From: Pseudomonas sp. P8_229
GTDB lineage: Bacteria; Pseudomonadota; Gammaproteobacteria; Pseudomonadales; Pseudomonadaceae
Direction: 5' to 3'
Assembly (NCBI RefSeq): GCF_034008635.1
Contig: NZ_CP125378.1
Coordinates: 920,001 to 984,000, forward strand
DNA: 64,000 nucleotides
The position numbers and the translations under genes are program-made. Below, in pieces: positions 1 to 64,000 of this stretch. Every line of letters starts with the position of its first letter. The first letter of the stretch is position 1. The notes beneath the pieces were generated by a model. The model saw only the letters and a list, made by a program, of their open reading frames with translations, had not been told where the DNA came from and did not search any database.

Positions 1-52
1 TGTTCAGCAGTTTTTCCCGGGTTTCCAGCTTGTGACCGGCGGAATACCGCAT
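1..52 (-). CDS. TetR-family regulator, N-terminus only
   Basis: Only the first 17 codons lie in the window; the gene runs off the left edge. The start MRYSAGHKLETREKLLN is typical of the first helix of a TetR-type DNA-binding domain. The ATG at 52 is preceded by AAGAGGACAAACAC, a fair ribosome site. It is divergent from the SDR gene at 145, with two AACGNNCGTT palindromes between them, so it probably represses that gene and itself. The family call rests on a short stretch and is moderate. Confidence 0.6.
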   Translation of the reverse strand, partial: MRYSAGHKLETREKLLN

Positions 53-101
53 GTGTTTGTCCTCTTGATCCAGCGCCTTGACGTTGCCCGAATCCTAGCA
101 T

Positions 102-126
102 AACGTTCGTTCACTTAACGATCGTT
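102..126. promoter_or_regulatory. Twin AACGNNCGTT palindromes, candidate TetR operator
   Basis: AACGTTCGTT (102-111) and AACGATCGTT (117-126) are two ten-base palindromes of the same AACGNNCGTT form, spaced 15 bp apart. They lie between the divergent TetR gene and the SDR gene, just upstream of the SDR ribosome site. Paired palindromes in such a gap are the usual arrangement for a TetR repressor. The sites are seen directly; the assignment to this regulator is inference. Confidence 0.55.
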
Positions 127-144
127 TACCAAAGGGATCTACCC

Positions 145-873
145 ATGAATAACAAGAAGGTCGTATTGGTTGTCGGTGCTGGCGATGCCACCGGGGGAGC
201 GATTGCCAAGCGCTTTGCCAGAGAAGGCTTTGTCGCGTGCGTTACGCGACGCAGTGCCGACAAATTGCAGCCTTTGGTCGAGGCGATTCAGGCTGAGGGT
301 GGAGAAGCACACGGATTTGCCTGCGATGCGCGCAAGGAAGAAGACGTGATTGCGCTGATTGAAGAGATCGAGACCCGCCTCGGCCCGATCGAGGCATTTG
401 TCTTCAACATCGGCGCCAACGTGCCTTGCAGCATTCTTGAAGAAACCGCGCGCAAGTATTTCAAGATCTGGGAGATGGCCTGTTTCTCCGGTTTCCTCAA
501 TGCCCGCGAAGTGGCCAAGCGCATGGTCACCCGCAAGCGCGGCACTATTGTGTTCACTGGCGCCACCGCCGGGTTGCGCGGCGCCTCGGGGTTTGCGGCA
601 TTTGCCGGTGCCAAACACGGTATCCGCGCACTGGCACAAAGCATGGCGCGCGAGCTGGGCCCGATGAACATCCATGTTGCGCATGTAGTGGTCGATGGCG
701 CTATCGACACCGACTTCATTCGAAACAGTTTCCCGGAGAAGTACGCGACCAAGGATGAGGACGGTATTCTCAACCCCGAGCACATCGCCGAAAACTACTG
801 GTATCTGCACAGTCAGCCACGGGATGCCTGGACATTCGAGCTGGATCTGCGCCCGTGGAACGAACGCTGGTAA
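145..873 (+). CDS. SDR-family protein with atypical active site
   Basis: A 242-residue Rossmann-fold protein of the short-chain dehydrogenase/reductase family. The nucleotide-binding glycine motif VGAGDATGG is at residues 10-18, and NIGAN stands where NAG usually is. At the catalytic YxxxK position it reads FAGAK (Phe153, Lys157), and the usual Ser position falls on Ala140 between two threonines. The general base and stabilising Ser are therefore not conserved, so a standard alcohol/ketone oxidoreductase activity is doubtful. The reaction is unknown. It is followed after 40 bp by a thioredoxin-fold isomerase gene in the same direction, probably one transcript, with a possible TetR operator upstream. 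Confidence 0.85.
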   Translation: MNNKKVVLVVGAGDATGGAIAKRFAREGFVACVTRRSADKLQPLVEAIQAEGGEAHGFACDARKEEDVIALIEEIETRLGPIEAFVFNIGANVPCSILEETARKYFKIWEMACFSGFLNAREVAKRMVTRKRGTIVFTGATAGLRGASGFAAFAGAKHGIRALAQSMARELGPMNIHVAHVVVDGAIDTDFIRNSFPEKYATKDEDGILNPEHIAENYWYLHSQPRDAWTFELDLRPWNERW

Positions 874-913
874 GCCCCGCCTCCTCCATAACAATAAATA
901 GAGAGCAGCGAAG

Positions 914-1510
914 ATGACGAAAACCGTGGAGTTCTATTTCGACCTCGGCAGCCCGGCCACTTATCTGGCCTACACCCAGTTACCGAAAATCTGTGCCGAC
1001 ACCCATAGCGAACTGAGCTACATCCCGATGCTGCTGGGCGGCGTGTTCAAGGCGACCGGCAATGCCTCACCGGCGATGATCCCGGCCAAGGGGCGCTACA
1101 TGTTTCAGGATCTGGATCGCTATGCCAAACGCTATGGTGTGCCACTGAAGTTCAATCCGCACTTCCCGATCAACACGTTGATGCTGATGCGCGCCGTCAC
1201 CGGCATACAACTTCGGCAGCCGGAGCGTTTTCAGGCGTTTATCGATTGTCTGTTCAAGGCACTGTGGGTGGAGGGACGCCCTCTCGATGAGCCAGCGACT
1301 GTCGCAGGGGTATTGAGCGAACATGGCTTCGATCCCAATGAAGTCCTGGCCCTGACCAATGACGAAGCAGTCAAGGCAGCACTCAAGGACAACACCGAGA
1401 CAGCCATTAAACGCGGCGTGTTTGGTGCGCCGAGTATGTTTATCGGCAATCAGTTGTTCTTCGGCCAGGACCGCCTCGACTTCGTCGAAGAAGCCCTGCG
1501 TCAGGCCTAA
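914..1510 (+). CDS. 2-hydroxychromene-2-carboxylate isomerase/DsbA-family protein
   Basis: A 198-residue protein with the thioredoxin-like fold of the HCCA isomerase/GST-kappa group. The N-terminus VEFYFDLGSPATYLAY has the conserved D-x-x-SP-x-x-Y pattern, and the C-terminus has the GVFGAPSMFIG cis-Pro region and FFGQDRLDF. There is no CxxC, so it is not a disulfide oxidase. Family members isomerise aromatic-ring cleavage intermediates with glutathione, but many are generic. It follows the SDR gene by 40 bp and probably shares its transcript and TetR control. The substrate cannot be read from the sequence. Confidence 0.85.
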   Translation: MTKTVEFYFDLGSPATYLAYTQLPKICADTHSELSYIPMLLGGVFKATGNASPAMIPAKGRYMFQDLDRYAKRYGVPLKFNPHFPINTLMLMRAVTGIQLRQPERFQAFIDCLFKALWVEGRPLDEPATVAGVLSEHGFDPNEVLALTNDEAVKAALKDNTETAIKRGVFGAPSMFIGNQLFFGQDRLDFVEEALRQA

Positions 1511-1521
1511 ACCCAGAATAG

Positions 1522-1551
1522 AACCCAGGCGCTGGCAACAGCGCCCGGGTT
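1522..1551. terminator. Stem-loop between convergent genes
   Basis: Arms 1522-1533 and 1540-1551 pair over 12 positions with one mismatch around the loop GGCAAC. The GC-rich stem is flanked by AA and TT runs, so it could work in both directions. It lies between the convergent isomerase and aminopeptidase genes. Confidence 0.65.
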
Positions 1552-1558
1552 TCAGCCA

Positions 1559-3367
1559 TCAGATAGCCGCTGTCCGCGTGTTCAACCACGCCAGCGCACT
1601 GCCCTCAAGCAACGGACTCAGACGCTCACGCACTTCGGCGTGATAGGCGTTAAACCACTGTTTCTCTTCCTGCGTCAGCAAGGACGGTTCCAGGCAGCGC
1701 GTATCGATCGGGCACAGGGTCAAGGTTTCAAACTTGAGGAACTCGCCAAACTCGCTGCTGCCCGCCTCGCGATTCATCGCCAGGTTCTCGATCCGCACGC
1801 CCCAACGGCCTGGACGGTAAGTGCCCGGCTCGATGGACGTGATCATCCCCGGCTGCATCGCCGTTTGCGGTGCCGGTGCGGCCTGATAGGCGATCACCTG
1901 TGGGCCTTCGTGAACGTTGAGGAAATAGCCGACTCCATGACCGGTGCCGTGACCATAATCCACGCTTTCAGCCCAGATCGGCGCACGCGCAATGGCATCG
2001 AGCAGCGGCGACAGAATGCCTTTCGGGAATTGTGCCCGCGACAGTGCAATCACGCCTTTGAGCACGCGCGTGCAGTCACGCTTCTGCTCGTCCGTTGGCG
2101 TACCGACCGGCACCATTCGGGTGATGTCGGTCGTGCCGCCCAGGTACTGGCCGCCCGAGTCGATCAGCAGCAAGCCGTCGCCCTCGATCACCGCGTGTTC
2201 TTCTTCGGTGGCGTGATAATGCGGCATTGCACCGTTGGCGTTAAACGCGGCAATCGTGTTGAAGCTCAGCGACACATAATCCGGACGACGTTCGCGGGCC
2301 GCGGTGAGTTTCTCGTCGATGGTCAATTCGGTGATGCGTTCGCGCCCCCAGGCCGACTCCAGCCAGGCGAAGAATTCGCACAGCGCCGCGCCATCCTGCT
2401 CCATGGCCTTGCGAATGTGCTGCGCATCGGCCTCGCTCTTCTGCGATTTGGCGAGAGTGGTCGGGTTCAGGCCTTCGACCAGTTTCACGCCGTCGTCCAG
2501 GTTGTCCAGCAAACCGCTGGTCACGCGCGCCGGATCCACCAGCAGGCTCGCGCCGTTTGGCACGGCGCGCAAGGCGTCGGCCACTTCGCGGTAATCACGC
2601 AGGGTCACGCCATCCTGCTCCAGTACCGCACGCAACTCGGTATCGACCTTGCTCAATGCCACAAACAGGGTCGCTTGCTGTTGATTGATCAACGCGAACG
2701 ACACAAACACCGGGTTGAACGAGACATCCCCGCCCCGCAGGTTGAACAGCCAGGCAATGTCGTCGAGGGTGGCGATGAAGTGCCAGTCGGCGGCGCGCTC
2801 CTGCAAGGTCTCACGCAATTTGGCGAGTTTCTCGCCACGGCTGACCGTCGCCTGCGGTGGCAGATGCTGATAGATCGGCGCGTTCGGCAGGCTCGGGCGA
2901 TCGGCCCAGACTTCATTCAACAGATCGAGGTCAGTACGCAGACGCGCACCACGAGCTTCAAGCTTGCTAATCAACGTACGCGCCGCGGCCACGGCCATCA
3001 CCGCACCATCGACCGCCACAACGCCACCTTCCGGTGTCTGCTCGGCCAGCCAGTCCAGCGGACTCGGTTGCCCCGGTTGCAGCTTGACCAGTTCGATGCC
3101 GCTGCCCTTGAGTTCCTTGGTCGCCTGTTCCCAGTAACGACTGTCGGCCCAGACCCCGGCGAAATCAGCGGTGACAATCAAAGTGCCGACCGAACCGTGG
3201 AACCCCGAGAGCCATTGCCGCCCCTGCCAGTATCCCGGCAGGTATTCCGACAGGTGCGGGTCGGCCGATGGCACCAGCAACGCATGAATGCCTTCGCGGC
3301 GCATCAGTTCACGGGTGTGCGCCAGGCGCTGGGGAACCGTTCCTTCGGTCAAAGTCTGGGTACTCAT
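1559..3367 (-). CDS. pepP: Xaa-Pro aminopeptidase (M24B)
   Basis: A cytoplasmic metallo-aminopeptidase of about 602 residues that removes N-terminal residues before proline. Two creatinase-type N-terminal domains precede a C-terminal pita-bread domain. The metal ligands are visible: Asp in LLIDSGGQ, Asp in GTTDITRM, His in GTGHGVG, Glu in TSIEPGTY and Glu in RIENLAM. The long form resembles eukaryotic-type aminopeptidase P rather than the shorter E. coli PepP, so the symbol is approximate. Of two adjacent ATGs, the second (3367) has GGAG at correct spacing; the first lies only two bases from it. Confidence 0.88.
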   Translation of the reverse strand: MSTQTLTEGTVPQRLAHTRELMRREGIHALLVPSADPHLSEYLPGYWQGRQWLSGFHGSVGTLIVTADFAGVWADSRYWEQATKELKGSGIELVKLQPGQPSPLDWLAEQTPEGGVVAVDGAVMAVAAARTLISKLEARGARLRTDLDLLNEVWADRPSLPNAPIYQHLPPQATVSRGEKLAKLRETLQERAADWHFIATLDDIAWLFNLRGGDVSFNPVFVSFALINQQQATLFVALSKVDTELRAVLEQDGVTLRDYREVADALRAVPNGASLLVDPARVTSGLLDNLDDGVKLVEGLNPTTLAKSQKSEADAQHIRKAMEQDGAALCEFFAWLESAWGRERITELTIDEKLTAARERRPDYVSLSFNTIAAFNANGAMPHYHATEEEHAVIEGDGLLLIDSGGQYLGGTTDITRMVPVGTPTDEQKRDCTRVLKGVIALSRAQFPKGILSPLLDAIARAPIWAESVDYGHGTGHGVGYFLNVHEGPQVIAYQAAPAPQTAMQPGMITSIEPGTYRPGRWGVRIENLAMNREAGSSEFGEFLKFETLTLCPIDTRCLEPSLLTQEEKQWFNAYHAEVRERLSPLLEGSALAWLNTRTAAI

Positions 3368-3423
3368 CATGTCTCCTGCCAATCACTTCATCGTTATTGT
3401 TCGTAGCCGTGGAAGTCGGCTGG

Positions 3424-4590
3424 TTAACGCCCTGTCGCCCAGAATGCCGGGGCACTGGTGCAGGCGCCTTTGATCAGTTCTGCCGCCTGATCGATATCGT
3501 CGGTGGTGGTGAAACGGCCGAGGCTCAGGCGAATGGTGCGACCGGCCAGCTGAGCGTCGTGCCCCAGTGCCAGCAGCACGTGGGAAGGCGCGTCGCTCGC
3601 CGAGTTGCAGGCCGAAGTCGCGGAAAACGCGAGCGAATGGCTCAAGGCTGCACTGTTGAACTCGCCTTCGCTGAACGTCAGGCTCAAGGTATGCGGGATG
3701 CGCTGGTTGACGCTGCCATTGAGGCGTACGCCCGGCAGGCTCAGCAACTGTTCGAGCAAGCGTTCGCGCAGGGCCACGATGGCGTTTTTCTCCTCATCGA
3801 ACGCGGCGGCAGCCAGGGCAAATGCGGTGCCCATGCCGGCGATCTGATGCGTCGCCAAAGTCCCGGAGCGCAAGCCGCCTTCGTGTCCCCCGCCATGAAT
3901 CTGCGCTTGCAAACGCTGTTGCGCGCGGGGGCCGACATACAGCGCACCGATGCCTTTGGGGCCGTAGAGCTTGTGCGCCGAAAACGACATCAGATCCACC
4001 GGCCACTGCTGCAGATCGATCGCCACTTTGCCGGCGCCCTGCGCCGCATCGACATGGAACAACGCCCCACGGCTGCGCACGACTTCACCGATAGCCGGGA
4101 TGTCGTTGAGCGTGCCGAGTTCGTTGTTGACCAGCATCAGCGACACCAGAAACGTGTCATCGCGCATTGCTTCGCTGACAGCCTGCGGGGTGATCAGGCC
4201 CTCGGCGTCCGGCACCAGATAGGTCACCGCAACGCCGGCGTCCTGCAGTTGCCGGGCGGTATCGAGGATGGCTTTGTGTTCGATCTGGCTGGTAATGATG
4301 TGTCCGCCGGCAACGCCGCGCGCCTGGGCCACGCCTTTGAGGGCGAGGTTGTTGGATTCGGTGGCACCGGAGGTCCAGACGATCTGCGCGGCCTCGGCAC
4401 CCACCAGTTCGGCGACTTGCCGACGAGCGTGCTCGACCGTTTGCCGGGCCTGCTGGCCGAAGGCGTGAGAGCTGGACGCCGGATTGCCGAAGTTGGCGTG
4501 AAAACCCAGACAGTCGATCATCACCTGGATGACCCGCTCGTCCACCGGGGTGGTGGCGGCGTAATCGAAATACAACGGACGCTTATTCAT
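3424..4590 (-). CDS. Cysteine desulfurase (NifS/IscS family)
   Basis: A 388-residue PLP enzyme that takes sulfur from L-cysteine as a persulfide for Fe-S clusters or thiolation. The PLP lysine is Lys207 in [12 protein letters not shown], and the persulfide cysteine is Cys328 in [16 protein letters not shown], matching the class I loop. ATTPVDERV and SGATESNN are conserved substrate and cofactor motifs. It is not in an isc operon: neighbours are an aminopeptidase gene 56 bp downstream and a LysE gene upstream, both on the same strand. It is therefore probably a second, stand-alone desulfurase. Confidence 0.92.
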
Positions 4591-4795
4591 AAAAGACTCG
4601 CAGAGCGTGTTCCGGGATCAGGAGGCTCGTATCTGCAAACGGCACAGCGCAGCCTTGTGAGCTGCGCGTCGGTTGGAGAGCGTCATCAATACCTGATCGG
4701 ATGCCGTTAAAGAAGAACAACTTCATTTAAAAGTGCGTAGGAACGCTCCTGAAGCCGAGCTTAACAGGCATCGGGCCGGCGGTTGAAGCAATGCG

Positions 4796-5410
4796 TCAGT
4801 GAAAGCTTTCGAGAAGTAACGGGTACAGCGAAATCACCAACAGCGCGGCCATGCCCCAGTTGAATACGCGCAACCAGCGCGGGTCCTTCAGCACGTTGCG
4901 CAGCAGCGTGCCGCACGCCGCCCAGACGCCGACGCTGGGCAGGTTGATGATGGCGAACACCGCAGCAATCACCACGACGTTGGTGAAATAGCCCTGCATC
5001 GGCGTGTAGGTGCTGATGGCACCGATGGCCATGATCCAGGCCTTGGGGTTGACCCACTGAAACGCAGCAGCGCCGAGATAACTGATCGGTTTGGCCTCGC
5101 CTTCCACACCCTCGCCCACCGGCCCCGAATGGGCGATCTTCCACGCCAGGTACAACAGATACGCGGCGCCGACATAGCGCAGCACCGTGTAGAGCAGCGG
5201 GTAAGTCTGGAACACCGCGCCCAGGCCAAAGCCCACCGCCACCACCAATACGAAGAAACCGCAGGTGATGCCGAGCATATGGGGAATGGTGCGGTTGAAA
5301 CCGAAGTTGACCCCCGACGCCAGCAACATGGTGTTGTTCGGCCCCGGTGTAATCGAGGTGACAAGAGCAAACAGGGCAAAGCCCAACAGCAGATCAAGCG
5401 AGAGGGTCAT
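4796..5410 (-). CDS. LysE/RhtB-family amino-acid exporter
   Basis: A 204-residue inner-membrane protein with about six hydrophobic segments. The family signature TSITPGPNNTMLLASG is at residues 18-33, followed by a glycine-rich second helix (GITCGFFVLVVAVGFGLG) and FQWVNPKAW in the middle. LysE/RhtB proteins export amino acids or their analogues by proton exchange. The substrate is not predictable from the sequence. It stands alone, with a 205-bp gap before the desulfurase gene that shows no obvious feature. Confidence 0.9.
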   Translation of the reverse strand: MTLSLDLLLGFALFALVTSITPGPNNTMLLASGVNFGFNRTIPHMLGITCGFFVLVVAVGFGLGAVFQTYPLLYTVLRYVGAAYLLYLAWKIAHSGPVGEGVEGEAKPISYLGAAAFQWVNPKAWIMAIGAISTYTPMQGYFTNVVVIAAVFAIINLPSVGVWAACGTLLRNVLKDPRWLRVFNWGMAALLVISLYPLLLESFH

Positions 5411-5511
5411 GGGGGTAATCCGTCGAGGGTCATTCAGGTGTTGACCCTATCGCACGGCAGCCCGCAAACCCACGGACAGTTGGGTAAAACTTCGAGCAGT
5501 ACAGTTTGCTA

Positions 5512-5769
5512 TCAGCTTGGACGACCGTGCAGCTGTATGGCACGTCCGGCACTCATTTCAGCTTTCTTGTCGAATGACGATTGGCCGAGCAGCGCGGATT
5601 TTTTCGCGTGGTATTCGTCGAAGGACAAGCCGCTGCGATTCAGCGCTTCCATCGCCAGTTCGCGGCTTTCTTCGGCGGTGTACGGTCGTAGTTCGGGGGA
5701 AACGTGGGTGGCGCAACCGGCGAGCACGGAGACAGCGAGCAGCAGCGAAACAGTCAGTAAACGATTCAT
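5512..5769 (-). CDS. Small lipoprotein of unknown function
   Basis: An 85-residue precursor with a clear type II signal: MNRLLTVSLLLAVSVLAGC. The lipobox LAGC puts the acylated cysteine at residue 19, and Ala-Thr follow, suggesting outer-membrane sorting. The mature part (about 67 residues) is polar and probably helical (YTAEESRELAMEALNRSG). The start at 5769 is chosen because it begins the signal peptide and has AGGA upstream; longer in-frame starts give no signal. No function is recognised. Confidence 0.75.
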   Translation of the reverse strand: MNRLLTVSLLLAVSVLAGCATHVSPELRPYTAEESRELAMEALNRSGLSFDEYHAKKSALLGQSSFDKKAEMSAGRAIQLHGRPS

Positions 5770-5968
5770 GGGGAGCGTCCTGGCGAGCGGTGTTAGTCGA
5801 TGGACAAAGGCTACGCCCGCGCCCGCCCGGGCAAAAATCAACGCTCTCAATAGTGGCTATCAGGATTTCAGCTTATCGCCCTTTATATCTCTTAAAGATC
5901 TATAAATATCGATTAACGTTCTTTTACGGAATAACAGGCAGCCGCTATAAATCCCTTCACACGGCGAA

Positions 5969-6004
5969 CAACTGTTGCCCCAGCAACTGTTGCCCAGGCA
6001 ACAG
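5969..6004. promoter_or_regulatory. Repeated CAACTGTTGCCC sites, candidate enhancer of msu operon
   Basis: CAACTGTTGCCC occurs at 5969-5980 and 5984-5995 (15 bp apart), followed by the inverted partial copy GGCAACAG at 5997-6004. The core CAAC-T-GTTG is itself a palindrome. The cluster starts about 120 bp upstream of the -24/-12 promoter, the usual place for enhancer sites of sigma-54 activators. A further GCAACTGTTG copy is at 6135-6144. Binding by SfnR is inference. Confidence 0.5.
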
Positions 6005-6086
6005 CAGATCAACAAACCCGCCTGATATCTGCACAACGCACTCGCGTCAAAACGCTCAACGCCCGGTAAACCGGGGCTCTCAGGAA

Positions 6087-6103
6087 TTGGTACAGCGCTT
6101 GCT
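6087..6103 (+). promoter_or_regulatory. Sigma-54 (-24/-12) promoter of msuEDC
   Basis: TTGGTACAGCGCTTGCT fits the RpoN consensus TGGCAC-N5-TTGC, with GG and GC separated by exactly ten bases. Transcription would start near 6114, leaving a leader of about 48 nt before msuE. A sigma-54 activator gene (sfnR) is in the same operon, which supports the call. Confidence 0.75.
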
Positions 6104-6161
6104 CAAGCCTTGGCACTTACTCACTGCTCGCTGAGCAACTGTTGATAAAAAGGAACTCATC

Positions 6162-6725
6162 ATGTCGCGTCCCCTGAAAGTCGTCGCCTTGTCCGGCGGC
6201 ACCTGGCGTCCCTCCCGCACGCTGGTGCTGACTCAGGCCCTGCTGGCCGAACTGGCCGGGCACCTGTCGATCGACAGCCACCTGATCGAACTCGGCGACA
6301 TCGCCCGTGCGCTGGGCGCCGCGCTGTCGCGTCAGGAACTGAGCAGCGACGTCGAAGCCGAACTGCAAGCCATCGAACAGGCCGATCTGCTGATCGTTGC
6401 GGCGCCGGTGTATCGCGGTTCCTACCCGGGCCTGCTCAAGCATCTGTTCGACCTGATCGACCTCAATGCGTTGATCGACACTCCGGTGTTGCTGGCCGCC
6501 ACCGGGGGCAGCGAGCGTCATGCGCTGGTGCTCGATCATCAGTTGCGTCCGCTATTGAGTTTCTTCCAGGCCGTGACCCTGCCGATCGGGGTGTACGCCA
6601 CCGAGGCCGATTTCGCCGACTACCAGATCACCAGCGAGCCGCTGAAAGCGCGCATCCGCCTGGCCGCCGAACGCGCCGCGCCACTGTTCGGCACGCAAAT
6701 CAAACCGTTGCTGAAAATCGCTTAA
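6162..6725 (+). CDS. msuE: NADH-dependent FMN reductase MsuE
   Basis: A 187-residue flavodoxin-like reductase that makes FMNH2 for the two monooxygenases encoded next to it. The N-terminus [14 protein letters not shown] is the phosphate-binding loop of the SsuE/MsuE group, and [19 protein letters not shown] matches its flavin/dimer region. AAGGA lies just upstream of the ATG at 6162. It is the first gene of msuE-msuD-msuC-sfnR, ten bases from msuD, and lies behind a sigma-54 promoter. The role is to supply sulfur from organosulfonates when sulfate and cysteine are scarce. Confidence 0.92.
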
Positions 6726-6735
6726 GGAGCTGTTC

Positions 6736-7881
6736 ATGGATGTTTTCTGGTTCCTGCCGACCCACGGCGACGGCCACTACCTGGGCACCACGCAAGGCGC
6801 GCGCCCGGTCACCCTGAATTATCTGAAACAAGTGGCGCAAGCCGCCGACAGCCTCGGCTACCACGGCGTGCTGATTCCCACCGGACGCTCCTGCGAAGAC
6901 TCGTGGGTGATCGCCTCGGCGCTGGTGCCGTTGACCGAGCGCCTGCGTTATCTGGTGGCGATCCGCCCGGGAATCATCTCGCCAACGGTGTCGGCACGCA
7001 TGGCGGCGACCCTCGATCGACTGTCCAACGGCCGCTTGCTGATCAACGTGGTGACCGGCGGCGACCCCGATGAAAACCGTGGCGACGGCAGCTTCCTCAG
7101 CCACAGCGAACGCTACGAAGTCACCGACGAATTCCTCAAGATCTGGCGCCGGGTGTTGCAAGGCGAGTCTGTGGATTTCGAGGGTAAACACCTGAAAGTG
7201 CAGAACGCCAAAGCCTTGTATCCGCCGGTGCAGAAACCGTATCCGCCGCTGTATTTCGGCGGTTCCTCCGACGCGGCGCATGACCTGGCTGCCGAACAAG
7301 TCGACGTGTACCTGACCTGGGGCGAACCACCCGCCGCTGTGGCCGAAAAACTTGCCGATGTTCGCGAACGCGCCGCACGGCATGGACGCAAAGTGAAATT
7401 CGGTATTCGTCTGCACGTGATCGTCCGCGAGACCGCCGAAGAGGCCTGGAAAGCTGCGGACAAACTGATCGAGCACATCAGCGACGAAACCATCGAGGCC
7501 GCGCAGAAGTCCTTCTCGCGTTTCGACTCCGAAGGCCAGCGGCGCATGGCGGCATTGCACGATGGGCGTCGCGACAACCTGCAAATCGCCCCCAACCTGT
7601 GGGCCGGTGTCGGCCTGGTACGCGGCGGTGCCGGCACCGCGCTGGTGGGCGATCCGCAGCAAGTGGCGGCGCGCATCAAGGAATACGCGGATCTCGGCAT
7701 CGAGAGCTTCATCTTTTCCGGTTATCCGCATCTGGAAGAAGCTTACCGCTTTGCCGAACTGGTGTTCCCGCTGCTGCCGGAACCGTACGCGAGCCTGGCC
7801 GGACGCGGCGTGACCAACCTCACCGGGCCGTTTGGCGAAATGATTTCCAACGATGTGTTGCCCAACCAATCCAAGGCTTGA
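6736..7881 (+). CDS. msuD: FMNH2-dependent methanesulfonate monooxygenase MsuD
   Basis: A 381-residue bacterial-luciferase-like TIM-barrel enzyme of the SsuD/MsuD family. It splits methanesulfonate (or other alkanesulfonates) to sulfite and an aldehyde using FMNH2 and oxygen. [13 protein letters not shown] at the N-terminus, [11 protein letters not shown], and the lid-region serine-rich [12 protein letters not shown] are characteristic. AAGGAG stands at ideal spacing upstream. The MsuD rather than SsuD assignment comes from gene order (msuE before, msuC and sfnR after) and the absence of ssuA/C transport genes here. Confidence 0.92.
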
Positions 7882-7885
7882 AGCC

Positions 7886-7989
7886 GATCCCCTTGTGGGA
7901 GCGAGCCTGCTCGCGAAAGCGGTGTGTCTGCGGCGGTGATGTCGACTGTGCTGACCTCATCGCGAGCAGGCTCACTCCTACAGGGGATC
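7886..7989. repeat. REPIN between msuD and msuC
   Basis: Two inverted REP units begin and end with GATCCCC/GGGGATC: GTGGGAGCGAGCCTGCTCGC on the left and its near complement on the right, around a spacer of about 45 bp. It fills the only gap inside the msu operon, so the transcript must contain a large stem-loop that could affect msuC expression or mRNA decay. Confidence 0.85.
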
Positions 7990-8014
7990 GAGTCGATTTG
8001 ATGAGGAACACCGT

Positions 8015-9202
8015 GTGACCGCCAAACCACAAAGTACTTTGATATCCCCCTTGCAGACCGCCCGCCAGCTAGCCGCCGAATTCGCGCTCACCGCCGTCGA
8101 GCGCGACGAGCGCGGTGGCACGCCGAAGGCCGAGCGCGATGCCCTGCGCGACAGCGGCCTGCTGGGCCTGAGCATCCCAACGCGCTACGGCGGCCTCGGC
8201 GCGCGCTGGAGCGAAACCCTGCAGATCGTGCGCGAGTTCGCCAAGGTCGACAGTTCCATCGCCCACGTCTTCGGTTTTCATCACCTGATGCTCGCCACCG
8301 TGCGCCTGTTCTCGCGCCCGGAACAATGGCAGCCGTGGTTCGAACAAACCGCACGGCAGAACTGGTTCTGGGGCAACGCGCTCAACCCGCTCGACATCCG
8401 CACCGTGGTCAAGGACTGCGGCGGCTGGCGCGAATTTTCCGGCAAGAAGAGTTTCTGCTCCGGCGCCAGCGACTCGCAGATGCTGATCGCCTCGGCGGTG
8501 GACGAAAGCGTCGGCGGCAAATTGTTGATCGCGGCGATCCCCAGTGGGCGCAGCGGCATCACCCTGCACGATGACTGGAACAACATCGGCCAGCGCCAGA
8601 CCGACAGTGGCAGCGCCACGTTCGAACGGGTGCGCGTCGAAGAATCCGAGCTGCTGCTCGATCCCGGCCCGTTGAGCACACCGTTCGCCTGCCTGCGTCC
8701 GCTGATCGCGCAACTGACCTTCACCCACATGTTTCTCGGCATCGCCGAAGGTGCCTTTGAAGAAGCCCGGCAATACACGCTGAGCGAGACCCGGCTGTGG
8801 CACAAATCCGCGGCCCGCGATGTGCGCGAAGACCCGTACGTGCTCGCGCATTACGGCGAGTTCTGGGTCGCGCTGGAAGGCATTCGCCTGCTGGTCGAAC
8901 GGGCCGCGGCGCTGCTCGACGACGCCTGGGCCAAAGGCCCGAATCTGAGCGCTGAAGAACGCGGGCATCTGGCCACGGCGATTGCCACGGCCAAGGTCGC
9001 CGCCAGTCGTCAGGGCCTGGAGATTTGCAGCCGCTTGTTCGAAGTCACCGGCGCGCGCTCGACCCACGCCTCGCTGCGCCTCGATCGGTACTGGCGCAAC
9101 CTGCGCACGCAGACCCTACACGACCCGCTCGATTACAAACTCCATGAGCTGGGCGACTGGGCGCTGAATCAGGCGCTGCCGGTGCCGACGTTCTATTCCT
9201 GA
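8015..9202 (+). CDS. msuC: Methanesulfinate monooxygenase MsuC (acyl-CoA dehydrogenase fold)
   Basis: A 395-residue flavin enzyme with the acyl-CoA dehydrogenase fold, of the DszC/SfnB/MsuC branch that works as an FMNH2-dependent oxygenase. In Pseudomonas, MsuC oxidises methanesulfinate to methanesulfonate, the MsuD substrate. Visible motifs are GLSIPTRYGGLGARW, the central NPLDIRTVVKDCGGWREFSG and C-terminal ATAIATAKVAASRQGLEICS. It starts with GTG at 8015, preceded by GAGGAACACC. A REPIN separates it from msuD. Confidence 0.88.
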   Translation: MTAKPQSTLISPLQTARQLAAEFALTAVERDERGGTPKAERDALRDSGLLGLSIPTRYGGLGARWSETLQIVREFAKVDSSIAHVFGFHHLMLATVRLFSRPEQWQPWFEQTARQNWFWGNALNPLDIRTVVKDCGGWREFSGKKSFCSGASDSQMLIASAVDESVGGKLLIAAIPSGRSGITLHDDWNNIGQRQTDSGSATFERVRVEESELLLDPGPLSTPFACLRPLIAQLTFTHMFLGIAEGAFEEARQYTLSETRLWHKSAARDVREDPYVLAHYGEFWVALEGIRLLVERAAALLDDAWAKGPNLSAEERGHLATAIATAKVAASRQGLEICSRLFEVTGARSTHASLRLDRYWRNLRTQTLHDPLDYKLHELGDWALNQALPVPTFYS

Positions 9203-9226
9203 TCTTGCCTTTAATGGAGCGAGCCC

Positions 9227-10330
9227 ATGCAACTGCTGACCCTTCCACCCTCACCCGCCCTGGCGACGTCGATCCGCGCCACCGCGCAGGTCTTCGAAGA
9301 CCCGAAATCCCAGGCCCTGCTCGCGCATCTGCAACAGGTCGCGCCGAGCGAAGCCAGCGTGCTGATCATCGGCGAGACCGGCACCGGCAAGGAGTTGGTG
9401 GCGCGGCACATCCACAATCTGAGTAACCGCCGCCATCGGCCGTTCGTCGCGGTCAACTGCGGCGCGTTCTCCGAATCGCTGGTGGAAGCCGAACTGTTCG
9501 GCCATGAAAAAGGCGCTTTCACCGGCGCGCTCAGCGCCAAGGCCGGCTGGTTCGAAGAAGCGGACGGCGGCACCTTGTTCCTCGACGAAATCGGTGATTT
9601 GCCGATGGCGATTCAGGTCAAGTTGCTGCGGGTGTTGCAGGAGCGCGAAGTGGTGCGCCTGGGCTCGCGCAAGAGCATTTCCATCGATGTGCGAGTGCTG
9701 GCCGCGACCAACGTGCAACTGGAGAAAGCCATCAATGCCGGGAATTTCCGCGAAGACCTGTTCTATCGCCTGAACGTGGTCAATCTGGAACTCAGCCCGT
9801 TGCGCGACCGCCCCGGCGATATCCTGCCGCTGACCCGGCATTTCATCGAGGCCTACAGCCAGCGCCTGGGTTACGGGCGGGTCAGCATCAGCCCCGGCGC
9901 CGAGCACAAACTGCGCAGCTACAGTTGGCCGGGCAACATCCGTGAACTGGAAAACGTCATTCATCACACCCTGCTGATCTGCCGCAACGGCGTGATCGAG
10001 CGCGATGATTTGCGCCTGTCGAACCTGCGCATCGAGCGCCCGGACGATCAGCAGGCGAGCGCCGACGATTCACCGGAAGCGCTACTGGAACGGGCCTTTC
10101 AAAAACTCTTCGAACAACAGGCCGGCGCCCTCCACGAAAAGGTCGAAGATGCCCTGCTGCGCGCCGCGTACCGTTTCTGCCATTACAACCAGGTGCACAC
10201 CGCCGCCCTGCTCGGACTGAGCCGCAACGTCACCCGTACGCGGCTGATCAAGATCGGCGAGCTAGCGGTGAACAAGCGGCGACTCACGGAGAACCTGCAA
10301 GGCGAACGCCTGATTCAGTTGTCGATCTAG
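9227..10330 (+). CDS. sfnR: Sigma-54-dependent activator SfnR
   Basis: A 367-residue enhancer-binding protein with a short N-terminus, an AAA+ domain and a C-terminal Fis-type helix-turn-helix. Walker A is GETGTGKE (about residue 47), the sigma-54 contact loop GAFTGA is in [12 protein letters not shown], and Walker B is [12 protein letters not shown]. There is no receiver or PAS sensory domain, so activity is probably set by its amount, as for SfnR proteins of dimethyl-sulfone and methanesulfonate use. Its own operon has a -24/-12 promoter. Its stop shares a CTAG with the convergent gene. Confidence 0.9.
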
Positions 10331-10692
10331 CCCACCAGGTTGCAGTGCAGCGCATCGTCATGACTGCGGGCGATGCTGCTCAGCACCTGGAATGAATTGA
10401 AGGTCACGGTTTTCGCCTGATGGGCGCGGATCAGTTGCCAGAAATCCTGCTCGCCGCTTTCAAAACGGCTGAACGCCGCCTCTCCGGCTTCGCGAGTCTG
10501 CCATTGCAGCAGGCTCAGCACCCGCCGACCGTCGTCGCTGACCTGGACGCTGGCGCTGACGAAGCCTGCGTAGCGCTGCGCCAGATGTTCGGTCTGCTGC
10601 GACAGCGCCGTCACCAGCGACGGTTGCTGGCGTGGTTCGATTTCGAATTCGATCAATTGGGTAAAGCTGCGATTTTTCGCTGACGTTTGCAT
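10327..10692 (-). CDS. Antibiotic biosynthesis monooxygenase (ABM) domain protein
   Basis: A small protein of 121 residues with the dimeric alpha-beta barrel fold of ABM/quinol monooxygenase-like proteins. IEFEIEPRQQPSLVTAL begins the first strand and helix, and LSLLQWQTREAGEAAF is the typical second-strand region. The ATG at 10692 has GGGGA upstream. It is divergent from soxR and has a 19-bp-spaced promoter with a SoxR-like dyad, so it is probably a direct SoxR target in response to redox-cycling compounds. The substrate is unknown. Confidence 0.8.
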   Translation of the reverse strand: MQTSAKNRSFTQLIEFEIEPRQQPSLVTALSQQTEHLAQRYAGFVSASVQVSDDGRRVLSLLQWQTREAGEAAFSRFESGEQDFWQLIRAHQAKTVTFNSFQVLSSIARSHDDALHCNLVG

Positions 10693-10741
10693 GACAAGTC
10701 CCCACTCACCGTAAGACGAGTCTTGCGACTCGAAGGCCTGC

Positions 10742-10772
10742 AGGGTAAAACCTCTAGTTAAGTCAAGGTCAA
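10742..10772 (-). promoter_or_regulatory. SoxR-type promoter (19-bp spacer) for the ABM gene
   Basis: On the minus strand, -35 TTGACC (10767-10772) and -10 TACCCT (10742-10747) are separated by 19 bp, the over-long spacer of MerR-family promoters. The spacer holds the dyad CCTCTAGTTAAGTCAAGG (plus-strand 10751-10768), close to the E. coli soxS box. The adjacent soxR gene makes SoxR the natural regulator. Confidence 0.72.
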
Positions 10773-10785
10773 GAGCCTTTTGCCA

Positions 10786-11235
10786 ATGATTACTAAAGAA
10801 ACCCTGCACAAGCCGCTCACCGTCGGCGAAGTCGCCGCCCGCAGCGGTGTGGCGGTCACTGCCCTGCACTTTTATGAAGCCAAGGGCCTGATCAAGAGCC
10901 AGCGCAATGCCGGCAACCAGCGCCGCTATCCACGGGAAGTGCTGCGTCGGGTGGCGCTGATCAAGGTCGCGCAACGCCTGGGCATTCCGCTGGCGGAGAT
11001 TGGCGAGGCGCTGAAAAGACTTCCGGACGACCGCGCGCCGACCGCGGCGGACTGGAAAGTGCTGTCCGAGCAATGGCGCCGCGAGCTGGACGAGCGGATC
11101 AACCAATTGACCCTGTTGCGCGACCGGCTCACCGGTTGCATCGGTTGCGGCTGCCTGTCGATGGAAGCCTGCCCGTTGCGCAATCAGGGCGATGTACTCG
11201 GTGAACAGGGGCCAGGCGCGCATTTCCTCGGCTGA
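10786..11235 (+). CDS. soxR: Redox-sensing regulator SoxR
   Basis: A 149-residue MerR-family activator. The N-terminal helix-turn-helix ([21 protein letters not shown]) is followed by the dimerisation helix. The [2Fe-2S] ligands are in [14 protein letters not shown], the four-cysteine CX2CXCX5C signature of SoxR. The ATG at 10786 with AAGAG upstream is preferred to a TTG two codons before. In pseudomonads SoxR responds to redox-cycling compounds such as phenazines and controls a small regulon rather than soxS. Here the divergent ABM gene is the likely target. Confidence 0.95.
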
Positions 11236-11341
11236 CTGCTCGTCGGGCAAAAATCGTGGCCGCGCAGACAGCTCTATAGTGAACCTTCCACAAATCCGGT
11301 GGAGCCACACACCTCGCCAAACAAAGAACAGGGAGAACGTC

Positions 11342-11800
11342 ATGAGCGTCAAACCCATTCCCGAGGGGTATCACAGCATTACCCCGTACCTCGGCATCCT
11401 CAAGGCCGCCGAAGCCATCGAATTCTATAAAAAAGCCTTCGGCGCCACGGTGGTCATGCGCCTCGACATGCCGGACGGCCGCATCGGCCACGCCGAACTG
11501 CGGATTGGCGACAGCGCGATCATGCTCGGTACGCCATGCGATCAAGGACCGCTGAGCGGTCCGGACAACAGCGTGTCGGTCGGTCTGCATCTGTATGTCA
11601 CCGATGTCGACAAGTCCTTTCAACGGGCGCTGGATGCCGGGGCGAAAACGGTGTCCGAGGTCAAGGATCAGTTTTATGGCGACCGCAGCGGGACGCTGAA
11701 GGATCCGTATGGGCATCTGTGGTTTCTCGCTACGCGTAAAGAAGATCTGACCGAGGAGCAGATCAAGCAGCGGGCGATCGAGATGTTCAGCCAGGGTTGA
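11342..11800 (+). CDS. VOC-family (PhnB/glyoxalase-like) protein
   Basis: A 152-residue protein of the vicinal-oxygen-chelate superfamily, PhnB-like subgroup. ITPYLGILKAAEAIEFYKKAFGA is the first beta-alpha unit, and SGTLKDPYGHLWFLATRKED is the standard C-terminal strand with a conserved His. The ATG at 11342 follows ACAGGGAGAACGTC. A longer frame upstream overlaps soxR's end and has no start signal. Such proteins are often of unknown substrate; a glyoxalase or resistance role cannot be claimed here. Confidence 0.82.
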   Translation: MSVKPIPEGYHSITPYLGILKAAEAIEFYKKAFGATVVMRLDMPDGRIGHAELRIGDSAIMLGTPCDQGPLSGPDNSVSVGLHLYVTDVDKSFQRALDAGAKTVSEVKDQFYGDRSGTLKDPYGHLWFLATRKEDLTEEQIKQRAIEMFSQG

Positions 11801-11815
11801 GATCTTCAGCGTCTG

Positions 11816-11927
11816 GACCGGCCTCTTCGCGGGCAAGCCCGCTCCCACAGGGATCTCTGGTGTGAACACTATCGTGGTCAAACAGCAGAACACTGTGGGA
11901 GCGGGCTTGCTCGCGAAGGGGCCAGTG
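11816..11927. repeat. REPIN
   Basis: TTCGCGGGCAAGCCCGCTCC (from 11826) pairs with GGAGCGGGCTTGCTCGCGAA (to 11917), the arms extending into CAG/CTG around a spacer of about 43 bp. It is of the GGGAGCGGGCTTGC type and sits between the VOC gene and the hydrolase gene. Confidence 0.85.
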
Positions 11928-12031
11928 CGGACACATCACACTTCATGAACCACCACACCACGCTGCGCCTGTTGCTCCCGAACGTAAACAATTTCAGCAT
12001 GCCGACAACGACTGAAAAAAGGATCAGCCCG

Positions 12032-12907
12032 ATGTTAGCCGGATTCGTCAAAGACCAGCGCCACGTCAACGGCGTCGACATCGCCTACCGCCTCGGTGGC
12101 AGCGGCCCGGGCCTGTTGCTGTTGCACGGGCACCCGCAGACCCACGTGATCTGGCACAAGGTTGCCGAGCAACTGGCCGAGCACTTCACCGTGGTCGCCG
12201 CCGACCTGCGCGGTTACGGCGACAGCTGCCGGCCCGCCGCCGATGAACTGCACCGCAACTATTCAAAACGCGAAATGGCCAGGGACAATGTCGAGCTGAT
12301 GCAAGCGCTGGGCTTCGAGCAGTTTTCGGTGCTGGCCCATGACCGTGGCGCGCGGGTCGCCCATCGCCTGGGCCTTGATCACCCGGCAACCGTGCAGCGG
12401 ATGATGCTGCTCGACATCGCCCCGACCCTGTCGATGTACGCGCAAACCAACGAAGCCTTCGCCCGCGCCTATTGGCACTGGTTCTTCCTGATCCGCCCGG
12501 CGCCGTTGCCGGAAACCCTGATTGAGGCCGATCCCGAAGCCTACCTGCGCAGTGTGATGGGCAGCCGCAGCGCCGGGCTCAAGCCGTTCACCGATGAGGC
12601 GTTCAGCGAATACTTGCGTTGCCTGCAACGTCCCGGCAGCGCCCGGGGCATTTGCGAAGACTACCGCGCCAGTGCCGCGATCGATCTGGAACATGACCGC
12701 GCCGACATTGCCGCCGGCCATCAACTGAATCTGCCGCTGCGGGTGCTGTGGGGTGCCGACGGCACGGTCGGGCGCTGCTTCGATCCGCTGCACGAATGGC
12801 AGCAAGTGGCAACAAATGTCAGCGGCAAGGCGCTGCCGGCCGGGCATTATCTGGCCGAGGAAGTGCCTGATCTGCTGCTCGCCGAAGCCCTGGATTTCCT
12901 GCGCTGA
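12032..12907 (+). CDS. Alpha/beta hydrolase, haloacetate dehalogenase-like
   Basis: A 291-residue alpha/beta-hydrolase. LLLLHGHPQTHVIWH is the oxyanion region with an HGHPQ motif, and the nucleophile elbow reads AHDRGARVA with Asp, not Ser, as nucleophile. The late ALPAGHYLAEEVPD carries the catalytic His. These features match fluoroacetate/haloacetate dehalogenases and related epoxide hydrolases. The ATG at 12032 has AAGGA ten bases upstream; more distal in-frame ATGs lack a signal. A LysR gene follows after 59 bp. Actual dehalogenation is not proven by sequence. Confidence 0.82.
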   Translation: MLAGFVKDQRHVNGVDIAYRLGGSGPGLLLLHGHPQTHVIWHKVAEQLAEHFTVVAADLRGYGDSCRPAADELHRNYSKREMARDNVELMQALGFEQFSVLAHDRGARVAHRLGLDHPATVQRMMLLDIAPTLSMYAQTNEAFARAYWHWFFLIRPAPLPETLIEADPEAYLRSVMGSRSAGLKPFTDEAFSEYLRCLQRPGSARGICEDYRASAAIDLEHDRADIAAGHQLNLPLRVLWGADGTVGRCFDPLHEWQQVATNVSGKALPAGHYLAEEVPDLLLAEALDFLR

Positions 12908-12966
12908 ATCGAGCGTTCCCTGCCGATGCTATGCTGGCGGCTTGTGCCGCCAATGCTCGCTCCGAC

Positions 12967-13881
12967 ATGTCCCAGAACCAAGACCCCGTGCCCCTGCCCG
13001 AAGACCTGCGCGTACTGCTGACCGTGATCCGCAAGAACGGTTTCGCGGCCGCTGCCGACGAGTTGGGCCTGTCCCCGGCCTACGTCAGCAAGCGCATCCA
13101 GATTCTCGAATCGACCCTCGGCACTCGCCTGCTGCACCGCACCAGTCGCCGCGTGTCTTTGACCGAGGACGGTGAACGGGTACAGCGCTGGGCCTTGCGT
13201 ATCCTCGATGACTTCCAGCAACTGCGCGATGACCTCGCCGACGCCCACGACAGCCCGCGCGGGCGTTTGCACATCTGCAGCAGTTTCGGTTTCGGCCGCA
13301 ACCATGTGGCGCCCGCCGTTTCGCTGCTGGCCGAGCGTCACCCGCAGTTGCAGATTCGCCTGGACCTGTTCGACCGCGCGGTGGACATCGTCAACGAGGG
13401 CTTCGATCTGGAGATCCGTGTCGGCGATGACCTGCCCGGTCAGCACATCGGCCGGCAACTGGTGAGCAACCGCCGGGTGCTGTGCGCAGCGCCCGAGTAC
13501 CTGCAACGCCACGGCACGCCGCAAGCGCTGGACGACTTGCAACAGCATGATTGCCTGGTGATCAAGGAGCGCGACAACGCCTTCGGCATCTGGCACCTGG
13601 ATCGCGACGGCGCGCAGGAAAGCGTGCGAGTCAGCGGGCCGTTGTCGTCCAACAACGGCGAGATCGTCCTGCAATGGGCGCTCGACGGACGCGGCGTGTT
13701 GCTGCGCTCATTGTGGGATGTGAAACCGCTGCTGGAGCAAGGCCGGTTGATGCCAGTGCTGGCCGATTACAGCCAGAGCGCAAATGTCTGGGCGGTGTAC
13801 CCGACGCGGCTGGCCAGCTCGGGGAAGCTGCGCGCGTGTGTGGAGTTTTTGCAGGGGCATTTCAAGGATCTTTCGCTGTAA
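12967..13881 (+). CDS. LysR-family regulator (DmlR-like)
   Basis: A 304-residue LysR-type regulator. The helix-turn-helix is in FAAAADELGLSPAYVSKRIQILE, with the linker helix after it and the effector domain starting about residue 90 (GRLHICSSFGFGRNHVAPAVSLL). The DmlR/CrgA-type subgroup is suggested by overall form. The start at 12967 follows a short gap after the hydrolase gene. It is convergent with the leuD paralogue, with a REP hairpin between. It could control the hydrolase or the leuCD pair; the sequence does not decide. Confidence 0.85.
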   Translation: MSQNQDPVPLPEDLRVLLTVIRKNGFAAAADELGLSPAYVSKRIQILESTLGTRLLHRTSRRVSLTEDGERVQRWALRILDDFQQLRDDLADAHDSPRGRLHICSSFGFGRNHVAPAVSLLAERHPQLQIRLDLFDRAVDIVNEGFDLEIRVGDDLPGQHIGRQLVSNRRVLCAAPEYLQRHGTPQALDDLQQHDCLVIKERDNAFGIWHLDRDGAQESVRVSGPLSSNNGEIVLQWALDGRGVLLRSLWDVKPLLEQGRLMPVLADYSQSANVWAVYPTRLASSGKLRACVEFLQGHFKDLSL

Positions 13882-13888
13882 ACACAGT

Positions 13889-13919
13889 CCCTTGTGGGAG
13901 CGAGCTTGCTCCCACAGGG
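13889..13919. repeat. Single REP hairpin between convergent genes
   Basis: CCCTTGTGGGAGC pairs with GCTCCCACAGGG around GAGCTT. It is a single REP unit between the LysR gene and the leuD paralogue and may stop transcription from both sides. Confidence 0.75.
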
Positions 13920-13928
13920 TCAGGGGTG

Positions 13929-14543
13929 TCAGGTTAGCCAGGGGTTGGCAGCCAGGTGTTCGCTTTCGAACGCCTTGATCTGCTCGCGCCGCTGCAAGGT
14001 ACTGCCAATCGCATCAAGGCCCAGCAACAGGGCGGTCTTGCGCAAGCCATCAATATGGAAACCCAGCGCTTCACCGTCCGCCAGACGAATCTGTTGAGCG
14101 TCCAGATCAATGCTGATCCGCGCACTTTCAGGCTGACTTACCAACCTGCCAATACGCTGCACCTGTGCCTCGTCCAGAGTGATCAGCAACACCCCGTTGC
14201 GCTGGCAGTTGTCGTAGAAGATCCCGGCGAAACTGCTGCCGATCAGCGCGCGAATGCCCATTTGCTGCAGCCCCCACACTGCGTGTTCACGGCTGGAGCC
14301 GCAGCCGAAATTCGGCCCGACCACGAGAAAACTCGCGCGCTGCCAGGCCGGCTGGTTCAATACGAACTCAGGGCTGGGCGTACCGTCGGCAAGAAAACGC
14401 AGGTCGAAAAACACCCCGCGATCCAGTCCACGACGATCAATGCCCTTGAGAAACTGCTTGGGCATGATCACGTCGGTGTCGACATTGGCCGCGAGCAGCG
14501 GCGCGGCCTGGCCGCTAACTTGAGTGAAGGGTTGCAGGCTCAT
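13929..14543 (-). CDS. leuD: 3-isopropylmalate dehydratase small subunit (paralogue)
   Basis: A 204-residue swivel-domain subunit of the aconitase/isopropylmalate isomerase superfamily. DVIMPKQFLKGIDRRGL and VVGPNFGCGSSREHAVWGL, with the GSSREHA substrate loop, are diagnostic. The ATG at 14543 overlaps the large-subunit stop as ATGA, so the two are translationally coupled. No leuB is adjacent, and the pair faces a LysR gene. It may serve leucine synthesis or a catabolic hydro-lyase step on a related 2-malate-type acid. The family is sure; the substrate is not. Confidence 0.85.
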   Translation of the reverse strand: MSLQPFTQVSGQAAPLLAANVDTDVIMPKQFLKGIDRRGLDRGVFFDLRFLADGTPSPEFVLNQPAWQRASFLVVGPNFGCGSSREHAVWGLQQMGIRALIGSSFAGIFYDNCQRNGVLLITLDEAQVQRIGRLVSQPESARISIDLDAQQIRLADGEALGFHIDGLRKTALLLGLDAIGSTLQRREQIKAFESEHLAANPWLT

Positions 14544-15958
14544 GGGCGTTCTCCAAAGTGGCGGATGTCGGTCAGGTGGCCACTGATCGCGGCGGCGGCG
14601 ACCATCGCTGGGCTCATCAGGTGGGTGCGCGCACCAGCACCCTGCCGGCCTTCGAAATTGCGGTTGGTGCTGGAGGCGCAACGGTCGCCGGGCGCGAGCA
14701 CGTCATCGTTCATCGCCAGGCACATCGAGCAGCCGGACTGGCGCCATTCAAACCCGGCGTCGATGAAGATCTGCGCCAGACCTTCCGCTTCAGCCTGAGC
14801 ACGGACCTCGCTGGAACCTGGCACGATCATCGCTCGCACATGCCCGGCCACCCGTCGCCCGCGCACGACACGGGCGGCATCGCGCAGGTCTTCGATCCGC
14901 GCGTTGGTGCAGGAACCAATGAACGCATGGCTGATGACGATATCGCGCAGCGCCATCCCCGGCTCCAGGCCCATGTAATGCAGGGCCCGGCGCATGTCCT
15001 GACGCAGAATCGGATCGTCGATGCCTTGCGGGTCCGGCACTTGCGCGCCGATCGCCGCCACCTGATCCGGGCTGGTGCCCCAAGTGACCATCGGTTCCAG
15101 CAGGCTGGCGTCGAGGTGTACTTCACGGTCGAACACGGCGTCGGGATCGCTGCGCAGTTCACGCCACTTCTGCAACCCGCGTTCCCAGAGTTCGCCCTGC
15201 GGTGCTCGGGGTTTGCCCTTGAGATAAGCAAAGACTTTTTCGTCCGGCGCCATGAACGCACCGCGCGCACCGGCCTCGACCGCCATGTTGCAAATGGTCA
15301 TGCGCGCTTCGACGCTCAGCGCGTCGATGGTCGAACCGCAGAACTCGATAGCGTAACCGCTGGCACCGGACGCACCGATCTGGCCGATCAGCGCCATGAT
15401 CACGTCCTTGGAGGTCAGGCCTGGCGCCAGCGCACCGTCGACAGTCACGCGCAGGCTTTTCAGGCGTTTGTAGACCAGGGTCTGCGAGGCCAGCAGGTGT
15501 TCGATCTCTGAGGTGCCGATGCCGAAACCGAACGCCCCCAGTGCACCGTAGGTGGTGGTGTGGCTATCGCCGGCGGCGATGACCATGCCCGGCAGAATGA
15601 AGCCTTGCTCCGGGGCGATCACATGCTCGATGCCCTGGCGCTTGTCGAGGACGTCCAGCAGTTCGATGCCGAAGTCCCGGCAGTTTTCCGCCAGATACGA
15701 CACCTGCCGCGCACCGCCGGCATCGGGCATCGCCGCGACCCGCAGCGGCGTGGTCGGGTTGACGTGATCGACCACCGCCAACGCCGTGCCCGGTCGCCAG
15801 ACCTCGCGCCCGGCGGCACGCAGACCGCTGAACGCCTGAGGGCTGGTGTATTCGTTGATCACCTGGCGATCGATATACAGCAGGACATGGCCCTGCTCGT
15901 CGAGACGGCACACGGTGTGCGAATCGATGTGTTTGTCGTAGAGGGTTCTGGGGCTCAT
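14540..15958 (-). CDS. leuC: 3-isopropylmalate dehydratase large subunit (paralogue)
   Basis: A 472-residue [4Fe-4S] hydro-lyase subunit that partners the adjacent leuD product. The cluster ligands are visible in FIGSCTNARI and SGCSMCLAM, and VIAAGDSHTTTYGALGAFGFGIG is the conserved aconitase motif. The ATG at 15958 is preferred to a TTG just upstream. The N-terminus (TLYDKHIDSHTVCRLDEQGH) differs in detail from the biosynthetic Pseudomonas LeuC I recall, so this is probably a second copy. The biosynthetic leuCDB set would then be elsewhere. Confidence 0.85.
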   Translation of the reverse strand: MSPRTLYDKHIDSHTVCRLDEQGHVLLYIDRQVINEYTSPQAFSGLRAAGREVWRPGTALAVVDHVNPTTPLRVAAMPDAGGARQVSYLAENCRDFGIELLDVLDKRQGIEHVIAPEQGFILPGMVIAAGDSHTTTYGALGAFGFGIGTSEIEHLLASQTLVYKRLKSLRVTVDGALAPGLTSKDVIMALIGQIGASGASGYAIEFCGSTIDALSVEARMTICNMAVEAGARGAFMAPDEKVFAYLKGKPRAPQGELWERGLQKWRELRSDPDAVFDREVHLDASLLEPMVTWGTSPDQVAAIGAQVPDPQGIDDPILRQDMRRALHYMGLEPGMALRDIVISHAFIGSCTNARIEDLRDAARVVRGRRVAGHVRAMIVPGSSEVRAQAEAEGLAQIFIDAGFEWRQSGCSMCLAMNDDVLAPGDRCASSTNRNFEGRQGAGARTHLMSPAMVAAAAISGHLTDIRHFGERP

Positions 15959-16080
15959 CAAGGCGCTCGCTCAGGCTCGTTCGGTGATGTCCATCATAGG
16001 GAGCAGGTGGCGGCCATCAATTGGCAGGCAGTGAGCGCGGCGTTCATGAATCGTGTTCGATCTTCTGCACACCAATGAAA

Positions 16081-16176
16081 CCCTGTGGGAGCGCGCCTGC
16101 TCGCGAAAACGTCGTGTCATTCGACGTCTTCATTGACTGAATCACCGCTATCGCGAGCAGGCGAAGGCCTACAGGG
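16081..16176. repeat. REPIN upstream of fpvG
   Basis: CCCTGTGGGAGCGCGCCTGC (16081-16100) and the right arm TATCGCGAGCAGGCGAAGGC (from 16149) form an inverted pair around a 40-50 bp spacer. It separates leuC from the fpv operon. The rest of the 16177-16366 gap holds the fpv promoter region, where no TAAAT-N16-CGT element is seen. Confidence 0.82.
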
Positions 16177-16366
16177 GGTTGGTGGTGACTAGGGGAAGTG
16201 CGAAACATTTACTTTCATATATGCCATCGGGATTTGCCCGGCTCATCCGTCCTATAGAGATGCAGGCCGCTCGCGTAGGCAACAGCCACGACCGCGCCTT
16301 TCGGGGACACCCGCGCTGCGAAGCCCGTAGCCACGTGCCCTCTCATCGAAATCAAGACGCGCAATC

Positions 16367-17557
16367 ATGTCGAAGAAATCCCGTTCCAAACTGTGGTTCC
16401 TGGTGCATAGCTGGCTCGCGCTGCCGATCTGGTTTTTTGTCCTGATCGTGTGTGTCACCGGCACGCTGGCGGTGGTCAGCCAGGAAATCGTCTGGCTGGC
16501 CAACCCGCAGATGCGCGCCAGTCAGCCGGCGGACGACGCACCGCTGCTCAGTTACGAGCAAGTGCTGGCCGCGATCAAGAAGGCCGAACCGCAATTGCTG
16601 GTCGAAAGCATCAGCCGCCCTGACGAATCGCATTTCGCCCTCGACGTCGAGGTCAGCTACCCCGACGGCCGCGCGCAGACGGTGTACGTCAACCCTTACA
16701 CCGGCGTGATCCAGGGCCCGGCGCCAGACTTCAACTTCAAGGCATTCACCCGTGCCCTGCACGGCTGGTGGCTGGTGCCGTTCACCAACGGTTTCAGCTG
16801 GGGCTGGTACCTGGTGTCGTTCCTCGGCCTGCCGATGCTCGCGTCGCTGGTCACCGGATTGGTGGTCTACAAACGCTTCTGGAAAGGCTTCTTCAAACCT
16901 ACGCTGCGTTTTCGCCACGGCGCGCGTATTTTCTGGGGCGATTTCCATCGACTGAGCGGCATCTGGTCGATCTGGTTCATCGCGGTGATCTCCATCACCG
17001 GCACCTGGTTTCTGATCCAGGCCATTCTGGCCGACAATCAGGTGTCGATCACCACCGAGCCGATCATTCCCGCCATGTCCCGGGAAAGCGTTCCGATGTC
17101 GAGCAACGCCAGTCCTGTGCCACGGATCAGCCTCGATCGCGCGGTGCAGATCGCCGAACAGCACATCCCCGGGCTGGAAGTCAGCTTCATCAGCCTGCCG
17201 GGCAATGCCTACAGCCACCTGAGTGTCGGCGGTCGCGGCTGGTATCCGCTGATGTTCCAGACCGCCACGCTCAACCCTTACACCGGCGACATGGCCGCCA
17301 CGCGATTGATCACTGACCGCTCCTCGCTGGAGTTCGTCACCGAGTCGATGCGTCCGTTGCACACCGGTGACTTCGGCGGCCTGTGGATCAAGCTGATCTG
17401 GTTCTTCTTCGGCCTGCTGCTGAGCATGATGGTGCTCAGCGGCCTGTTGATCTGGACCAAGCGCACCGCGCTGGCCACCGCCAACGCACTCAAGCGCGAG
17501 AATAAAAAGGTCCGCAGCACCCGCGTCAGCCGTGAACCGGCGGAGGTCAGCCTGTGA
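16367..17557 (+). CDS. fpvG: PepSY-domain inner-membrane reductase FpvG
   Basis: A 396-residue PepSY-associated membrane protein with about four transmembrane segments: residues about 15-37 (WFFVLIVCVTGTLAVV), 145-170, 200-222 and 350-372. A periplasmic PepSY region lies between them. In P. aeruginosa FpvG reduces Fe(III) in imported ferripyoverdine so that iron is freed in the periplasm. Its place at the head of eight genes in the order reductase, H, J, K, binding protein, ATPase, permease, second binding protein matches fpvGHJKCDEF. Confidence 0.88.
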   Translation: MSKKSRSKLWFLVHSWLALPIWFFVLIVCVTGTLAVVSQEIVWLANPQMRASQPADDAPLLSYEQVLAAIKKAEPQLLVESISRPDESHFALDVEVSYPDGRAQTVYVNPYTGVIQGPAPDFNFKAFTRALHGWWLVPFTNGFSWGWYLVSFLGLPMLASLVTGLVVYKRFWKGFFKPTLRFRHGARIFWGDFHRLSGIWSIWFIAVISITGTWFLIQAILADNQVSITTEPIIPAMSRESVPMSSNASPVPRISLDRAVQIAEQHIPGLEVSFISLPGNAYSHLSVGGRGWYPLMFQTATLNPYTGDMAATRLITDRSSLEFVTESMRPLHTGDFGGLWIKLIWFFFGLLLSMMVLSGLLIWTKRTALATANALKRENKKVRSTRVSREPAEVSL

Positions 17558-18096
17558 GCCAGTCCAACCGCATTGCCCAACCGTCCGCACTGCGCCGCTT
17601 CTGGCGCAAATGGCGCTTTCACCTGAACGCCTTGCTGCTGCTGATTCCGCTGGGCTTCATGCCCAAGTACTTCGCCGACGCCGCGCTGTTTCGCGGCGAC
17701 ATCGGCCTCGGCGAGCACGAGGTTGGCGAAGTGCAGGTCGGCCCGTGGAGCCTGCGCCTGGCCGAACTGCGTAACGAAGCGCCGCGCCTCAGTGGCCCCG
17801 CCGGTTACATGAAGGATTTCAATGCTGCCCTGTGCGACACCTGCGTCGAACAGGTCAAGGCCACCTACCTGCGCATCGGCAAACCCCGCAGCCTGCGCGC
17901 CGCCGGGGTGATCTTCTTCGGCACACCGTACCGCATGGGCGCGCAGTTGCCGGTAGCGGAAAAGACCCAGGCCGACGCCGAGCTGTGGATCACCATGGAA
18001 GGCTGGGACGGCAGCCTGCATCAAGCCTCGATTCCCCTGAGCCAGGCCTCCCCCGCCACCATTGCCTGGCTGAACAAACAAGGAGCCAAACCATGA
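17554..18096 (+). CDS. fpvH: FpvH, membrane partner of FpvG
   Basis: A 180-residue protein with one N-terminal transmembrane segment (LNALLLLIPLGFMPKYF) and a periplasmic domain containing CDTC, which might bind metal or thiols. It starts with GTG overlapping the fpvG stop by four bases and ends overlapping fpvJ as ATGA. It is recognised mainly by position in the fpv operon. In P. aeruginosa the homologue helps FpvG in iron release from pyoverdine. Confidence 0.8.
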   Translation: MSQSNRIAQPSALRRFWRKWRFHLNALLLLIPLGFMPKYFADAALFRGDIGLGEHEVGEVQVGPWSLRLAELRNEAPRLSGPAGYMKDFNAALCDTCVEQVKATYLRIGKPRSLRAAGVIFFGTPYRMGAQLPVAEKTQADAELWITMEGWDGSLHQASIPLSQASPATIAWLNKQGAKP

Positions 18097-18434
18097 ACCG
18101 CGTTCAACGCCCCTCCCGCCTGCGGTTGCGCGCCGCGTTGCTGCTGTTGTGCAGCGGTTTCAGCGCCGGCGCCCTGGCCCACAACCCGATGTGCGAATGC
18201 AAGGCCGTCGATGCCGAGCAGATCAAATGCACCGGTGGTTTTTCCGACGGCAGCGGTGCCCCCGGGGTGACCCTGGACGTTATCGGCTACGACGAAACCA
18301 TTCTGGTGCCGGGCAAGCTCGGCGCCGACTCGAGCCTGACCTTCAAGAAACCGGCGGCCGAGTTCTACGTGCTGTTCGACGCCGGCCCCGGCCACGTCGT
18401 GGAAATCGACCAAGCGGACATCGAAGCCCCATGA
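18093..18434 (+). CDS. fpvJ: FpvJ, small periplasmic protein
   Basis: A 113-residue exported protein with a signal peptide (ALLLLCSGFSAGALA, cleavage near residue 29). The mature start AHNPMCECKAVDAEQIKC has three cysteines that suggest metal or disulfide binding. It overlaps its neighbours by four bases on both sides, so it is tightly coupled in the fpv operon. The role is inferred from the position-equivalent P. aeruginosa gene; biochemical function is not established from sequence. Confidence 0.78.
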   Translation: MNRVQRPSRLRLRAALLLLCSGFSAGALAHNPMCECKAVDAEQIKCTGGFSDGSGAPGVTLDVIGYDETILVPGKLGADSSLTFKKPAAEFYVLFDAGPGHVVEIDQADIEAP

Positions 18435-19006
18435 GTACGCCCACCACGCAAGTCGTCCGCCCGGCCGGTGCCGGCCATGAAACCCTCAATATCCTGCTGC
18501 TGTGCCTGCTGATCCTCGCGGTTGCCGGGTCGGTGGTGGCGTGGCGCGGGGTGTCCCATGAACCGCAGCCGGTTGCCAGCCATCAGCTCGATGCCCGGCG
18601 CGACCTCAGCGCCGCCGAACAAGGCATCTACGCCGACCTGCGGGTGACCCTCGACGAAATCCGCCTGTTGCGCGAAGAGCAGCAAATCCTGCCGACGCCA
18701 CAGACCCTGGCCGACGAAGGTTTCGCCCCGTTTGCCGAGGACGCCAGCTCGGTCAGCCGTGGCGGACATGCCTGGCAGTTGCTGGCGGATACCGCCTATT
18801 TCGGCCACAGCCAGTCGTCCGCCGTGGCCGGATCGTTCGTGATGCTGCTGAGCGCCGATGCCAATGCCGCGCCGGACATCTGGCTCAACCGCGCCGCCGA
18901 TCTGCAGACGCCCGCCGAACTGACCGACGCCGCGCTGTCGGCCGCAGGCTGGAAGCAGATCGTCGCGCAATTCGATGCCGGCGTGACCCGCGAGCATCGC
19001 CACTGA
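18431..19006 (+). CDS. fpvK: FpvK (DUF6162-type) membrane-anchored protein
   Basis: A 191-residue protein with one transmembrane helix near the N-terminus (ILLLCLLILAVAGSVVAW, about residues 20-38) and a periplasmic helical domain (EQGIYADLRVTLDEIRLLREEQ). It begins ATGA on the fpvJ stop. The sequence resembles the DUF6162 family, which I recall as accompanying metal ABC importers. It is assigned fpvK by operon order; function is unknown beyond a part in ferripyoverdine processing. Confidence 0.78.
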   Translation: MSTPTTQVVRPAGAGHETLNILLLCLLILAVAGSVVAWRGVSHEPQPVASHQLDARRDLSAAEQGIYADLRVTLDEIRLLREEQQILPTPQTLADEGFAPFAEDASSVSRGGHAWQLLADTAYFGHSQSSAVAGSFVMLLSADANAAPDIWLNRAADLQTPAELTDAALSAAGWKQIVAQFDAGVTREHRH

Positions 19007-19041
19007 ACCTTCGCCTTCACCCCAGAGAAGACCGCTTGCCC

Positions 19042-19971
19042 ATGTCTATTTCATCGCCTCGCCGTCCCTTCCTGCGCTTGCTGCTGGCTGGCCTTTGCGC
19101 CTGTCTGCTGAGCCCGCTGGTCAGCGCCGATCCAGCCAAACGCCTGCGCATCGGCATCACCCTGCACCCGTATTACAGCTATGTGGCGAACATCGTCGGC
19201 GACAAGGCCGACGTGGTGCCGCTGATTCCCGCCGGCTTCAACCCGCACGCCTACGAGCCACGGGCCGAAGACATCAAACGCATCAGCGGGCTCGACGTGA
19301 TCGTGCTCAACGGGGTCGGCCATGACGACTTCGCCGACCGGATGATCGCCGCCAGCGAAACGCCGAACATCAAGACCATCGAAGCCAACGAGAATGTGCC
19401 GCTGCTGGCGGCCACCGGTACCGCCGCGCGTGGTGCCGGCAAAGTGGTCAACCCGCACACCTTCCTGTCGATCAGTGCCTCGATTGCCCAGGTCAACAAC
19501 ATCGCCCGCGAGCTGGGCAAACTCGACCCGGACAACGCCAGGACTTACACGCAGAACGCCCGTGCCTACGGCAAACGCCTGCGGCAGATGCGCGCCGATG
19601 CCCTGGCGAAACTGACCCAGGCCCCCAACGCCGAACTGCGTGTGGCCACGGTACACGCGGCGTACGACTATCTGCTGCGCGAATTCGGCCTGGAAGTCAC
19701 CGCCGTGGTCGAGCCAGCCCATGGCATCGAACCCAGCCCGAGCCAGTTGAAAAAGACCATCGACCAACTGCGCGAACTCGACGTGAAGGTGATCTTCTCC
19801 GAGATGGACTTCCCGTCCACCTACGTCGAAACCATTCAGCGTGAATCGGGCGTGAAGCTGTACCCGCTGTCGCACATCTCTTACGGCGAATACAGCGCCG
19901 ACAAATACGAAAAGGAAATGACCGGCAACCTCAACACCGTGGTGCGGGCGATTCAGGAGTCCGGGGCATGA
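19042..19971 (+). CDS. fpvC: FpvC, periplasmic metal-binding protein
   Basis: A 309-residue cluster A-I (ZnuA/TroA-like) solute-binding protein with a signal peptide ending near SPLVSA-DPAK. Likely metal ligands are His in FNPHAYEP and VNPHTFLS, His in ATVHAAYDY and Glu/Asp in SEMDFPST, the standard pattern of metal clusters. In the fpv system, FpvC takes reduced iron in the periplasm. It starts at 19042 and ends overlapping fpvD (ATGA). Confidence 0.87.
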   Translation: MSISSPRRPFLRLLLAGLCACLLSPLVSADPAKRLRIGITLHPYYSYVANIVGDKADVVPLIPAGFNPHAYEPRAEDIKRISGLDVIVLNGVGHDDFADRMIAASETPNIKTIEANENVPLLAATGTAARGAGKVVNPHTFLSISASIAQVNNIARELGKLDPDNARTYTQNARAYGKRLRQMRADALAKLTQAPNAELRVATVHAAYDYLLREFGLEVTAVVEPAHGIEPSPSQLKKTIDQLRELDVKVIFSEMDFPSTYVETIQRESGVKLYPLSHISYGEYSADKYEKEMTGNLNTVVRAIQESGA

Positions 19972-20816
19972 TGGTAAAAGAAACCCTCTCTGACACCCCC
20001 CAATCCCCTGTGGGAGCGAGCCTGCTCGCGAAAGCGCCTGGCCACTCAACCACATCGTTGAATGACACACCGCCATCGCGAGCAGGCGAAGGCCTACAAA
20101 GGGTGAGCGGGCCGACACTGGATTTTGCGCAGGTCAGCCTGACGCTTGGACGCACGACGATTCTCGACCACGTCAGCTTCCAGGTTCAGCCCGGCCACGT
20201 GCACGCACTGGTCGGCCCCAACGGCGGCGGCAAGAGTTCGCTGATCAAGACTTTGCTCGGGCAGATGCCGCATCAAGGTCAACTGAGCCTGCACTGGCCC
20301 GGTGAGCCCGGCACCATCGGTTACGTGCCGCAGGCGCTGGAGTTCGATCGCGGCCTGCCGATGACCGTCGACGATTTCATGGCCGCCATGTGCCAGCGCC
20401 GTCCGGCGTTTCTTGGCCTGAGCAAACACTACGCCAAGGCCATCGGCGAAGCGCTGGAACGGGTCGGCATGCAGGACAAACGCAAGCGGCGCATGGGCGC
20501 GCTGTCCGGCGGTGAGCGGCAACGCGTGCTGCTCGCCCAGGGACTGATTCCGCCGCCGCAACTGCTGGTGCTGGATGAGCCAATGTCGGCGCTCGACGAA
20601 GCCGGGATTCAGGTGTTCGAACGCCTGCTCGGCGACTGGCGCGCTGCCGGCATCACGGTGCTGTGGATCGAGCACGATCTGGAAGCGGTCAAGCGCCTGG
20701 CCGATCGGGTCACCGGCCTCAACCGTCGCGTGCTGTTCGACGCCACGCCGCAACAGGCGCTGACCCCGGAGCGGCTGCTGACGTTGTTTTCGACGCATCC
20801 ACGGAGCGCTGTCTGA
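19968..20816 (+). CDS. fpvD: FpvD, ABC transporter ATPase with REPIN-encoded N-terminus
   Basis: A 282-residue ATPase: Walker A GPNGGGKSS, signature LSGGERQRV, Walker B LLVLDEPMSALDE and H-loop WIEHD. The catalytic domain starts only at about residue 50 (PTLDFAQVSLTLG). Residues about 13-45 (SPVGASLLAK onwards) are a translated REPIN. The ATG at 19968 has AGGAG at eight bases and overlaps the fpvC stop. The alternative GTG at 20103 lies at the end of the REPIN with poor spacing, so the longer form is likelier. It energises the FpvE permease. Confidence 0.85.
   Translation: MMVKETLSDTPQSPVGASLLAKAPGHSTTSLNDTPPSRAGEGLQRVSGPTLDFAQVSLTLGRTTILDHVSFQVQPGHVHALVGPNGGGKSSLIKTLLGQMPHQGQLSLHWPGEPGTIGYVPQALEFDRGLPMTVDDFMAAMCQRRPAFLGLSKHYAKAIGEALERVGMQDKRKRRMGALSGGERQRVLLAQGLIPPPQLLVLDEPMSALDEAGIQVFERLLGDWRAAGITVLWIEHDLEAVKRLADRVTGLNRRVLFDATPQQALTPERLLTLFSTHPRSAV
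20005..20103. repeat. REPIN inside the fpvD reading frame
   Basis: CCCCTGTGGGAGCGAGCCTG (from 20005) and the inverted arm ATCGCGAGCAGGCGAAGGCC (from 20075) enclose about 43 bp. The element lies between the fpvC stop and the conserved part of fpvD and is open in the fpvD frame throughout. Confidence 0.85.
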
Positions 20817-21715
20817 TGAGTTACGAAGCCTTTCGTTTGATGGTTCAGGGCTGGGCCTCCTCCGGTTATCTGCCGGAAGCGCTGGCCTATGGTTTTGTCG
20901 TGAATGCACTGCTCGCCGGCCTGTTGATCGGCCCGGTGCTCGGCGGCCTCGGCACACTGGTGGTGGTCAAGCGTTTCGCGTTTTTCTCCGAAGCGGTCGG
21001 TCACGCGGCGCTGACCGGCGTGGCCATCGGCATTCTGCTCGGCGAGCCCTACACCGGGCCGTACGGCAGCCTGTTCGGCTACTGTCTGTTGTTCGGCATC
21101 CTGCTCAACTACTTGCGCAACCGCACCGGTCTGGCGCCGGATACGCTGATTGGCGTGTTTCTCTCGGTGTCGCTGGCGTTGGGGGCGAGCCTGCTGCTGA
21201 TTCTGGCCGGCAAGATCAACGTGCACATTCTGGAGAACGTGCTGTTCGGTTCAGTGCTGACGGTCAACGGCAACGACCTGCTGGTGCTGGCGATCGTCGG
21301 TTCGCTGGTCATGGCCCTGGCGCTGCCGCTGTACAACCGCATCATGCTCGCCAGTTTCAATCCGCAACTGGCGGCGGTGCGTGGCGTCGCGGTGAAGACC
21401 CTGGACTACCTGTTCGTGATTCTGGTGACGCTGATCACCGTCGCGGCAGTGAAGGTCATCGGCGCGATTCTGGTCGGCGCGCTGCTGGTGATTCCGGCAG
21501 CGGCGGCGCGCTTGCTCAGCCAGTCGCTGAAGGGCTTTTTCTGGTGTTCGGTGCTGATTGCCACCGTCAGCACCTTGTGCGGAATTCTCGCCCCGATCAT
21601 CTTCGATCTGCCGATTCCGTCCGGCGCCGCGATCATTCTGGTCGCCGGCATTGCCTTCGCCCTCGCCGCGATTGCGCGCGGGGTTGTTCCGAGTCTGAAA
21701 GGGAACCTTGGATAA
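20816..21715 (+). CDS. fpvE: FpvE, metal ABC transporter permease
   Basis: A 299-residue inner-membrane permease of the ABC-3 (ZnuB/TroC) family with eight or nine hydrophobic helices. FFSEAVGHAALTGVAIG and KVIGAILVGALLVIPAAAARLL are the conserved signature helices of this family. The ATG at 20816 overlaps the fpvD stop by one base. With FpvD it forms the importer for iron released from pyoverdine; direct metal specificity cannot be read from sequence. Confidence 0.9.
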   Translation: MSYEAFRLMVQGWASSGYLPEALAYGFVVNALLAGLLIGPVLGGLGTLVVVKRFAFFSEAVGHAALTGVAIGILLGEPYTGPYGSLFGYCLLFGILLNYLRNRTGLAPDTLIGVFLSVSLALGASLLLILAGKINVHILENVLFGSVLTVNGNDLLVLAIVGSLVMALALPLYNRIMLASFNPQLAAVRGVAVKTLDYLFVILVTLITVAAVKVIGAILVGALLVIPAAAARLLSQSLKGFFWCSVLIATVSTLCGILAPIIFDLPIPSGAAIILVAGIAFALAAIARGVVPSLKGNLG

Positions 21716-22621
21716 ATGGCTTTCTCATTGCGCAAACTGACCCTGGCCATGGCCCTGTGCGGCGTGGTCTGCAGCCCGTTGCTGGCGGCTGAAAACCCTA
21801 AACCGCTGCGCGTACTGGCCTCGTTGCCCATCACCTATGGCCTGGGCGAAGTGCTGCTCAAAGGCACTGACGTCAGCCTCGAACGCGCGGCTCCGGCGAA
21901 TCTGCCGGGCAGCCGCCAGACCGCGTATTTCACCGGTCGCGGTGCGCCGGCACTGGGCAAGCTGGCCTCCGGCGCCGATGCAGTGATCGGCGTACGCTCG
22001 CTGTGGGCCGACGATCCGCTGTACCCGATTGCGAGGCGCAGCAACATTCGCATTGTCGAGGTCGACGCGGCGCGTCCAGTGGATGGCGCCCTGCCCGGGA
22101 TTGCCGTGCAACCGGGAATCAAGGTCGATGGCTTGAACAGTCAGCCATGGCTGGCGAGCAACAACATGGGGCGCATGGCCGACGTGATGGCGGCGGATCT
22201 GGTGCGCCTGGCGCCGTCCGCCAAACCGAAAATCGAGGCCAACCTGGCGGCATTGAAACAGCGCTTGCTCAGGCTCAGTGCCGACAGCGAAGCGCGTCTG
22301 GCCGAGGCCGACAACCTGAGCGTGATGAGCCTTAGCGATCACTTCGGTTACCTGATCGGCAGCCTGAATCTGGAGCTGATCGGCGAGGATCCACGACCGG
22401 ATGCCGAATGGACTCCGGAGGATCTGCAGAAACTCACGGCGACGCTCAAGGACAACGACGTGGCGCTGGTGCTGCATCATCGTCAGCCATCGGAAGCGGT
22501 GAAAGCGGCGATTGCCGAGTCGGGGAGTCGCTTGCTGGTGTTGAGTACCGATGCCGAGGATCCGGTGGCGGAGCTGGAGGGGAATGTGGATTTGCTGCTC
22601 AAGGGGCTGAGCGGGGCGTAG
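21716..22621 (+). CDS. fpvF: FpvF, second periplasmic binding protein
   Basis: A 301-residue ZnuA/TroA-type binding protein with signal peptide ending LLA-AENPK. It starts immediately after the fpvE stop with no gap. The sequence is divergent: few histidines, with LSDHFGYL where a metal His is usual. In P. aeruginosa FpvF and FpvC are both periplasmic and form a complex, FpvF binding ferripyoverdine. This is the last gene of the operon; a REPIN and a terminator follow. Confidence 0.85.
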   Translation: MAFSLRKLTLAMALCGVVCSPLLAAENPKPLRVLASLPITYGLGEVLLKGTDVSLERAAPANLPGSRQTAYFTGRGAPALGKLASGADAVIGVRSLWADDPLYPIARRSNIRIVEVDAARPVDGALPGIAVQPGIKVDGLNSQPWLASNNMGRMADVMAADLVRLAPSAKPKIEANLAALKQRLLRLSADSEARLAEADNLSVMSLSDHFGYLIGSLNLELIGEDPRPDAEWTPEDLQKLTATLKDNDVALVLHHRQPSEAVKAAIAESGSRLLVLSTDAEDPVAELEGNVDLLLKGLSGA

Positions 22622-22643
22622 TTTCAGTTGCACCGCGTTATCG

Positions 22644-22725
22644 CTCTTCGCGAGCAGGCTCGCTCCCACACTGGATCTGTGTCACTCATAAATCCCCTGT
22701 GGGATCGAGCCTGCTCGCGAAGAGG
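22644..22725. repeat. REPIN after the fpv operon
   Basis: CTCTTCGCGAGCAGGCTCGC (from 22644) and TCGAGCCTGCTCGCGAAGAG (to 22725) are inverted arms around about 28 bp. It lies 3' of fpvF, ahead of a shared terminator. Confidence 0.85.
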
Positions 22726-22754
22726 CCCGCCAAAACACCACAAATGCCGGCCAT

Positions 22755-22797
22755 GAAAAAACCCGCTGACTGTCACCAGTCCAGCGGGTTTCTTTTT
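22755..22797. terminator. Bidirectional terminator between fpvF and mbtH
   Basis: AAACCCGCTG (22759-22768) pairs with CAGCGGGTTT (22782-22791), with inner pairing ACTG/CAGT. TTTCTTTTT follows on the plus strand and TTTTTTC on the minus strand. It ends both the fpv transcript and the mbtH transcript. Confidence 0.85.
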
Positions 22798-22807
22798 GGC
22801 CGACGAG

Positions 22808-23032
22808 TTACTGAGCAGCCGCCTGCCCTTCCATCTTCTGGCGCAGGCTCAGCGGACGCATGTCGGTCCAGACTTCCTCGATGTAGGCCAGACATTCCTT
22901 TTTCAGGCCGCTCTTGCCCACGGTGCGCCAGCCTTGCGGCACGGCTTTGTAATCCGGCCAGATCGAATATTGCTCTTCGTGGTTGACCACGACCTGAAAG
23001 AGGATGTCCTCGCGGTCGAATACTGACGTCAT
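22808..23032 (-). CDS. mbtH: MbtH-like NRPS accessory protein
   Basis: A 74-residue MbtH-family protein. The family pattern is clear: [20 protein letters not shown] with the conserved Trp residues, then [15 protein letters not shown]. MbtH proteins bind adenylation domains of NRPS enzymes and raise their folding and activity; here the likely partners are PvdL and the other pyoverdine synthetases. It lies downstream of pvdH on the same strand, as PA2412 does beside pvdH, but has its own PvdS-type promoter and leader. Confidence 0.95.
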
Positions 23033-23057
23033 GCTGGTTCTCCATCACAGTAGGGGT

Positions 23058-23080
23058 GGGCTGCACACGGGGTGCAGCCG
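23058..23080 (-). other. Hairpin in the mbtH leader
   Basis: GGGCTGCAC and GGTGCAGCC on the plus strand pair across the short loop ACGG, giving an eight-to-nine base-pair stem in the expected mbtH 5' leader, about 25 nt before the start codon. No T-run follows on the minus strand, so it is more likely an mRNA structure than a terminator. Confidence 0.4.
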
Positions 23081-23094
23081 GGTATGTAGAAAGA

Positions 23095-23118
23095 ACGTTG
23101 GGCGCTGAGAAAAATTTA
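23095..23118 (-). promoter_or_regulatory. PvdS (iron-starvation) promoter of mbtH
   Basis: Minus strand TAAAT (23114-23118), 16 bases, then CGT (23095-23097), the exact pattern of PvdS-dependent promoters. The TAAAT overlaps the pvdH stop codon (23116-23118). Transcription would start near 23085, about 53 nt before mbtH. Confidence 0.78.
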
Positions 23119-24528
23119 CCCGGCGGCCGTGGCGGCGGCCAAGGCACGGCCGAAGATCTCGGCAACGCGGTCGATTTCCGCAGCGCTGATCACCAGTGGC
23201 GGCAGGAAACGCACCACCGCGCCATGGCGGCCGCCCAGCTCCAGAATCAGCCCGCGCTTGAGGCATTCGCGCTGCACCAGCGGTGCCAGGCGGGCGAAGG
23301 CCGGCGGATGGCCGAGGGCATCCGGCGTACCGTTCGGGTCCACCAGTTCGACACCGAGCATCAAGCCGCGACCACGAATGTCGCCCAGTTGCGGGAAGTC
23401 TCGTTGCAGGATGCGCAGGTGTTCGCTCAGACGCTCGCCCATGGCGGCAGCGTGTTCGCAGACCTTGTGCTCAAGCAGATAACGCATCACCGCAGAACCG
23501 GCGGCCATTGCCATCTGATTGCCACGGAAGGTGCCGGCATGGGCGCCCGGTTGCCAGGTGTCGAGCCAGTCGCGATAGATCACCACCGCCAATGGCAGAC
23601 TGCCGCCGATGGCTTTGGACAGCACCACCACGTCCGGGATGATGTCGGCATGTTCGAAGGCAAACATTTTGCCGGTGCGGGCGAAACCACTCTGGATCTC
23701 GTCCACGATCAGCGCCACACCAGCCTTCTCGGTGATCCGACGCAAGCCGCGCAGCCACTCGATGTCGGCCGGAATCACCCCGCCCTCGCCCTGCACCGCC
23801 TCGACAATCACCGCCGCCGGCAACTGCACCCCGGCTTCGGGGTCATTGAGCAGGTTTTCCAGATAACTCAGGTTGGCTTTCACCCCGGCCGCGCCGCCAA
23901 GGCCGAACGGGCAGCGGTAGTCATACGGGAACGGCATGAACTGCACGCCATTGCTGAGCAAGGCCCCCAGCGGCTTCTTCGGCCCCAGGCTGCCCATCAG
24001 GCTCAACGCACCCTGGCTCATGCCGTGATAACCGCCGGAGAATGACAGCACGGTGCTGCGCCCGGTGGCGGTGCGCACCAGTTTCAACGCGGCTTCCACC
24101 GCATCGGTGCCGGTCGGGCCGCAGAACTGGATCTTCGCCTCGGCCGCCAGCGCTGGCGGCAGCAAGCCGAACAGGTCCTGGACGAATTGATCCTTGACCG
24201 GTGTGGTCAGGTCGAGGGTGTGCAGCGGCAACTCATCGGCAAGCACTTGCTGGATCGCCTCGATCACCACCGGGTGGTTGTGCCCCAAGGCCAAGGTGCC
24301 GGCACCGGCCAGGCAATCGATGAAGCTACGGCCTTCAACGTCTTCGACATACAGGCCCTTGGCGCGCTTGAGCGCCAGCGGAATGCGTCGCGGGTAACTG
24401 CGGGCATTGGACTCCTGCTGGCTCTGACGGGCCAGCAGTGGCGATTCGTTGAACTGATACAGGGTTTCTGCCGGCGCGGAGGCAATCCGGGCCGACGGCT
24501 CTTCGATAAGGCTGGTGGCGACTGACAT
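23116..24528 (-). CDS. pvdH: Diaminobutyrate-2-oxoglutarate aminotransferase PvdH
   Basis: A 470-residue class III PLP aminotransferase that makes L-2,4-diaminobutyrate, a building block of the pyoverdine chromophore loaded by PvdL. Visible motifs are CLAGAGTLALGHNHP, GPTGTDAVEAALKL (cofactor phosphate), LIVDEIQSGFARTG and the PLP lysine in VVLSKAIGG. The start at 24528 begins MSVATSL and has GAGGGGTCGAGAG upstream. A perfect PvdS box precedes it and the mbtH-like gene follows, the same order as P. aeruginosa PA2413-PA2412. Confidence 0.94.
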   Translation of the reverse strand: MSVATSLIEEPSARIASAPAETLYQFNESPLLARQSQQESNARSYPRRIPLALKRAKGLYVEDVEGRSFIDCLAGAGTLALGHNHPVVIEAIQQVLADELPLHTLDLTTPVKDQFVQDLFGLLPPALAAEAKIQFCGPTGTDAVEAALKLVRTATGRSTVLSFSGGYHGMSQGALSLMGSLGPKKPLGALLSNGVQFMPFPYDYRCPFGLGGAAGVKANLSYLENLLNDPEAGVQLPAAVIVEAVQGEGGVIPADIEWLRGLRRITEKAGVALIVDEIQSGFARTGKMFAFEHADIIPDVVVLSKAIGGSLPLAVVIYRDWLDTWQPGAHAGTFRGNQMAMAAGSAVMRYLLEHKVCEHAAAMGERLSEHLRILQRDFPQLGDIRGRGLMLGVELVDPNGTPDALGHPPAFARLAPLVQRECLKRGLILELGGRHGAVVRFLPPLVISAAEIDRVAEIFGRALAAATAAG

Positions 24529-24630
24529 CTCTCGACCCCTCAATACGCTATGGATAGTGACCAAAACAGCACACCGCACAGGTGCGCGTTCCGGTCGCGG
24601 GGCGCACATGCAGGTTTTCCTGTTCTGGAA

Positions 24631-24654
24631 ACGCTTAAGCGGGGCGAGGATTTA
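24631..24654 (-). promoter_or_regulatory. PvdS promoter of pvdH
   Basis: Minus strand CTAAATCC (TAAAT at 24650-24654) then 16 bases and CGT (24631-24633). This is an exact iron-starvation box. The predicted start near 24621 leaves a leader of about 90 nt before pvdH. Confidence 0.82.
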
Positions 24655-24671
24655 GACCCTTGATCGAGTTG

Positions 24672-25157
24672 TCAGTCGGGCAATGGCAACGGTTTGTGCA
24701 TCGCCACGCGCTGCAAGCCCTGATCGATGAAGGTTGGCGCCGATTCGCGGTAGCCCAGATGCCGATAAAAAGCCGCACCGGTGCGTGTACTGACGATGCT
24801 CACCTGCGGCACTGCGCGAATCCGCAACCAGCCTTCCAGGTCCATCATCAGCGCCCGCCCCGCGCCACGGCGAAACCATTCCGGTTGCACATGACAAAAA
24901 CCGATGTCCCCGCTGGCCGTGGCCATCCCGACACCTACCGGTTTGTCCTGTAACAACGCGATATTCAGGTAGCAATGCGAGTCGGCAAGCCGAGCGCTGA
25001 TGAAGTCGGAGGATTGCCGGGCGATCCAGCGGTTGACCAATTGTGGGTCATTGCGATGTTCGAGCGCACAACCGAGACGGATCGAACGCTCGATGATGCG
25101 GCTGATGATGCCGGCGTCGGCGGGTTTCGCCGGGCAGATACAGATTGCTGCTTCCAT
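24672..25157 (-). CDS. GNAT-family N-acetyltransferase
   Basis: A 161-residue GNAT-fold protein. VQPEWFRRGAGRALMMDLE contains the acetyl-CoA binding RRGAGRAL motif (R-x-x-G-x-G/A), and STRTGAAFYRHLGYRES is the usual C-terminal part. The ATG at 25157 has GAGGG eight bases upstream. It lies upstream of pvdH on the same strand, but the pvdH promoter sits between, so it is probably not part of the siderophore pathway. The substrate is unknown. Confidence 0.82.
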   Translation of the reverse strand: MEAAICICPAKPADAGIISRIIERSIRLGCALEHRNDPQLVNRWIARQSSDFISARLADSHCYLNIALLQDKPVGVGMATASGDIGFCHVQPEWFRRGAGRALMMDLEGWLRIRAVPQVSIVSTRTGAAFYRHLGYRESAPTFIDQGLQRVAMHKPLPLPD

Positions 25158-25270
25158 GCTGCGGTCCCTCAATCCATTGAGTCAGAGCAGTCCCGACCAT
25201 AACGCCGGGACTGGCGAATGACTAATGCACAGACGTTACATTTGATGTGCCACACCCACGGATCCACTTT

Positions 25271-25354
25271 AGGAGTGAGCCTGCTCGCGATAGCGTCGTG
25301 CCGGTCGACATCTTCATCGGCTGAATCACCGCTATCGCGAGCAGGCTCACTCCT
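25271..25354. repeat. REPIN
   Basis: AGGAGTGAGCCTGCTCGCGA (from 25271) and TCGCGAGCAGGCTCACTCCT (to 25354) are perfect inverted arms around a spacer of about 44 bp. It lies just past the 3' end of the sensor kinase gene. Confidence 0.88.
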
Positions 25355-25369
25355 ACAGGATTTGTGGTG

Positions 25370-26695
25370 TTACATGGACTGCAGCGGCATGGTCAGCTCG
25401 ACGCGCAGCCCATCCGGGCGGCTGTCGAAATGCAGAGTGCAGGCGCAACGCTGGACGATGGCCTGGACAATCGCCAGGCCGAGGCCGCAGCCGGTGCTCT
25501 GGCCGTTGCGCCAGAAGCGTTGGGTCAGGTGCTGCAGATCTTCTGCGGCAATCCCCGGGCCATGGTCGCGCACCACAAAATGTGCGCGCTGACCGACGGT
25601 TTCCAGACTCAGCTCCACCTCAGCGTCCGCCGGGGTATGGCGCAGGGCGTTGTCGAGCAGATTGCGCAGCGCGGCAATCGACAGCACCGCCGGCATTTGC
25701 ACCGGCGCGCTGGACAGCGGCGTCGGCAATTGCAGTTTGATGCGCTGGCGCTCGCCACCGGCCGCATCCTGCATCGCCAGTTTCGCCACCTGCTCGGCGC
25801 TGCACTGCACGCCATCGTCAAACGACAGGCTGCCCTCGACCCGCGCCAGCAACAACAGTTGCTCCAACGTGCGGTGCATGCGGTCGGCGCCCTCTTCGGC
25901 CCGGGCCAGCGACTGATCGCGGGCACTGCCCTCGGTCATGCGCGCCACTTGCAGGTGGGTCTTGATCGCCGTCAGCGGGCTGCGCAGTTCATGGGCGGCG
26001 TCACCGGTCAGCCGGCGTTCACGTTCGATGGTCTTGCCGATGCGCTGAAACAACTGGTTCTGGGTGTCGAGCAGCGGTTTCAGTTCGCTGGGAAACGACT
26101 GCAGTTGCAGCGGCTCCAGCGAGTCGGCGTTACGCCGCATCAAGGCTTCGCGCAGCCGATTGAGCGGTGCCAGGCCCTGACCGATGCCCAGCCACAACAG
26201 GCACAGACAACCGAGCAACGCCACGCCGACCGGCACCGAGGCCGCCAGCAGAATCGACATGTTCAGGGCTTCGCGTTCGATCTGCCGGTCGGCGGTGGTG
26301 ATGCGCACGTCACCGCGCGCGAGGGTGAAACTGCGCCACGGTGCGCCGTCGATCATTTGGTCGTGGAAGCCCATTTTCTCGGCTTCCAGGGTTTGCTCGG
26401 GACTGCTGTGGCTGCGGGCCAGAATCTCCCCGCGCAACGAACTGACCTGACAGGCCATGCCACCGGGAATGTTCAACTGTTCGGCACTGAAATGCGTGCC
26501 TTCGCCCTTGCTCGGCAACGCCGGCAGTTGCTCGAGCAACCCGGCGACCATGCGCGCCGACGCCACCAGCCGCTGGTCGAGGGAAAACATCATCTGATTG
26601 CGCAAGTCGCTGAGCATCCAGGCCGCAGCCAAAGCCCAGATCAGGGCGAACGCGGCGCCGAGGGTCAGACTCAGGCGCAGACGCAGACTCATCAC
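25370..26695 (-). CDS. Two-component sensor histidine kinase (QseC/PmrB-like)
   Basis: A 441-residue membrane sensor kinase. One transmembrane helix is at residues about 7-28 and a second near 155-175, enclosing a periplasmic sensor with one cysteine (GGMACQVSS). The phosphorylated His is in DAAHELRSPLTAIK, and the ATPase has NLLDNALRHT, VRDHGPGIA and GCGLGLAIVQ. It overlaps the upstream response regulator gene by four bases. The location beside dsbD-tlpA-dsbG matches P. aeruginosa PA2480-PA2476, so a signal related to periplasmic thiol redox or metal is plausible. Confidence 0.92.
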   Translation of the reverse strand: MMSLRLRLSLTLGAAFALIWALAAAWMLSDLRNQMMFSLDQRLVASARMVAGLLEQLPALPSKGEGTHFSAEQLNIPGGMACQVSSLRGEILARSHSSPEQTLEAEKMGFHDQMIDGAPWRSFTLARGDVRITTADRQIEREALNMSILLAASVPVGVALLGCLCLLWLGIGQGLAPLNRLREALMRRNADSLEPLQLQSFPSELKPLLDTQNQLFQRIGKTIERERRLTGDAAHELRSPLTAIKTHLQVARMTEGSARDQSLARAEEGADRMHRTLEQLLLLARVEGSLSFDDGVQCSAEQVAKLAMQDAAGGERQRIKLQLPTPLSSAPVQMPAVLSIAALRNLLDNALRHTPADAEVELSLETVGQRAHFVVRDHGPGIAAEDLQHLTQRFWRNGQSTGCGLGLAIVQAIVQRCACTLHFDSRPDGLRVELTMPLQSM

Positions 26696-27372
26696 TTCTG
26701 TGGCTCTCCACCATCGGCCGGCCCGAGGCGATAACCCAGACCGCGCACGGTTTCAACAATTCCCTTGCCGAGCTTGCTGCGCAGGTGATGGATATGCACG
26801 TTCAGGGCGTTGCTCTCCAGTTCGTCATTGAAGCCATAGACGCTGTCTTTCAATTGCTCGGTGGACAGCACCCGGCCACGGTTGTGCAGCAGCGCCTGCA
26901 ACAACGATTGCTCGCGCCGCGACAGGTCCACCGGTTGCCCGGCGAGCATCGTTTCACGGCTGCTCGGATCGTAGGTCAGTGCGCCGTGTTCGATCAGGTT
27001 GACGCTGCGTCCGGCAACCCGGCGCAACAAGGTTTGCAGACGAGCGAACAGTTCGCGCAGATCGAACGGTTTGAGCAGGTAATCGTCAGCCCCCGCCTGC
27101 AAACCATCGACCCGGTCAGTCACCGAGTCCCGCGCGGTCAGAATCAGCACCGGAATTTCCAGGCCCTGCTGCCGTAACTGTTGCAGCAACTTGAGGCCAT
27201 CTTCGTCGGGCAGGCCAAGATCGAGCACCATCACGTCGAATTCGGCGACCTTGAGCATCGCCCGCGCTTTCGAAGCCGTATTGACGTGTTCGACGGTCAG
27301 GCCTTGAGCGGTGAGGCCAGCGACGATGCCACTGGCGATCAACTCATCGTCTTCGCAAACCAGTACGTGCAT
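26692..27372 (-). CDS. OmpR-family response regulator
   Basis: A 226-residue regulator: receiver domain (CEDDELIASG acidic pocket, phospho-Asp in VMVLDLGLPDEDG, Lys in LLKPFD) and C-terminal winged helix (LSRREQSLLQALL, VHIHHLRSKLGKG, VRGLGYRLG). The start at 27372 has GGAG six bases upstream; the frame is open further but has no start signal. It pairs with the kinase downstream. A direct repeat GGTTAATC-N3-GGTTAATC before dsbD, 2 kb away, is a likely binding site, now separated from it by the hemopexin-like genes. Confidence 0.93.
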   Translation of the reverse strand: MHVLVCEDDELIASGIVAGLTAQGLTVEHVNTASKARAMLKVAEFDVMVLDLGLPDEDGLKLLQQLRQQGLEIPVLILTARDSVTDRVDGLQAGADDYLLKPFDLRELFARLQTLLRRVAGRSVNLIEHGALTYDPSSRETMLAGQPVDLSRREQSLLQALLHNRGRVLSTEQLKDSVYGFNDELESNALNVHIHHLRSKLGKGIVETVRGLGYRLGPADGGEPQK

Positions 27373-27781
27373 GTGAGCTCCATGAGCAAAAACGCGATTC
27401 AAGCAACCGAAGATTAAGCCGCAATTATGCCAAGTGTACCAACTCACGAGAAGCGCGATGCGACGCTGCACACGGTAGCAGCCTGCCAGGCAAATAGCCC
27501 GGGCGCCTGCCCGCCTGCCAGTCTTATTAACAATAGCGACGACGCAACTTTCAAATTGAAACACACCGGGCATATTAAAAAACAAACTTAACAACTAGCA
27601 TCAACCCGACCAAACAATCAAAGGCAAACAAAAACCAACAGACCGACAATCAAACCAGAGAACAAAAACACAGCAACTCATTAATACTTCACCCCATCGC
27701 ATCGCGTGCACCCTGAACAAACCAGGTCGCACGCGATCAGCAACAACTCTTTCTCAAAACAACCATTCAAAGGATTGAACA
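27373..27781. other. AT-rich gap with promoter region of the hemopexin-like genes
   Basis: 409 bases without a gene. From about 27540 the plus strand becomes A- and C-rich with few T and G (for example AAAGGCAAACAAAAACCAAC near 27620), unlike the GC-rich surroundings. It holds the regulator's promoter on the left and a strong inverted repeat at 27701-27737. I see no small gene in it. Confidence 0.6.
27701..27737. promoter_or_regulatory. 37-bp inverted repeat upstream of hemopexin-like gene 1
   Basis: Left arm 27701-27715 (ATCGCGTGCACCCTG) pairs with right arm 27723-27737 (CAGGTCGCACGCGAT) at 13 of 15 positions around AACAAAC. It ends 44 bp before the start codon and has no T-run. It could be an operator or a leader hairpin controlling the pair. 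Confidence 0.5.
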
Positions 27782-28477
27782 ATGTCTCGCTTAGGAAATG
27801 TCGTCACGGTTGACTGGCGCTCTGGCAAAGACCAGATCTACTTCTTCTTCAAGGACTACAACATTTATTCACGCTTCAGCATCCCTGACAATGAAGTACC
27901 CAGAAACTACCCGCGGGAGGTATCCGGTAACTGGAGCAACTTCCATAACGCCTACGATCTGCGTTTTGGCTTCACCACCACTGGATTCGACACTGAAGAA
28001 TTTGACGGTGACATTTTGTGGCTGTTCCATTACCACGAGGATCGATTCACTCCCTGCGTCAGCAAATATGATCAGGACAATGATCACTGCATCAGCACTG
28101 TTCCAGTTAGTGAATCACGATGGAAACAACTGACGCCCTACTTCGACCGGATCGTTGCCGGCACATGGTGGCAAACCATTCCGGGGCGAGCGCACTTGTT
28201 CCGCTTCCTGCTGGACAATGGAAAGGCGCTCAAGCTTGATTTCGGCTATGAAACACTTATCGAAGAACCCATTGATGATGAAACATGGCCAGGGTTGGCC
28301 AAGTATCAAGACCGGATCATGACCGCTGCGCAAAACGATCGTACTTTTGCCGACAGTTACTGGTATCTGTTTTTGAATAAGGATGAATATATCCGCTACA
28401 ACATCCAGGAAAACCGTGTTGTATCCGAACCGATAAAAATCGATAACGAAAGCTGGCCCGGACTGTTGCGCTATTGA
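27782..28477 (+). CDS. Hemopexin-like repeat protein 1
   Basis: A 231-residue protein with no signal peptide or membrane segment. It consists of four aromatic-rich units resembling hemopexin blades, starting near residues 8 (TVDWRSGKDQIYFFF), 75 (GDILWLFHYHED), 125 (RAHLFRFLLDNGKALKL) and 185 (YWYLFLNKDEYIRY). The units close with W-x-x-L/F-type turns (NWSNF, RWKQL, TWPGL, SWPGLL). One four-bladed propeller is therefore likely. Similar free-standing proteins include Photorhabdus photopexins. AAGGA precedes the ATG. Base composition is lower in GC than its neighbours. The ligand is unknown. Confidence 0.75.
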   Translation: MSRLGNVVTVDWRSGKDQIYFFFKDYNIYSRFSIPDNEVPRNYPREVSGNWSNFHNAYDLRFGFTTTGFDTEEFDGDILWLFHYHEDRFTPCVSKYDQDNDHCISTVPVSESRWKQLTPYFDRIVAGTWWQTIPGRAHLFRFLLDNGKALKLDFGYETLIEEPIDDETWPGLAKYQDRIMTAAQNDRTFADSYWYLFLNKDEYIRYNIQENRVVSEPIKIDNESWPGLLRY

Positions 28478-28659
28478 AAATTCGCGACCTGAAACACACA
28501 GACGATCAGGTTCAAGCCACCACCATGCCAGGACCACAACCGACTTGACAGAGGTACCCACGCTGTCCCACACAAACTAGAAACAGCTAACAAATTACAA
28601 AAAAGCAGACATAAAACACACGACTTTTACAAACACAAAACAAACATTCAAAAAACCGA

Positions 28660-28667
28660 AAAAACAA
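28660..28667 (+). promoter_or_regulatory. Possible Hfq/Crc (AANAANAA) site before hemopexin-like gene 2
   Basis: AAAAACAA fits the catabolite-repression motif AANAANAA and lies 17 bases before the start codon, next to the ribosome site GGAAG. The whole 28565-28683 stretch is A-rich, so a chance match is possible. Confidence 0.3.
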
Positions 28668-28683
28668 TGGAAGAATCGTATAA

Positions 28684-29367
28684 ATGAGCATTACAAAAAA
28701 CTTCGTTGCTGTTGACTGGCGCACCGGCCACGACCGCATTTATTTCTTTTTCCCCGAGAAAAACAACTATTCCCGTTTCGACTTCGAGGATGACAAAGTA
28801 CTTTCCGGTTTCCCCAAGCCGGTGGATGGCAAATGGGCAGGCTTCGACAAGACTGCTGCCGACTTGCGCTTTGGCTTTACCACGACGAGCGCCAGTTGGA
28901 ACGGCGGTGTCGACACGCTCTGGCTGTTCTACGACGAAGGAGCAACGCCATCCGTTTGTGAGTTCAGCCAACAAGCCGACAAGGCGCTCTCCAAAACCCC
29001 CATCGCAAAATCAAAGTGGGAAAAACTATTGCCTTACTACTACAAAATAGTTGGCGTAATGTGGAGTGAAAACACTGCACAAAGGGAGAGCTACTGGTTA
29101 TTGTTGAATGACGGAAATTACCTGATCTACGAAACATACTCCAACACCTTGGAAGTACTACCTCTAAAAGGTTCGTCCTGGGCACCACTGGAAGAATATA
29201 AAGACAAAATGATGACGGCCGTCACCAACGACTACCCGACACTTGATACTTACTTTTACGTTTTCCTGAACGACAACCGCTACCTGCGTTATGAGCAGGG
29301 CGCGAAAAAAGTATTTGGCCCGTATACAATCTCCGAATCCACCTGGCCCGGGCTGCTGAAGGACTGA
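28684..29367 (+). CDS. Hemopexin-like repeat protein 2
   Basis: A 227-residue paralogue of the preceding gene, sharing VDWR-x-G-x-D-x-IYFFF, NYSRF and DLRFGFTTT in the first blade and ESTWPGLL at the end. Again four blades fill the whole protein and no secretion signal is present. One cysteine remains (PSVCEFSQ) where copy 1 has two. A 206-bp A-rich gap separates the two genes, so the second may have its own promoter. It is inferred to bind a hydrophobic ligand or metal, or to be a structural partner of copy 1; nothing in the sequence proves heme binding. Confidence 0.75.
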   Translation: MSITKNFVAVDWRTGHDRIYFFFPEKNNYSRFDFEDDKVLSGFPKPVDGKWAGFDKTAADLRFGFTTTSASWNGGVDTLWLFYDEGATPSVCEFSQQADKALSKTPIAKSKWEKLLPYYYKIVGVMWSENTAQRESYWLLLNDGNYLIYETYSNTLEVLPLKGSSWAPLEEYKDKMMTAVTNDYPTLDTYFYVFLNDNRYLRYEQGAKKVFGPYTISESTWPGLLKD

Positions 29368-29425
29368 GCCACTCGCAGGCACCAGTGAATCGGCGTCGGG
29401 TCGCCCATCCGACATCGTGCGGGGC

Positions 29426-29444
29426 GGTTAATCATCGGTTAATC
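29426..29444 (+). promoter_or_regulatory. Direct repeat GGTTAATC, candidate response-regulator site before dsbD
   Basis: GGTTAATC occurs at 29426-29433 and 29437-29444, 11 bp apart, one helical turn, the typical tandem half-site arrangement for OmpR-family regulators (PmrA/QseB-like TTAA boxes). It lies 48 bp before dsbD. Confidence 0.55.
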
Positions 29445-29491
29445 GCCACCCGCCACTGTGCACCACACTTGCACAGGGACAAGGCTCCTCC

Positions 29492-31225
29492 ATGCGTCAT
29501 TTTTTTCTTTTCTTTGCACTGTTGATCTCCGGCCTGGCACAGGCGGGAAATAATCCATTCGAGACCAAACCGGAGTTTTTGCCGGTCGACAAAGCATTCG
29601 TGCTCACCTCCGAACGCCTGGAGTCCGGGGAAACCCAGCTGTTCTGGCAAATCACCGACGGCTACTACCTGTATCAGAAACGCCTGAAATTCGACGGTCT
29701 GAAGGCTGAACAACAGCCGGTTCTGCCCGAGGGCGAGTCCCACAGTGACGAATTCTTCGGTGAACAACCGGTATACCGCCAGGGGCTGGAGGTGAAAGTC
29801 CCGGCCTCGGCCAGCGGTCAGATCAAGGTCAGTTACCAGGGCTGCGCCGATGCTGGCTTGTGCTATCCGCCACAAACCCGGGTCATCGATCTGGGTGGCA
29901 AAGCGACGCCGTCAAGCAGCGCTGAAGCGCCGGACCAAGCCCTGGCCAGCGGTCTTGAGCAACGCGCGCTGGGCTGGAGCCTGCTGGTGTTCTTCGGCCT
30001 GGGCCTGCTGCTGGCGTTTACTCCATGTTCACTGCCGATGCTACCGATTCTGGCGGGGATGATTGTCGGCAGTGGTGCCACGCCACGCCGTGGTTTCGCT
30101 CTGGCCAGCAGCTATGTGATCTGCATGGCGCTGGTGTATGCGGCGATGGGGGTGATCGCGTCTCTGCTCGGCGCCAACTTGCAGGCATGGCTGCAAAATC
30201 CATGGCTGCTCGGTGCGTTTGCGGCGGTGTTCGTGGTGCTGGCGTTGCCAATGTTCGGTTTCTTCGAATTGCAATTGCCGGTGGCCTTGCGAGATCGCCT
30301 CGAACACGCCTCGCGCAGCCGCAACGGCGGCAGCCTGATCGGTGCCGGGGTGCTCGGCGCGCTGTCGGGGCTGCTGGTCGGCCCGTGCATGACCGCGCCG
30401 CTGGCCGGCGCCTTGCTGTACATCGCCCAGAGCGGCAATGCGTTGCACGGCGGGCTGATTCTGTTCGCGCTGGGCATCGGCATTGGAGTGCCGTTGTTAC
30501 TGCTGGTGACCGTCGGCAACCGCTTCCTGCCAAAACCCGGGGCGTGGATGAACCTGCTCAAGGGCATCTTCGGCTTCCTGTTCCTGGCGACAGCGCTGCT
30601 GATGTTGCGTCCGGTACTGGACTCCTCGCTGTGGCTGGGCCTGTGCGGCGCGCTGCTGCTGATTGCGGCGTTCTGCGCCTGGAAGCAATCGGAAGGCTTC
30701 GGGCGCGTCGCCCAGGTGTTCGGCGCCAGTTCTTTGTTGCTCGGTCTGTGGGGCAGCCTGCTGCTGATCGGTGCCGCCGGTGGCGGTGATGACCCTTATC
30801 AGCCGCTGCAGGTGTACAGCGCCGGCCGTGTTGCCAGCGCTACGCCAAGCGGGCATGACGCATTCACCACGATCAAGAACCCGGCAGCGCTGCAACGTGA
30901 ACTGGATACCGCCAGGGCCAGGGGTCAGTGGGTATTGCTCGATTACTACGCCGACTGGTGCGTGTCGTGCAAAGTCATGGAGAAACAAGTGTTCGGCAAG
31001 GACAAGATCATGCAGGCACTCGGCGATGTGCGTCTGCTGCGCCTTGATGTCACCGCCGACAATGCCGCCAGCCGCGAGCTGCTCGGCCGCTACAAAGTCC
31101 CGGGGCCACCGAGTTTTGTCTGGATCGGCACTGACGGCGAAGAGCGGCGTAGCCAGCGCATCACCGGTGAGGTTGATGCCGATACGTTCCTGCAACGCTG
31201 GACCACCACCCGAGACGCCAATTAA
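29492..31225 (+). CDS. dsbD: Thiol:disulfide interchange protein DsbD
   Basis: A 577-residue transmembrane reductase that carries electrons from cytoplasmic thioredoxin to periplasmic thiol proteins. A signal peptide (to about residue 18, GLAQA) is followed by DsbD-alpha with QGCADAGLCYPP, eight or so transmembrane helices with FTPCSLPMLPI and GPCMTAPLAG cysteines, and a C-terminal thioredoxin domain with YADWCVSCKVME. It is the first gene of dsbD-tlpA-dsbG, matching P. aeruginosa dsbD2 (PA2478). Expected partners are the two products encoded just downstream. Confidence 0.93.
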   Translation: MRHFFLFFALLISGLAQAGNNPFETKPEFLPVDKAFVLTSERLESGETQLFWQITDGYYLYQKRLKFDGLKAEQQPVLPEGESHSDEFFGEQPVYRQGLEVKVPASASGQIKVSYQGCADAGLCYPPQTRVIDLGGKATPSSSAEAPDQALASGLEQRALGWSLLVFFGLGLLLAFTPCSLPMLPILAGMIVGSGATPRRGFALASSYVICMALVYAAMGVIASLLGANLQAWLQNPWLLGAFAAVFVVLALPMFGFFELQLPVALRDRLEHASRSRNGGSLIGAGVLGALSGLLVGPCMTAPLAGALLYIAQSGNALHGGLILFALGIGIGVPLLLLVTVGNRFLPKPGAWMNLLKGIFGFLFLATALLMLRPVLDSSLWLGLCGALLLIAAFCAWKQSEGFGRVAQVFGASSLLLGLWGSLLLIGAAGGGDDPYQPLQVYSAGRVASATPSGHDAFTTIKNPAALQRELDTARARGQWVLLDYYADWCVSCKVMEKQVFGKDKIMQALGDVRLLRLDVTADNAASRELLGRYKVPGPPSFVWIGTDGEERRSQRITGEVDADTFLQRWTTTRDAN

Positions 31226-32094
31226 TGCTGACGTTTACCCTCGGCACCTTTGCCATCGCGCTTAACCACCTGCTGCTGATCAGTGCCCTGGCGCTGGCGA
31301 CCTTTGTCGGCTGGCGGGTGGCCAAGCGTGGCGGCGATAACCCCGAGTCGGCGCTGTTCAGTCTGTTTCTGCTCGGCATGCTCGCGGCACGCGTGGCGTT
31401 TGTCGCGCTGTATTGGGGCCACTATCGCAACGATCCGTGGCAGATCATCGACCTGCGCGATGGCGGTTTTCTCGCCTGGCCGGGGGTGATCGTGCTGTTG
31501 CTGGCGGCGTTGTATCGTGGCTGGCGCCGCCCGGGCCTGCGCCGGCCACTGGGTTTTGGCGTGGCCAGCGGTGTGCTGTTCTGGCTGCTGGCGACCCTGT
31601 CGTTGAATATCTACGAACAAGGCACGCGCCTGCCGGAAATCACCCTGCGCAACGCCGCCGGGGAGACCATCCAGCTCAGCGATTATCAGGGCGGTCCGCT
31701 GGTGATCAACCTGTGGGCGACCTGGTGCCCACCGTGCCGGCGCGAAATGCCGGTGCTGGAAAACGCCCAGCAACAACGCCCGGACCTGACCTTTCTGTTC
31801 GTCAATCAGGCCGAGAGCATGCAAAGCGTTGCCACCTTTCTCGAAACCCAGGGCCTGAGCCTGAACAACGTACTGTTCGACCGCAGCGGCCGACTCGGTC
31901 AGGCCGTGGGCTCCATGGCGTTGCCGACTACGCTGTTCTATAGCCCTGACGGACGACTGTTGACCAGCCATCTGGGCGAGCTGTCGAACGCCAGTCTGGC
32001 CCGCGCCCTGGAAAACTTCGACAGTCCGAATCCATCCGCCGCACCGGCCACCTCTGCAAGGAAACTGCCATGCCCCGCCTCCGCCACCTGCTGA
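31225..32094 (+). CDS. Membrane-anchored TlpA-like thiol reductase
   Basis: A 289-residue fusion: about four N-terminal hydrophobic helices (residues 1-130, including LGTFAIALNHLLLISALALA and SALFSLFLLGMLAARV) resembling a prolipoprotein-transferase-like membrane part, then a thioredoxin domain with the active site NLWATWCPPCRREMP. The start overlaps the dsbD stop (TAATG). Electrons probably come from DsbD. The target may be DsbG or a metalloprotein. The C-terminal 25 bases overlap dsbG. Confidence 0.85.
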   Translation: MLTFTLGTFAIALNHLLLISALALATFVGWRVAKRGGDNPESALFSLFLLGMLAARVAFVALYWGHYRNDPWQIIDLRDGGFLAWPGVIVLLLAALYRGWRRPGLRRPLGFGVASGVLFWLLATLSLNIYEQGTRLPEITLRNAAGETIQLSDYQGGPLVINLWATWCPPCRREMPVLENAQQQRPDLTFLFVNQAESMQSVATFLETQGLSLNNVLFDRSGRLGQAVGSMALPTTLFYSPDGRLLTSHLGELSNASLARALENFDSPNPSAAPATSARKLPCPASATC

Positions 32095-32840
32095 CGCTGA
32101 CTCTGGGCACTGCCCTGCTGCACCTGCCGTCGGTACAGGCCGCCGAAGAATTGCCCGCCGCGATCAAGCAGATCGAAGCCAAGGGCGCAAAAATCGTCGG
32201 CCAGTTCGACGCCCCGGACGGCTTGCGCGGTTACGCGGCGCAGTACCAGAACCGTGGCATGGCGTTGTACCTGACGCCGGACGGCCAACACGTGTTGCTG
32301 GGCAATCTGTATGACGCCGACGGCAAGGACTTGAGCAGCGAGCCGTTGCAGAAACTGGTTTACGCACCGATGACCAAGGAAATCTGGGGCAAGTTCGAAG
32401 CCAGCAACTGGATTCAGGACGGCAACAAGGATGCACCGCGCACCGTGTACCTGTTCAGCGATCCGAATTGCCCGTACTGCAACATGTTCTGGGAGCAGGC
32501 GCGGCCGTGGGTCAAGGCCGGCAAGGTGCAGTTGCGGCACATCATGGTCGGGATCATCCGCGAAGACAGTCCGGCGAAATCCGCCGCGCTGCTGGCAGCG
32601 AAGGATCCGGCCAAAGCCCTGGAAGAACACGAGAAGGCTGGCAAGGAAAGTTCGCTCAAGCCATTGAAGAACATTCCACCGGCCGTGCAGGCCAAACTGG
32701 CGGCCAACATGCAGTTGATGGAAGACCTGGAGTTGCAGGCGACTCCGGCGATTTTCTACATGGACGACAAGGGTGAGCTGCAACAGCAGCAAGGCGCGCC
32801 GTCGCCGGAGAAGCTGGCGAAGATTCTTGGGCCTAAGTAA
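32070..32840 (+). CDS. dsbG: Periplasmic disulfide isomerase/chaperone DsbG
   Basis: A 256-residue secreted protein with signal peptide (LHLPSVQA-AEEL) and a DsbC/DsbG-type dimerisation domain followed by a thioredoxin fold with FSDPNCPYCNMFW. CPYC and the cis-Pro in ELQATPAIFYM match DsbG. DsbG keeps single cysteines of periplasmic proteins reduced with electrons from DsbD. The start lies inside the end of the TlpA gene with AAGGAAA upstream, so it is the last cistron of this redox operon. Confidence 0.9.
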   Translation: MPRLRHLLTLTLGTALLHLPSVQAAEELPAAIKQIEAKGAKIVGQFDAPDGLRGYAAQYQNRGMALYLTPDGQHVLLGNLYDADGKDLSSEPLQKLVYAPMTKEIWGKFEASNWIQDGNKDAPRTVYLFSDPNCPYCNMFWEQARPWVKAGKVQLRHIMVGIIREDSPAKSAALLAAKDPAKALEEHEKAGKESSLKPLKNIPPAVQAKLAANMQLMEDLELQATPAIFYMDDKGELQQQQGAPSPEKLAKILGPK

Positions 32841-32869
32841 CGTCGGATTCTTTATTGTCTGAAGCGGCC

Positions 32870-32945
32870 TCTTCGCGAGCAGGCTCTCTCCCACACTTGG
32901 TTCTGTATACGCAGAACCATAGTGGCAGCGAGCTTGTTTGCGGGG
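32870..32945. repeat. Degenerate REPIN
   Basis: TCTTCGCGAGCAGGCTCTCT (from 32869) and a decayed right arm (GCAGCGAGCTTGTTTGCGGG) flank the short hairpin GGTTCTG/CAGAACC (32899-32918). Mismatches show that this copy has drifted. It lies between convergent dsbG and the hydrolase gene. Confidence 0.65.
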
Positions 32946-32966
32946 CAGCGTTCCAGCAAAGAACGA

Positions 32967-33791
32967 TTACTCGGTGCGCCGGTGGCGCTCGCTGAGGAAG
33001 GTAAACAACACCTCGGTGACAAACTCCGGGTTCTCCAGACTGGAGATATGCCCCGCCTCCGGCACCAGCACCCACGGACAACCGATCAGCTCGGCCATTT
33101 CCTTTGCCTCTGACGGCGGTCGCGGTTTGTCCTGATCACCGCACACAACCAGCGTGGTCGCGGCATTCAACTCGCCCAGACGCGGCAACCGATCATCCCG
33201 ACTGAACGTGATACGCCCCATCGGCACGATGCTGTCGCGCAGGCGATCAGTGGTGTACGCCGCCAGTTTGGCGCGCAAGCCCTGATACAGCGCCGACTGC
33301 GGGTCGATGCCCGGGCGGAAGAAGATCGGCACCACGATGTCCAGTAGCGGCTCGGAGATCTCGCCGCTGTCCTCGATCTGCTTGAACAGCGAGAAGTAGT
33401 ACTGGCGGGTAGGCTCAGGTTCCACGCCGACGTAAGTGTCCATCAGCACCAGGCCATTGATCCGCTGCGGCGCCGACAACGCCAGGCGCACGCCCCACAT
33501 GCCGCCGACCGACAGTCCGACCAGAGTGACCTGATCGATACCCAGATGATCGAGCAAGGCCTGCGCCTGACGGGCGATGTCATCCAGTGATGCCGTGCCT
33601 TCAGGTAACCGTCCCGACTCACCATGGCCCCAAAGGTCCAGCGCAATCACCCGATAGTGCGGCGCCAGCGCAGCGATCTGCGGCGCCCACATGGCGCTGT
33701 CCCACAGATAACTGCCAGCCAGCAGCACGGCCGGGCCGCTGCCTTGATCAATGTAGTGCAGCGCTTGTCCGTCAACCGTGAAGAAAGGCAT
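32967..33791 (-). CDS. Alpha/beta hydrolase (3-oxoadipate enol-lactonase-like)
   Basis: A 274-residue alpha/beta hydrolase with nucleophile elbow GLSVGGMWG (Ser), preceding LDLWGHGESG, an acid in VVCGDQDKPRP and the catalytic His in PEAGHISSLENPE. It resembles PcaD-type lactonases and general esterases. It is on the same strand as pvdL but cut off from it by a terminator, so it is probably not the pyoverdine thioesterase. The substrate is unknown. Confidence 0.82.
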   Translation of the reverse strand: MPFFTVDGQALHYIDQGSGPAVLLAGSYLWDSAMWAPQIAALAPHYRVIALDLWGHGESGRLPEGTASLDDIARQAQALLDHLGIDQVTLVGLSVGGMWGVRLALSAPQRINGLVLMDTYVGVEPEPTRQYYFSLFKQIEDSGEISEPLLDIVVPIFFRPGIDPQSALYQGLRAKLAAYTTDRLRDSIVPMGRITFSRDDRLPRLGELNAATTLVVCGDQDKPRPPSEAKEMAELIGCPWVLVPEAGHISSLENPEFVTEVLFTFLSERHRRTE

Positions 33792-33814
33792 CGACCACCC
33801 CCGCGATGAAAAAG

Positions 33815-33842
33815 AGAACCGGCAGACTGAGCTGCCGGTTCT
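33815..33842 (-). terminator. Terminator downstream of pvdL
   Basis: AGAACCGGCAG (33815-33825) and CTGCCGGTTCT (33832-33842) form an 11-bp perfect stem with a six-base loop. On the minus strand it is followed by CTTTTTC, so it should stop pvdL transcription before the hydrolase gene. Confidence 0.85.
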
Positions 33843-33884
33843 GGATCGTCAACCGTGTAAATGTCTGAAAATGTGCCGCCCCCA

Positions 33885-33949
33885 ATCGCGAGCAGGCTCA
33901 CTCCTACAGGGGAATGCAATCCCATTGTAGGAGCGAGCCTGCTCGCGAT
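33885..33949. repeat. REPIN 3' of pvdL
   Basis: ATCGCGAGCAGGCTCACTCC (33885-33904) and GGAGCGAGCCTGCTCGCGAT (33930-33949) are inverted arms with a short spacer (about 25 bp). It lies between the pvdL stop and its terminator. Confidence 0.88.
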
Positions 33950-33972
33950 GAGGCCGCAACCGTTGACGGAGA

Positions 33973-36900
33973 TTACAAGCCTTCCAGTTCCGCCATCAGA
34001 TCATTCAACCGATCCGCCTTGTCCTCGGTGATGTCGCTGGCCGCCAAGCCCTCAATGTACTCGGCCAGTTCCTGCACCGTGCTGCACTCGAACATCGCCC
34101 GCAGCGGCACGTCGCGTTGCAGGGTTGTCTGTACCCGCGAGGCGATCTGCGTGGCGAGCAACGAGTGACCACCCAACTCGAAGAAGTTGTCGCGCACACC
34201 GACCTTGTCGACCTTGAGCACCTCGGCCCAGATGTCCGCCAGGGTCTGCTCCAGCTCGTTGCGCGGGGCCAGGTAATCCTGGCTCTGCAACTGGCCGATC
34301 TCCAGCGTCGGCAGGGCCTTGCGGTCGAGTTTGCCGTTGGCGTTGTGCGGCAACTGATCCAGCCACAGCCAGTGCAGCGGCACCATGTACTCAGGCAGTT
34401 CGCTGCGCAGGCGTTGCTTGATCCGCTCCAGGCGTTCGCTCGGATTCAGCGCGGTGTCGGCCGCGACGAGGTAGCCGACCAAGTGCTTGCCATTGACCCC
34501 TTCCTGCACGCCGACCGCCGCATCGCGGACTTCCGGTTGCTCGTGCAGACGCGCCTCGATTTCGCCCAGTTCGATGCGGTAACCGCGAATCTTCACCTGA
34601 TGGTCAACGCGGCCGACGTATTCCAGCACCCCGTCACTGCGACGGCGCGCCAGGTCACCGGTGCGATACAGACGTTCGCCCGGCGCGCCGAACGGGTTCG
34701 GCACAAACACCGGCGCGGTGCGCAGCGGATCGCTGACGTAACCGCGACCGACGCCGGTACCGGCCACGCACAACTCACCCACCGCGCCTAGCGGCACCAG
34801 TTCCAGCGCACCATCGACCAGGTACAGCACGTTGTTGTCGGTCGGCGTACCGATCGGCAAGTAGCTGCCGCGAGTCGAGGCCAGATCGACGCGGAAGAAC
34901 GCCACGTCATCGGAACATTCTGCCGGGCCGTAGGCGTTGACCAGACCGATCTGCGGATAACGCAGCAGCCACTGGTGCGCCAGTTCCGGCGGCATCGCTT
35001 CGCCGGTCGGCAGCATCCAGCGCAGGCCCTCGAGGCTCAGGCGCTCAGCGGCAAGCATGCCCTGAATCAGCGACGGCACGCTCTCCAGCACGGTAATGCC
35101 TTGGGCTTGCACGTGCACCAGCAAACCTTGCGGATCGTGGGCGATGGTGTTCGGCACGATGTCCACTCGCGCGCCGAACAACGGCGCGGCGAGGAACTGC
35201 CAGACCGAAATATCGAAGCTTTGCGATGCGGTCTGCGCGATCACATCGGCGTCGCTCAAATCAAGGTACGGACGCTTGCTCAACTGGTTGTTGAGCATGC
35301 CGCGCTGCTCGACCATCACGCCTTTCGGCAAACCGGTTGAACCCGAGGTGTAGATCACATAGGCGAGGTTGTCCGGGCCACTGTAGATGCCCGGATTTTG
35401 CAGCGCCGTCGCCAGCGCCTGAACCTCTTCCCAGACCAACAGCCGTGGGCGGTTGGCGCAGCTGAATTCATCGAGCAAGGTCTGCGCCTGTTCGCGGCAG
35501 GCTTCAGTGCACACCAGCAGCGGCGTGCGGCTCAGTTCGATGATGCGTTGCAGGCGCTGGCTCGGCAGGCCCGGATCCAGCGGCAAGTAACCGGCACCGG
35601 CCTTGAAGCTGCCGATGATCATGCCCAGCAGGTCGAGGTTACGCTCCGCCAGCAACGCCACCGGTTGATCCATCTGCACACCTGCGGCGACCAGTGCATG
35701 GCCGAGGCGGTTGGCGTTGTGGTTCAGCTCGGCATAGTTCAGTTGCTGATCGAGGCAAGTGGCGGCGATGCGTTGCGGATGCGCTGCAACCTGCGCTTCG
35801 AACAGCGCAACGTAGCTCTGCTCCAGCGGATAATCGTGCGCGCTCTGGTTGCAACCGTGTAGCAGGAATTCCTGCTCCTCGGTACCCAGCAGCGGCAGCT
35901 CGGCCATGTCGCCATGGAAGCCATCGACCAGCGCCAGCAACAGCCGCTTGAACTCGCCGAGCATGCGCTCGATGGTCGATTCGTCGAAGTAACGCTGGTC
36001 ATACGACAGATGCAGCCCAAGGTCATCGCCCGGGTAGCACACCGCCGTCAACGGGAAGTTGGTGTGGGTACGGCCGGAGTCCGAAGTCGCGTTGAGGCTC
36101 TGCGCGCGGTCCAGCACCGAGACTTCCACCGGCGCGTTTTCGAACACGAACAGGCTGTCGAACAGCGGCTGGCCTTTGGGCAGTTCGCTCTGCTCCTGAA
36201 TGTTCACCAGCGGCAGGTATTCGTACTCGCGCAGTTGCATGTTGCTGTCGAGCAAAGCGCTCAGCCACTGCCGCACGCTGCTGCGTTGATCGTCTTCAGG
36301 CATTTTCACCCGCAGCGCGATGCTGTTGATGAACAGGCCGACGGTGCGTTGCATCTCGGGCATGTCCACCGGGCGCCCGGCCACGGTGACGCCGAACAGC
36401 ACGTCGCGATCACCGCTCATGCGTCGCAGGACCAAGGCCCACGCCGCCTGGGCGAAGGTATTGATGGTCAATTGATGGGCTTGGGCCAATTCACGCAGAC
36501 GCGCACCGTCCTCGACATTGAGGGGGGTGTAGCGGTCACCGACGATCATCCCGCCGCTTTCACCGGCGTGTTCCCGCAGGAACGGCCGGTCGCTCGCGAT
36601 CGGCGTGGTGCGTTCGAAGCCTTGCAGGTTCTGCTGCCACCATTGGCGCGCCTCGGCCAGGCTCTGGCGTTGCAGCCAGCCGATGTAATCGCGGTAACGC
36701 GGCGGCAGCGACAACTGCGCTTCGCGACCTTCACCGAGGGCGGTGTAGATCTCGAAGAAATCGTTCATCAGCAGCGAACGGCACCAGGCATCGATCAGGA
36801 TGTGGTGGTTGCTCATCATGAACCAGTAACGCGCGGCGCCAACCTTGATCAGGCGCAGGTGGAACGGTGGTTGATTGAGCAGATCGAAACCGGCCTCGCG

Positions 36901-39900
36901 CTCGTTTTTCAGCAGCGTTTGCAGCTGCGGTTCCTGCTCGATTTCGGCGACAGCGCTCCAGTCCAGGTACTCGATCGGCGTGCGTCCCGGGGTGTGAATC
37001 ACTTGCAGCATGTCTTCGCCGACGTTCCAGCAGAACGACGCGCGCAACGCTTCATGACGGGCGACCACCGCTTGCCAGGCCTGGGTGAAACGCTCGGGAT
37101 CGAGCTCGCTGTTGATGCGGTAGCGATCCTGCATGTAGTACAGGCCGGTGCCCGGTTCAAGCAGGGTGTGCAGCAACATGCCTTCCTGCATCGGCGTCAG
37201 CGGATAAACGTCTTCGATCTGCGCGGCTGGCACCGGCAACGCATCGAGTTGCGCCTGGGTCAGTTTCGCCAGCGGGAAGTCCGACGGCGTGAGGCCGCCG
37301 GCGGCGTCTTGCAGACAATGGGCGATCAGGCTTTGCAGTTCGCCGAGGTAGGCGTCGGCCAGCTCATTGATAGTCAGCGCGTCATAACGCTCGGCACTGA
37401 AAGTCCAGCGCAGCAGCAGTTCACCGCCATACACCTGACTGTCGATGCTCAACTCGTTGGGCAGCGGCGCCTGCGGATCGTGGGCGGCACCGACCGGCTC
37501 ATCCAGCGGACGGAACAGCGCATCGCTGCCGAAACTCTGGTCGAACTGGCCGAGGTAGTTGAAGGTGACCGGTGCGTTCGGCAACGCCGCCATGCTGCGC
37601 TGGCTGAGGTCATCGGCCAGATAACGCAGCACGCCATAGCCCAGGCCTTTGTGCGGCACATCGCGCAATTGCTCCTTGATCGCCTTGATCGAAGCGCCCT
37701 GCCCGGCAGCCTCTTCGATGTTGTGCGGGGTCAGGCGTAGTGGATAGGCACTGGTGAACCAGCCGACGGTGCGGGTCAGGTCAATCTCGTCGAACAGGGT
37801 TTCGCGGCCGTGGCCTTCCAGCTGAATCAGCGCCGACGGCTGACCGCTCCAGCGGCACAAGACGCGGGCCAGTGCGGTCAGCAGCAGGTCGTTGACCTGA
37901 GTGCGATAGGCGCGCGGCGCCTGTTGCAGCAGTTGCTGGGTACGCTCGGCATCGAGGCGCACGCTGACGGTTTGTGCATGGCGGTTCTGCCGTCCGCCCT
38001 GCGGGTTTTCGCATGGCAGTTCGGCGTTCGGCCCAGCCAGTTGCGTCTGCCACCAGTTCAGTTCTTCGCGCAGCGATTCGCTGCCGGCATAGGCCTGCAA
38101 GCGTGCCGCCCAGTCCTTGAAGGCACTGGTTTTCGCCGGCAGTTTCACCGACTGTTCGGCGTCGAGTTGGCGATACACGGTTTGCAGATCATCGAGCAGC
38201 ACGCGCCACGAGACACCGTCGACCACCAAGTGATGGATCGTGATGAACAAGCGTTGCTGACCTTCGGGCCCATCGACCAGCAACGCGCGCATCAGCGGGC
38301 CGCTTTGCAGGTCGAGACTGCGCTGTGCATCGGCGAACAGCGCTTCGCACTTGTCCATCGCCGCCACACGCACCTGCCACAACACAGCGGCATCCGAGAC
38401 CGGTTGATGCGCCGCCTGCCACTGACTGCCCACCTCAGTGAAACGCAGACGCAGGGCGTCGTGCTGCTCGATCACTGCCAGCAGCGCCTGCTCCAGACAA
38501 TGCGGCTCCAGCGCCACGCTCGGCTCCAGCAACAAGGCCTGGTTCCAGTGCTGACGCTGCGGGATTTCAGTGTCGAAGAACCAGTGCTGAATTGGCGTCA
38601 GCGCCGACTCACCGCTGACCAGGCCTTGCTCGGCCGTCACTTGTTCGCTGCGGCTGGCGACGCCGGCGAGGGTCTGCACGGTCTGATGCTGGAAGAGATC
38701 ACGCGGGCTGAAGTGGATGCCCTGCTGTCGCGCACGGCTGACCACTTGAATCGACAGAATCGAGTCACCGCCCAGTTCGAAGAAGTTGTCGTTGAGGCCG
38801 ACCTGTTCGAGGTTGAGCACTTCGCACCAGATCTGCGCCAGGGCCTGTTCCAGCTCATTGCTCGGGGCGACGTAGTCCTGACGATTGAGCTCAGGGTCCG
38901 GCGCCGGCAAGGCGCGGCGGTCGAGTTTGCCGTTGGCGGTCAGCGGCATGCTCGCCAGCAGGATCAGGTGCGTCGGCACCATGTAGTCCGGCAGTAGCGT
39001 CTTGAGATGCGACTTCAGTGCTTCGCGCAGTTCGGCCTGTTGTGCTTCGCCTTGCTCGGCGACTTCGCTGACCAGATAGGCAACCAGTTGTTTGCCGCTT
39101 GGCGCATCCAGCGCCAGCACCACCGCTTCCCGGATCGAAGCGTGATCGAGCAGACGGGTTTCAATCTCGCCCAACTCGATACGGAAACCGCGAATCTTCA
39201 CCTGATGGTCGATCCGCCCCAGGTATTCCACCAGCCCATCGGCACGCTGGCGCACCAGGTCGCCGGTGCGGTACATGCGCCCGCCATTGGCGGCAAACGG
39301 GTCGGCGACAAAACGCTCGGCGCTGATGCCCGGACGGTCGTGATAGCCCTGCGCCAGACCGGCACCGCCAACGAACAATTCTCCGGTTGCGCCTTGCGGC
39401 ACCAGCGCCAGATCGGCGTCGAGAATGTACGCCACACGGTCGCCGATCACGCTGCCGATCGGCACACTGCCGGCCCCCTCTTCCAGCACCTCCGGCGCCA
39501 GACTGGCGAGCGGCATGATCACGGTTTCGGTCGGGCCGTAGGCGTTGAAGAACAGGCTCGGTTTGAACGCGGCGCGAATCCGCTGCAGGTGTTCGCCGGT
39601 CAGCGCTTCGCCGCCGGTGATGATCATCCGCACCGGCAGAATCTCGTGTTGCGTGGCGAGGAACTGCGCCAACTGGCTGCCGTAGCTCGGGGTGAAACCA
39701 AGCACGTTGATCCGGTGAGTACGGATCAAGCCGCAGATCTCTTGCGCATCCCACTGCCCTTGCGCCCGCAGCACCACTTGCGCACCGCTGAGCAACGGCA
39801 CCAGCAGACGCTCGGTGGCAGCGTCGAAGTTGATCGAATAGAAGTGCAGTTCGCAGTCATCCGCACGCATGCCGAAACGCGCAATCACCGCCTGGCAATG

Positions 39901-42900
39901 CATGGCGATTTCACCGTGAGACACCACCACGCCTTTCGGCTTGCCGGTGGAGCCCGAGGTGTAGATCAGGTAGGCCTGATGCTGCGGCAGACTGATGAAC
40001 GGCAACTCGCTGGCCGGGTAATCGGCCAGCGCCGCGCTGTCCTCCTCCAGGCACCAGCGCGCCACGCTCGGCGGCAGATCGCCGAGGGCGTTGAACATCG
40101 CCCGATCACTGAGCAGAAGACCAATGCGGCTGTCTTCGATCATGTAGTGCAAACGGTCGAGCGGGTATTCCGGATCCAGCGGCACGTAAGCGCCGCCGGC
40201 CTTGAGAATCGCCAGCAGACCGATGACCATTTCCAGCGAGCGCTCCAGCGCCAGACCGACCCGCACTTGCGGACCTACGCCGCGTTCACGCAAGGCCCAG
40301 GCCAGGCGATTGGCGCGGGCGTCGAGTTCGGCGTAGCTCAGGGTCTGCCCGGCGAACGTCAGGGCCGGCGCGTCTTTGCGTGCCAGCGCCTGCTCGGCGA
40401 ACAGGTGATGGATGCACTGGTCGAGGCGATGCTCGCCCGGCTCGACACCAAGGCTGTCGAGCAGTTGCTGTTGCTCCGGGGCAGCCAGCAACGGCAATTG
40501 GCTCAGGCGCTGCTGCGGATCGGCGATCAACGCTTCCAGCAGATTGCGCCAATGCCGGGCCATGCGCGCAATGGTCGGTTCGTCGAACAGGTCGGTGCTG
40601 TACGTCAGGCAGCAACCGAGGCGATGGTCGAGGTCGGTGACTTCCAGGTTGAGGTCGAACTTGGTCGCCCGCGCGTCGTTGGCCAGGTACTCGACGGTCA
40701 TCCCGGCGAGCATGCGGCTCTGCTGGAATTCCCAGCGCTGCACGTTGCACATCACCTGGAACAGCGGGTTATACGCGGCGCTGCGCGGTGGTTGCAGGGC
40801 TTCAACCAGATGATCGAACGGCAGGTCCTGATGCGACTGGCCTTCGATGACGGTGTGGCGCACCTGCTCGAACAACTCGCCGACCGACATCTGGCCGTCG
40901 AGCTGGCAACGCAGCACCTGGGTGTTGAGGAACGCGCCGATCAGCCCTTCGCTTTCCGGGCGGATACGGTTGGCCACCGGTGCGCCGATACGCAGATCGG
41001 TCTGGCCGCTGTAGCGATAGAGCAAGGTGGCGAGCGCGGCGGTCATGGTCATGAACAGAGTCAGACCGTTTTGCGCGTTGAACGCACGGACACGGGCAGC
41101 GAGGTCATCACTGAGGTCGAAGCGCAACAGTTCGCCCTGATGGCTTTGCACGGGTGGACGCGGACGGTCGCCGGGCAGCTCCAGCAGTGGATGCTCGCGA
41201 CCCAGTTGCGCAGTCCAGTAGTCGAGCTGACGCTGACGCTCACCGGACTCCAGCCAGTTGCGCTGCCAGACGCTGTAGTCGAGGTACTGCACCGGCAGCG
41301 GTTCCAGCGGCGAGTCGCGGTCATCGACGAACGCTTCGTACAGCGCACTGAGTTCGCGGGCGAAGATGTCCATCGCCCAGCCTTCGGTGACGATGTGGTG
41401 CAGGGTCAGGACAAAGTAATGCTCGTACTCGGCGGTCTTTACCAGACACGCGCGCAACAACGGCCCGGTCTCCAGATCGAACGGCAAATGCGCTTCGGCG
41501 TCGGCCAGTTGCTGAACCTTTTGCTCGCGTACCTCTGCCGCGAATTTGGAGAAATCCTTCCAGTCCATGCGCACGCCCGTATCGGCATGCACCTGCTGCC
41601 GGGCTACGCCGTCGATGCTCGGGAAGGTGGTGCGCAGGGTTTCGTGGCGCAGGATCAACGCCTGCAAGGCCGCCTCGAAACGCTCGACATGCAACACGCC
41701 ACGCAGGCGCGCCATACCGCCGACGTTGTACGCCGGGCTGTCCGGCTCCATCTGCCAGAGGAACCACATGCGCTGTTGCGAGTACGACAACGGCACCGGT
41801 TGGCTACGATCAACCTTGTCGATCGGCGGTTGTTTGTTGGTGCGGCCGCTGGCCTGGATCAAACGGATCTGCTCGGCGAAATCGCCCAGCTCACTGTGTT
41901 CGAACAAGGCGCGCAGCGGCAGTTCGACGTCACAGGCCTGACGGCTGCGCGAGATGATTTGTGTGGCCAGCAGCGAATGTCCGCCGAGGGCGAAGAAGTC
42001 GTCGCGCAGACCGACCTGTTTCAGGCCTAGCACTTCACGCCAGATCGCGGCGATCTGTTGTTCCAGTTCGGTGACCGGCTCGACGTGTTCGCGCACTTGC
42101 CACTGCGGTTCGGGCAATGCGTGGCGATCAAGTTTGCCGCTGGGGCTCAGGGGCATTTGTTCCAGACGCATCAGTTGCGCCGGGACCATGTATTCCGGCA
42201 GCTCGGCGGCCAGTGCGGTCTTCAGGCGGGCGCTCTGCGCGTCCTGATCTTCGTTGGCATCCAGCGCGGTGAAATAGCCGATCAGTTGCGCACCGGCGGC
42301 GGTTTCGCGCACCAGCACCACGGCTTGGGCGACGCCATCCTGGGCCAGCAGACGCGCTTCGATTTCTTCCGGTTCAACGCGCAAGCCACGCAGCTTGACC
42401 TGTTGATCGAGACGCCCGAGGTATTCGATCACGCCGTCCGAGGTCCAGCGTGCGCGGTCACCGGTGCGGTACAAACGTGCGCCCTGCTCGCCCAATGGAT
42501 CGACAACAAAACGTTCAGCCGTCAGTGCCGGACGGCCAAGGTAACCGCGAGCGAGACCGATGCCGCTGATGCACAGCTCACCCGGCACACCGGCCGGTAC
42601 GGGATTGAGATCGGCGTCGAGCACGCGGCAGATCACGTTGCCCAGCGGGCGGCCAATCGGCGAACGCTCGCCGTCGGCGCTGGTGCAGTGCCAGTGGGTG
42701 ACGTTGATCGCGGTTTCCGTCGGGCCATAGCGGTTGTGCAATTGCACCGCTGGCAGTTGCGCCAGCACCCGGTTACGCAGCTCCGCCGGCAGCGCTTCAC
42801 CGCCGGAGAATACCCGGCGCAGGCTGGTGCACTCAGCGCTCAGCGGTTCATCGATGAACAGCGAGAGCAACGGCGGCACGAAGTGCAGCGTGGTCACGCC

Positions 42901-45900
42901 GTATGTCTGAACCAGTTGGGCGATGCGATGCGGATCACGGTGCTCGCCCGGTGCGGCAATCAGCAATCGTGCGCCGGTGATCAGCGGCCAGAAGCACTCC
43001 CACACCGACACGTCGAAACTGATCGGCGCCTTTTGCATCAGCACGTCGGTGTCGTTCAGGCGATAAGTGTTCTGCATCCATTGCAGTCGTTCGGCCAATG
43101 CCGCGTGAGTGTTGCCGACGCCTTTCGGCTGGCCGGTGGAGCCCGAGGTGTAAATCACATAGGCGAGGTGGTCGCCGTGCAGGTGCAGACCCGGCGCCTG
43201 GCTCGGCCAGTTCTCCAGGTGCAGCGCATCCATGGCGATCACGCTGACGCCGTCGCTGGCCGGCAGACGGTCGAGCAATGCGGTCTGGGTCAGCAACAGT
43301 TCGACACCGCTGTCGCTGAGCATGTAGGTCAGGCGTTCGGCCGGGTATTCCGGGTCCAGCGGCACATAGGCACCGCCAGCCTTGATGATTGCCAGCAGAC
43401 CGATCAGCAGTTGCGGCGAACGCTCGGCAGCGATCGCCACGCAGACATCCGGGCCGACACCTTTGTCGCGCAGGTAATGCGCGAGGCGGTTGGCCTGGGC
43501 GTGCAGTTCGGCGAAATCGAGGCTGCCGCCGTCCCACACCAGCGCGGTGCGTTCCGGGGTCTGGCGCGCCTGTTCGTTGAGCAGTTCCGGCAGCCATTGT
43601 TGCGCTGGGGTGCACGGCGCGACGCTCCACGCATCTTGCTGATCGTGCTCGCACGGAGTGAGCAACTGCAGATCGCCGATCGCTTGTAGCGGTTGCTCGC
43701 AGACGGCGCGCAGCAGGTTGCTGAAGTGTTCGGCCAGACGCTCGATGGTCGTCGCTTCGAACAACTCATCGGCGTAGTCGAAGGACAGGGTCAGGCGTCC
43801 GTTGCGATCTTCTTCACTGTGCAGTTGCAGGTCGAACTTGGCCTCGCGGCTGTGCCACGGCAGCTCTTCGGCGAGCAGCCCCGGCAGGCGTTTGAGCGCA
43901 CTGAGGTCGCGCTGCTGGTGGTTGAACATGACCTGGAACAAACCCTGCTCACGCGCCTGCGGGAAGGCTTCGAGCAGTTGTTCGAAAGGCAGATCCTGAT
44001 TCGCCTGAGCACCGAGTGCGGCCTCGCGGGTTTGCGCCAGCAACTCGACAAACGGCAGGCGCGAATCAACCTCGGCGCGCAGCACCTGGGTGTTGATGAA
44101 GAAGCCTATCAGGCCCTGGGTTTCCAGGCGCGGACGGTTGGCGTTGGGCACGCCGATGCGAATATCGCGCTGACCGCTATAGCGGTGCAGCAGGCTCTGG
44201 AACGCCGAGAGCAACAGCATGAACGGCGTCGATTGGTGCGCCTGGGCGGTCTGTTTGATCGCATCGCTGAGGCTGACACCGAGACGCACGCTGTGACGGG
44301 CGGCGCTGTGCACTTGCCTGGCCGAGCGCGGATGATCGCTGGCCAGTTCCAGCGCGCGATGTTCATCGCCCAGTTGCGCCTTCCAGTAGGCCAGTTGCCG
44401 CTCGCCCTCGCCTTGCGCCAGCCATTGACGCTGCCAGCTGCCGTAGTCGGCGTATTGGGTCGGCAGCGGCGCCAGTTCGGCGCGCTGGCCTTGGGATGCT
44501 GCGGCGTACAGGCGCGAGAACTCGTCGATCAGCACGTTCAGCGACCAGCCGTCGGCGATGATGTGGTGCAGTGTCACCAGCAACTGGTGATCTTCGTCGT
44601 CAAGACGCACCAGCGTCACCCACAGCAGCGGGCCTTTTTCCAGATCGAACCGGGTGCGGGCTTCATCTTCGCGGACCTGTTGCGCGCGGGCTTCACGCTC
44701 ATGGGCCGGCAGGTCGCTGATGTCGATCAGTTGCAGGTTGAATTCAGTCGCCGCCTCGACCTGTTGCAGCGCCACGCCGTCCTGCTCGAAGAAGCGCGTG
44801 CGCAGGGCTTCGTGGCGTTCGATCAACTGCTGGAAGCTGGCGCGCAGCGCATCTTCGTCCAGTTCACCACGCAGACGCAGAGCACCGGGGATGTTGTAGG
44901 CGCTGCTGTGCGGGTCGAGTTGCCAGGTGATCCACAGACGGTTTTGCGCCAGTGATTGCGGCAGCGCTTCCGTGCGCGGCAACGCGGTGATTTCGCCTTG
45001 GGCGCTGCCACCGTCCTGTTGCTGTTGCGCCATGGCAGCGGCGAACGCCGCCAGGGTCGGCGCTTCGAACAGCAGACGCAGGTTCAGCTCCAGGCCCAGC
45101 TCTTCGCGCACCTTGGCGATCACCTGAGTAGCCGCAATCGAGTTGCCGCCGAGGAGGAAGAAGTGGTCGTCGGCACTGACCTGTCTGACGTTGAGTTGCT
45201 CGGCCCAGATCTTGCCGATCAGGGCTTCCAGTTCGGACGCCGAGGCGTCTGAGTGTTCAGTGGATTTGCTGGCGGACGGGAACACCGCGTAGCTGTCGAG
45301 GCTGCCATCGGCCAGACGATTGCGGCAGGCCGAGCGCTGCAGTTTGCCGCTGGAGGTCTTCGGCAACGCGCCCGGATTGAGCAGCACCACCACGCTCGGC
45401 GCCTCTTGATACGCCTCGGCCACCGCCTGGCGAATGGCTTTGATCAGCGCATCGGGCGGGAGGATTTTCTGCACGCTGCGGCTGATTTCTGCGGCGATAC
45501 CGATGCCTTCCTCACCGTCCTGACTGACCGCGAATGCCGCGACCCGGCCCTTGCGCACCACTTCCACTTCGCGCTCGACGGTTTGCTCGATGTCCTGCGG
45601 GTACAGGTTGTGGCCGCGCACGATCAGCATGTCTTTCAGGCGCCCGGTGATGAACAGTTCGCCGTCGCGAATGAACCCCAGATCGCCTGTGCGCAGCCAG
45701 GTCTGGCCGGCGTGCTGGACGAAGGTTTTGGCGCTGGCTTCGGGATTGCGCCAGTAGCCATGGGCGATGCTCGGCCCGGCGGCCCAGACTTCGCCGACCG
45801 CGTGGTCATTGAGTTCCTGCAGACTGGTTGGCTCCACGATCAGCACCGCGTGCTCTGGCTGGCTGACGCCGCAACTCATGATCGGGCTGCCATCGCCCGG

Positions 45901-46971
45901 TTCTGCGCGGTTTTGCGCCAGCGCCTGATCGTCCACGCGCAGTGCAGGAATGCCGGTGCCACGCGGTGTACCGGCAACGAACAGGGTTGCCTCGGCCAGA
46001 CCGTAAGAGGCCATGAAACTGGTCTCGCTGAAGCCGCACGCGGTGAACTTCTCGGCGAAGCGTTCAAGGGTGTCGAGACGGATCGGTTCCGAGCCGGAAT
46101 AGGCCACGCGCCAGCGGCTCAGGTCGAGACGCTCCAGCGCCGATTCACTGACGCGCTCGCTGCACAGACGGTAGGCGAAATCCGGGCCGCCGCTGATGGT
46201 TCCGCCGTATTCGCTGATCGCTTCCAGCCAGCGCAACGGCCGACCGAGGAAGTACGCCGGCGACATCAGGATGCACGGCACGCCGCTGAAAATGGGCTGG
46301 AGCAATCCGCCAATCAGGCCCATGTCGTGGTACAGCGGCAGCCAGCTGACGATCACGTCGTCGGGGTTCACGTCGATACCGAAACCGTGGCGGATCAGCA
46401 GCTCGTTGGCCACCAGGTTGCCGTGGCTGACCTGCACGCCTTTGGGCAGTGCCGTGGAGCCGGAGGTGTATTGCAGGAAGGCGATGTGATCGCCGGGCAA
46501 TTCTGGTTCGACCCAGTTCTCGGCCAGTGTGCTGTCGAGCGTATCGACGCACAGCAACGGCGGTGCCCCTTCGATTTGCTGCAAGGCATCGCGCAGGTCG
46601 GCGCTGGTCAGCAGCAGACGCGGTTCGGCGTCGGCAATGATCGACAGCAGGCGCTCCTGATGGTGACGCCGGGCGGACTCCGGCGGATAGGCCGGCACCG
46701 CGATCACCCCGGCGTACAGGCAACCGAAGAACGCCGCGACGTAATCCGGGCCGCTGGGAAACAGCAGCACCGCGCGATCGCCGAATTCGGCTTCAGCCTG
46801 CAACGCGGCCGCGATGCTGCGGGCACGCTGATCGAGTTCGCGATAACTGAGTACCACAGCCTGCTCTGGGTTTTCGGCGAGAAAACGCAAGGCCAGTTGA
46901 TCCGGCGTCAGGGCCGCGCGGCGCTGGAGGGCTTGGACCAGGGTGCTGGGGAGTTCGAACGCGTCGGTCAT
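33973..46971 (-). CDS. pvdL: Pyoverdine chromophore NRPS PvdL
   Basis: A 4332-residue synthetase that starts pyoverdine assembly in the cytoplasm. Domain order: acyl-AMP ligase (about 1-575), PCP with Ser611 in LGGNSIAA, C (HHIIADGWS near 800), A1, PCP2 (Ser1666), C (HHIVTEGWA near 1860), A2, PCP3 (Ser2737 in GGDSIL), epimerase ([10 protein letters not shown] near 2913), C (NHHILIDAW near 3388), A3, PCP4 (Ser4270). There is no thioesterase, so the chain passes to another NRPS. This matches PvdL: fatty acid, L-Glu, D-Tyr, L-Dab; the amino acids are assigned from the family, not decoded here. Length is close to the P. aeruginosa protein (about 4340). It is driven by a PvdS box. Confidence 0.95.
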
Positions 46972-47124
46972 GAGGTTTCCTGCCTGAATTCGGCTTGCTA
47001 ATGGAATCGGGTTGCTGCGTCACGCCCCTCGAAGGGCATGCAGGGCGCGGTCTGTGCCGACCGCGCAAGGCTTCGGAATGCTGTCTGGCCGGGGTTGTGT
47101 ACCCGGAACCATTCACCAATGAGA

Positions 47125-47148
47125 ACGGATGACGTCTTGAAATAATTA
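47125..47148 (-). promoter_or_regulatory. PvdS promoter of pvdL (variant TAATT)
   Basis: Minus strand CTAATT (TAATT at 47144-47148), 16 bases, CGT (47125-47127). Spacing is exact and one base departs from TAAAT. The predicted start near 47115 gives a leader of about 145 nt. Confidence 0.65.
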
Positions 47149-47241
47149 GTCGCCCGGCCGGAGCGCCAATGGGACTGGGGTGTGGCGGCGTGTCGCAGTT
47201 CTCAGAATGCACCTTTGTGGCGCATTACTTCTCTTTCTCAA

Positions 47242-47270
47242 TTGACAATCATTATCATTCAACATAATTT
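47242..47270 (+). promoter_or_regulatory. pvdS promoter with Fur-like site in the spacer
   Basis: TTGACA (47242-47247), 17 bases, TAATTT (47265-47270) is a good sigma-70 promoter. The spacer contains GACAATCATTATC (47244-47256), 12 of 13 bases of the Fur-box half GATAATCATTATC. Fur with iron would block it, as is known for pvdS in other pseudomonads. The remaining 46972-47340 gap holds this and the pvdL promoter only. Confidence 0.78.
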
Positions 47271-47340
47271 GTCGCTCGATGTGTAGGACGGCCCCGTCCC
47301 CCAGGCGTCCCACTAACCTATTGGCAGCAAGGTGATTTCC

Positions 47341-47895
47341 ATGACGGAACAAGTATCCACAAGCAGGTGCGATTCACCGCTACTTCAGGCCTTCGTCGAC
47401 AACCGACTGATTCTGGTGAAGATTGCAGCGCGCATTACCGGCTGCCGTTCACGCGCCGAAGACGTGGTGCAGGATGCGTTCTTCCGGCTGCAGTCGGCGC
47501 CACCGATCACCTCGTCGATCAAGGCGCAGTTGAGTTACCTGTTCCAGATCGTGCGCAACCTCGCCATCGATCACTACCGTAAACAGGCGCTGGAGCAGAA
47601 GTACTCGGGCCCCGAGGAGGAAGGGTTGAACGTGGTCATTCAAGGCGCTTCGCCGGAAACCTCGCACATCAACTTCTCGACTCTGGAACACATCGCCGAC
47701 GCGCTGACCGAACTGCCCAGCCGCACCCGCTACGCCTTCGAGATGTACCGCCTGCATGGCGTGCCGCAGAAAGACATCGCCAAGGAACTCGGCGTCTCGC
47801 CAACCCTGGTCAACTTCATGATCCGCGATGCGCTGGTGCACTGCCGCAAGGTGTCGGGCAGTCGTGGGGATTCGGTGATCGCCGGTCGGCGGTAA
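47341..47895 (+). CDS. pvdS: ECF sigma factor PvdS
   Basis: A 184-residue iron-starvation sigma factor (sigma-70 region 2: RSRAEDVVQDAFFRL and LSYLFQIVRNLAIDHYRK; region 4: LPSRTRYAFEMYRLHGVPQK and AKELGVSPTLVNFMIRDA). PvdS directs RNA polymerase to TAAAT-N16-CGT promoters of pyoverdine genes, four of which are in this window. The ATG at 47341 has AAGGTG upstream; a GTG three codons before is less likely. It is divergent from pvdL and convergent with pvdY. Its activity is expected to be restrained by an anti-sigma FpvR encoded elsewhere. Confidence 0.95.
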   Translation: MTEQVSTSRCDSPLLQAFVDNRLILVKIAARITGCRSRAEDVVQDAFFRLQSAPPITSSIKAQLSYLFQIVRNLAIDHYRKQALEQKYSGPEEEGLNVVIQGASPETSHINFSTLEHIADALTELPSRTRYAFEMYRLHGVPQKDIAKELGVSPTLVNFMIRDALVHCRKVSGSRGDSVIAGRR

Positions 47896-47918
47896 GTTCT
47901 TAATTGGGCGTCAAGCCA

Positions 47919-47989
47919 TTCGCGAGCAAGCCCGCTCCCACATTTGACCGGCATACAAAGGTCAATGTGGGAGCGGGCTTGCTCGCGAA
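47919..47989. repeat. REPIN between convergent pvdS and pvdY
   Basis: TTCGCGAGCAAGCCCGCTCC (from 47919) and GGAGCGGGCTTGCTCGCGAA (to 47989) extend with CACATTTGACC/GGTCAATGTG into a long nearly perfect hairpin with a short loop. It probably also separates the two transcripts. Confidence 0.88.
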
Positions 47990-48029
47990 GGCAGACTTGA
48001 AACCGCAATAGATCCCAAGTCTTGTCACC

Positions 48030-49043
48030 TCAAGCCAACTTGCACCGATCAAAAAACCGCTCACGCCCCAGAATCATCAACGCCGCGCGCTTGTGCGGGA
48101 AGTCGAATTCCTTTTCGCAGTGGAAGCACTGGTTGTGCATGTGGCCGATCATCTTCGCGTTGTCGGCACGCGGTTCGGCGACCACGCGCTGGGTGCGCGG
48201 ATCATCCAGAAACAGGTAGTGCACCAGCGCCGACAACCAGCTCGCCACCTTGTGCGGGCCACGGTGATCCTCTTCCCCCACCAGCATGTGAATGCCGCGG
48301 TCGTAATTGTCGGCGTCGTAGAACGGCGCGATACGATCTTCCTTGGCCCAATAGGCTTCGAAATAGGCAAACGGCTGATCGTCGAAACAGCCGATCAACG
48401 TCAGGGTGTGTGGATCGGCATCGAGCTTGCTCAGGTAGTCGCGATGCTGCTCAAGACTGCCCTCTTCCTGCCAGAAACTGGCGACCCGCGGGCTGTTCTG
48501 CCAGCGGTTGAAACGCGCCAGATCCTGCTCGATCTCCACCGTACGCAGGGAAATCCACGCGCCCAGACGCGCATCGAAACGTCGATAGACCTCACCGCGC
48601 GGTTTCACCGGGCGCAGCGGGTGGCGCTTGCCACTGCTGATCACCATTTGTTGCGGGTAGGCGCCACTCAGTGAAGTACCGAGCCATGGCTGTGGCAGTT
48701 GCCAGAACAGCGTACGCTCGCAGCGATATTCGCCGGCCACCTCGGTGCTGACCAGCAGACCGCTGAGCAAGGCTTCGGTGGGTGGCTGATCCAGTTGCCA
48801 GATCAATTGCTGGCGCGCCGGCTCGCGGGCGAACAACCAATAACAGGCCGCCCACAGCGCCAGGCCTGGCGGCAAGGCAAAACGCTCATCGAGCTGAATC
48901 GGGCCGTTACCTTCACGGTCCAGACGCAGGCGAATCAGCGGTTGCCCATCCAGGCTCAGGCTCAGACGGCTTTCAGTTGCATCGGCTATCAGTTGGCTGC
49001 CCGAAGGCAGGGCCAGGGCAGTCAGGTCATTCAGATTGGACAT
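48030..49043 (-). CDS. pvdY: Hydroxyornithine acylase PvdY (GNAT)
   Basis: A 337-residue protein with a C-terminal GNAT domain of the IucB/RhbD siderophore-acetylase type: SKLDADPHTLTLIGCFDDQ, EAYWAKEDRIAPFYD, and GPHKVASWLSALVHYLF with EPRADNAKMIGHMHNQCF. The N-terminal half is less conserved. This family acylates N5-hydroxyornithine or N6-hydroxylysine; PvdYII is the corresponding pyoverdine gene. A PvdS box precedes it and pvdS is its neighbour, which supports the role. The acyl group (acetyl or other) is not certain. Confidence 0.85.
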   Translation of the reverse strand: MSNLNDLTALALPSGSQLIADATESRLSLSLDGQPLIRLRLDREGNGPIQLDERFALPPGLALWAACYWLFAREPARQQLIWQLDQPPTEALLSGLLVSTEVAGEYRCERTLFWQLPQPWLGTSLSGAYPQQMVISSGKRHPLRPVKPRGEVYRRFDARLGAWISLRTVEIEQDLARFNRWQNSPRVASFWQEEGSLEQHRDYLSKLDADPHTLTLIGCFDDQPFAYFEAYWAKEDRIAPFYDADNYDRGIHMLVGEEDHRGPHKVASWLSALVHYLFLDDPRTQRVVAEPRADNAKMIGHMHNQCFHCEKEFDFPHKRAALMILGRERFFDRCKLA

Positions 49044-49083
49044 GGGGCGGGCTCACGATAATCGTCGACAGTTCAACGATGGG

Positions 49084-49107
49084 ACGTGAGCCGAGAGCGA
49101 AAATTTA
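49084..49107 (-). promoter_or_regulatory. PvdS promoter of pvdY
   Basis: Minus strand GCTAAAT (TAAAT at 49103-49107), 16 bases, CGT (49084-49086), an exact iron-starvation box. The predicted start near 49074 gives a 30-nt leader. It lies right after the stop of the binding-protein gene. Confidence 0.8.
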
Positions 49108-49126
49108 GCCGCCCGGGTGAAATCAC

Positions 49127-49924
49127 TCAGTGATGCGGCACTGGCACCACGGCAATTTTGTAAGGGTCGAAGATCTTCAGCATCTGGCCGTTGTCGCGCA
49201 AACCCTGCAGCAACTTGCCGAATGCCTCGCCAGTGATCGGTGCGGTCGGACGCAGAATGGCGTAGTGGTGATAGATCTGGTCGATACGCTGCGACACCAA
49301 CAGCTCGTCTTTAATCTTTTCATTGCGCTTCAGATAATCGAACAGATAAGAGCGCGTCACCAAGGCAATGTCGGCTCGCCCGCGCAGCACCATCAGCAGG
49401 TTGCTGTCGTGGGAATAGGTCAGCGTTGCGTTGAACGTCTCAGCAAGGTATTTGGGATCGGCATTGAAGTTGGCGAACTCATAGTGATAACCGCTGTACA
49501 GCGCCAGGCGCTTGCCCTTGAGATCGGCGAAATAGTTCTCCTGCCGACCGTCTTTGCTTTGCGCGACGAAAATCTCGGCATCTTCCAGGCCCATGTCGAC
49601 CGTGGTGTGTGGAATGTCCTTCCAGCCCCACTCCGGGTTTTCGAAAATCGCCATGTCGGTGCGACCTTCCTTCAGATCGCCGAAACGCCGGGGAATCGAG
49701 GTCGGTACCAGGACAAACTGATAGTCCGTCTGCAACGCATTCAGCGCTTCGACCAATTCCGGCAGCAGTCCGGTATCGGCACCGCTTTCCGGGCGGATGG
49801 TGTAAGGCGGAAAATGTGCGGCGCCCACTCGAACCTGTTGCGCCGCCTGCGCAGGCGACCCTGAAAATGCCGTCAGCGCGACGAGTACCAGACCCGTGGC
49901 CGTCCGAATTGGCGAAGACTTCAA
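49127..49924 (-). CDS. Periplasmic solute-binding protein (SBP_bac_3 type)
   Basis: A 265-residue protein with a signal peptide ending SPAQA-AQQV and the two-lobed fold of amino-acid-type binding proteins: VGAAHFPPYTIRPE, GLLPELVEALN, EGRTDMAIFENPEWGW and ADLKGKRLALYSGY. No ABC permease or ATPase gene is adjacent, so it may be an orphan receptor-like or sensing protein. It is upstream of pvdY on the same strand, but pvdY has its own promoter. Confidence 0.82.
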   Translation of the reverse strand: MKSSPIRTATGLVLVALTAFSGSPAQAAQQVRVGAAHFPPYTIRPESGADTGLLPELVEALNALQTDYQFVLVPTSIPRRFGDLKEGRTDMAIFENPEWGWKDIPHTTVDMGLEDAEIFVAQSKDGRQENYFADLKGKRLALYSGYHYEFANFNADPKYLAETFNATLTYSHDSNLLMVLRGRADIALVTRSYLFDYLKRNEKIKDELLVSQRIDQIYHHYAILRPTAPITGEAFGKLLQGLRDNGQMLKIFDPYKIAVVPVPHH

Positions 49925-50016
49925 AACACCCCACTCCCCGAAAAAATACCGATCAATGCATTCAAGCTAGGCGGTTTCGCCCAGTTAGCCAGTTTCCCGA
50001 CCCGTTAGAAAGTGGG

Positions 50017-50640
50017 TCAGCGCTCTTCAAGCACCAGAATCAGCGCTTCATCGGCCAACTGGTCGAGGCTCAGACTGCCGCCGGCACGGAACCAGGTGGT
50101 GGTCCAGGACAACGCGCCAGTGAGAAAACGTCGGGTTATAAATACATCGCCACGGATGAACCCGATCTCCTTGGCTTCGCCCAGCACCTGCAGCCAGATA
50201 TCTTCGTAAACATCACGCAGGGCCAACACTTTGGCCTGACCTTCTTCGGACAACGAGCGCCATTCGTAGACCAGCACCGCCATCGCTTCGCCGCTGCCGC
50301 CCATGATCGACTGCAATTCGCAACGGATCAGCGCCAGCACCCGCTCGCGCACACTGGTCGCGTCGGCCAGCGCGGCGCGCATCAGCGCGGTGTTGTAGCG
50401 GATGGTTTCTTCCATCACCGCCCGGAGGATTTCATCCTTGCTTTTGAAGTGATGAAAAATGCTTCCGGACTGGATCCCCACCGCCCCAGCCAGATCGCGC
50501 ACGGTGGTGCGTTCATAGCCCTTGTTGCGAAACAGGTGAGCGGCCACTTGCAGCAGTTTGCCGCGAGCGCTGTCAGGGTCGGTCAGTTGGCCTTGGTCGA
50601 CCAGTTCGCGCATGACCCGCAGGGCTTTTTGCTCGTCCAC
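50017..50640 (-). CDS. atuR: TetR-family repressor AtuR
   Basis: A 207-residue TetR repressor with the helix-turn-helix TTVRDLAGAVGIQSGSIFHHFKSKDEIL at residues about 45-72. It is divergent from atuA, and two inverted copies of an 18-bp site lie between them. In P. aeruginosa AtuR represses the acyclic-terpene operon by binding two inverted repeats in the atuR-atuA gap, and terpenoid intermediates relieve it. Gene order and operators both support the name. Confidence 0.88.
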   Translation of the reverse strand: MDEQKALRVMRELVDQGQLTDPDSARGKLLQVAAHLFRNKGYERTTVRDLAGAVGIQSGSIFHHFKSKDEILRAVMEETIRYNTALMRAALADATSVRERVLALIRCELQSIMGGSGEAMAVLVYEWRSLSEEGQAKVLALRDVYEDIWLQVLGEAKEIGFIRGDVFITRRFLTGALSWTTTWFRAGGSLSLDQLADEALILVLEER

Positions 50641-50717
50641 CCGTTCTCTCCTACAGTCGATCAGTCTGTTGCCCCCTGAACACGCAGGGTTGCGCGCAAT
50701 TTAAGCCGCAGGCCGCG

Positions 50718-50778
50718 ACCAAGCAAGCGCTTGGGCAGAAGATATTTCAGCTGTTTACAAACCAAGCGCTTGCTTGGT
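50718..50778. promoter_or_regulatory. Twin AtuR operators
   Basis: ACCAAGCAAGCGCTTGGG (50718-50735) and ACCAAGCGCTTGCTTGGT (50761-50778) are inverted copies of each other with one mismatch. Both contain the palindrome CAAGCGCTTG (50724-50733 and 50763-50772). They lie between atuR and atuA. Confidence 0.82.
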
Positions 50779-50823
50779 AGCCTCCAGACACTTCTGTCGC
50801 AGGTTCCTGAGTCGGAGATAACA

Positions 50824-52614
50824 ATGCCAACCACCGTTCGCATCGGATGCGCCAGCGCATTCTGGGGTGACACCAGTACCGCCGCCGCGCAGCTTGTGGC
50901 AGGCGGGCGCCTGGATTATCTGGTGTTCGACTACCTGGCCGAGATCACGATGTCGATCATGGCCGGCGCCCGCCTGAAAGACCCGCAGGCCGGGTTCGCC
51001 GGGGACTTCATCGAGGTGCTCGCCCCGCTGCTGCCAAAATTGGCCGAACAGAACATCCGTGTCATCAGCAACGCTGGCGGAATCAATCCACAGGCGTGTG
51101 CCGCCGCTCTGCAAGCAATCTGCGACAAGGCCGGTGTGGCGCTGAAAATCGCCGTGCTGCTGGGCGATGACCTGCAACCGCAATTCAAGCAACTCGCCTC
51201 CCAGGGCATCCATGAGATGTTCAACGGCGCCCCGCTGCCGCCAATATGCGTGTCGACCAACGCCTACCTTGGCGCGCCTGGCATCGTCGAGGCATTGCGC
51301 CTGGGCGCCGACATCGTCATCACCGGGCGCGTGGTCGACAGCGCGGTGGTCAGCGCGGCGCTGGTGCATGAGTTCGGCTGGGCCTGGCACGACTACGACA
51401 AGCTCGCCCAGGCCGCGCTGGCCGGGCACATCATCGAATGCGGCGCACAATGCACCGGCGGCAATTTCACCGACTGGCGCGACGTGCCGGATTACGAACA
51501 CATCGGTTTTCCCATCGTTGAAGTCAGCGCCGACGGCCAGTTCATCGTCAGCAAACCTGAAGGCTCCGGCGGCCTGGTGACGCCACTGACCGTCGGCGAG
51601 CAGATGCTCTACGAAATCGGCGACCCGCAGGCGTACCTGTTGCCGGACGTGGTCTGCGATTTCACCCAGGTCAAATTGCAGCAACAAGGCAAAAACGCCG
51701 TACAGGTGCACGGCGCCAAAGGCTTGCCGCCCAGCGACAAATACAAGGTCAGCGCCACCTGGCCGGACGGCTTTCGCTGCACCGCCAGTTGCCTGATCGC
51801 CGGCATCGATGCGGTGGACAAGGCACAGCGCGTGAGCCAGGCGATCATCGACAAGACCTCGGAGCTGTTCAGCCAACGTGGCTGGCTGCCCTACAGCGAA
51901 GTCGACATCGAACTGCTCGGCAGCGAAGCCACCTACGGCCCCCACGGTCAGCGCCGGGACAGCCGCGAGGTGGTGATCAAAATCGCCGTGCGCCACCCAC
52001 AGAAACAGGCGTTGGTGCTGTTCTCCCGGGAAATCGCTCAAGCCGCCACCGGCATGGCGCCGGGGCTGACCGGCATCGTCGGCGGACGGCCGACGGTGTA
52101 CCCGCTGATCCGTCTGTTCTCGTTCCTGATCGATAAAAGTGCCTGCACCCTGCAAGTCGACATGGCCGGTGAGCAGCACCCCTGCGCCCTGCCCGCGCAG
52201 GGGTCGCTCGACAGCCACGACCTGCCCACCCCCGACCAGCCGCCCAAACCCCAGGGCTGTGCCGACGCCAGTGTGCCGTTGGTGAAACTGGCGGTGGCGC
52301 GTTCCGGTGACAAGGGCGATCACAGCAACATCGGCGTCCTGCCGCGCCGGCCCGAATACCTGCCGTGGATCGCCGAAGCGCTGACCCCGGCAGTGATCGT
52401 CGACTGGATGCGCCATGTGCTCGACCCGATTCACGGCCGGGTCGAACGCTGGTATCTGCCTGGCACCCACAGCCTGAACTTCCTGCTGGAAAACGCCCTC
52501 GGTGGCGGCGGTGTCGCGAGCCTGCGCATCGACCCACAGGGCAAGGCCTTCGCCCAGCAATTGCTGGAAATCCAGATCCCGGTGCCGCAGAGCATCGCCG
52601 AACAACTCGACTAG
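50824..52614 (+). CDS. atuA: Acyclic terpene utilization protein AtuA
   Basis: A 596-residue protein of the AtuA/DUF1446 family. [17 protein letters not shown] and [20 protein letters not shown] open the main domain; a C-terminal domain from about residue 480 ([22 protein letters not shown]) is the AtuA-like C-terminal part. It is essential for citronellol/geraniol growth in P. aeruginosa, but its reaction is not firmly known. The ATG at 50824 has GGAG upstream. It is the first gene of atuABCDEF. Confidence 0.92.
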
Positions 52615-52626
52615 AGGTTGGGCTTC

Positions 52627-53496
52627 ATGGCTTACAAATCGATTTTCAAAGCCGATCTGTTCAGCGGCCAGACCGTCATCGTCACCGGTGGTGGCAGTGG
52701 CATCGGGCGCTGCACCGCCCATGAACTGGCGGCGCTCGGGGCCACTGTGCTGCTGGTCGGACGCAAGCCGGAAAAACTGCAAAAAGTCGCCGCCGAAATC
52801 ACCGAAGACGGCGGCCGCGCCCACTGGCAAGCCTGCGACATCCGTGACGAAGAAGCGGTGAAGCAACGGGTCGCCGAGCTGATCGCCGAACACGGGCCGA
52901 TCCACGGTCTGGTCAACAATGCCGGCGGCCAGTACCCATCGCCGTTGGCCTCGATCAATCAGAAAGGCTTTGAAACGGTGCTGCGGACCAATCTGGTCGG
53001 CGGCTTCCTGATGGCCCGGGAAGTGTTCAACCAGTCGATGAGCAAGCACGGCGGCAACATCGTCAACATGCTCGCCGACATGTGGGGTGGCATGCCCGGC
53101 ATGGGGCACTCGGGTGCGGCACGTTCGGGCATGGACAACTTCACCAAGACCGCCGCCTTCGAATGGGGTCACGCCGGCGTGCGGGTCAATGCGGTGGCGC
53201 CGGGCTGGATCGCCTCAAGCGGCATGGACACCTACGAAGGCGCGTTCAAAGCGGTGATCCCGACCTTGCGCGAACACGTGCCGCTCAAGCGCATCGGCAC
53301 CGAGTCGGAAGTCAGCGCAGCGATCGTTTTCCTGCTCAGTCCGGCGGCGGCGTTCATCAGTGGCAGCACCTTGAAGATCGATGGCGCGGCCAGCCTCGGC
53401 AGCCGCGCGTGGCCGCTGCACAAGGCGAGCCACAGCGAGTCGTTCAACGGTTTCCATCGGGCGTACTTGCCCGACGTCCTCAAGGACAAGGAGTAA
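52627..53496 (+). CDS. atuB: SDR dehydrogenase AtuB
   Basis: A 289-residue short-chain dehydrogenase: glycine motif VTGGGSGIGRC, NNAGGQYPSP, and long SDR C-terminus. The usual YxxxK region reads GHSGAARSGMDNFTKTA, as in 2,4-dienoyl-CoA reductase-like SDRs lacking Tyr. It is thought to oxidise or reduce a terpenoid CoA intermediate. The ATG at 52627, with GAGG upstream, is preferred over a TTG nine bases before. It is 12 bp after atuA. Confidence 0.87.
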   Translation: MAYKSIFKADLFSGQTVIVTGGGSGIGRCTAHELAALGATVLLVGRKPEKLQKVAAEITEDGGRAHWQACDIRDEEAVKQRVAELIAEHGPIHGLVNNAGGQYPSPLASINQKGFETVLRTNLVGGFLMAREVFNQSMSKHGGNIVNMLADMWGGMPGMGHSGAARSGMDNFTKTAAFEWGHAGVRVNAVAPGWIASSGMDTYEGAFKAVIPTLREHVPLKRIGTESEVSAAIVFLLSPAAAFISGSTLKIDGAASLGSRAWPLHKASHSESFNGFHRAYLPDVLKDKE

Positions 53497-53499
53497 GCC

Positions 53500-55116
53500 A
53501 TGCCGCAGATCCACTCCCAACTCGATCCGCACAGCGATGCCTTCGCCCGCAACCGTGCGGCGATGCTCACGGCCATCGAGCAAGTCCAGCAACTGGAACA
53601 GAACCTGCTGAACAAGGCAGCCGAAGCCAAGGGCAAATTCGACAAACGCGAACAACTGCTGCCCCGTGAACGCCTGAACCTGTTGCTCGACCCCGGCGCA
53701 CCGTTCCTCGAACTGGCAAGCCTGGCCGGCTACAAACTGCACGACGACAAGGACGGCAGCGCCGCCGGAGGGGGTTTGATCGCCGGCATTGGTTACGTCT
53801 CCGGCGTACGGGCGCTGGTGGTGGCCAACAACAGCGCGATCAAGGGCGGTACGATTTCCCCCAGCGGCCTGAAGAAATCCTTGCGTCTGCAGCAGATCGC
53901 TCAGGACAACAAACTGCCGGTGATCACCCTCGCCGAAAGCGGCGGCGCCAATCTCAACTACGCCGCCGAAATCTTCGTCGAAGGCGCGCGCAGCTTCGCC
54001 AATCAGGCACGGATGTCAGCCATGGGCCTGCCGCAGATCACCGTGGTGCACGGCTCGGCCACTGCCGGTGGCGCGTATCAGCCGGGGCTGTCGGATTACG
54101 TGGTGGTGGTGCGTGGCAAGGCCAAGCTGTTTCTCGCCGGGCCGCCGCTGCTCAAGGCCGCGACCGGCGAAATCGCCACCGATGAAGAACTGGGCGGTGC
54201 CGAGATGCACGCGCAGGTCGCAGGCACCGCCGAATACCTGGCCGAGAACGATGCCGACGGTGTGCGCCTGGTGCGCGAGATCCTGCGCATGCTGCCGTGG
54301 AACGAACAACTGCCGTGGCTGCCGGAGCCACAATACAAAGAGCCGCTCTACCCGATTGACGAATTGCTCGGACTGATTCCCGACGACCCGAAAAAACCCT
54401 ACGACGTGCGCGAAATCATTGCGCGGATCGCCGATGAGTCGGAGTTTCTCGAATTCAAGGGCGAGTTCGATCAACAGACCGTGTGCGGCCAACTGAAAAT
54501 CCAGGGTCGCGCCTGCGGGCTGATCGGCAACAACGGCCCGATCACCCCGGCCGGTGCAAGCAAGGCGGCGCAGTTCATTCAGCTGTGCGACCAGAGCCAG
54601 ACGCCGCTGCTGTTCTTCCACAACACCACCGGGTTCATGGTCGGCACCGAGTCCGAGCAGCAAGGCGTGATCAAGCACGGCTCGAAACTGATTCAATCAG
54701 TGGCCAATGCACGAGTGCCTAAACTGACGATTGTCGTCGGTGGCTCCTACGGTGCCGGCAACTATGCGATGTGCGGGCGCGGTCTCGACCCCCGGTTCAT
54801 CTTCGCCTGGCCCAACAGCCGCACGGCGGTGATGGGCGGGGCACAGGCCGGCAAGGTGCTGCGCATCGTCACCGAGGCCAAACAGCTCAAGGAGGGACTG
54901 GTGCCGGATCCGAAAATGCTCGACATGCTCGAACAGGTCACCGCGCAGAAACTCGACAGCCAGTCCACCGCGCTCTACGGCAGCGCCAACCTGTGGGACG
55001 ACGGCCTGATCGACCCGCGCGACACCCGCACCCTGCTCGGTTACCTGCTGGATATCTGCCACGAAGCCGACATCCGCACGCTGCAACCCAACAGCTTCGG
55101 CGTCAGCCGCTTCTGA
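53500..55116 (+). CDS. atuC: Geranyl-CoA carboxylase beta subunit AtuC
   Basis: A 538-residue carboxyltransferase of the acyl-CoA carboxylase beta family, which moves CO2 from biotin to cis-geranyl-CoA. SGGANLNYAAEIF, VHGSATAGGAYQPGLSD and IVVGGSYGAGNYAMCGRG are the two carboxyltransferase halves with glycine-rich oxyanion loops. AAGGAG overlaps the atuB stop. The partner alpha subunit is atuF, separated by atuD and atuE. It resembles LiuB (methylcrotonyl-CoA), but the operon points to geranyl-CoA. Confidence 0.92.
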   Translation: MPQIHSQLDPHSDAFARNRAAMLTAIEQVQQLEQNLLNKAAEAKGKFDKREQLLPRERLNLLLDPGAPFLELASLAGYKLHDDKDGSAAGGGLIAGIGYVSGVRALVVANNSAIKGGTISPSGLKKSLRLQQIAQDNKLPVITLAESGGANLNYAAEIFVEGARSFANQARMSAMGLPQITVVHGSATAGGAYQPGLSDYVVVVRGKAKLFLAGPPLLKAATGEIATDEELGGAEMHAQVAGTAEYLAENDADGVRLVREILRMLPWNEQLPWLPEPQYKEPLYPIDELLGLIPDDPKKPYDVREIIARIADESEFLEFKGEFDQQTVCGQLKIQGRACGLIGNNGPITPAGASKAAQFIQLCDQSQTPLLFFHNTTGFMVGTESEQQGVIKHGSKLIQSVANARVPKLTIVVGGSYGAGNYAMCGRGLDPRFIFAWPNSRTAVMGGAQAGKVLRIVTEAKQLKEGLVPDPKMLDMLEQVTAQKLDSQSTALYGSANLWDDGLIDPRDTRTLLGYLLDICHEADIRTLQPNSFGVSRF

Positions 55117-55146
55117 CGGCCACGGATCCCAAGGAGAACAATAAAA

Positions 55147-56304
55147 ATGATCTTCACCCCGGAACACGAAGCACTGCGCCGCACCGTCCGCCAATTCGTC
55201 GAACACGAGATCAACCCGCACGTCGATGAGTGGGAAAAGGCCGGGCGTTTTCCGATCCACAAGATTTTCCGCAAGGCTGGCGACCTCGGCCTGCTGGGGA
55301 TCTCCAAACCGGAAAAATTCGGCGGCATGGGCCTCGACTACAGCTACTCGATTGTCGCCGCTGAAGAGTTCGGCACCATCCATTGCGGCGGCATTCCGAT
55401 GTCGATCGGTGTGCAGACCGACATGTGCACCCCGGCGCTGGCCCGCTTCGGTTCCGATGAGTTGCGCGAAGAATTCCTTCGTCCGGCCATCAGCGGTGAG
55501 CAAGTCGGTTGCATCGGAGTCTCGGAGGTCGGTGCCGGTTCCGATGTCGCCGGGCTCAAGACCACCGCGCGCAAGGATGGCGACGACTACGTGATCAACG
55601 GCAGCAAGATGTGGATCACCAACTCGCCGAGCGCCGACTTCATCTGTCTGCTGGCCAACACCTCGGACGACAAGCCGCACATCAACAAGTCGCTGATCAT
55701 GGTGCCGATGAACACGCCGGGGATCAGCCTCAGCTCGCATCTGGACAAGCTCGGCATGCGCAGCTCGGAAACCGCCCAGGTGTTTTTCGACAACGTGCGT
55801 GTGCCGCAGCGCAACCGCATCGGCCACGAAGGCGCCGGTTTCATGATGCAGATGCTGCAGTTCCAGGAGGAACGCCTGTTCGGCGCGGCGAACATGATCA
55901 AGGGCCTGGAATACTGCGTCGACAGCACCATCGCGTACTGCAAGGAACGCAAGACCTTCGGCAACGCGCTGATCGACAATCAGGTGATCCATTTCCGCCT
56001 CGCCGAATTGCAGACCGAAATCGAATGCCTGCGCGCGCTGGTCTATCAGGCCACCGAGCAGTACGTGAAAGGCCAGGACGTCACGCGCCTGGCGTCGATG
56101 ACCAAGCTCAAGGCCGGGCGTCTCGGGCGCGAAGTCAGCGACAGCTGCCTGCAATATTGGGGCGGCATGGGCTTCATGTGGGACAACCCGGTGGCCCGCG
56201 CCTATCGCGATGTGCGGCTGGTGTCGATTGGCGGTGGCGCCGACGAAATCATGCTCGGGATCATCTGCAAACTGATGGGCATCCTGCCGGGGAAAAAGAA
56301 ATGA
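55147..56304 (+). CDS. atuD: Citronellyl-CoA dehydrogenase AtuD
   Basis: A 385-residue flavin acyl-CoA dehydrogenase that turns citronellyl-CoA into geranyl-CoA. GVSEVGAGSDVAGLKTTA and KMWITNSPSADF bind flavin and substrate; the C-terminal YWGGMGFMWDNPVARAYRD is diagnostic of the family. Its stop overlaps the atuE start as ATGA. Confidence 0.92.
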   Translation: MIFTPEHEALRRTVRQFVEHEINPHVDEWEKAGRFPIHKIFRKAGDLGLLGISKPEKFGGMGLDYSYSIVAAEEFGTIHCGGIPMSIGVQTDMCTPALARFGSDELREEFLRPAISGEQVGCIGVSEVGAGSDVAGLKTTARKDGDDYVINGSKMWITNSPSADFICLLANTSDDKPHINKSLIMVPMNTPGISLSSHLDKLGMRSSETAQVFFDNVRVPQRNRIGHEGAGFMMQMLQFQEERLFGAANMIKGLEYCVDSTIAYCKERKTFGNALIDNQVIHFRLAELQTEIECLRALVYQATEQYVKGQDVTRLASMTKLKAGRLGREVSDSCLQYWGGMGFMWDNPVARAYRDVRLVSIGGGADEIMLGIICKLMGILPGKKK

Positions 56305-57098
56305 ACACCCTGCCCGACTGCCAGACTTTGCTGCTCGAGCAACATGGCGGCGTGTTGCACATCACCCTCAATCGCCCCGACAGCCGCAATGCGATGAGCC
56401 TGCAAATGGTCGCGGAACTGCGTGCAGTGTTCGCGGCAGTACGTGAGGAGCGGCGGGTTCGCGCCTTGGTGCTCAGCGGCGCCAGCGGCCATTTCTGTGC
56501 CGGCGGCGACATCAAGGACATGGCCAACGCCCGCGCTCAGGGCGCTGATGCCTACCGCGAATTGAACCGCGCTTTCGGCGCTCTGCTGGAAGAAGTGCAG
56601 CACGCGCCACAAGTAGTGATCACCGTGCTGCAAGGTGCGGTGCTGGGTGGCGGGCTCGGACTGGCCTGCGTCAGTGATATCGCCATCGCCGATCATCAGG
56701 CGCAGTTCGGCCTGCCGGAAACCAGCCTCGGTCTGCTGCCGGCGCAAATCGCACCGTTCGTGGTGCAGCGCATCGGCCTCACCGAAACCCGCCGACTGGC
56801 GCTGACCGCTGCGCGCTTCGACGGCCATCAGGCGCGGCGTCTGGGGCTGGTGCATTTTGTCGAACAGGATCCGCAGGCACTGGCCGAACGCCTCGATGAG
56901 GTTCTGCAGCATGTGTTGTGTTGCGCACCGGAGGCGAATGCCATGACCAAGAAGTTATTGCTGGCCAGCGCCGGGCAACCGTCGAGTGAATTGCTGGACG
57001 AGGCGGCGCAGTGGTTCAGCGAGGCGGTGACCGGGGCCGAGGGGGTCGAGGGCACCATGGCTTTTGTGCAAAAGCGTAAACCGAAGTGGGCCGTTTAA
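56301..57098 (+). CDS. atuE: Isohexenylglutaconyl-CoA hydratase AtuE
   Basis: A 265-residue enoyl-CoA hydratase/crotonase. GASGHFCAGGDIKDM and QGAVLGGGLGLACVSDIAIAD form the oxyanion hole, and GLPETSLGLLPAQIAPFV includes the catalytic Glu region. It hydrates the product of geranyl-CoA carboxylase. The start overlaps the atuD stop by four bases. A REPIN and about 118 bp separate it from atuF. Confidence 0.9.
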   Translation: MNTLPDCQTLLLEQHGGVLHITLNRPDSRNAMSLQMVAELRAVFAAVREERRVRALVLSGASGHFCAGGDIKDMANARAQGADAYRELNRAFGALLEEVQHAPQVVITVLQGAVLGGGLGLACVSDIAIADHQAQFGLPETSLGLLPAQIAPFVVQRIGLTETRRLALTAARFDGHQARRLGLVHFVEQDPQALAERLDEVLQHVLCCAPEANAMTKKLLLASAGQPSSELLDEAAQWFSEAVTGAEGVEGTMAFVQKRKPKWAV

Positions 57099-57100
57099 AG

Positions 57101-57176
57101 CATCGCGAGCAGGCTCACGCCTACAAGGGGATTTGCGTCGTTCACAAAACCTGTAGGAGTGAGCCTGATCGCGATG
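57101..57176. repeat. REPIN between atuE and atuF
   Basis: CATCGCGAGCAGGCTCACGC (from 57101) and GAGTGAGCCTGATCGCGATG (to 57176) are inverted arms with one changed base each, around about 23 bp. It is the second REPIN inside an operon in this window and may lower atuF relative to upstream genes. Confidence 0.85.
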
Positions 57177-57216
57177 AGGCCAGCACATTCACCGCCACAA
57201 TTTCAGGAACAAGACC

Positions 57217-59178
57217 ATGCCCGCCATCCACAAGATCCTGATCGCCAACCGCGGTGAAATCGCCTGCCGCATCCAGCGCACTGCCCAAGCCCTGGGCTAT
57301 CGCACCGTCGCCGTGTTCAGCGACGCCGATGCCCAGGCTTTGCACGTGCAGATGGCCGATCAGGCGGTGAACATCGGCCCGGCACCGGTGCAACAGTCCT
57401 ACCTGAACATCCCGGCGATCCTCGACGCCGCGCGCCGTACTGGTGCCGACGCGATCCATCCCGGTTACGGTTTCCTCTCGGAACATGCCGGATTCGCCCG
57501 CGCCTGCGAAGAGGCCGGTCTGATTTTTATCGGTCCCAGTGCCGACGCGATCGAGCTGATGGGCAGCAAGCGTCTGTCGAAAATCGCCATGCTCGACGCC
57601 GGTGTGCCGTGCGTCGCCGGCTATCAAGGCGCCGCCCAGGACGACGCAACGCTGTTGCGCGAAGCCGAACGCATCGGCTATCCGCTGATGATCAAAGCCA
57701 GTGCCGGGGGCGGCGGACGCGGCATGCGTCTGGTGCACAGCAGCGACGAGCTGCCGGCGCAATTGCGCACGGCGCGCTCCGAGGCGTTGAACGGTTTCGG
57801 CAGTGACGAACTGATCCTCGAACAGGCGCTGATCGAACCGCGGCACGTCGAGGTGCAACTGTTCGGCGACTGCCATGGCAACCTGATCTATCTGGGCGAG
57901 CGCGATTGCTCGGTGCAACGTCGCCACCAGAAAGTCATCGAGGAAGCCCCCTGCCCGGTCATGACTCAGGCGTTGCGCCAGACCATGGGCGAAGCGGCGC
58001 TCAAGGCTGGCCGCGCGGTGAATTATGTGGGTGCCGGCACGGTTGAGTTTCTGCTCGATACCCGTGGGCAATTCTACTTTCTGGAAATGAACACCCGACT
58101 GCAGGTCGAGCATCCCGTCACCGAACTGATCACCGGGCTGGATCTGGTCGCCTGGCAACTGGCTGTCGCCGAGGGGCAGCGACTGCCATTGACCCAGGAT
58201 CAGGTCACCCTCAACGGCCACGCCATGGAAGTGCGTCTGTATGCCGAAGACCCGACGCAGAATTTCCTGCCGCAGACCGGGCTTATCAAGGCCTGGGAAC
58301 CGGCATTGAGCGCGGGGGCGCGGATCGACCATGGCTTGCTCGAAGGCCAGTCGGTCAGCCCTTTCTACGACCCGATGCTCGGCAAACTGATCGCCCACGG
58401 TGCCACCCGCGAGGAGGCGCGGCGCAAGCTGCTGCGTGCGGTGCAGGACAGCGTGCTGCTCGGCGTCCAGAGCAACCAGCGTTTGCTGGTCAGCCTGCTG
58501 CAACATCCGCAATTCATCCGTGGCGAATTCAGCACCGCGTTCATCGCCCAACACTTCACTGACCACCCTTGCCTGCACGCCTACGCCCCCGGCGCCGAGC
58601 AACTGGCCATTGCTGCCGTGCTGTTTTACCAGGCCGGAGCGCAGGCGCATCGCGCATCGCTCAAGGGCTGGCGCAACAATGCCGGGGTGCCACTCAACTA
58701 CCGCCTCGGCCTCGAAGATCAGGACTGGACGCTGCAACTGCTGGCGGGCAGCGATGGCCACTTCACCGTGACCGTCATGCAGCGCTCGCTGGCGTTGCAG
58801 GTTATCGATGGCGACGAGCGCTCGATGACACTGGAAATCGACGGCCTGCGCCAGCGTCACGCCTATCGGCTGGAGGGCGAAGCGCTCTGGTTGTTCACCC
58901 ATCCAGGCAACCTGCGGCTGGAGGATCGAACTCATGCACTGATCAGCAGTCAGAGCAGCGTCAGCTCCGGCACGCTGAAGGCGCCGATGGACGGTGCTAT
59001 CGTCGACGTGTTGGTCAGCGAAGGCAGCCCGGTCAGCAAGGGTCAGTTGCTGGTGGTGCTGGAGGCAATGAAAATGGAGCACCCGCTCAAGGCCGGCATC
59101 GACGGCGTGCTCAAGCGGGTGCAGGTCAAGGTCGGCGATCAGGTAAAAAATCGTCAGGTTCTGTTGCAGGTCGAGTGA
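57217..59178 (+). CDS. atuF: Geranyl-CoA carboxylase alpha subunit AtuF
   Basis: A 653-residue biotin carboxylase with C-terminal biotin carrier. IANRGEIACRIQRTA, HPGYGFLSEHAGFARAC, KASAGGGGRGMRLV and EMNTRLQVEHPVTE are the ATP-grasp and bicarbonate motifs; biotin attaches to Lys619 in VLEAMKMEHP. It loads CO2 on biotin for AtuC. It closes the atu cluster here; the atuG and atuH genes found next in P. aeruginosa are absent. Confidence 0.92.
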   Translation: MPAIHKILIANRGEIACRIQRTAQALGYRTVAVFSDADAQALHVQMADQAVNIGPAPVQQSYLNIPAILDAARRTGADAIHPGYGFLSEHAGFARACEEAGLIFIGPSADAIELMGSKRLSKIAMLDAGVPCVAGYQGAAQDDATLLREAERIGYPLMIKASAGGGGRGMRLVHSSDELPAQLRTARSEALNGFGSDELILEQALIEPRHVEVQLFGDCHGNLIYLGERDCSVQRRHQKVIEEAPCPVMTQALRQTMGEAALKAGRAVNYVGAGTVEFLLDTRGQFYFLEMNTRLQVEHPVTELITGLDLVAWQLAVAEGQRLPLTQDQVTLNGHAMEVRLYAEDPTQNFLPQTGLIKAWEPALSAGARIDHGLLEGQSVSPFYDPMLGKLIAHGATREEARRKLLRAVQDSVLLGVQSNQRLLVSLLQHPQFIRGEFSTAFIAQHFTDHPCLHAYAPGAEQLAIAAVLFYQAGAQAHRASLKGWRNNAGVPLNYRLGLEDQDWTLQLLAGSDGHFTVTVMQRSLALQVIDGDERSMTLEIDGLRQRHAYRLEGEALWLFTHPGNLRLEDRTHALISSQSSVSSGTLKAPMDGAIVDVLVSEGSPVSKGQLLVVLEAMKMEHPLKAGIDGVLKRVQVKVGDQVKNRQVLLQVE

Positions 59179-59248
59179 GTCGCCAGGCGCAAACGCAAGG
59201 TTTGACTACGCTCTGATCTATCAGGACGCGTAAATCAGGAAACCTGCG

Positions 59249-59791
59249 ATGCCCCATTGGCTGGTGATTGATCTGGAGGCCACCACGGATGAAGGTGGCT
59301 GGCCGGTTACGGAAATGGAAATCATCGAAATCGGTGCCACGCTGGTCGATCGTGCCGGTCGCGAGCAGGATCACTTTCAACGTTTTGTCAAACCGACACG
59401 ACGGCCGTTGCTGACGCCGTTCTGTCGTGAGCTCACGCACATCACCCAGGCCAATATCGACGCTGCGCAGCCGTTGACCGAGGTCTGGCCGGCCTTCGAA
59501 CGCTGGCTCGCGCAACACCAGACGCGCCTCGAAGGCTGGGCCAGTTGGGGCGACTACGACCGCAAGCAGTTGCTCCAGGAATGGCAGCGCCTGCAACTCG
59601 ACACCGTGTTAAGCCGGGTGCCACACATGAACCTCAAACAGCGCTTTGCCAAGGCCCGGCGACTGGACCGGCCGTTGGGGCTCAATGGTGCGCTGCAACT
59701 GGCTGGCATGCAGTTCAGCGGTCAACAGCACCGAGCGCTGGAGGACGCACGCAATACCGCGCGGTTGTTGCCGTTGGTGTTGCCACTCTAG
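59249..59791 (+). CDS. DEDDh 3'-5' exonuclease (ERI1/KapD-like)
   Basis: A 180-residue RNase T/DNA Q-type exonuclease. Metal ligands are Asp and Glu in WLVIDLEATTDEG, Asp in WGDYDRKQL, and His/Asp in HRALEDARNTARL, which gives the DEDDh pattern. The MEIIEIGATLVD core is typical of the ERI1-like group. It has no clear link to the atu operon, 70 bp after it. Substrate (RNA or DNA) is not known. Confidence 0.88.
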   Translation: MPHWLVIDLEATTDEGGWPVTEMEIIEIGATLVDRAGREQDHFQRFVKPTRRPLLTPFCRELTHITQANIDAAQPLTEVWPAFERWLAQHQTRLEGWASWGDYDRKQLLQEWQRLQLDTVLSRVPHMNLKQRFAKARRLDRPLGLNGALQLAGMQFSGQQHRALEDARNTARLLPLVLPL

Positions 59792-59905
59792 CGTCAGGGC
59801 GGGAACTCGCCGGACACGCCCCGGGCAGGTGACGGCGCCAGGCGCCTTGTGCATACTGGCCAGCCTTTTTAACCCTTTTTTTGCCCTTTTCGAGAGGAAT
59901 CGCCC

Positions 59906-60190
59906 ATGTTCAAAGTCAACGAGTACTTCGACGGCACCGTCAAGTCTATCGCTTTTGGCACCGCTGAAGGTCCGGCGACCATCGGCGTCATGGCCCCGGG
60001 CGAATACGAATTCGGCACCGCTCAGCGTGAAATCATGCACGTGGTCTCCGGCGCACTGACTGTCAAACTGCCGGACAGCAGCGACTGGGAAACCTTCGCC
60101 GCCGGCAGCCAGTTCAACGTACCGGCCAACAGCAAGTTCCAGCTGAAAGTCGCCGTCGACACCGCTTACCTGTGCGAATACCGCGGCTAA
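59906..60190 (+). CDS. ppnP: Pyrimidine/purine nucleoside phosphorylase PpnP
   Basis: A 94-residue cupin-fold enzyme (formerly DUF1255). [16 protein letters not shown] and [21 protein letters not shown] are nearly diagnostic, with the conserved His-rich cupin strands following. PpnP phosphorolyses many nucleosides. GAGAGGA lies about 12 bases upstream of the ATG. A strong terminator follows. Confidence 0.93.
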
Positions 60191-60214
60191 CGCTGCAGGT
60201 TTCCCCGGCGCAAA

Positions 60215-60246
60215 AAAATGCCCGTGTCCATGGACACGGGCATTTT
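60215..60246. terminator. Bidirectional terminator between ppnP and the MOSC gene
   Basis: A perfect 32-bp palindrome centred on CCATGG: ATGCCCGTGTCC pairs with GGACACGGGCAT, flanked by AAAA(AAA) on one side and TTTT on the other. It works for both convergent genes. Confidence 0.92.
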
Positions 60247-60260
60247 CATTTCAGGAACGG

Positions 60261-61067
60261 TTACTCGAGGATTTCCACCGGCATTCCGACTTCCAACTGA
60301 CCATTACTGTCATTGACCAGGTTCTGGCCGAACATCGCGCCATCGGCCTGGGCGCGGTATTTCTGCAAGGTTGCCAGCGGTTCGCGATCAGCACTGCGCT
60401 CGCCAGTCTGCGGATCGATGGTGGTCAGAATGCAGCGCGAGCAAGGCTTCACCACCCGAAACTCGACATCGCCGATACGGATCCGCTTCCAGCCATCTTC
60501 GGCGAACGCCGCGCCGCCTTCGATCACCAGATTCGGCCGAAAACGCAACATCTCCAGCGGTCGCCCGACCTTTTGCACCAGATCCTGCAACGACGCCTCG
60601 CCGATCAGCAACAGCGGGAAACCATCGGCGAACGCGACCTGATCGTCCTCATGGCCATAACCGGACTGAGTCATGCGGGCGCGGTTCAACGGTACCTGCA
60701 CCAGCCGGGTAGGTTTGCCAATGAAATCGCTGAGCCAACGGGCCGCTGCGTGACCGGCATCCGGTACGCGCAAGGTGTCGCGCCAAATGGTCACGCCGCG
60801 CAGGTCGGTATCTTCCTCCGGCAACGGCACATCCAGTGCCACATGCCCGGGCGCGCTCAGGGTCAGCCCGCCCTGGGCATTCCACAGCGCCGACAGCTGA
60901 CTCATTTTCGCCTCGGCCCGCTGCGTCAGAAAGCGCCCGCTGGCCTCGTCCACCAGCATCCAGCGTCGATCCCCTTCAAGGCCCAGCTTGTCCAGGCCAA
61001 TCGATTGCAGAATCTCCGGCTTGCCGGATTTCAACGGGTAACGATAAAGCGCGCTCAGACGCAGCAT
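60261..61067 (-). CDS. MOSC-domain protein (YcbX-like)
   Basis: A 268-residue protein with an N-terminal MOSC beta-barrel (LSALYRYPLKSGKPEILQS, GDRRWMLVDEASGRFLTQR) and the MOSC domain with the conserved cysteine in VVKPCSRCILTTIDPQTGE. Members such as YcbX and mARC reduce N-hydroxylated compounds with molybdenum cofactor. GGGAGC precedes the ATG. No ferredoxin domain is fused, so an electron partner would be separate. Confidence 0.87.
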   Translation of the reverse strand: MLRLSALYRYPLKSGKPEILQSIGLDKLGLEGDRRWMLVDEASGRFLTQRAEAKMSQLSALWNAQGGLTLSAPGHVALDVPLPEEDTDLRGVTIWRDTLRVPDAGHAAARWLSDFIGKPTRLVQVPLNRARMTQSGYGHEDDQVAFADGFPLLLIGEASLQDLVQKVGRPLEMLRFRPNLVIEGGAAFAEDGWKRIRIGDVEFRVVKPCSRCILTTIDPQTGERSADREPLATLQKYRAQADGAMFGQNLVNDSNGQLEVGMPVEILE

Positions 61068-61153
61068 GGCCAGCTCCCTGGTGGCTAAAAAAACTACCCT
61101 ATACGAGCTTTATCTGTGAATCAAAGCCTGATGCACGCCCCTGCAAATATTGT

Positions 61154-61256
61154 TGTGGCGAGGGGATTTATCCCCGATGGATTGCGCAGCCGTCCCGCTT
61201 CGTTGATTCAAGTGGGGCCGCTTTGCAGCCCATCGGGGATAAATCCCCTCGCCACA
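61154..61256. repeat. REPIN of a second type
   Basis: TGTGGCGAGGGGATTTATCC (from 61154) and GATAAATCCCCTCGCCACA (to 61256) are perfect inverted 27-base arms around 49 bp. The consensus (GGCGAGGGGATTTATCCCC) differs from all other REPINs in the window, so it belongs to a different REP family. Confidence 0.88.
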
Positions 61257-61264
61257 GGGTTTCG

Positions 61265-62200
61265 TCAGGCCGGCACTTCATCCAGCATCAGACGCTGACG
61301 CACCACGTCGACCAGCTTGTCCGGCTGGAACTTGGAGAGGAAGTTATCGCAGCCGACCTTCTTCACCATCGAGTCGTTGAAGCTGCCGGACAGCGAGGTG
61401 TGCAACACCACGTACAGGCCACGCAGCCGTGGGTCGTTGCGGATTTCGGTGGTCAGGCGATAGCCGTCCATTTCCGGCATTTCCGCGTCGGTGAACACCA
61501 TCAGCAGCTTGTCGGTCATGTGCACACCGGTATCGGCCCAGGCCTTGAGCATGTTCAGCGCCTTTAGACCATCGCTGGCAATGTGCATTTTCACCCCGAG
61601 CTGACCGAGGGTGTCGCGCAGTTGCGAGAGCGCAACATTGGAGTCGTCCACCAGCAACACTTCGCGGCCACGGGCACGTTCCAGCACCGGATCGTCGAGT
61701 TTGTCGCGCGAGACCTTGGCGTTGTACGGGACGATTTCGGCGAGGACTTTCTCGACGTCGATGATTTCCACCAGTTGCTCGTCGACCTTGCTGATCGCAG
61801 TCAGGTAATGCTGGCGACCGGCGCTGGTTGGCGGCGGCAGAATGGCTTCCCAGTTCATGTTGACGATGCGATCCACGCCACCGACGAGGAAGGCCTGCAC
61901 CGAACGGTTGTACTCGGTGACGATGATGGTGCTGTTCGGGCCCGGCACCAGCGGACGCATGCCGATCGCCTGGGACAGGTCGATCACCGGCAGCGTCTGG
62001 CCACGCAGGTTGACCACGCCGCAGACAAACGGGTGGCGCTGGGGCATCAGGGTCAGCTTCGGCAGTTGCAGAACTTCCTGAACCTTGAACACGTTGATCG
62101 CGAACAATTGGCGTCCGGCCAGTCGAAACATGAGAATTTCCAGGCGATTCTCACCCACCAGTTGCGTGCGTTGGTCTACCGTGTCGAGAATGCCGGCCAT
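61265..62200 (-). CDS. cheV: Chemotaxis coupling protein CheV
   Basis: A 311-residue CheW-receiver fusion. The CheW part (about 20-165) has FRLAGRQLFAINVFKVQEV and VVNLRGQTLPVIDL; the receiver has EVLLVDDSNVALSQL and phospho-Asp in MVFTDAEMPEMDG. CheV couples receptors to CheA and can be phosphorylated. The ATG at 62200 has AGGAG seven bases upstream, better than another 33 bases before. A sigma-28-type promoter lies upstream. Confidence 0.94.
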   Translation of the reverse strand: MAGILDTVDQRTQLVGENRLEILMFRLAGRQLFAINVFKVQEVLQLPKLTLMPQRHPFVCGVVNLRGQTLPVIDLSQAIGMRPLVPGPNSTIIVTEYNRSVQAFLVGGVDRIVNMNWEAILPPPTSAGRQHYLTAISKVDEQLVEIIDVEKVLAEIVPYNAKVSRDKLDDPVLERARGREVLLVDDSNVALSQLRDTLGQLGVKMHIASDGLKALNMLKAWADTGVHMTDKLLMVFTDAEMPEMDGYRLTTEIRNDPRLRGLYVVLHTSLSGSFNDSMVKKVGCDNFLSKFQPDKLVDVVRQRLMLDEVPA

Positions 62201-62242
62201 CAATGACTCCTGGGCTTGTTCTGATGAATTCATTAAGAGGGG

Positions 62243-62269
62243 TTATCGGCTGTTTATGGCGAATCTTGA
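62243..62269 (-). promoter_or_regulatory. Sigma-28 (FliA) promoter of cheV
   Basis: Minus strand TCAAGATT (62262-62269), 11 bases, GCCGATAA (62243-62250). The -10 is identical to the enteric FliA consensus, the -35 matches 6 of 8 and the spacing is exact. It is fitting for a chemotaxis gene. Confidence 0.8.
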
Positions 62270-62653
62270 TCCCCGCACAAATCACTATCAAAATGCCACA
62301 CACGGGCATTGATGTCACATTAACATCATGCTTTACTGGCTCGGTGATTTCATCTGCTACATTCTCTTCTGGCGCGACCACGGTTTGCGCCACAGGTTCC
62401 CGCGCGTAAGGGAATCCCCTAGTAACAATCAGGCCTAACCTGATGTTCGCAATATCCAATAGCCATTAATGTGACGCCATTCTCATTGCATGAACGGAGT
62501 CAGGCTATTGTGTGCGATCGCAGTTCGGTGGAAACGCATCCTCTCGAAACCCTCAGCTTGTGCACTTGCACGCCGGGGCGCGATCTCGCGACGATTCACG
62601 ATCGTCGACACACACGGCATTCCCTCATCAGACATGACGCTGTGGAGATAAGC
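62270..62653. other. Intergenic region between cheV and the next gene
   Basis: About 380 bases with no supported gene. It holds an inverted repeat CGACGAT-N5-ATCGTCG at 62589-62607, 47 bp before the next start, which may be an operator. The part 62290-62470 is lower in GC and shows nothing I can name. Confidence 0.5.
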
Positions 62654-63124
62654 ATGCCAATCGACCGTAAAGACTGGGCGCAACGCTTTCCCGAATTTCT
62701 CGTCGAGGCAGAAACACTCCTGGCCAAATCCGAAGAATGCCTGAGCCACCTGCAACTGATCAGCAACGACAAGGACGCGATCGACTGCATGCTCAACACC
62801 CTGCTAAAACTCGCAGGCCGGGCTCAAGCGTTGGCGCTGGAAGCGGTTTCCGGGTTTTCCCTGCACATTCACAGCTTGCTCAACCATGCGCCGGATCATA
62901 TCGATCTGCACGCACAGGCACTGGATGCGCTCAAAGACTGCTTCACTCTGATGGCCTGGCAAATCGAACTGGTTGATCAGAACACCGGCCAGTTGAGCCT
63001 TGATGACAGCGAACAGACCTCTCTGATCGAAGCCTTTGCATTTCAGGTAGGCCAAAGCCAGTTTCAGCCGCCGCTCTCGACCCGATCGCTGTCGCTCACG
63101 CCCTACTCGGAGCGTCAGGCCTGA
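62654..63124 (+). CDS. Unknown mainly helical protein
   Basis: A 156-residue soluble protein that I do not recognise. It is predicted largely helical (WAQRFPEFLVEAETLLAKSEE, LNTLLKLAGRAQALALEAVS) with FSLHIHSLLNHA in the middle, faintly like a His-phosphotransfer helix, but the flanking residues do not establish that. The start at 62654 has GGAG eight bases upstream; longer in-frame starts encode an unlikely Cys/His-rich tail and lack a signal. Between cheV and a sensor kinase, a part in signalling is possible. Confidence 0.65.
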   Translation: MPIDRKDWAQRFPEFLVEAETLLAKSEECLSHLQLISNDKDAIDCMLNTLLKLAGRAQALALEAVSGFSLHIHSLLNHAPDHIDLHAQALDALKDCFTLMAWQIELVDQNTGQLSLDDSEQTSLIEAFAFQVGQSQFQPPLSTRSLSLTPYSERQA

Positions 63125-63614
63125 TTGGCCACTGTTAATACGCAAACCGAGGCTGTGGATCCGAATCGCCGAATGTCGCAATTGAATAGTTCATACCTGC
63201 CAGCGACAAGGCGAATCAAATAATCACACCTGACCGAAGCGGATATTTTCCCGCAACCTCAGGGTTTTCCTGTGCCCGCATAACGAGCAACTTCGAGTGA
63301 CATCGATATCTATCGAGCACAACAAAGCGACTTTTTCCATTATGGAACTCGCGTCCAACAGGCGTCTTTCCTGACTCATTGGACATATATGGCAACGCGA
63401 CCAACGGTATCTTAAGTGGTATTATGCCGGCCATTAGTTGCTTTCAATTAATGGCACATTGATTCAATGACAGGTATCCACCGATACTTGGCGGTCAAGT
63501 ATCGTTCACTGAACCTGGTTAAAATCAATAACATAATTGACAGCATTTTCAGACAGAGATCTGCCCGCCACCGGCCGGTCTGCCCGCAGCGAACATCCAT
63601 TGGCTCCATCCGTT
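63125..63614. other. AT-richer intergenic region before the sensor kinase gene
   Basis: 490 bases with no gene I can support. GC content is clearly lower than average. An inverted repeat CCATTAGTTG-CTTT-CAATTAATGG is at 63431-63454 (nine of ten pairs). Short open frames here have no ribosome site or recognisable product. Confidence 0.5.
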
Positions 63615-64000
63615 ATGTACGCCAGTCTCAAGTCAATCAGCACATGGCCACCCTCCCGGGAAAATGCACGCCGGTTCACACTTATATTGTGTGTCATCGC
63701 AACCGTCGGCAGCCTGCTGACCTATGGTTTTTCAGCGCCACTGTCACTGGGTTTGCTGCTGTTGAATATCGCAGCCACTGCCTGTGTCTGGGTGCAATAT
63801 CGACTGTCACGCAAATCGATCAAGTTCCAGCCTCAAGAACTCGCGGACCGTCTGCTCGAAGTCCAGGAGAACGAGCGGCACCGGCTCAGTCGCGAACTGC
63901 ATGACGATATCGGCCAGTTGTTGACCGCTGCCAAGCTGCAAAGCGAATGGCTGAAGAGACGTCTGCCGCAAGACCTGCAAGAACAGTGCTCGACGCTTTG
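63615..64000 (+). CDS. Sensor histidine kinase (NarL-type partner), N-terminal part
   Basis: The first 128 codons of a gene cut by the right window edge. Two hydrophobic segments (FTLILCVIATVGSLLTYGF and LSLGLLLLNIAATACVWV) are followed by a HisKA_3 dimerisation domain: ENERHRLSRELHDDIGQLLT with phospho-His at residue 96. This type phosphorylates LuxR/NarL-family response regulators. The ATG at 63615 has a poor ribosome site; an in-frame TTG at 63600 is an alternative start. The signal and partner are outside the window. Confidence 0.8.
   Translation, partial: MYASLKSISTWPPSRENARRFTLILCVIATVGSLLTYGFSAPLSLGLLLLNIAATACVWVQYRLSRKSIKFQPQELADRLLEVQENERHRLSRELHDDIGQLLTAAKLQSEWLKRRLPQDLQEQCSTL

Follow-up and report, generated by a model that had tools for sequence, protein, structure and literature searches.

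Predicted hemopexin-fold propellers at an exchangeable site between a response regulator gene and dsbD in Pseudomonas

Animals and plants have many well-known hemopexin propellers, bacteria few, and a Pseudomonas locus that appears to encode two of them side by side raises the question of how such proteins came to be there and what they do. The locus lies in a window of 64,000 nt from Pseudomonas sp. P8_229 (NZ_CP125378.1), from whose first letter all window coordinates are counted. An initial annotation had placed two ORFs of 231 and 227 aa, here HPX1 and HPX2, between pyoverdine and thiol-redox genes, and both the ORFs and these neighbors are present as it described, with two genes of the wider neighborhood that, judged by sequence, are probably pvdH and pvdL. 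A better description of the setting, however, is a cassette site at the junction of a response regulator gene with dsbD, which is common to all 37 sampled carriers. The features of the locus are as follows.

25370..26695, minus strand: sensor histidine kinase (2CSK_N, HisKA, HATPase_c), from the ORF and family search
26692..27372, minus strand: OmpR-type response regulator (receiver and Trans_reg_C), one flank of the cassette, from family search, with the start codon placed by orthologues
27373..27447, no strand assigned: element A, the carrier type of regulator-proximal leader, with GATTAAGCCGCAATTATG at 27412-27429, from junction comparison
27448..27781, plus strand: HPX1 leader, C-rich and G-poor, with a strong stem-loop at 27699-27741, from composition and folding
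27782..28477, plus strand: HPX1, 231 aa, predicted single hemopexin-fold propeller, from the ORF, AlphaFold2 model and family tree
28478..28683, plus strand: HPX1-HPX2 spacer and leader, G-poor, from composition
28684..29367, plus strand: HPX2, 227 aa, predicted single hemopexin-fold propeller, from the ORF, AlphaFold2 model and family tree
29426..29444, plus strand: element B, a tandem GGTTAATC repeat with an 11-bp period, putative response-regulator box of dsbD
29492..31225, plus strand: dsbD-like gene, the other flank of the cassette, from the ORF and family search
31225..32094, plus strand: TlpA-like thioredoxin-fold protein with an LGT-like N-terminal part, from the ORF and family search
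32070..32840, plus strand: dsbG/dsbC-like gene, from the ORF and family search

Predicted fold, kinship and distribution

AlphaFold2 models of HPX1 and HPX2, folded from alignments that took in 17 family sequences, have pLDDT values of 87-88, and both predict the single-domain, four-bladed hemopexin-type propeller that the initial annotation had proposed rather than some other fold. When the models were compared with known structures using VIA-align, hemopexin-fold entries scored far above unrelated ones, and the legume albumins CP4, LS24, and DC25 came out on top, at 17-19% identity in the structural alignment and with Z scores within 1 of those of MMP-14 and vitronectin; a Foldseek search with the HPX2 model in plain order placed no hemopexins in its top 50. 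The Pfam search that had been proposed as a check was less direct, in that HPX2 reached 10.2 bits against a PF00045 cut-off of 21.3 bits, HPX1 was unmatched, and the best E-value among 17 family members was 0.0011. Kinship emerged at the level of profiles instead: an hhalign comparison of the HPX family profile with the Pfam-positive bacterial hemopexin propeller of the G303 protein gave a probability of 99.2 and an E-value of 3.5e-19 over 201 columns spanning four blades, and a PDB profile search with the family had MMP-14 as its top match (E 4.7e-4), where a PDB sequence search with HPX1 as lone query was unmatched. The predicted four-bladed topology, together with sequence kinship to accepted hemopexin repeats, places both proteins in the hemopexin-fold superfamily, as a Pseudomonas subfamily of a known fold that lies outside the reach of the Pfam model. 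Neither sequence leaves space for a signal peptide, as had been noted before. A paper on such a Pseudomonas hemopexin-fold protein was not found among open-licence full texts.

The subfamily is uncommon among the genomes searched. A match to hpx was present in 38 of the 298 Pseudomonas genomes searched, and there are 37 carriers, the P8_229 genome included, once G245 is removed because its protein is longer, different, and encoded at another genomic place. Across the phylum, the HPX family profile hit 2 of 398 genomes, each from Pseudomonas, and PF00045 matched 1 of 369 gammaproteobacterial genomes, which bears out the earlier statement that single-domain hemopexin-like proteins are uncommon in bacteria. 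In one carrier (G151, locus L063), hpx is split over two overlapping frames, so the gene is either broken or mis-sequenced there, and this locus was left out of the hpx tree and the pair counts. The relatives found beyond Pseudomonas, in G303 and on the Pseudoalteromonas plasmid pNC201, are enzyme-hemopexin fusions, and proteins of this kind were located at three loci.

L058 (G245), 7037-8713: phosphodiesterase-like protein with a C-terminal hemopexin propeller
L075 (G303), 7665-9428: phosphodiesterase-like protein with a C-terminal hemopexin propeller
L129, 4798-6603: phosphodiesterase-like protein with a C-terminal hemopexin propeller

The fusions of G245, G303, and pNC201 differ from HPX in carrying a fused enzyme-like domain and in occupying other genomic places; those of G245 and G303 have Pfam-positive hemopexin repeats, and those of G303 and pNC201 appear by eye to have a signal peptide. 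In L058 the fusion gene is followed by a 308-aa ORF (8905-9831) that looks by eye like an enzyme-domain-only relative. Carriage of hpx by phages or plasmids was considered and rejected: neither viral contigs (193 pattern stretches) nor a phage search with HPX1 yielded a confirmed relative, and a plasmid search returned two Pseudoalteromonas records, of which the one inspected encodes the enzyme-fusion type. Neither HPX1 nor HPX2 matched a PADLOC (anti-phage defence) or PHROGs (phage) family at E<=0.1.

A cassette at the regulator-dsbD junction

The sampled carriers, together with the named P. koreensis and P. parakoreensis records, provide 39 carrier loci, and in all 39 hpx occupies the same place, divergent from the OmpR-type regulator and kinase genes and upstream of dsbD, the TlpA-like gene, and dsbG. 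The closed form of the junction, in which the regulator faces dsbD with no hpx between them, was seen in 20 of 20 non-carriers examined, these having been chosen from 260 mainly by closeness of dsbD and not drawn at random; in the 18 whose gap was measured, it spans 151-212 bp. Element B stands directly before dsbD in 18 of 18 non-carrier junctions compared and is kept in 15 of 16 carrier junctions, L035 among them with a single-base change. The stretch compared for the remaining carrier junction, that of L045, starts within element B, and the element there overlaps the stop codon of hpx. Its likeness to sites of the OmpR family makes element B probably a box of the adjacent regulator, and since hpx follows the regulator-proximal leader and precedes element B, dsbD's own control would not be displaced by it. 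Two loci have peculiarities of their own: L048 (G053) has an extra ORF of about 315 aa between its second hpx and dsbD, which by eye is Sel1-repeat-like, and the hpx-adjacent dsbD orthologue of L044 (G034) seems to have a broken frame in its assembly (a 413-aa frame), for which reason L044 was left out of the identity-pair and omega comparisons and gives aberrant dsbD values where it was retained.

The regulator-proximal 75 bp fall into two types, with 38 of 39 carriers, and likewise 19 of 20 non-carriers, closer to the rest of their own group than to the other group. The exceptions are L052, whose two scores are near-equal, and L121, in which a carrier-type leader without hpx is apparently a loss scar. 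The opposite event may be preserved in L034, where an intact empty junction that agrees with L111 at 152 of 153 bases lies downstream of hpx, as expected if the cassette had been inserted close to the regulator start codon. Exchange between species is also visible. At fourfold sites L041 and L042 differ by 3% in hpx, 31% in dsbD, and 43% in the regulator gene, with a common tract that begins near the start of the regulator gene and ends roughly 500 bp inside dsbD, and we read their hpx genes, from these divergences, as the product of one recent cross-species transfer; L070 and L071 diverge by 8% in dsbD and by 52% in hpx. Among 777 pairs drawn from different genomes, protein identity has a median of 0.50 for HPX, 0.86 for DsbD, and 0.95 for the regulator, and the identities of HPX and DsbD are weakly correlated (Spearman 0.14, the 777 pairs being non-independent). 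Mapped on a tree of kinase and regulator (59 rows), hpx presence requires at least 14 state changes, 12 of them forced by starred branches, and as shuffled labels gave a mean of 16.8 changes, with 39 of 500 shuffles as low as 14, presence is weakly clustered on this tree, for which the non-carriers had been chosen. Across the 39 loci, hpx has a G+C content of 45-54% and dsbD one of 60-66%. The regulator leader and hpx thus move as a cassette by recombination in conserved flanks. The leaders of non-carriers (L106-L125) have two GATTA-type half-sites, of which most carriers compared keep one, a difference that might alter the regulator's own control.

The two copies in the window had been described as tandem paralogues. 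They are indeed adjacent members of one family, but they are not recent local duplicates, since a tree of 41 family sequences places them in different well-supported clades, HPX1 joining L065_h1 and L048_h1 at a support of 99, and HPX2 joining first the copies of P. koreensis and P. parakoreensis (99) and then L034 (98); recent tandem duplication was rejected on this ground. Double copies occur in 3 of the 37 carriers, namely P8_229, G053, and G105, and the double copies of L038 and of L048 are likewise non-sisters, with the reservation that long branches make the tree places of L034_h1 and L038_h2 unsure. The window therefore holds two old, different hpx alleles next to each other, and comparison with the relatives L032 and L033, which have the HPX2 type only, and with the hpx-free relative L106 suggests that HPX1 was added next to a resident HPX2.

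Selection, conserved residues and leaders

HPX is under purifying selection, with a median omega of 0.119 (19 pairs with dS of 0.1-1), compared with 0.089 for DsbD (507 pairs) and 0.036 for the regulator (546 pairs). The low value means that the large protein divergence reflects old, exchanged alleles and not positive selection, for which there is no support, and because the HPX value is only slightly above that of DsbD and far below 1, there is no sign of a simple arms race. Conservation is concentrated on the inner strands (mean 0.83) compared with the outer strands (0.48), and the residues that never vary across 41 sequences include D11, W12, R13, D17, and D183, whereas neither the 17-sequence nor the 41-sequence alignment has an invariant His. 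The strand order suggests that conserved polar residues are gathered at one mouth of the central channel, though the invariant residues may be structural. At four positions where G, T, Q, and R prevail in the family, HPX2 has V125, M126, T181, and Y184, as do its relatives in P. koreensis and P. parakoreensis, and HPX1 agrees with the majority. Residue C92 is kept in 90% of the 41 sequences and is Ser in HPX1.

The leaders were compared for signs of control. The best Fur match in the HPX1 leader, 11/19, is at chance level (shuffle mean 10.98), the carrier leaders L060 and L062 reach 13/19, and a PvdS-like site is absent from the window leader and from the carriers' leaders; the same scan, which used consensus patterns for Fur and PvdS, picked up control sites elsewhere in the window, one PvdS-like at 24654, just ahead of pvdH, and others Fur-like near 47.24 kb. 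Control of hpx by iron or PvdS is thus unsupported in the window leader. The median of the maximal C-G excess is 0.22 in 41 hpx leaders against 0.09 in 67 control leaders, the controls being non-independent because they come from the same loci, and one of them, at 0.46, exceeding all others. Such C-rich, G-poor leaders could fit Rho-dependent attenuation, which we offer as a lead from base composition. The stem-loop at 27699-27741 has a z of -6.2, and nothing like it was seen by eye in 15 other leaders compared; Rfam gave no RNA match at E<=1, and no sigma-70 consensus promoter was found where 1.7 were expected in shuffles.

Ligand binding and its alternatives

The closest comparators are the legume albumin-2 proteins or seed hemopexins (CP4, 3OYO; LS24, 3LP9; DC25, 6IX1; CAL, 3V6N and 3S18), plant proteins that are likewise not known to carry a signal peptide and, like HPX, are stand-alone single propellers, although they are seed proteins whereas HPX is an exchangeable bacterial cassette. 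Vertebrate hemopexin-domain proteins such as MMPs, vitronectin, and serum hemopexin differ in being secreted and mostly multidomain; serum hemopexin holds heme between two propellers via conserved His ligands, where HPX has one propeller and no His that is invariant in either alignment. The comparison suggested initially was with the photopexins of Photorhabdus, and it holds insofar as these too are bacterial hemopexin-like proteins, but by their published description PpxA, PpxB, and Plu1645 combine a PA-IIL-type domain with one or two HX domains (PMC2422844), an architecture unlike that of HPX with its one propeller per protein. In domain layout HPX is closer to the single-domain legume albumins than to the photopexins. 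The promoter of the photopexin-like gene Plu1645 is described as induced 10.1-fold by insect homogenate (PMC2422844).

Our preferred, still tentative, reading is that HPX is a soluble propeller that would bind a ligand and be of use in some niches, with ligand binding, site of action, and advantage all suggested by sequence and models. A small molecule or a glycan would sit at one end of the central channel of each propeller, next to conserved residues that terminate the inner strands, while the outer strands vary, and since the HPX2 clade departs from the consensus at several such positions, HPX1 and HPX2 should differ in ligand. Hints come from related proteins: DC25, a propeller of this fold, binds a porphyrin (PMC6934871), the Plu1645 promoter responds to insect homogenate, PF00045 appears in a list of eCIS-associated putative effectors directed against eukaryotes (PMC8213781), and the chickpea albumin structure entries have hemagglutination in their title. 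Because the proteins have neither a signal peptide nor an evident secretion partner, they would act in the cytosol or after release by cell lysis, as do cytosolic defence lectins and the legume albumin-2 proteins. The pattern of gain, loss, and swapping suggests a benefit tied to niche or neighbors and not to housekeeping redox or iron supply. Among the genes between and beside the junctions compared, few of which were searched against families, no evident toxin, lectin, or secretion gene was seen.

The alternative that survives best, possible though unlikely in our judgment, is a cytosolic stress protein that buffers redox state, polyamines, or small molecules in the manner of legume albumin-2 and helps under the stresses sensed by the adjacent two-component system. 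The nearest structures are legume albumins, of which DC25 is described as active as a peroxidase and LS24 as spermine-bound (PMC6934871), C92 is widely kept, and the neighboring genes serve thiol redox; however, the reactive Cys21 of DC25 has no counterpart in HPX by motif reading, HPX1 itself has Ser at position 92, HPX lacks the signal that would bring it to the periplasm, where the Dsb proteins reside, and the regulator-Dsb locus exists without hpx in every non-carrier examined (20 of 20).

The constancy of the site may reflect a link in function with the regulator or with the Dsb genes, and on that basis HPX might be an accessory part of their system, with the adjacent response regulator controlling hpx and hpx modulating the regulator or the Dsb proteins. 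We consider this improbable: the single junction across all 39 carrier loci and the distinct regulator leader that travels with hpx in 38 of them speak for it, but physical linkage and recombination suffice to explain both without function, element B remains beside dsbD, the locus is whole without hpx in the same 20 non-carriers, and the compartments differ. A role as an immunity or antidote protein in bacterial competition, with alleles stacked and swapped to neutralise the toxins of rivals, would account for cytosolic, patchily distributed proteins with old exchanged alleles, low G+C, and non-sister double copies in 3 of 37 carriers, yet we consider it improbable too, as no partner toxin is seen at the hpx site, PADLOC gave no family, and the inner channel residues are invariant where immunity proteins would usually vary at the contact site. 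Heme or iron handling is very improbable despite the hemopexin fold, the pyoverdine neighborhood, and the described binding by DC25 of a heme analogue with a KD of 1.21 uM (PMC6934871), given the chance-level Fur match and missing PvdS-like site of the window leader (13/19 for Fur in L060 and L062 notwithstanding), the lack of an invariant His and of a signal peptide, and the scarcity of HemS (0/37 carriers versus 2/20 non-carriers) and HasA (1/37 versus 1/20). Iron or heme function and membership of the Dsb operon gain no support.

The ligand-binding reading can be extended to a single-locus recognition system, which we regard as speculative and rather unlikely in this full form. A lineage would carry none, one, or two of many old propeller alleles with different channel-mouth pockets, each swapped together with its own regulator leader via the conserved flanks, so that a swap would change both the host, grazer, or competitor ligand that is recognised and the expression of the adjacent regulator, while the rest of the genome stays untouched.

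The HPX proteins form a compact bacterial subfamily that is missed by the standard model and is present in about one-eighth of the sampled Pseudomonas species (37/298). Its locus shows naturally empty sites, an apparent scar of loss, double copies that are not sisters, and one transfer of recent date. Matched carriers and non-carriers exist for experiments, and the question of the ligand is approachable with proteins that are small and soluble. If the propellers recognise biotic partners, the junction would be a swappable recognition locus, and if they are redox or polyamine proteins, they would help to explain their poorly understood plant relatives.
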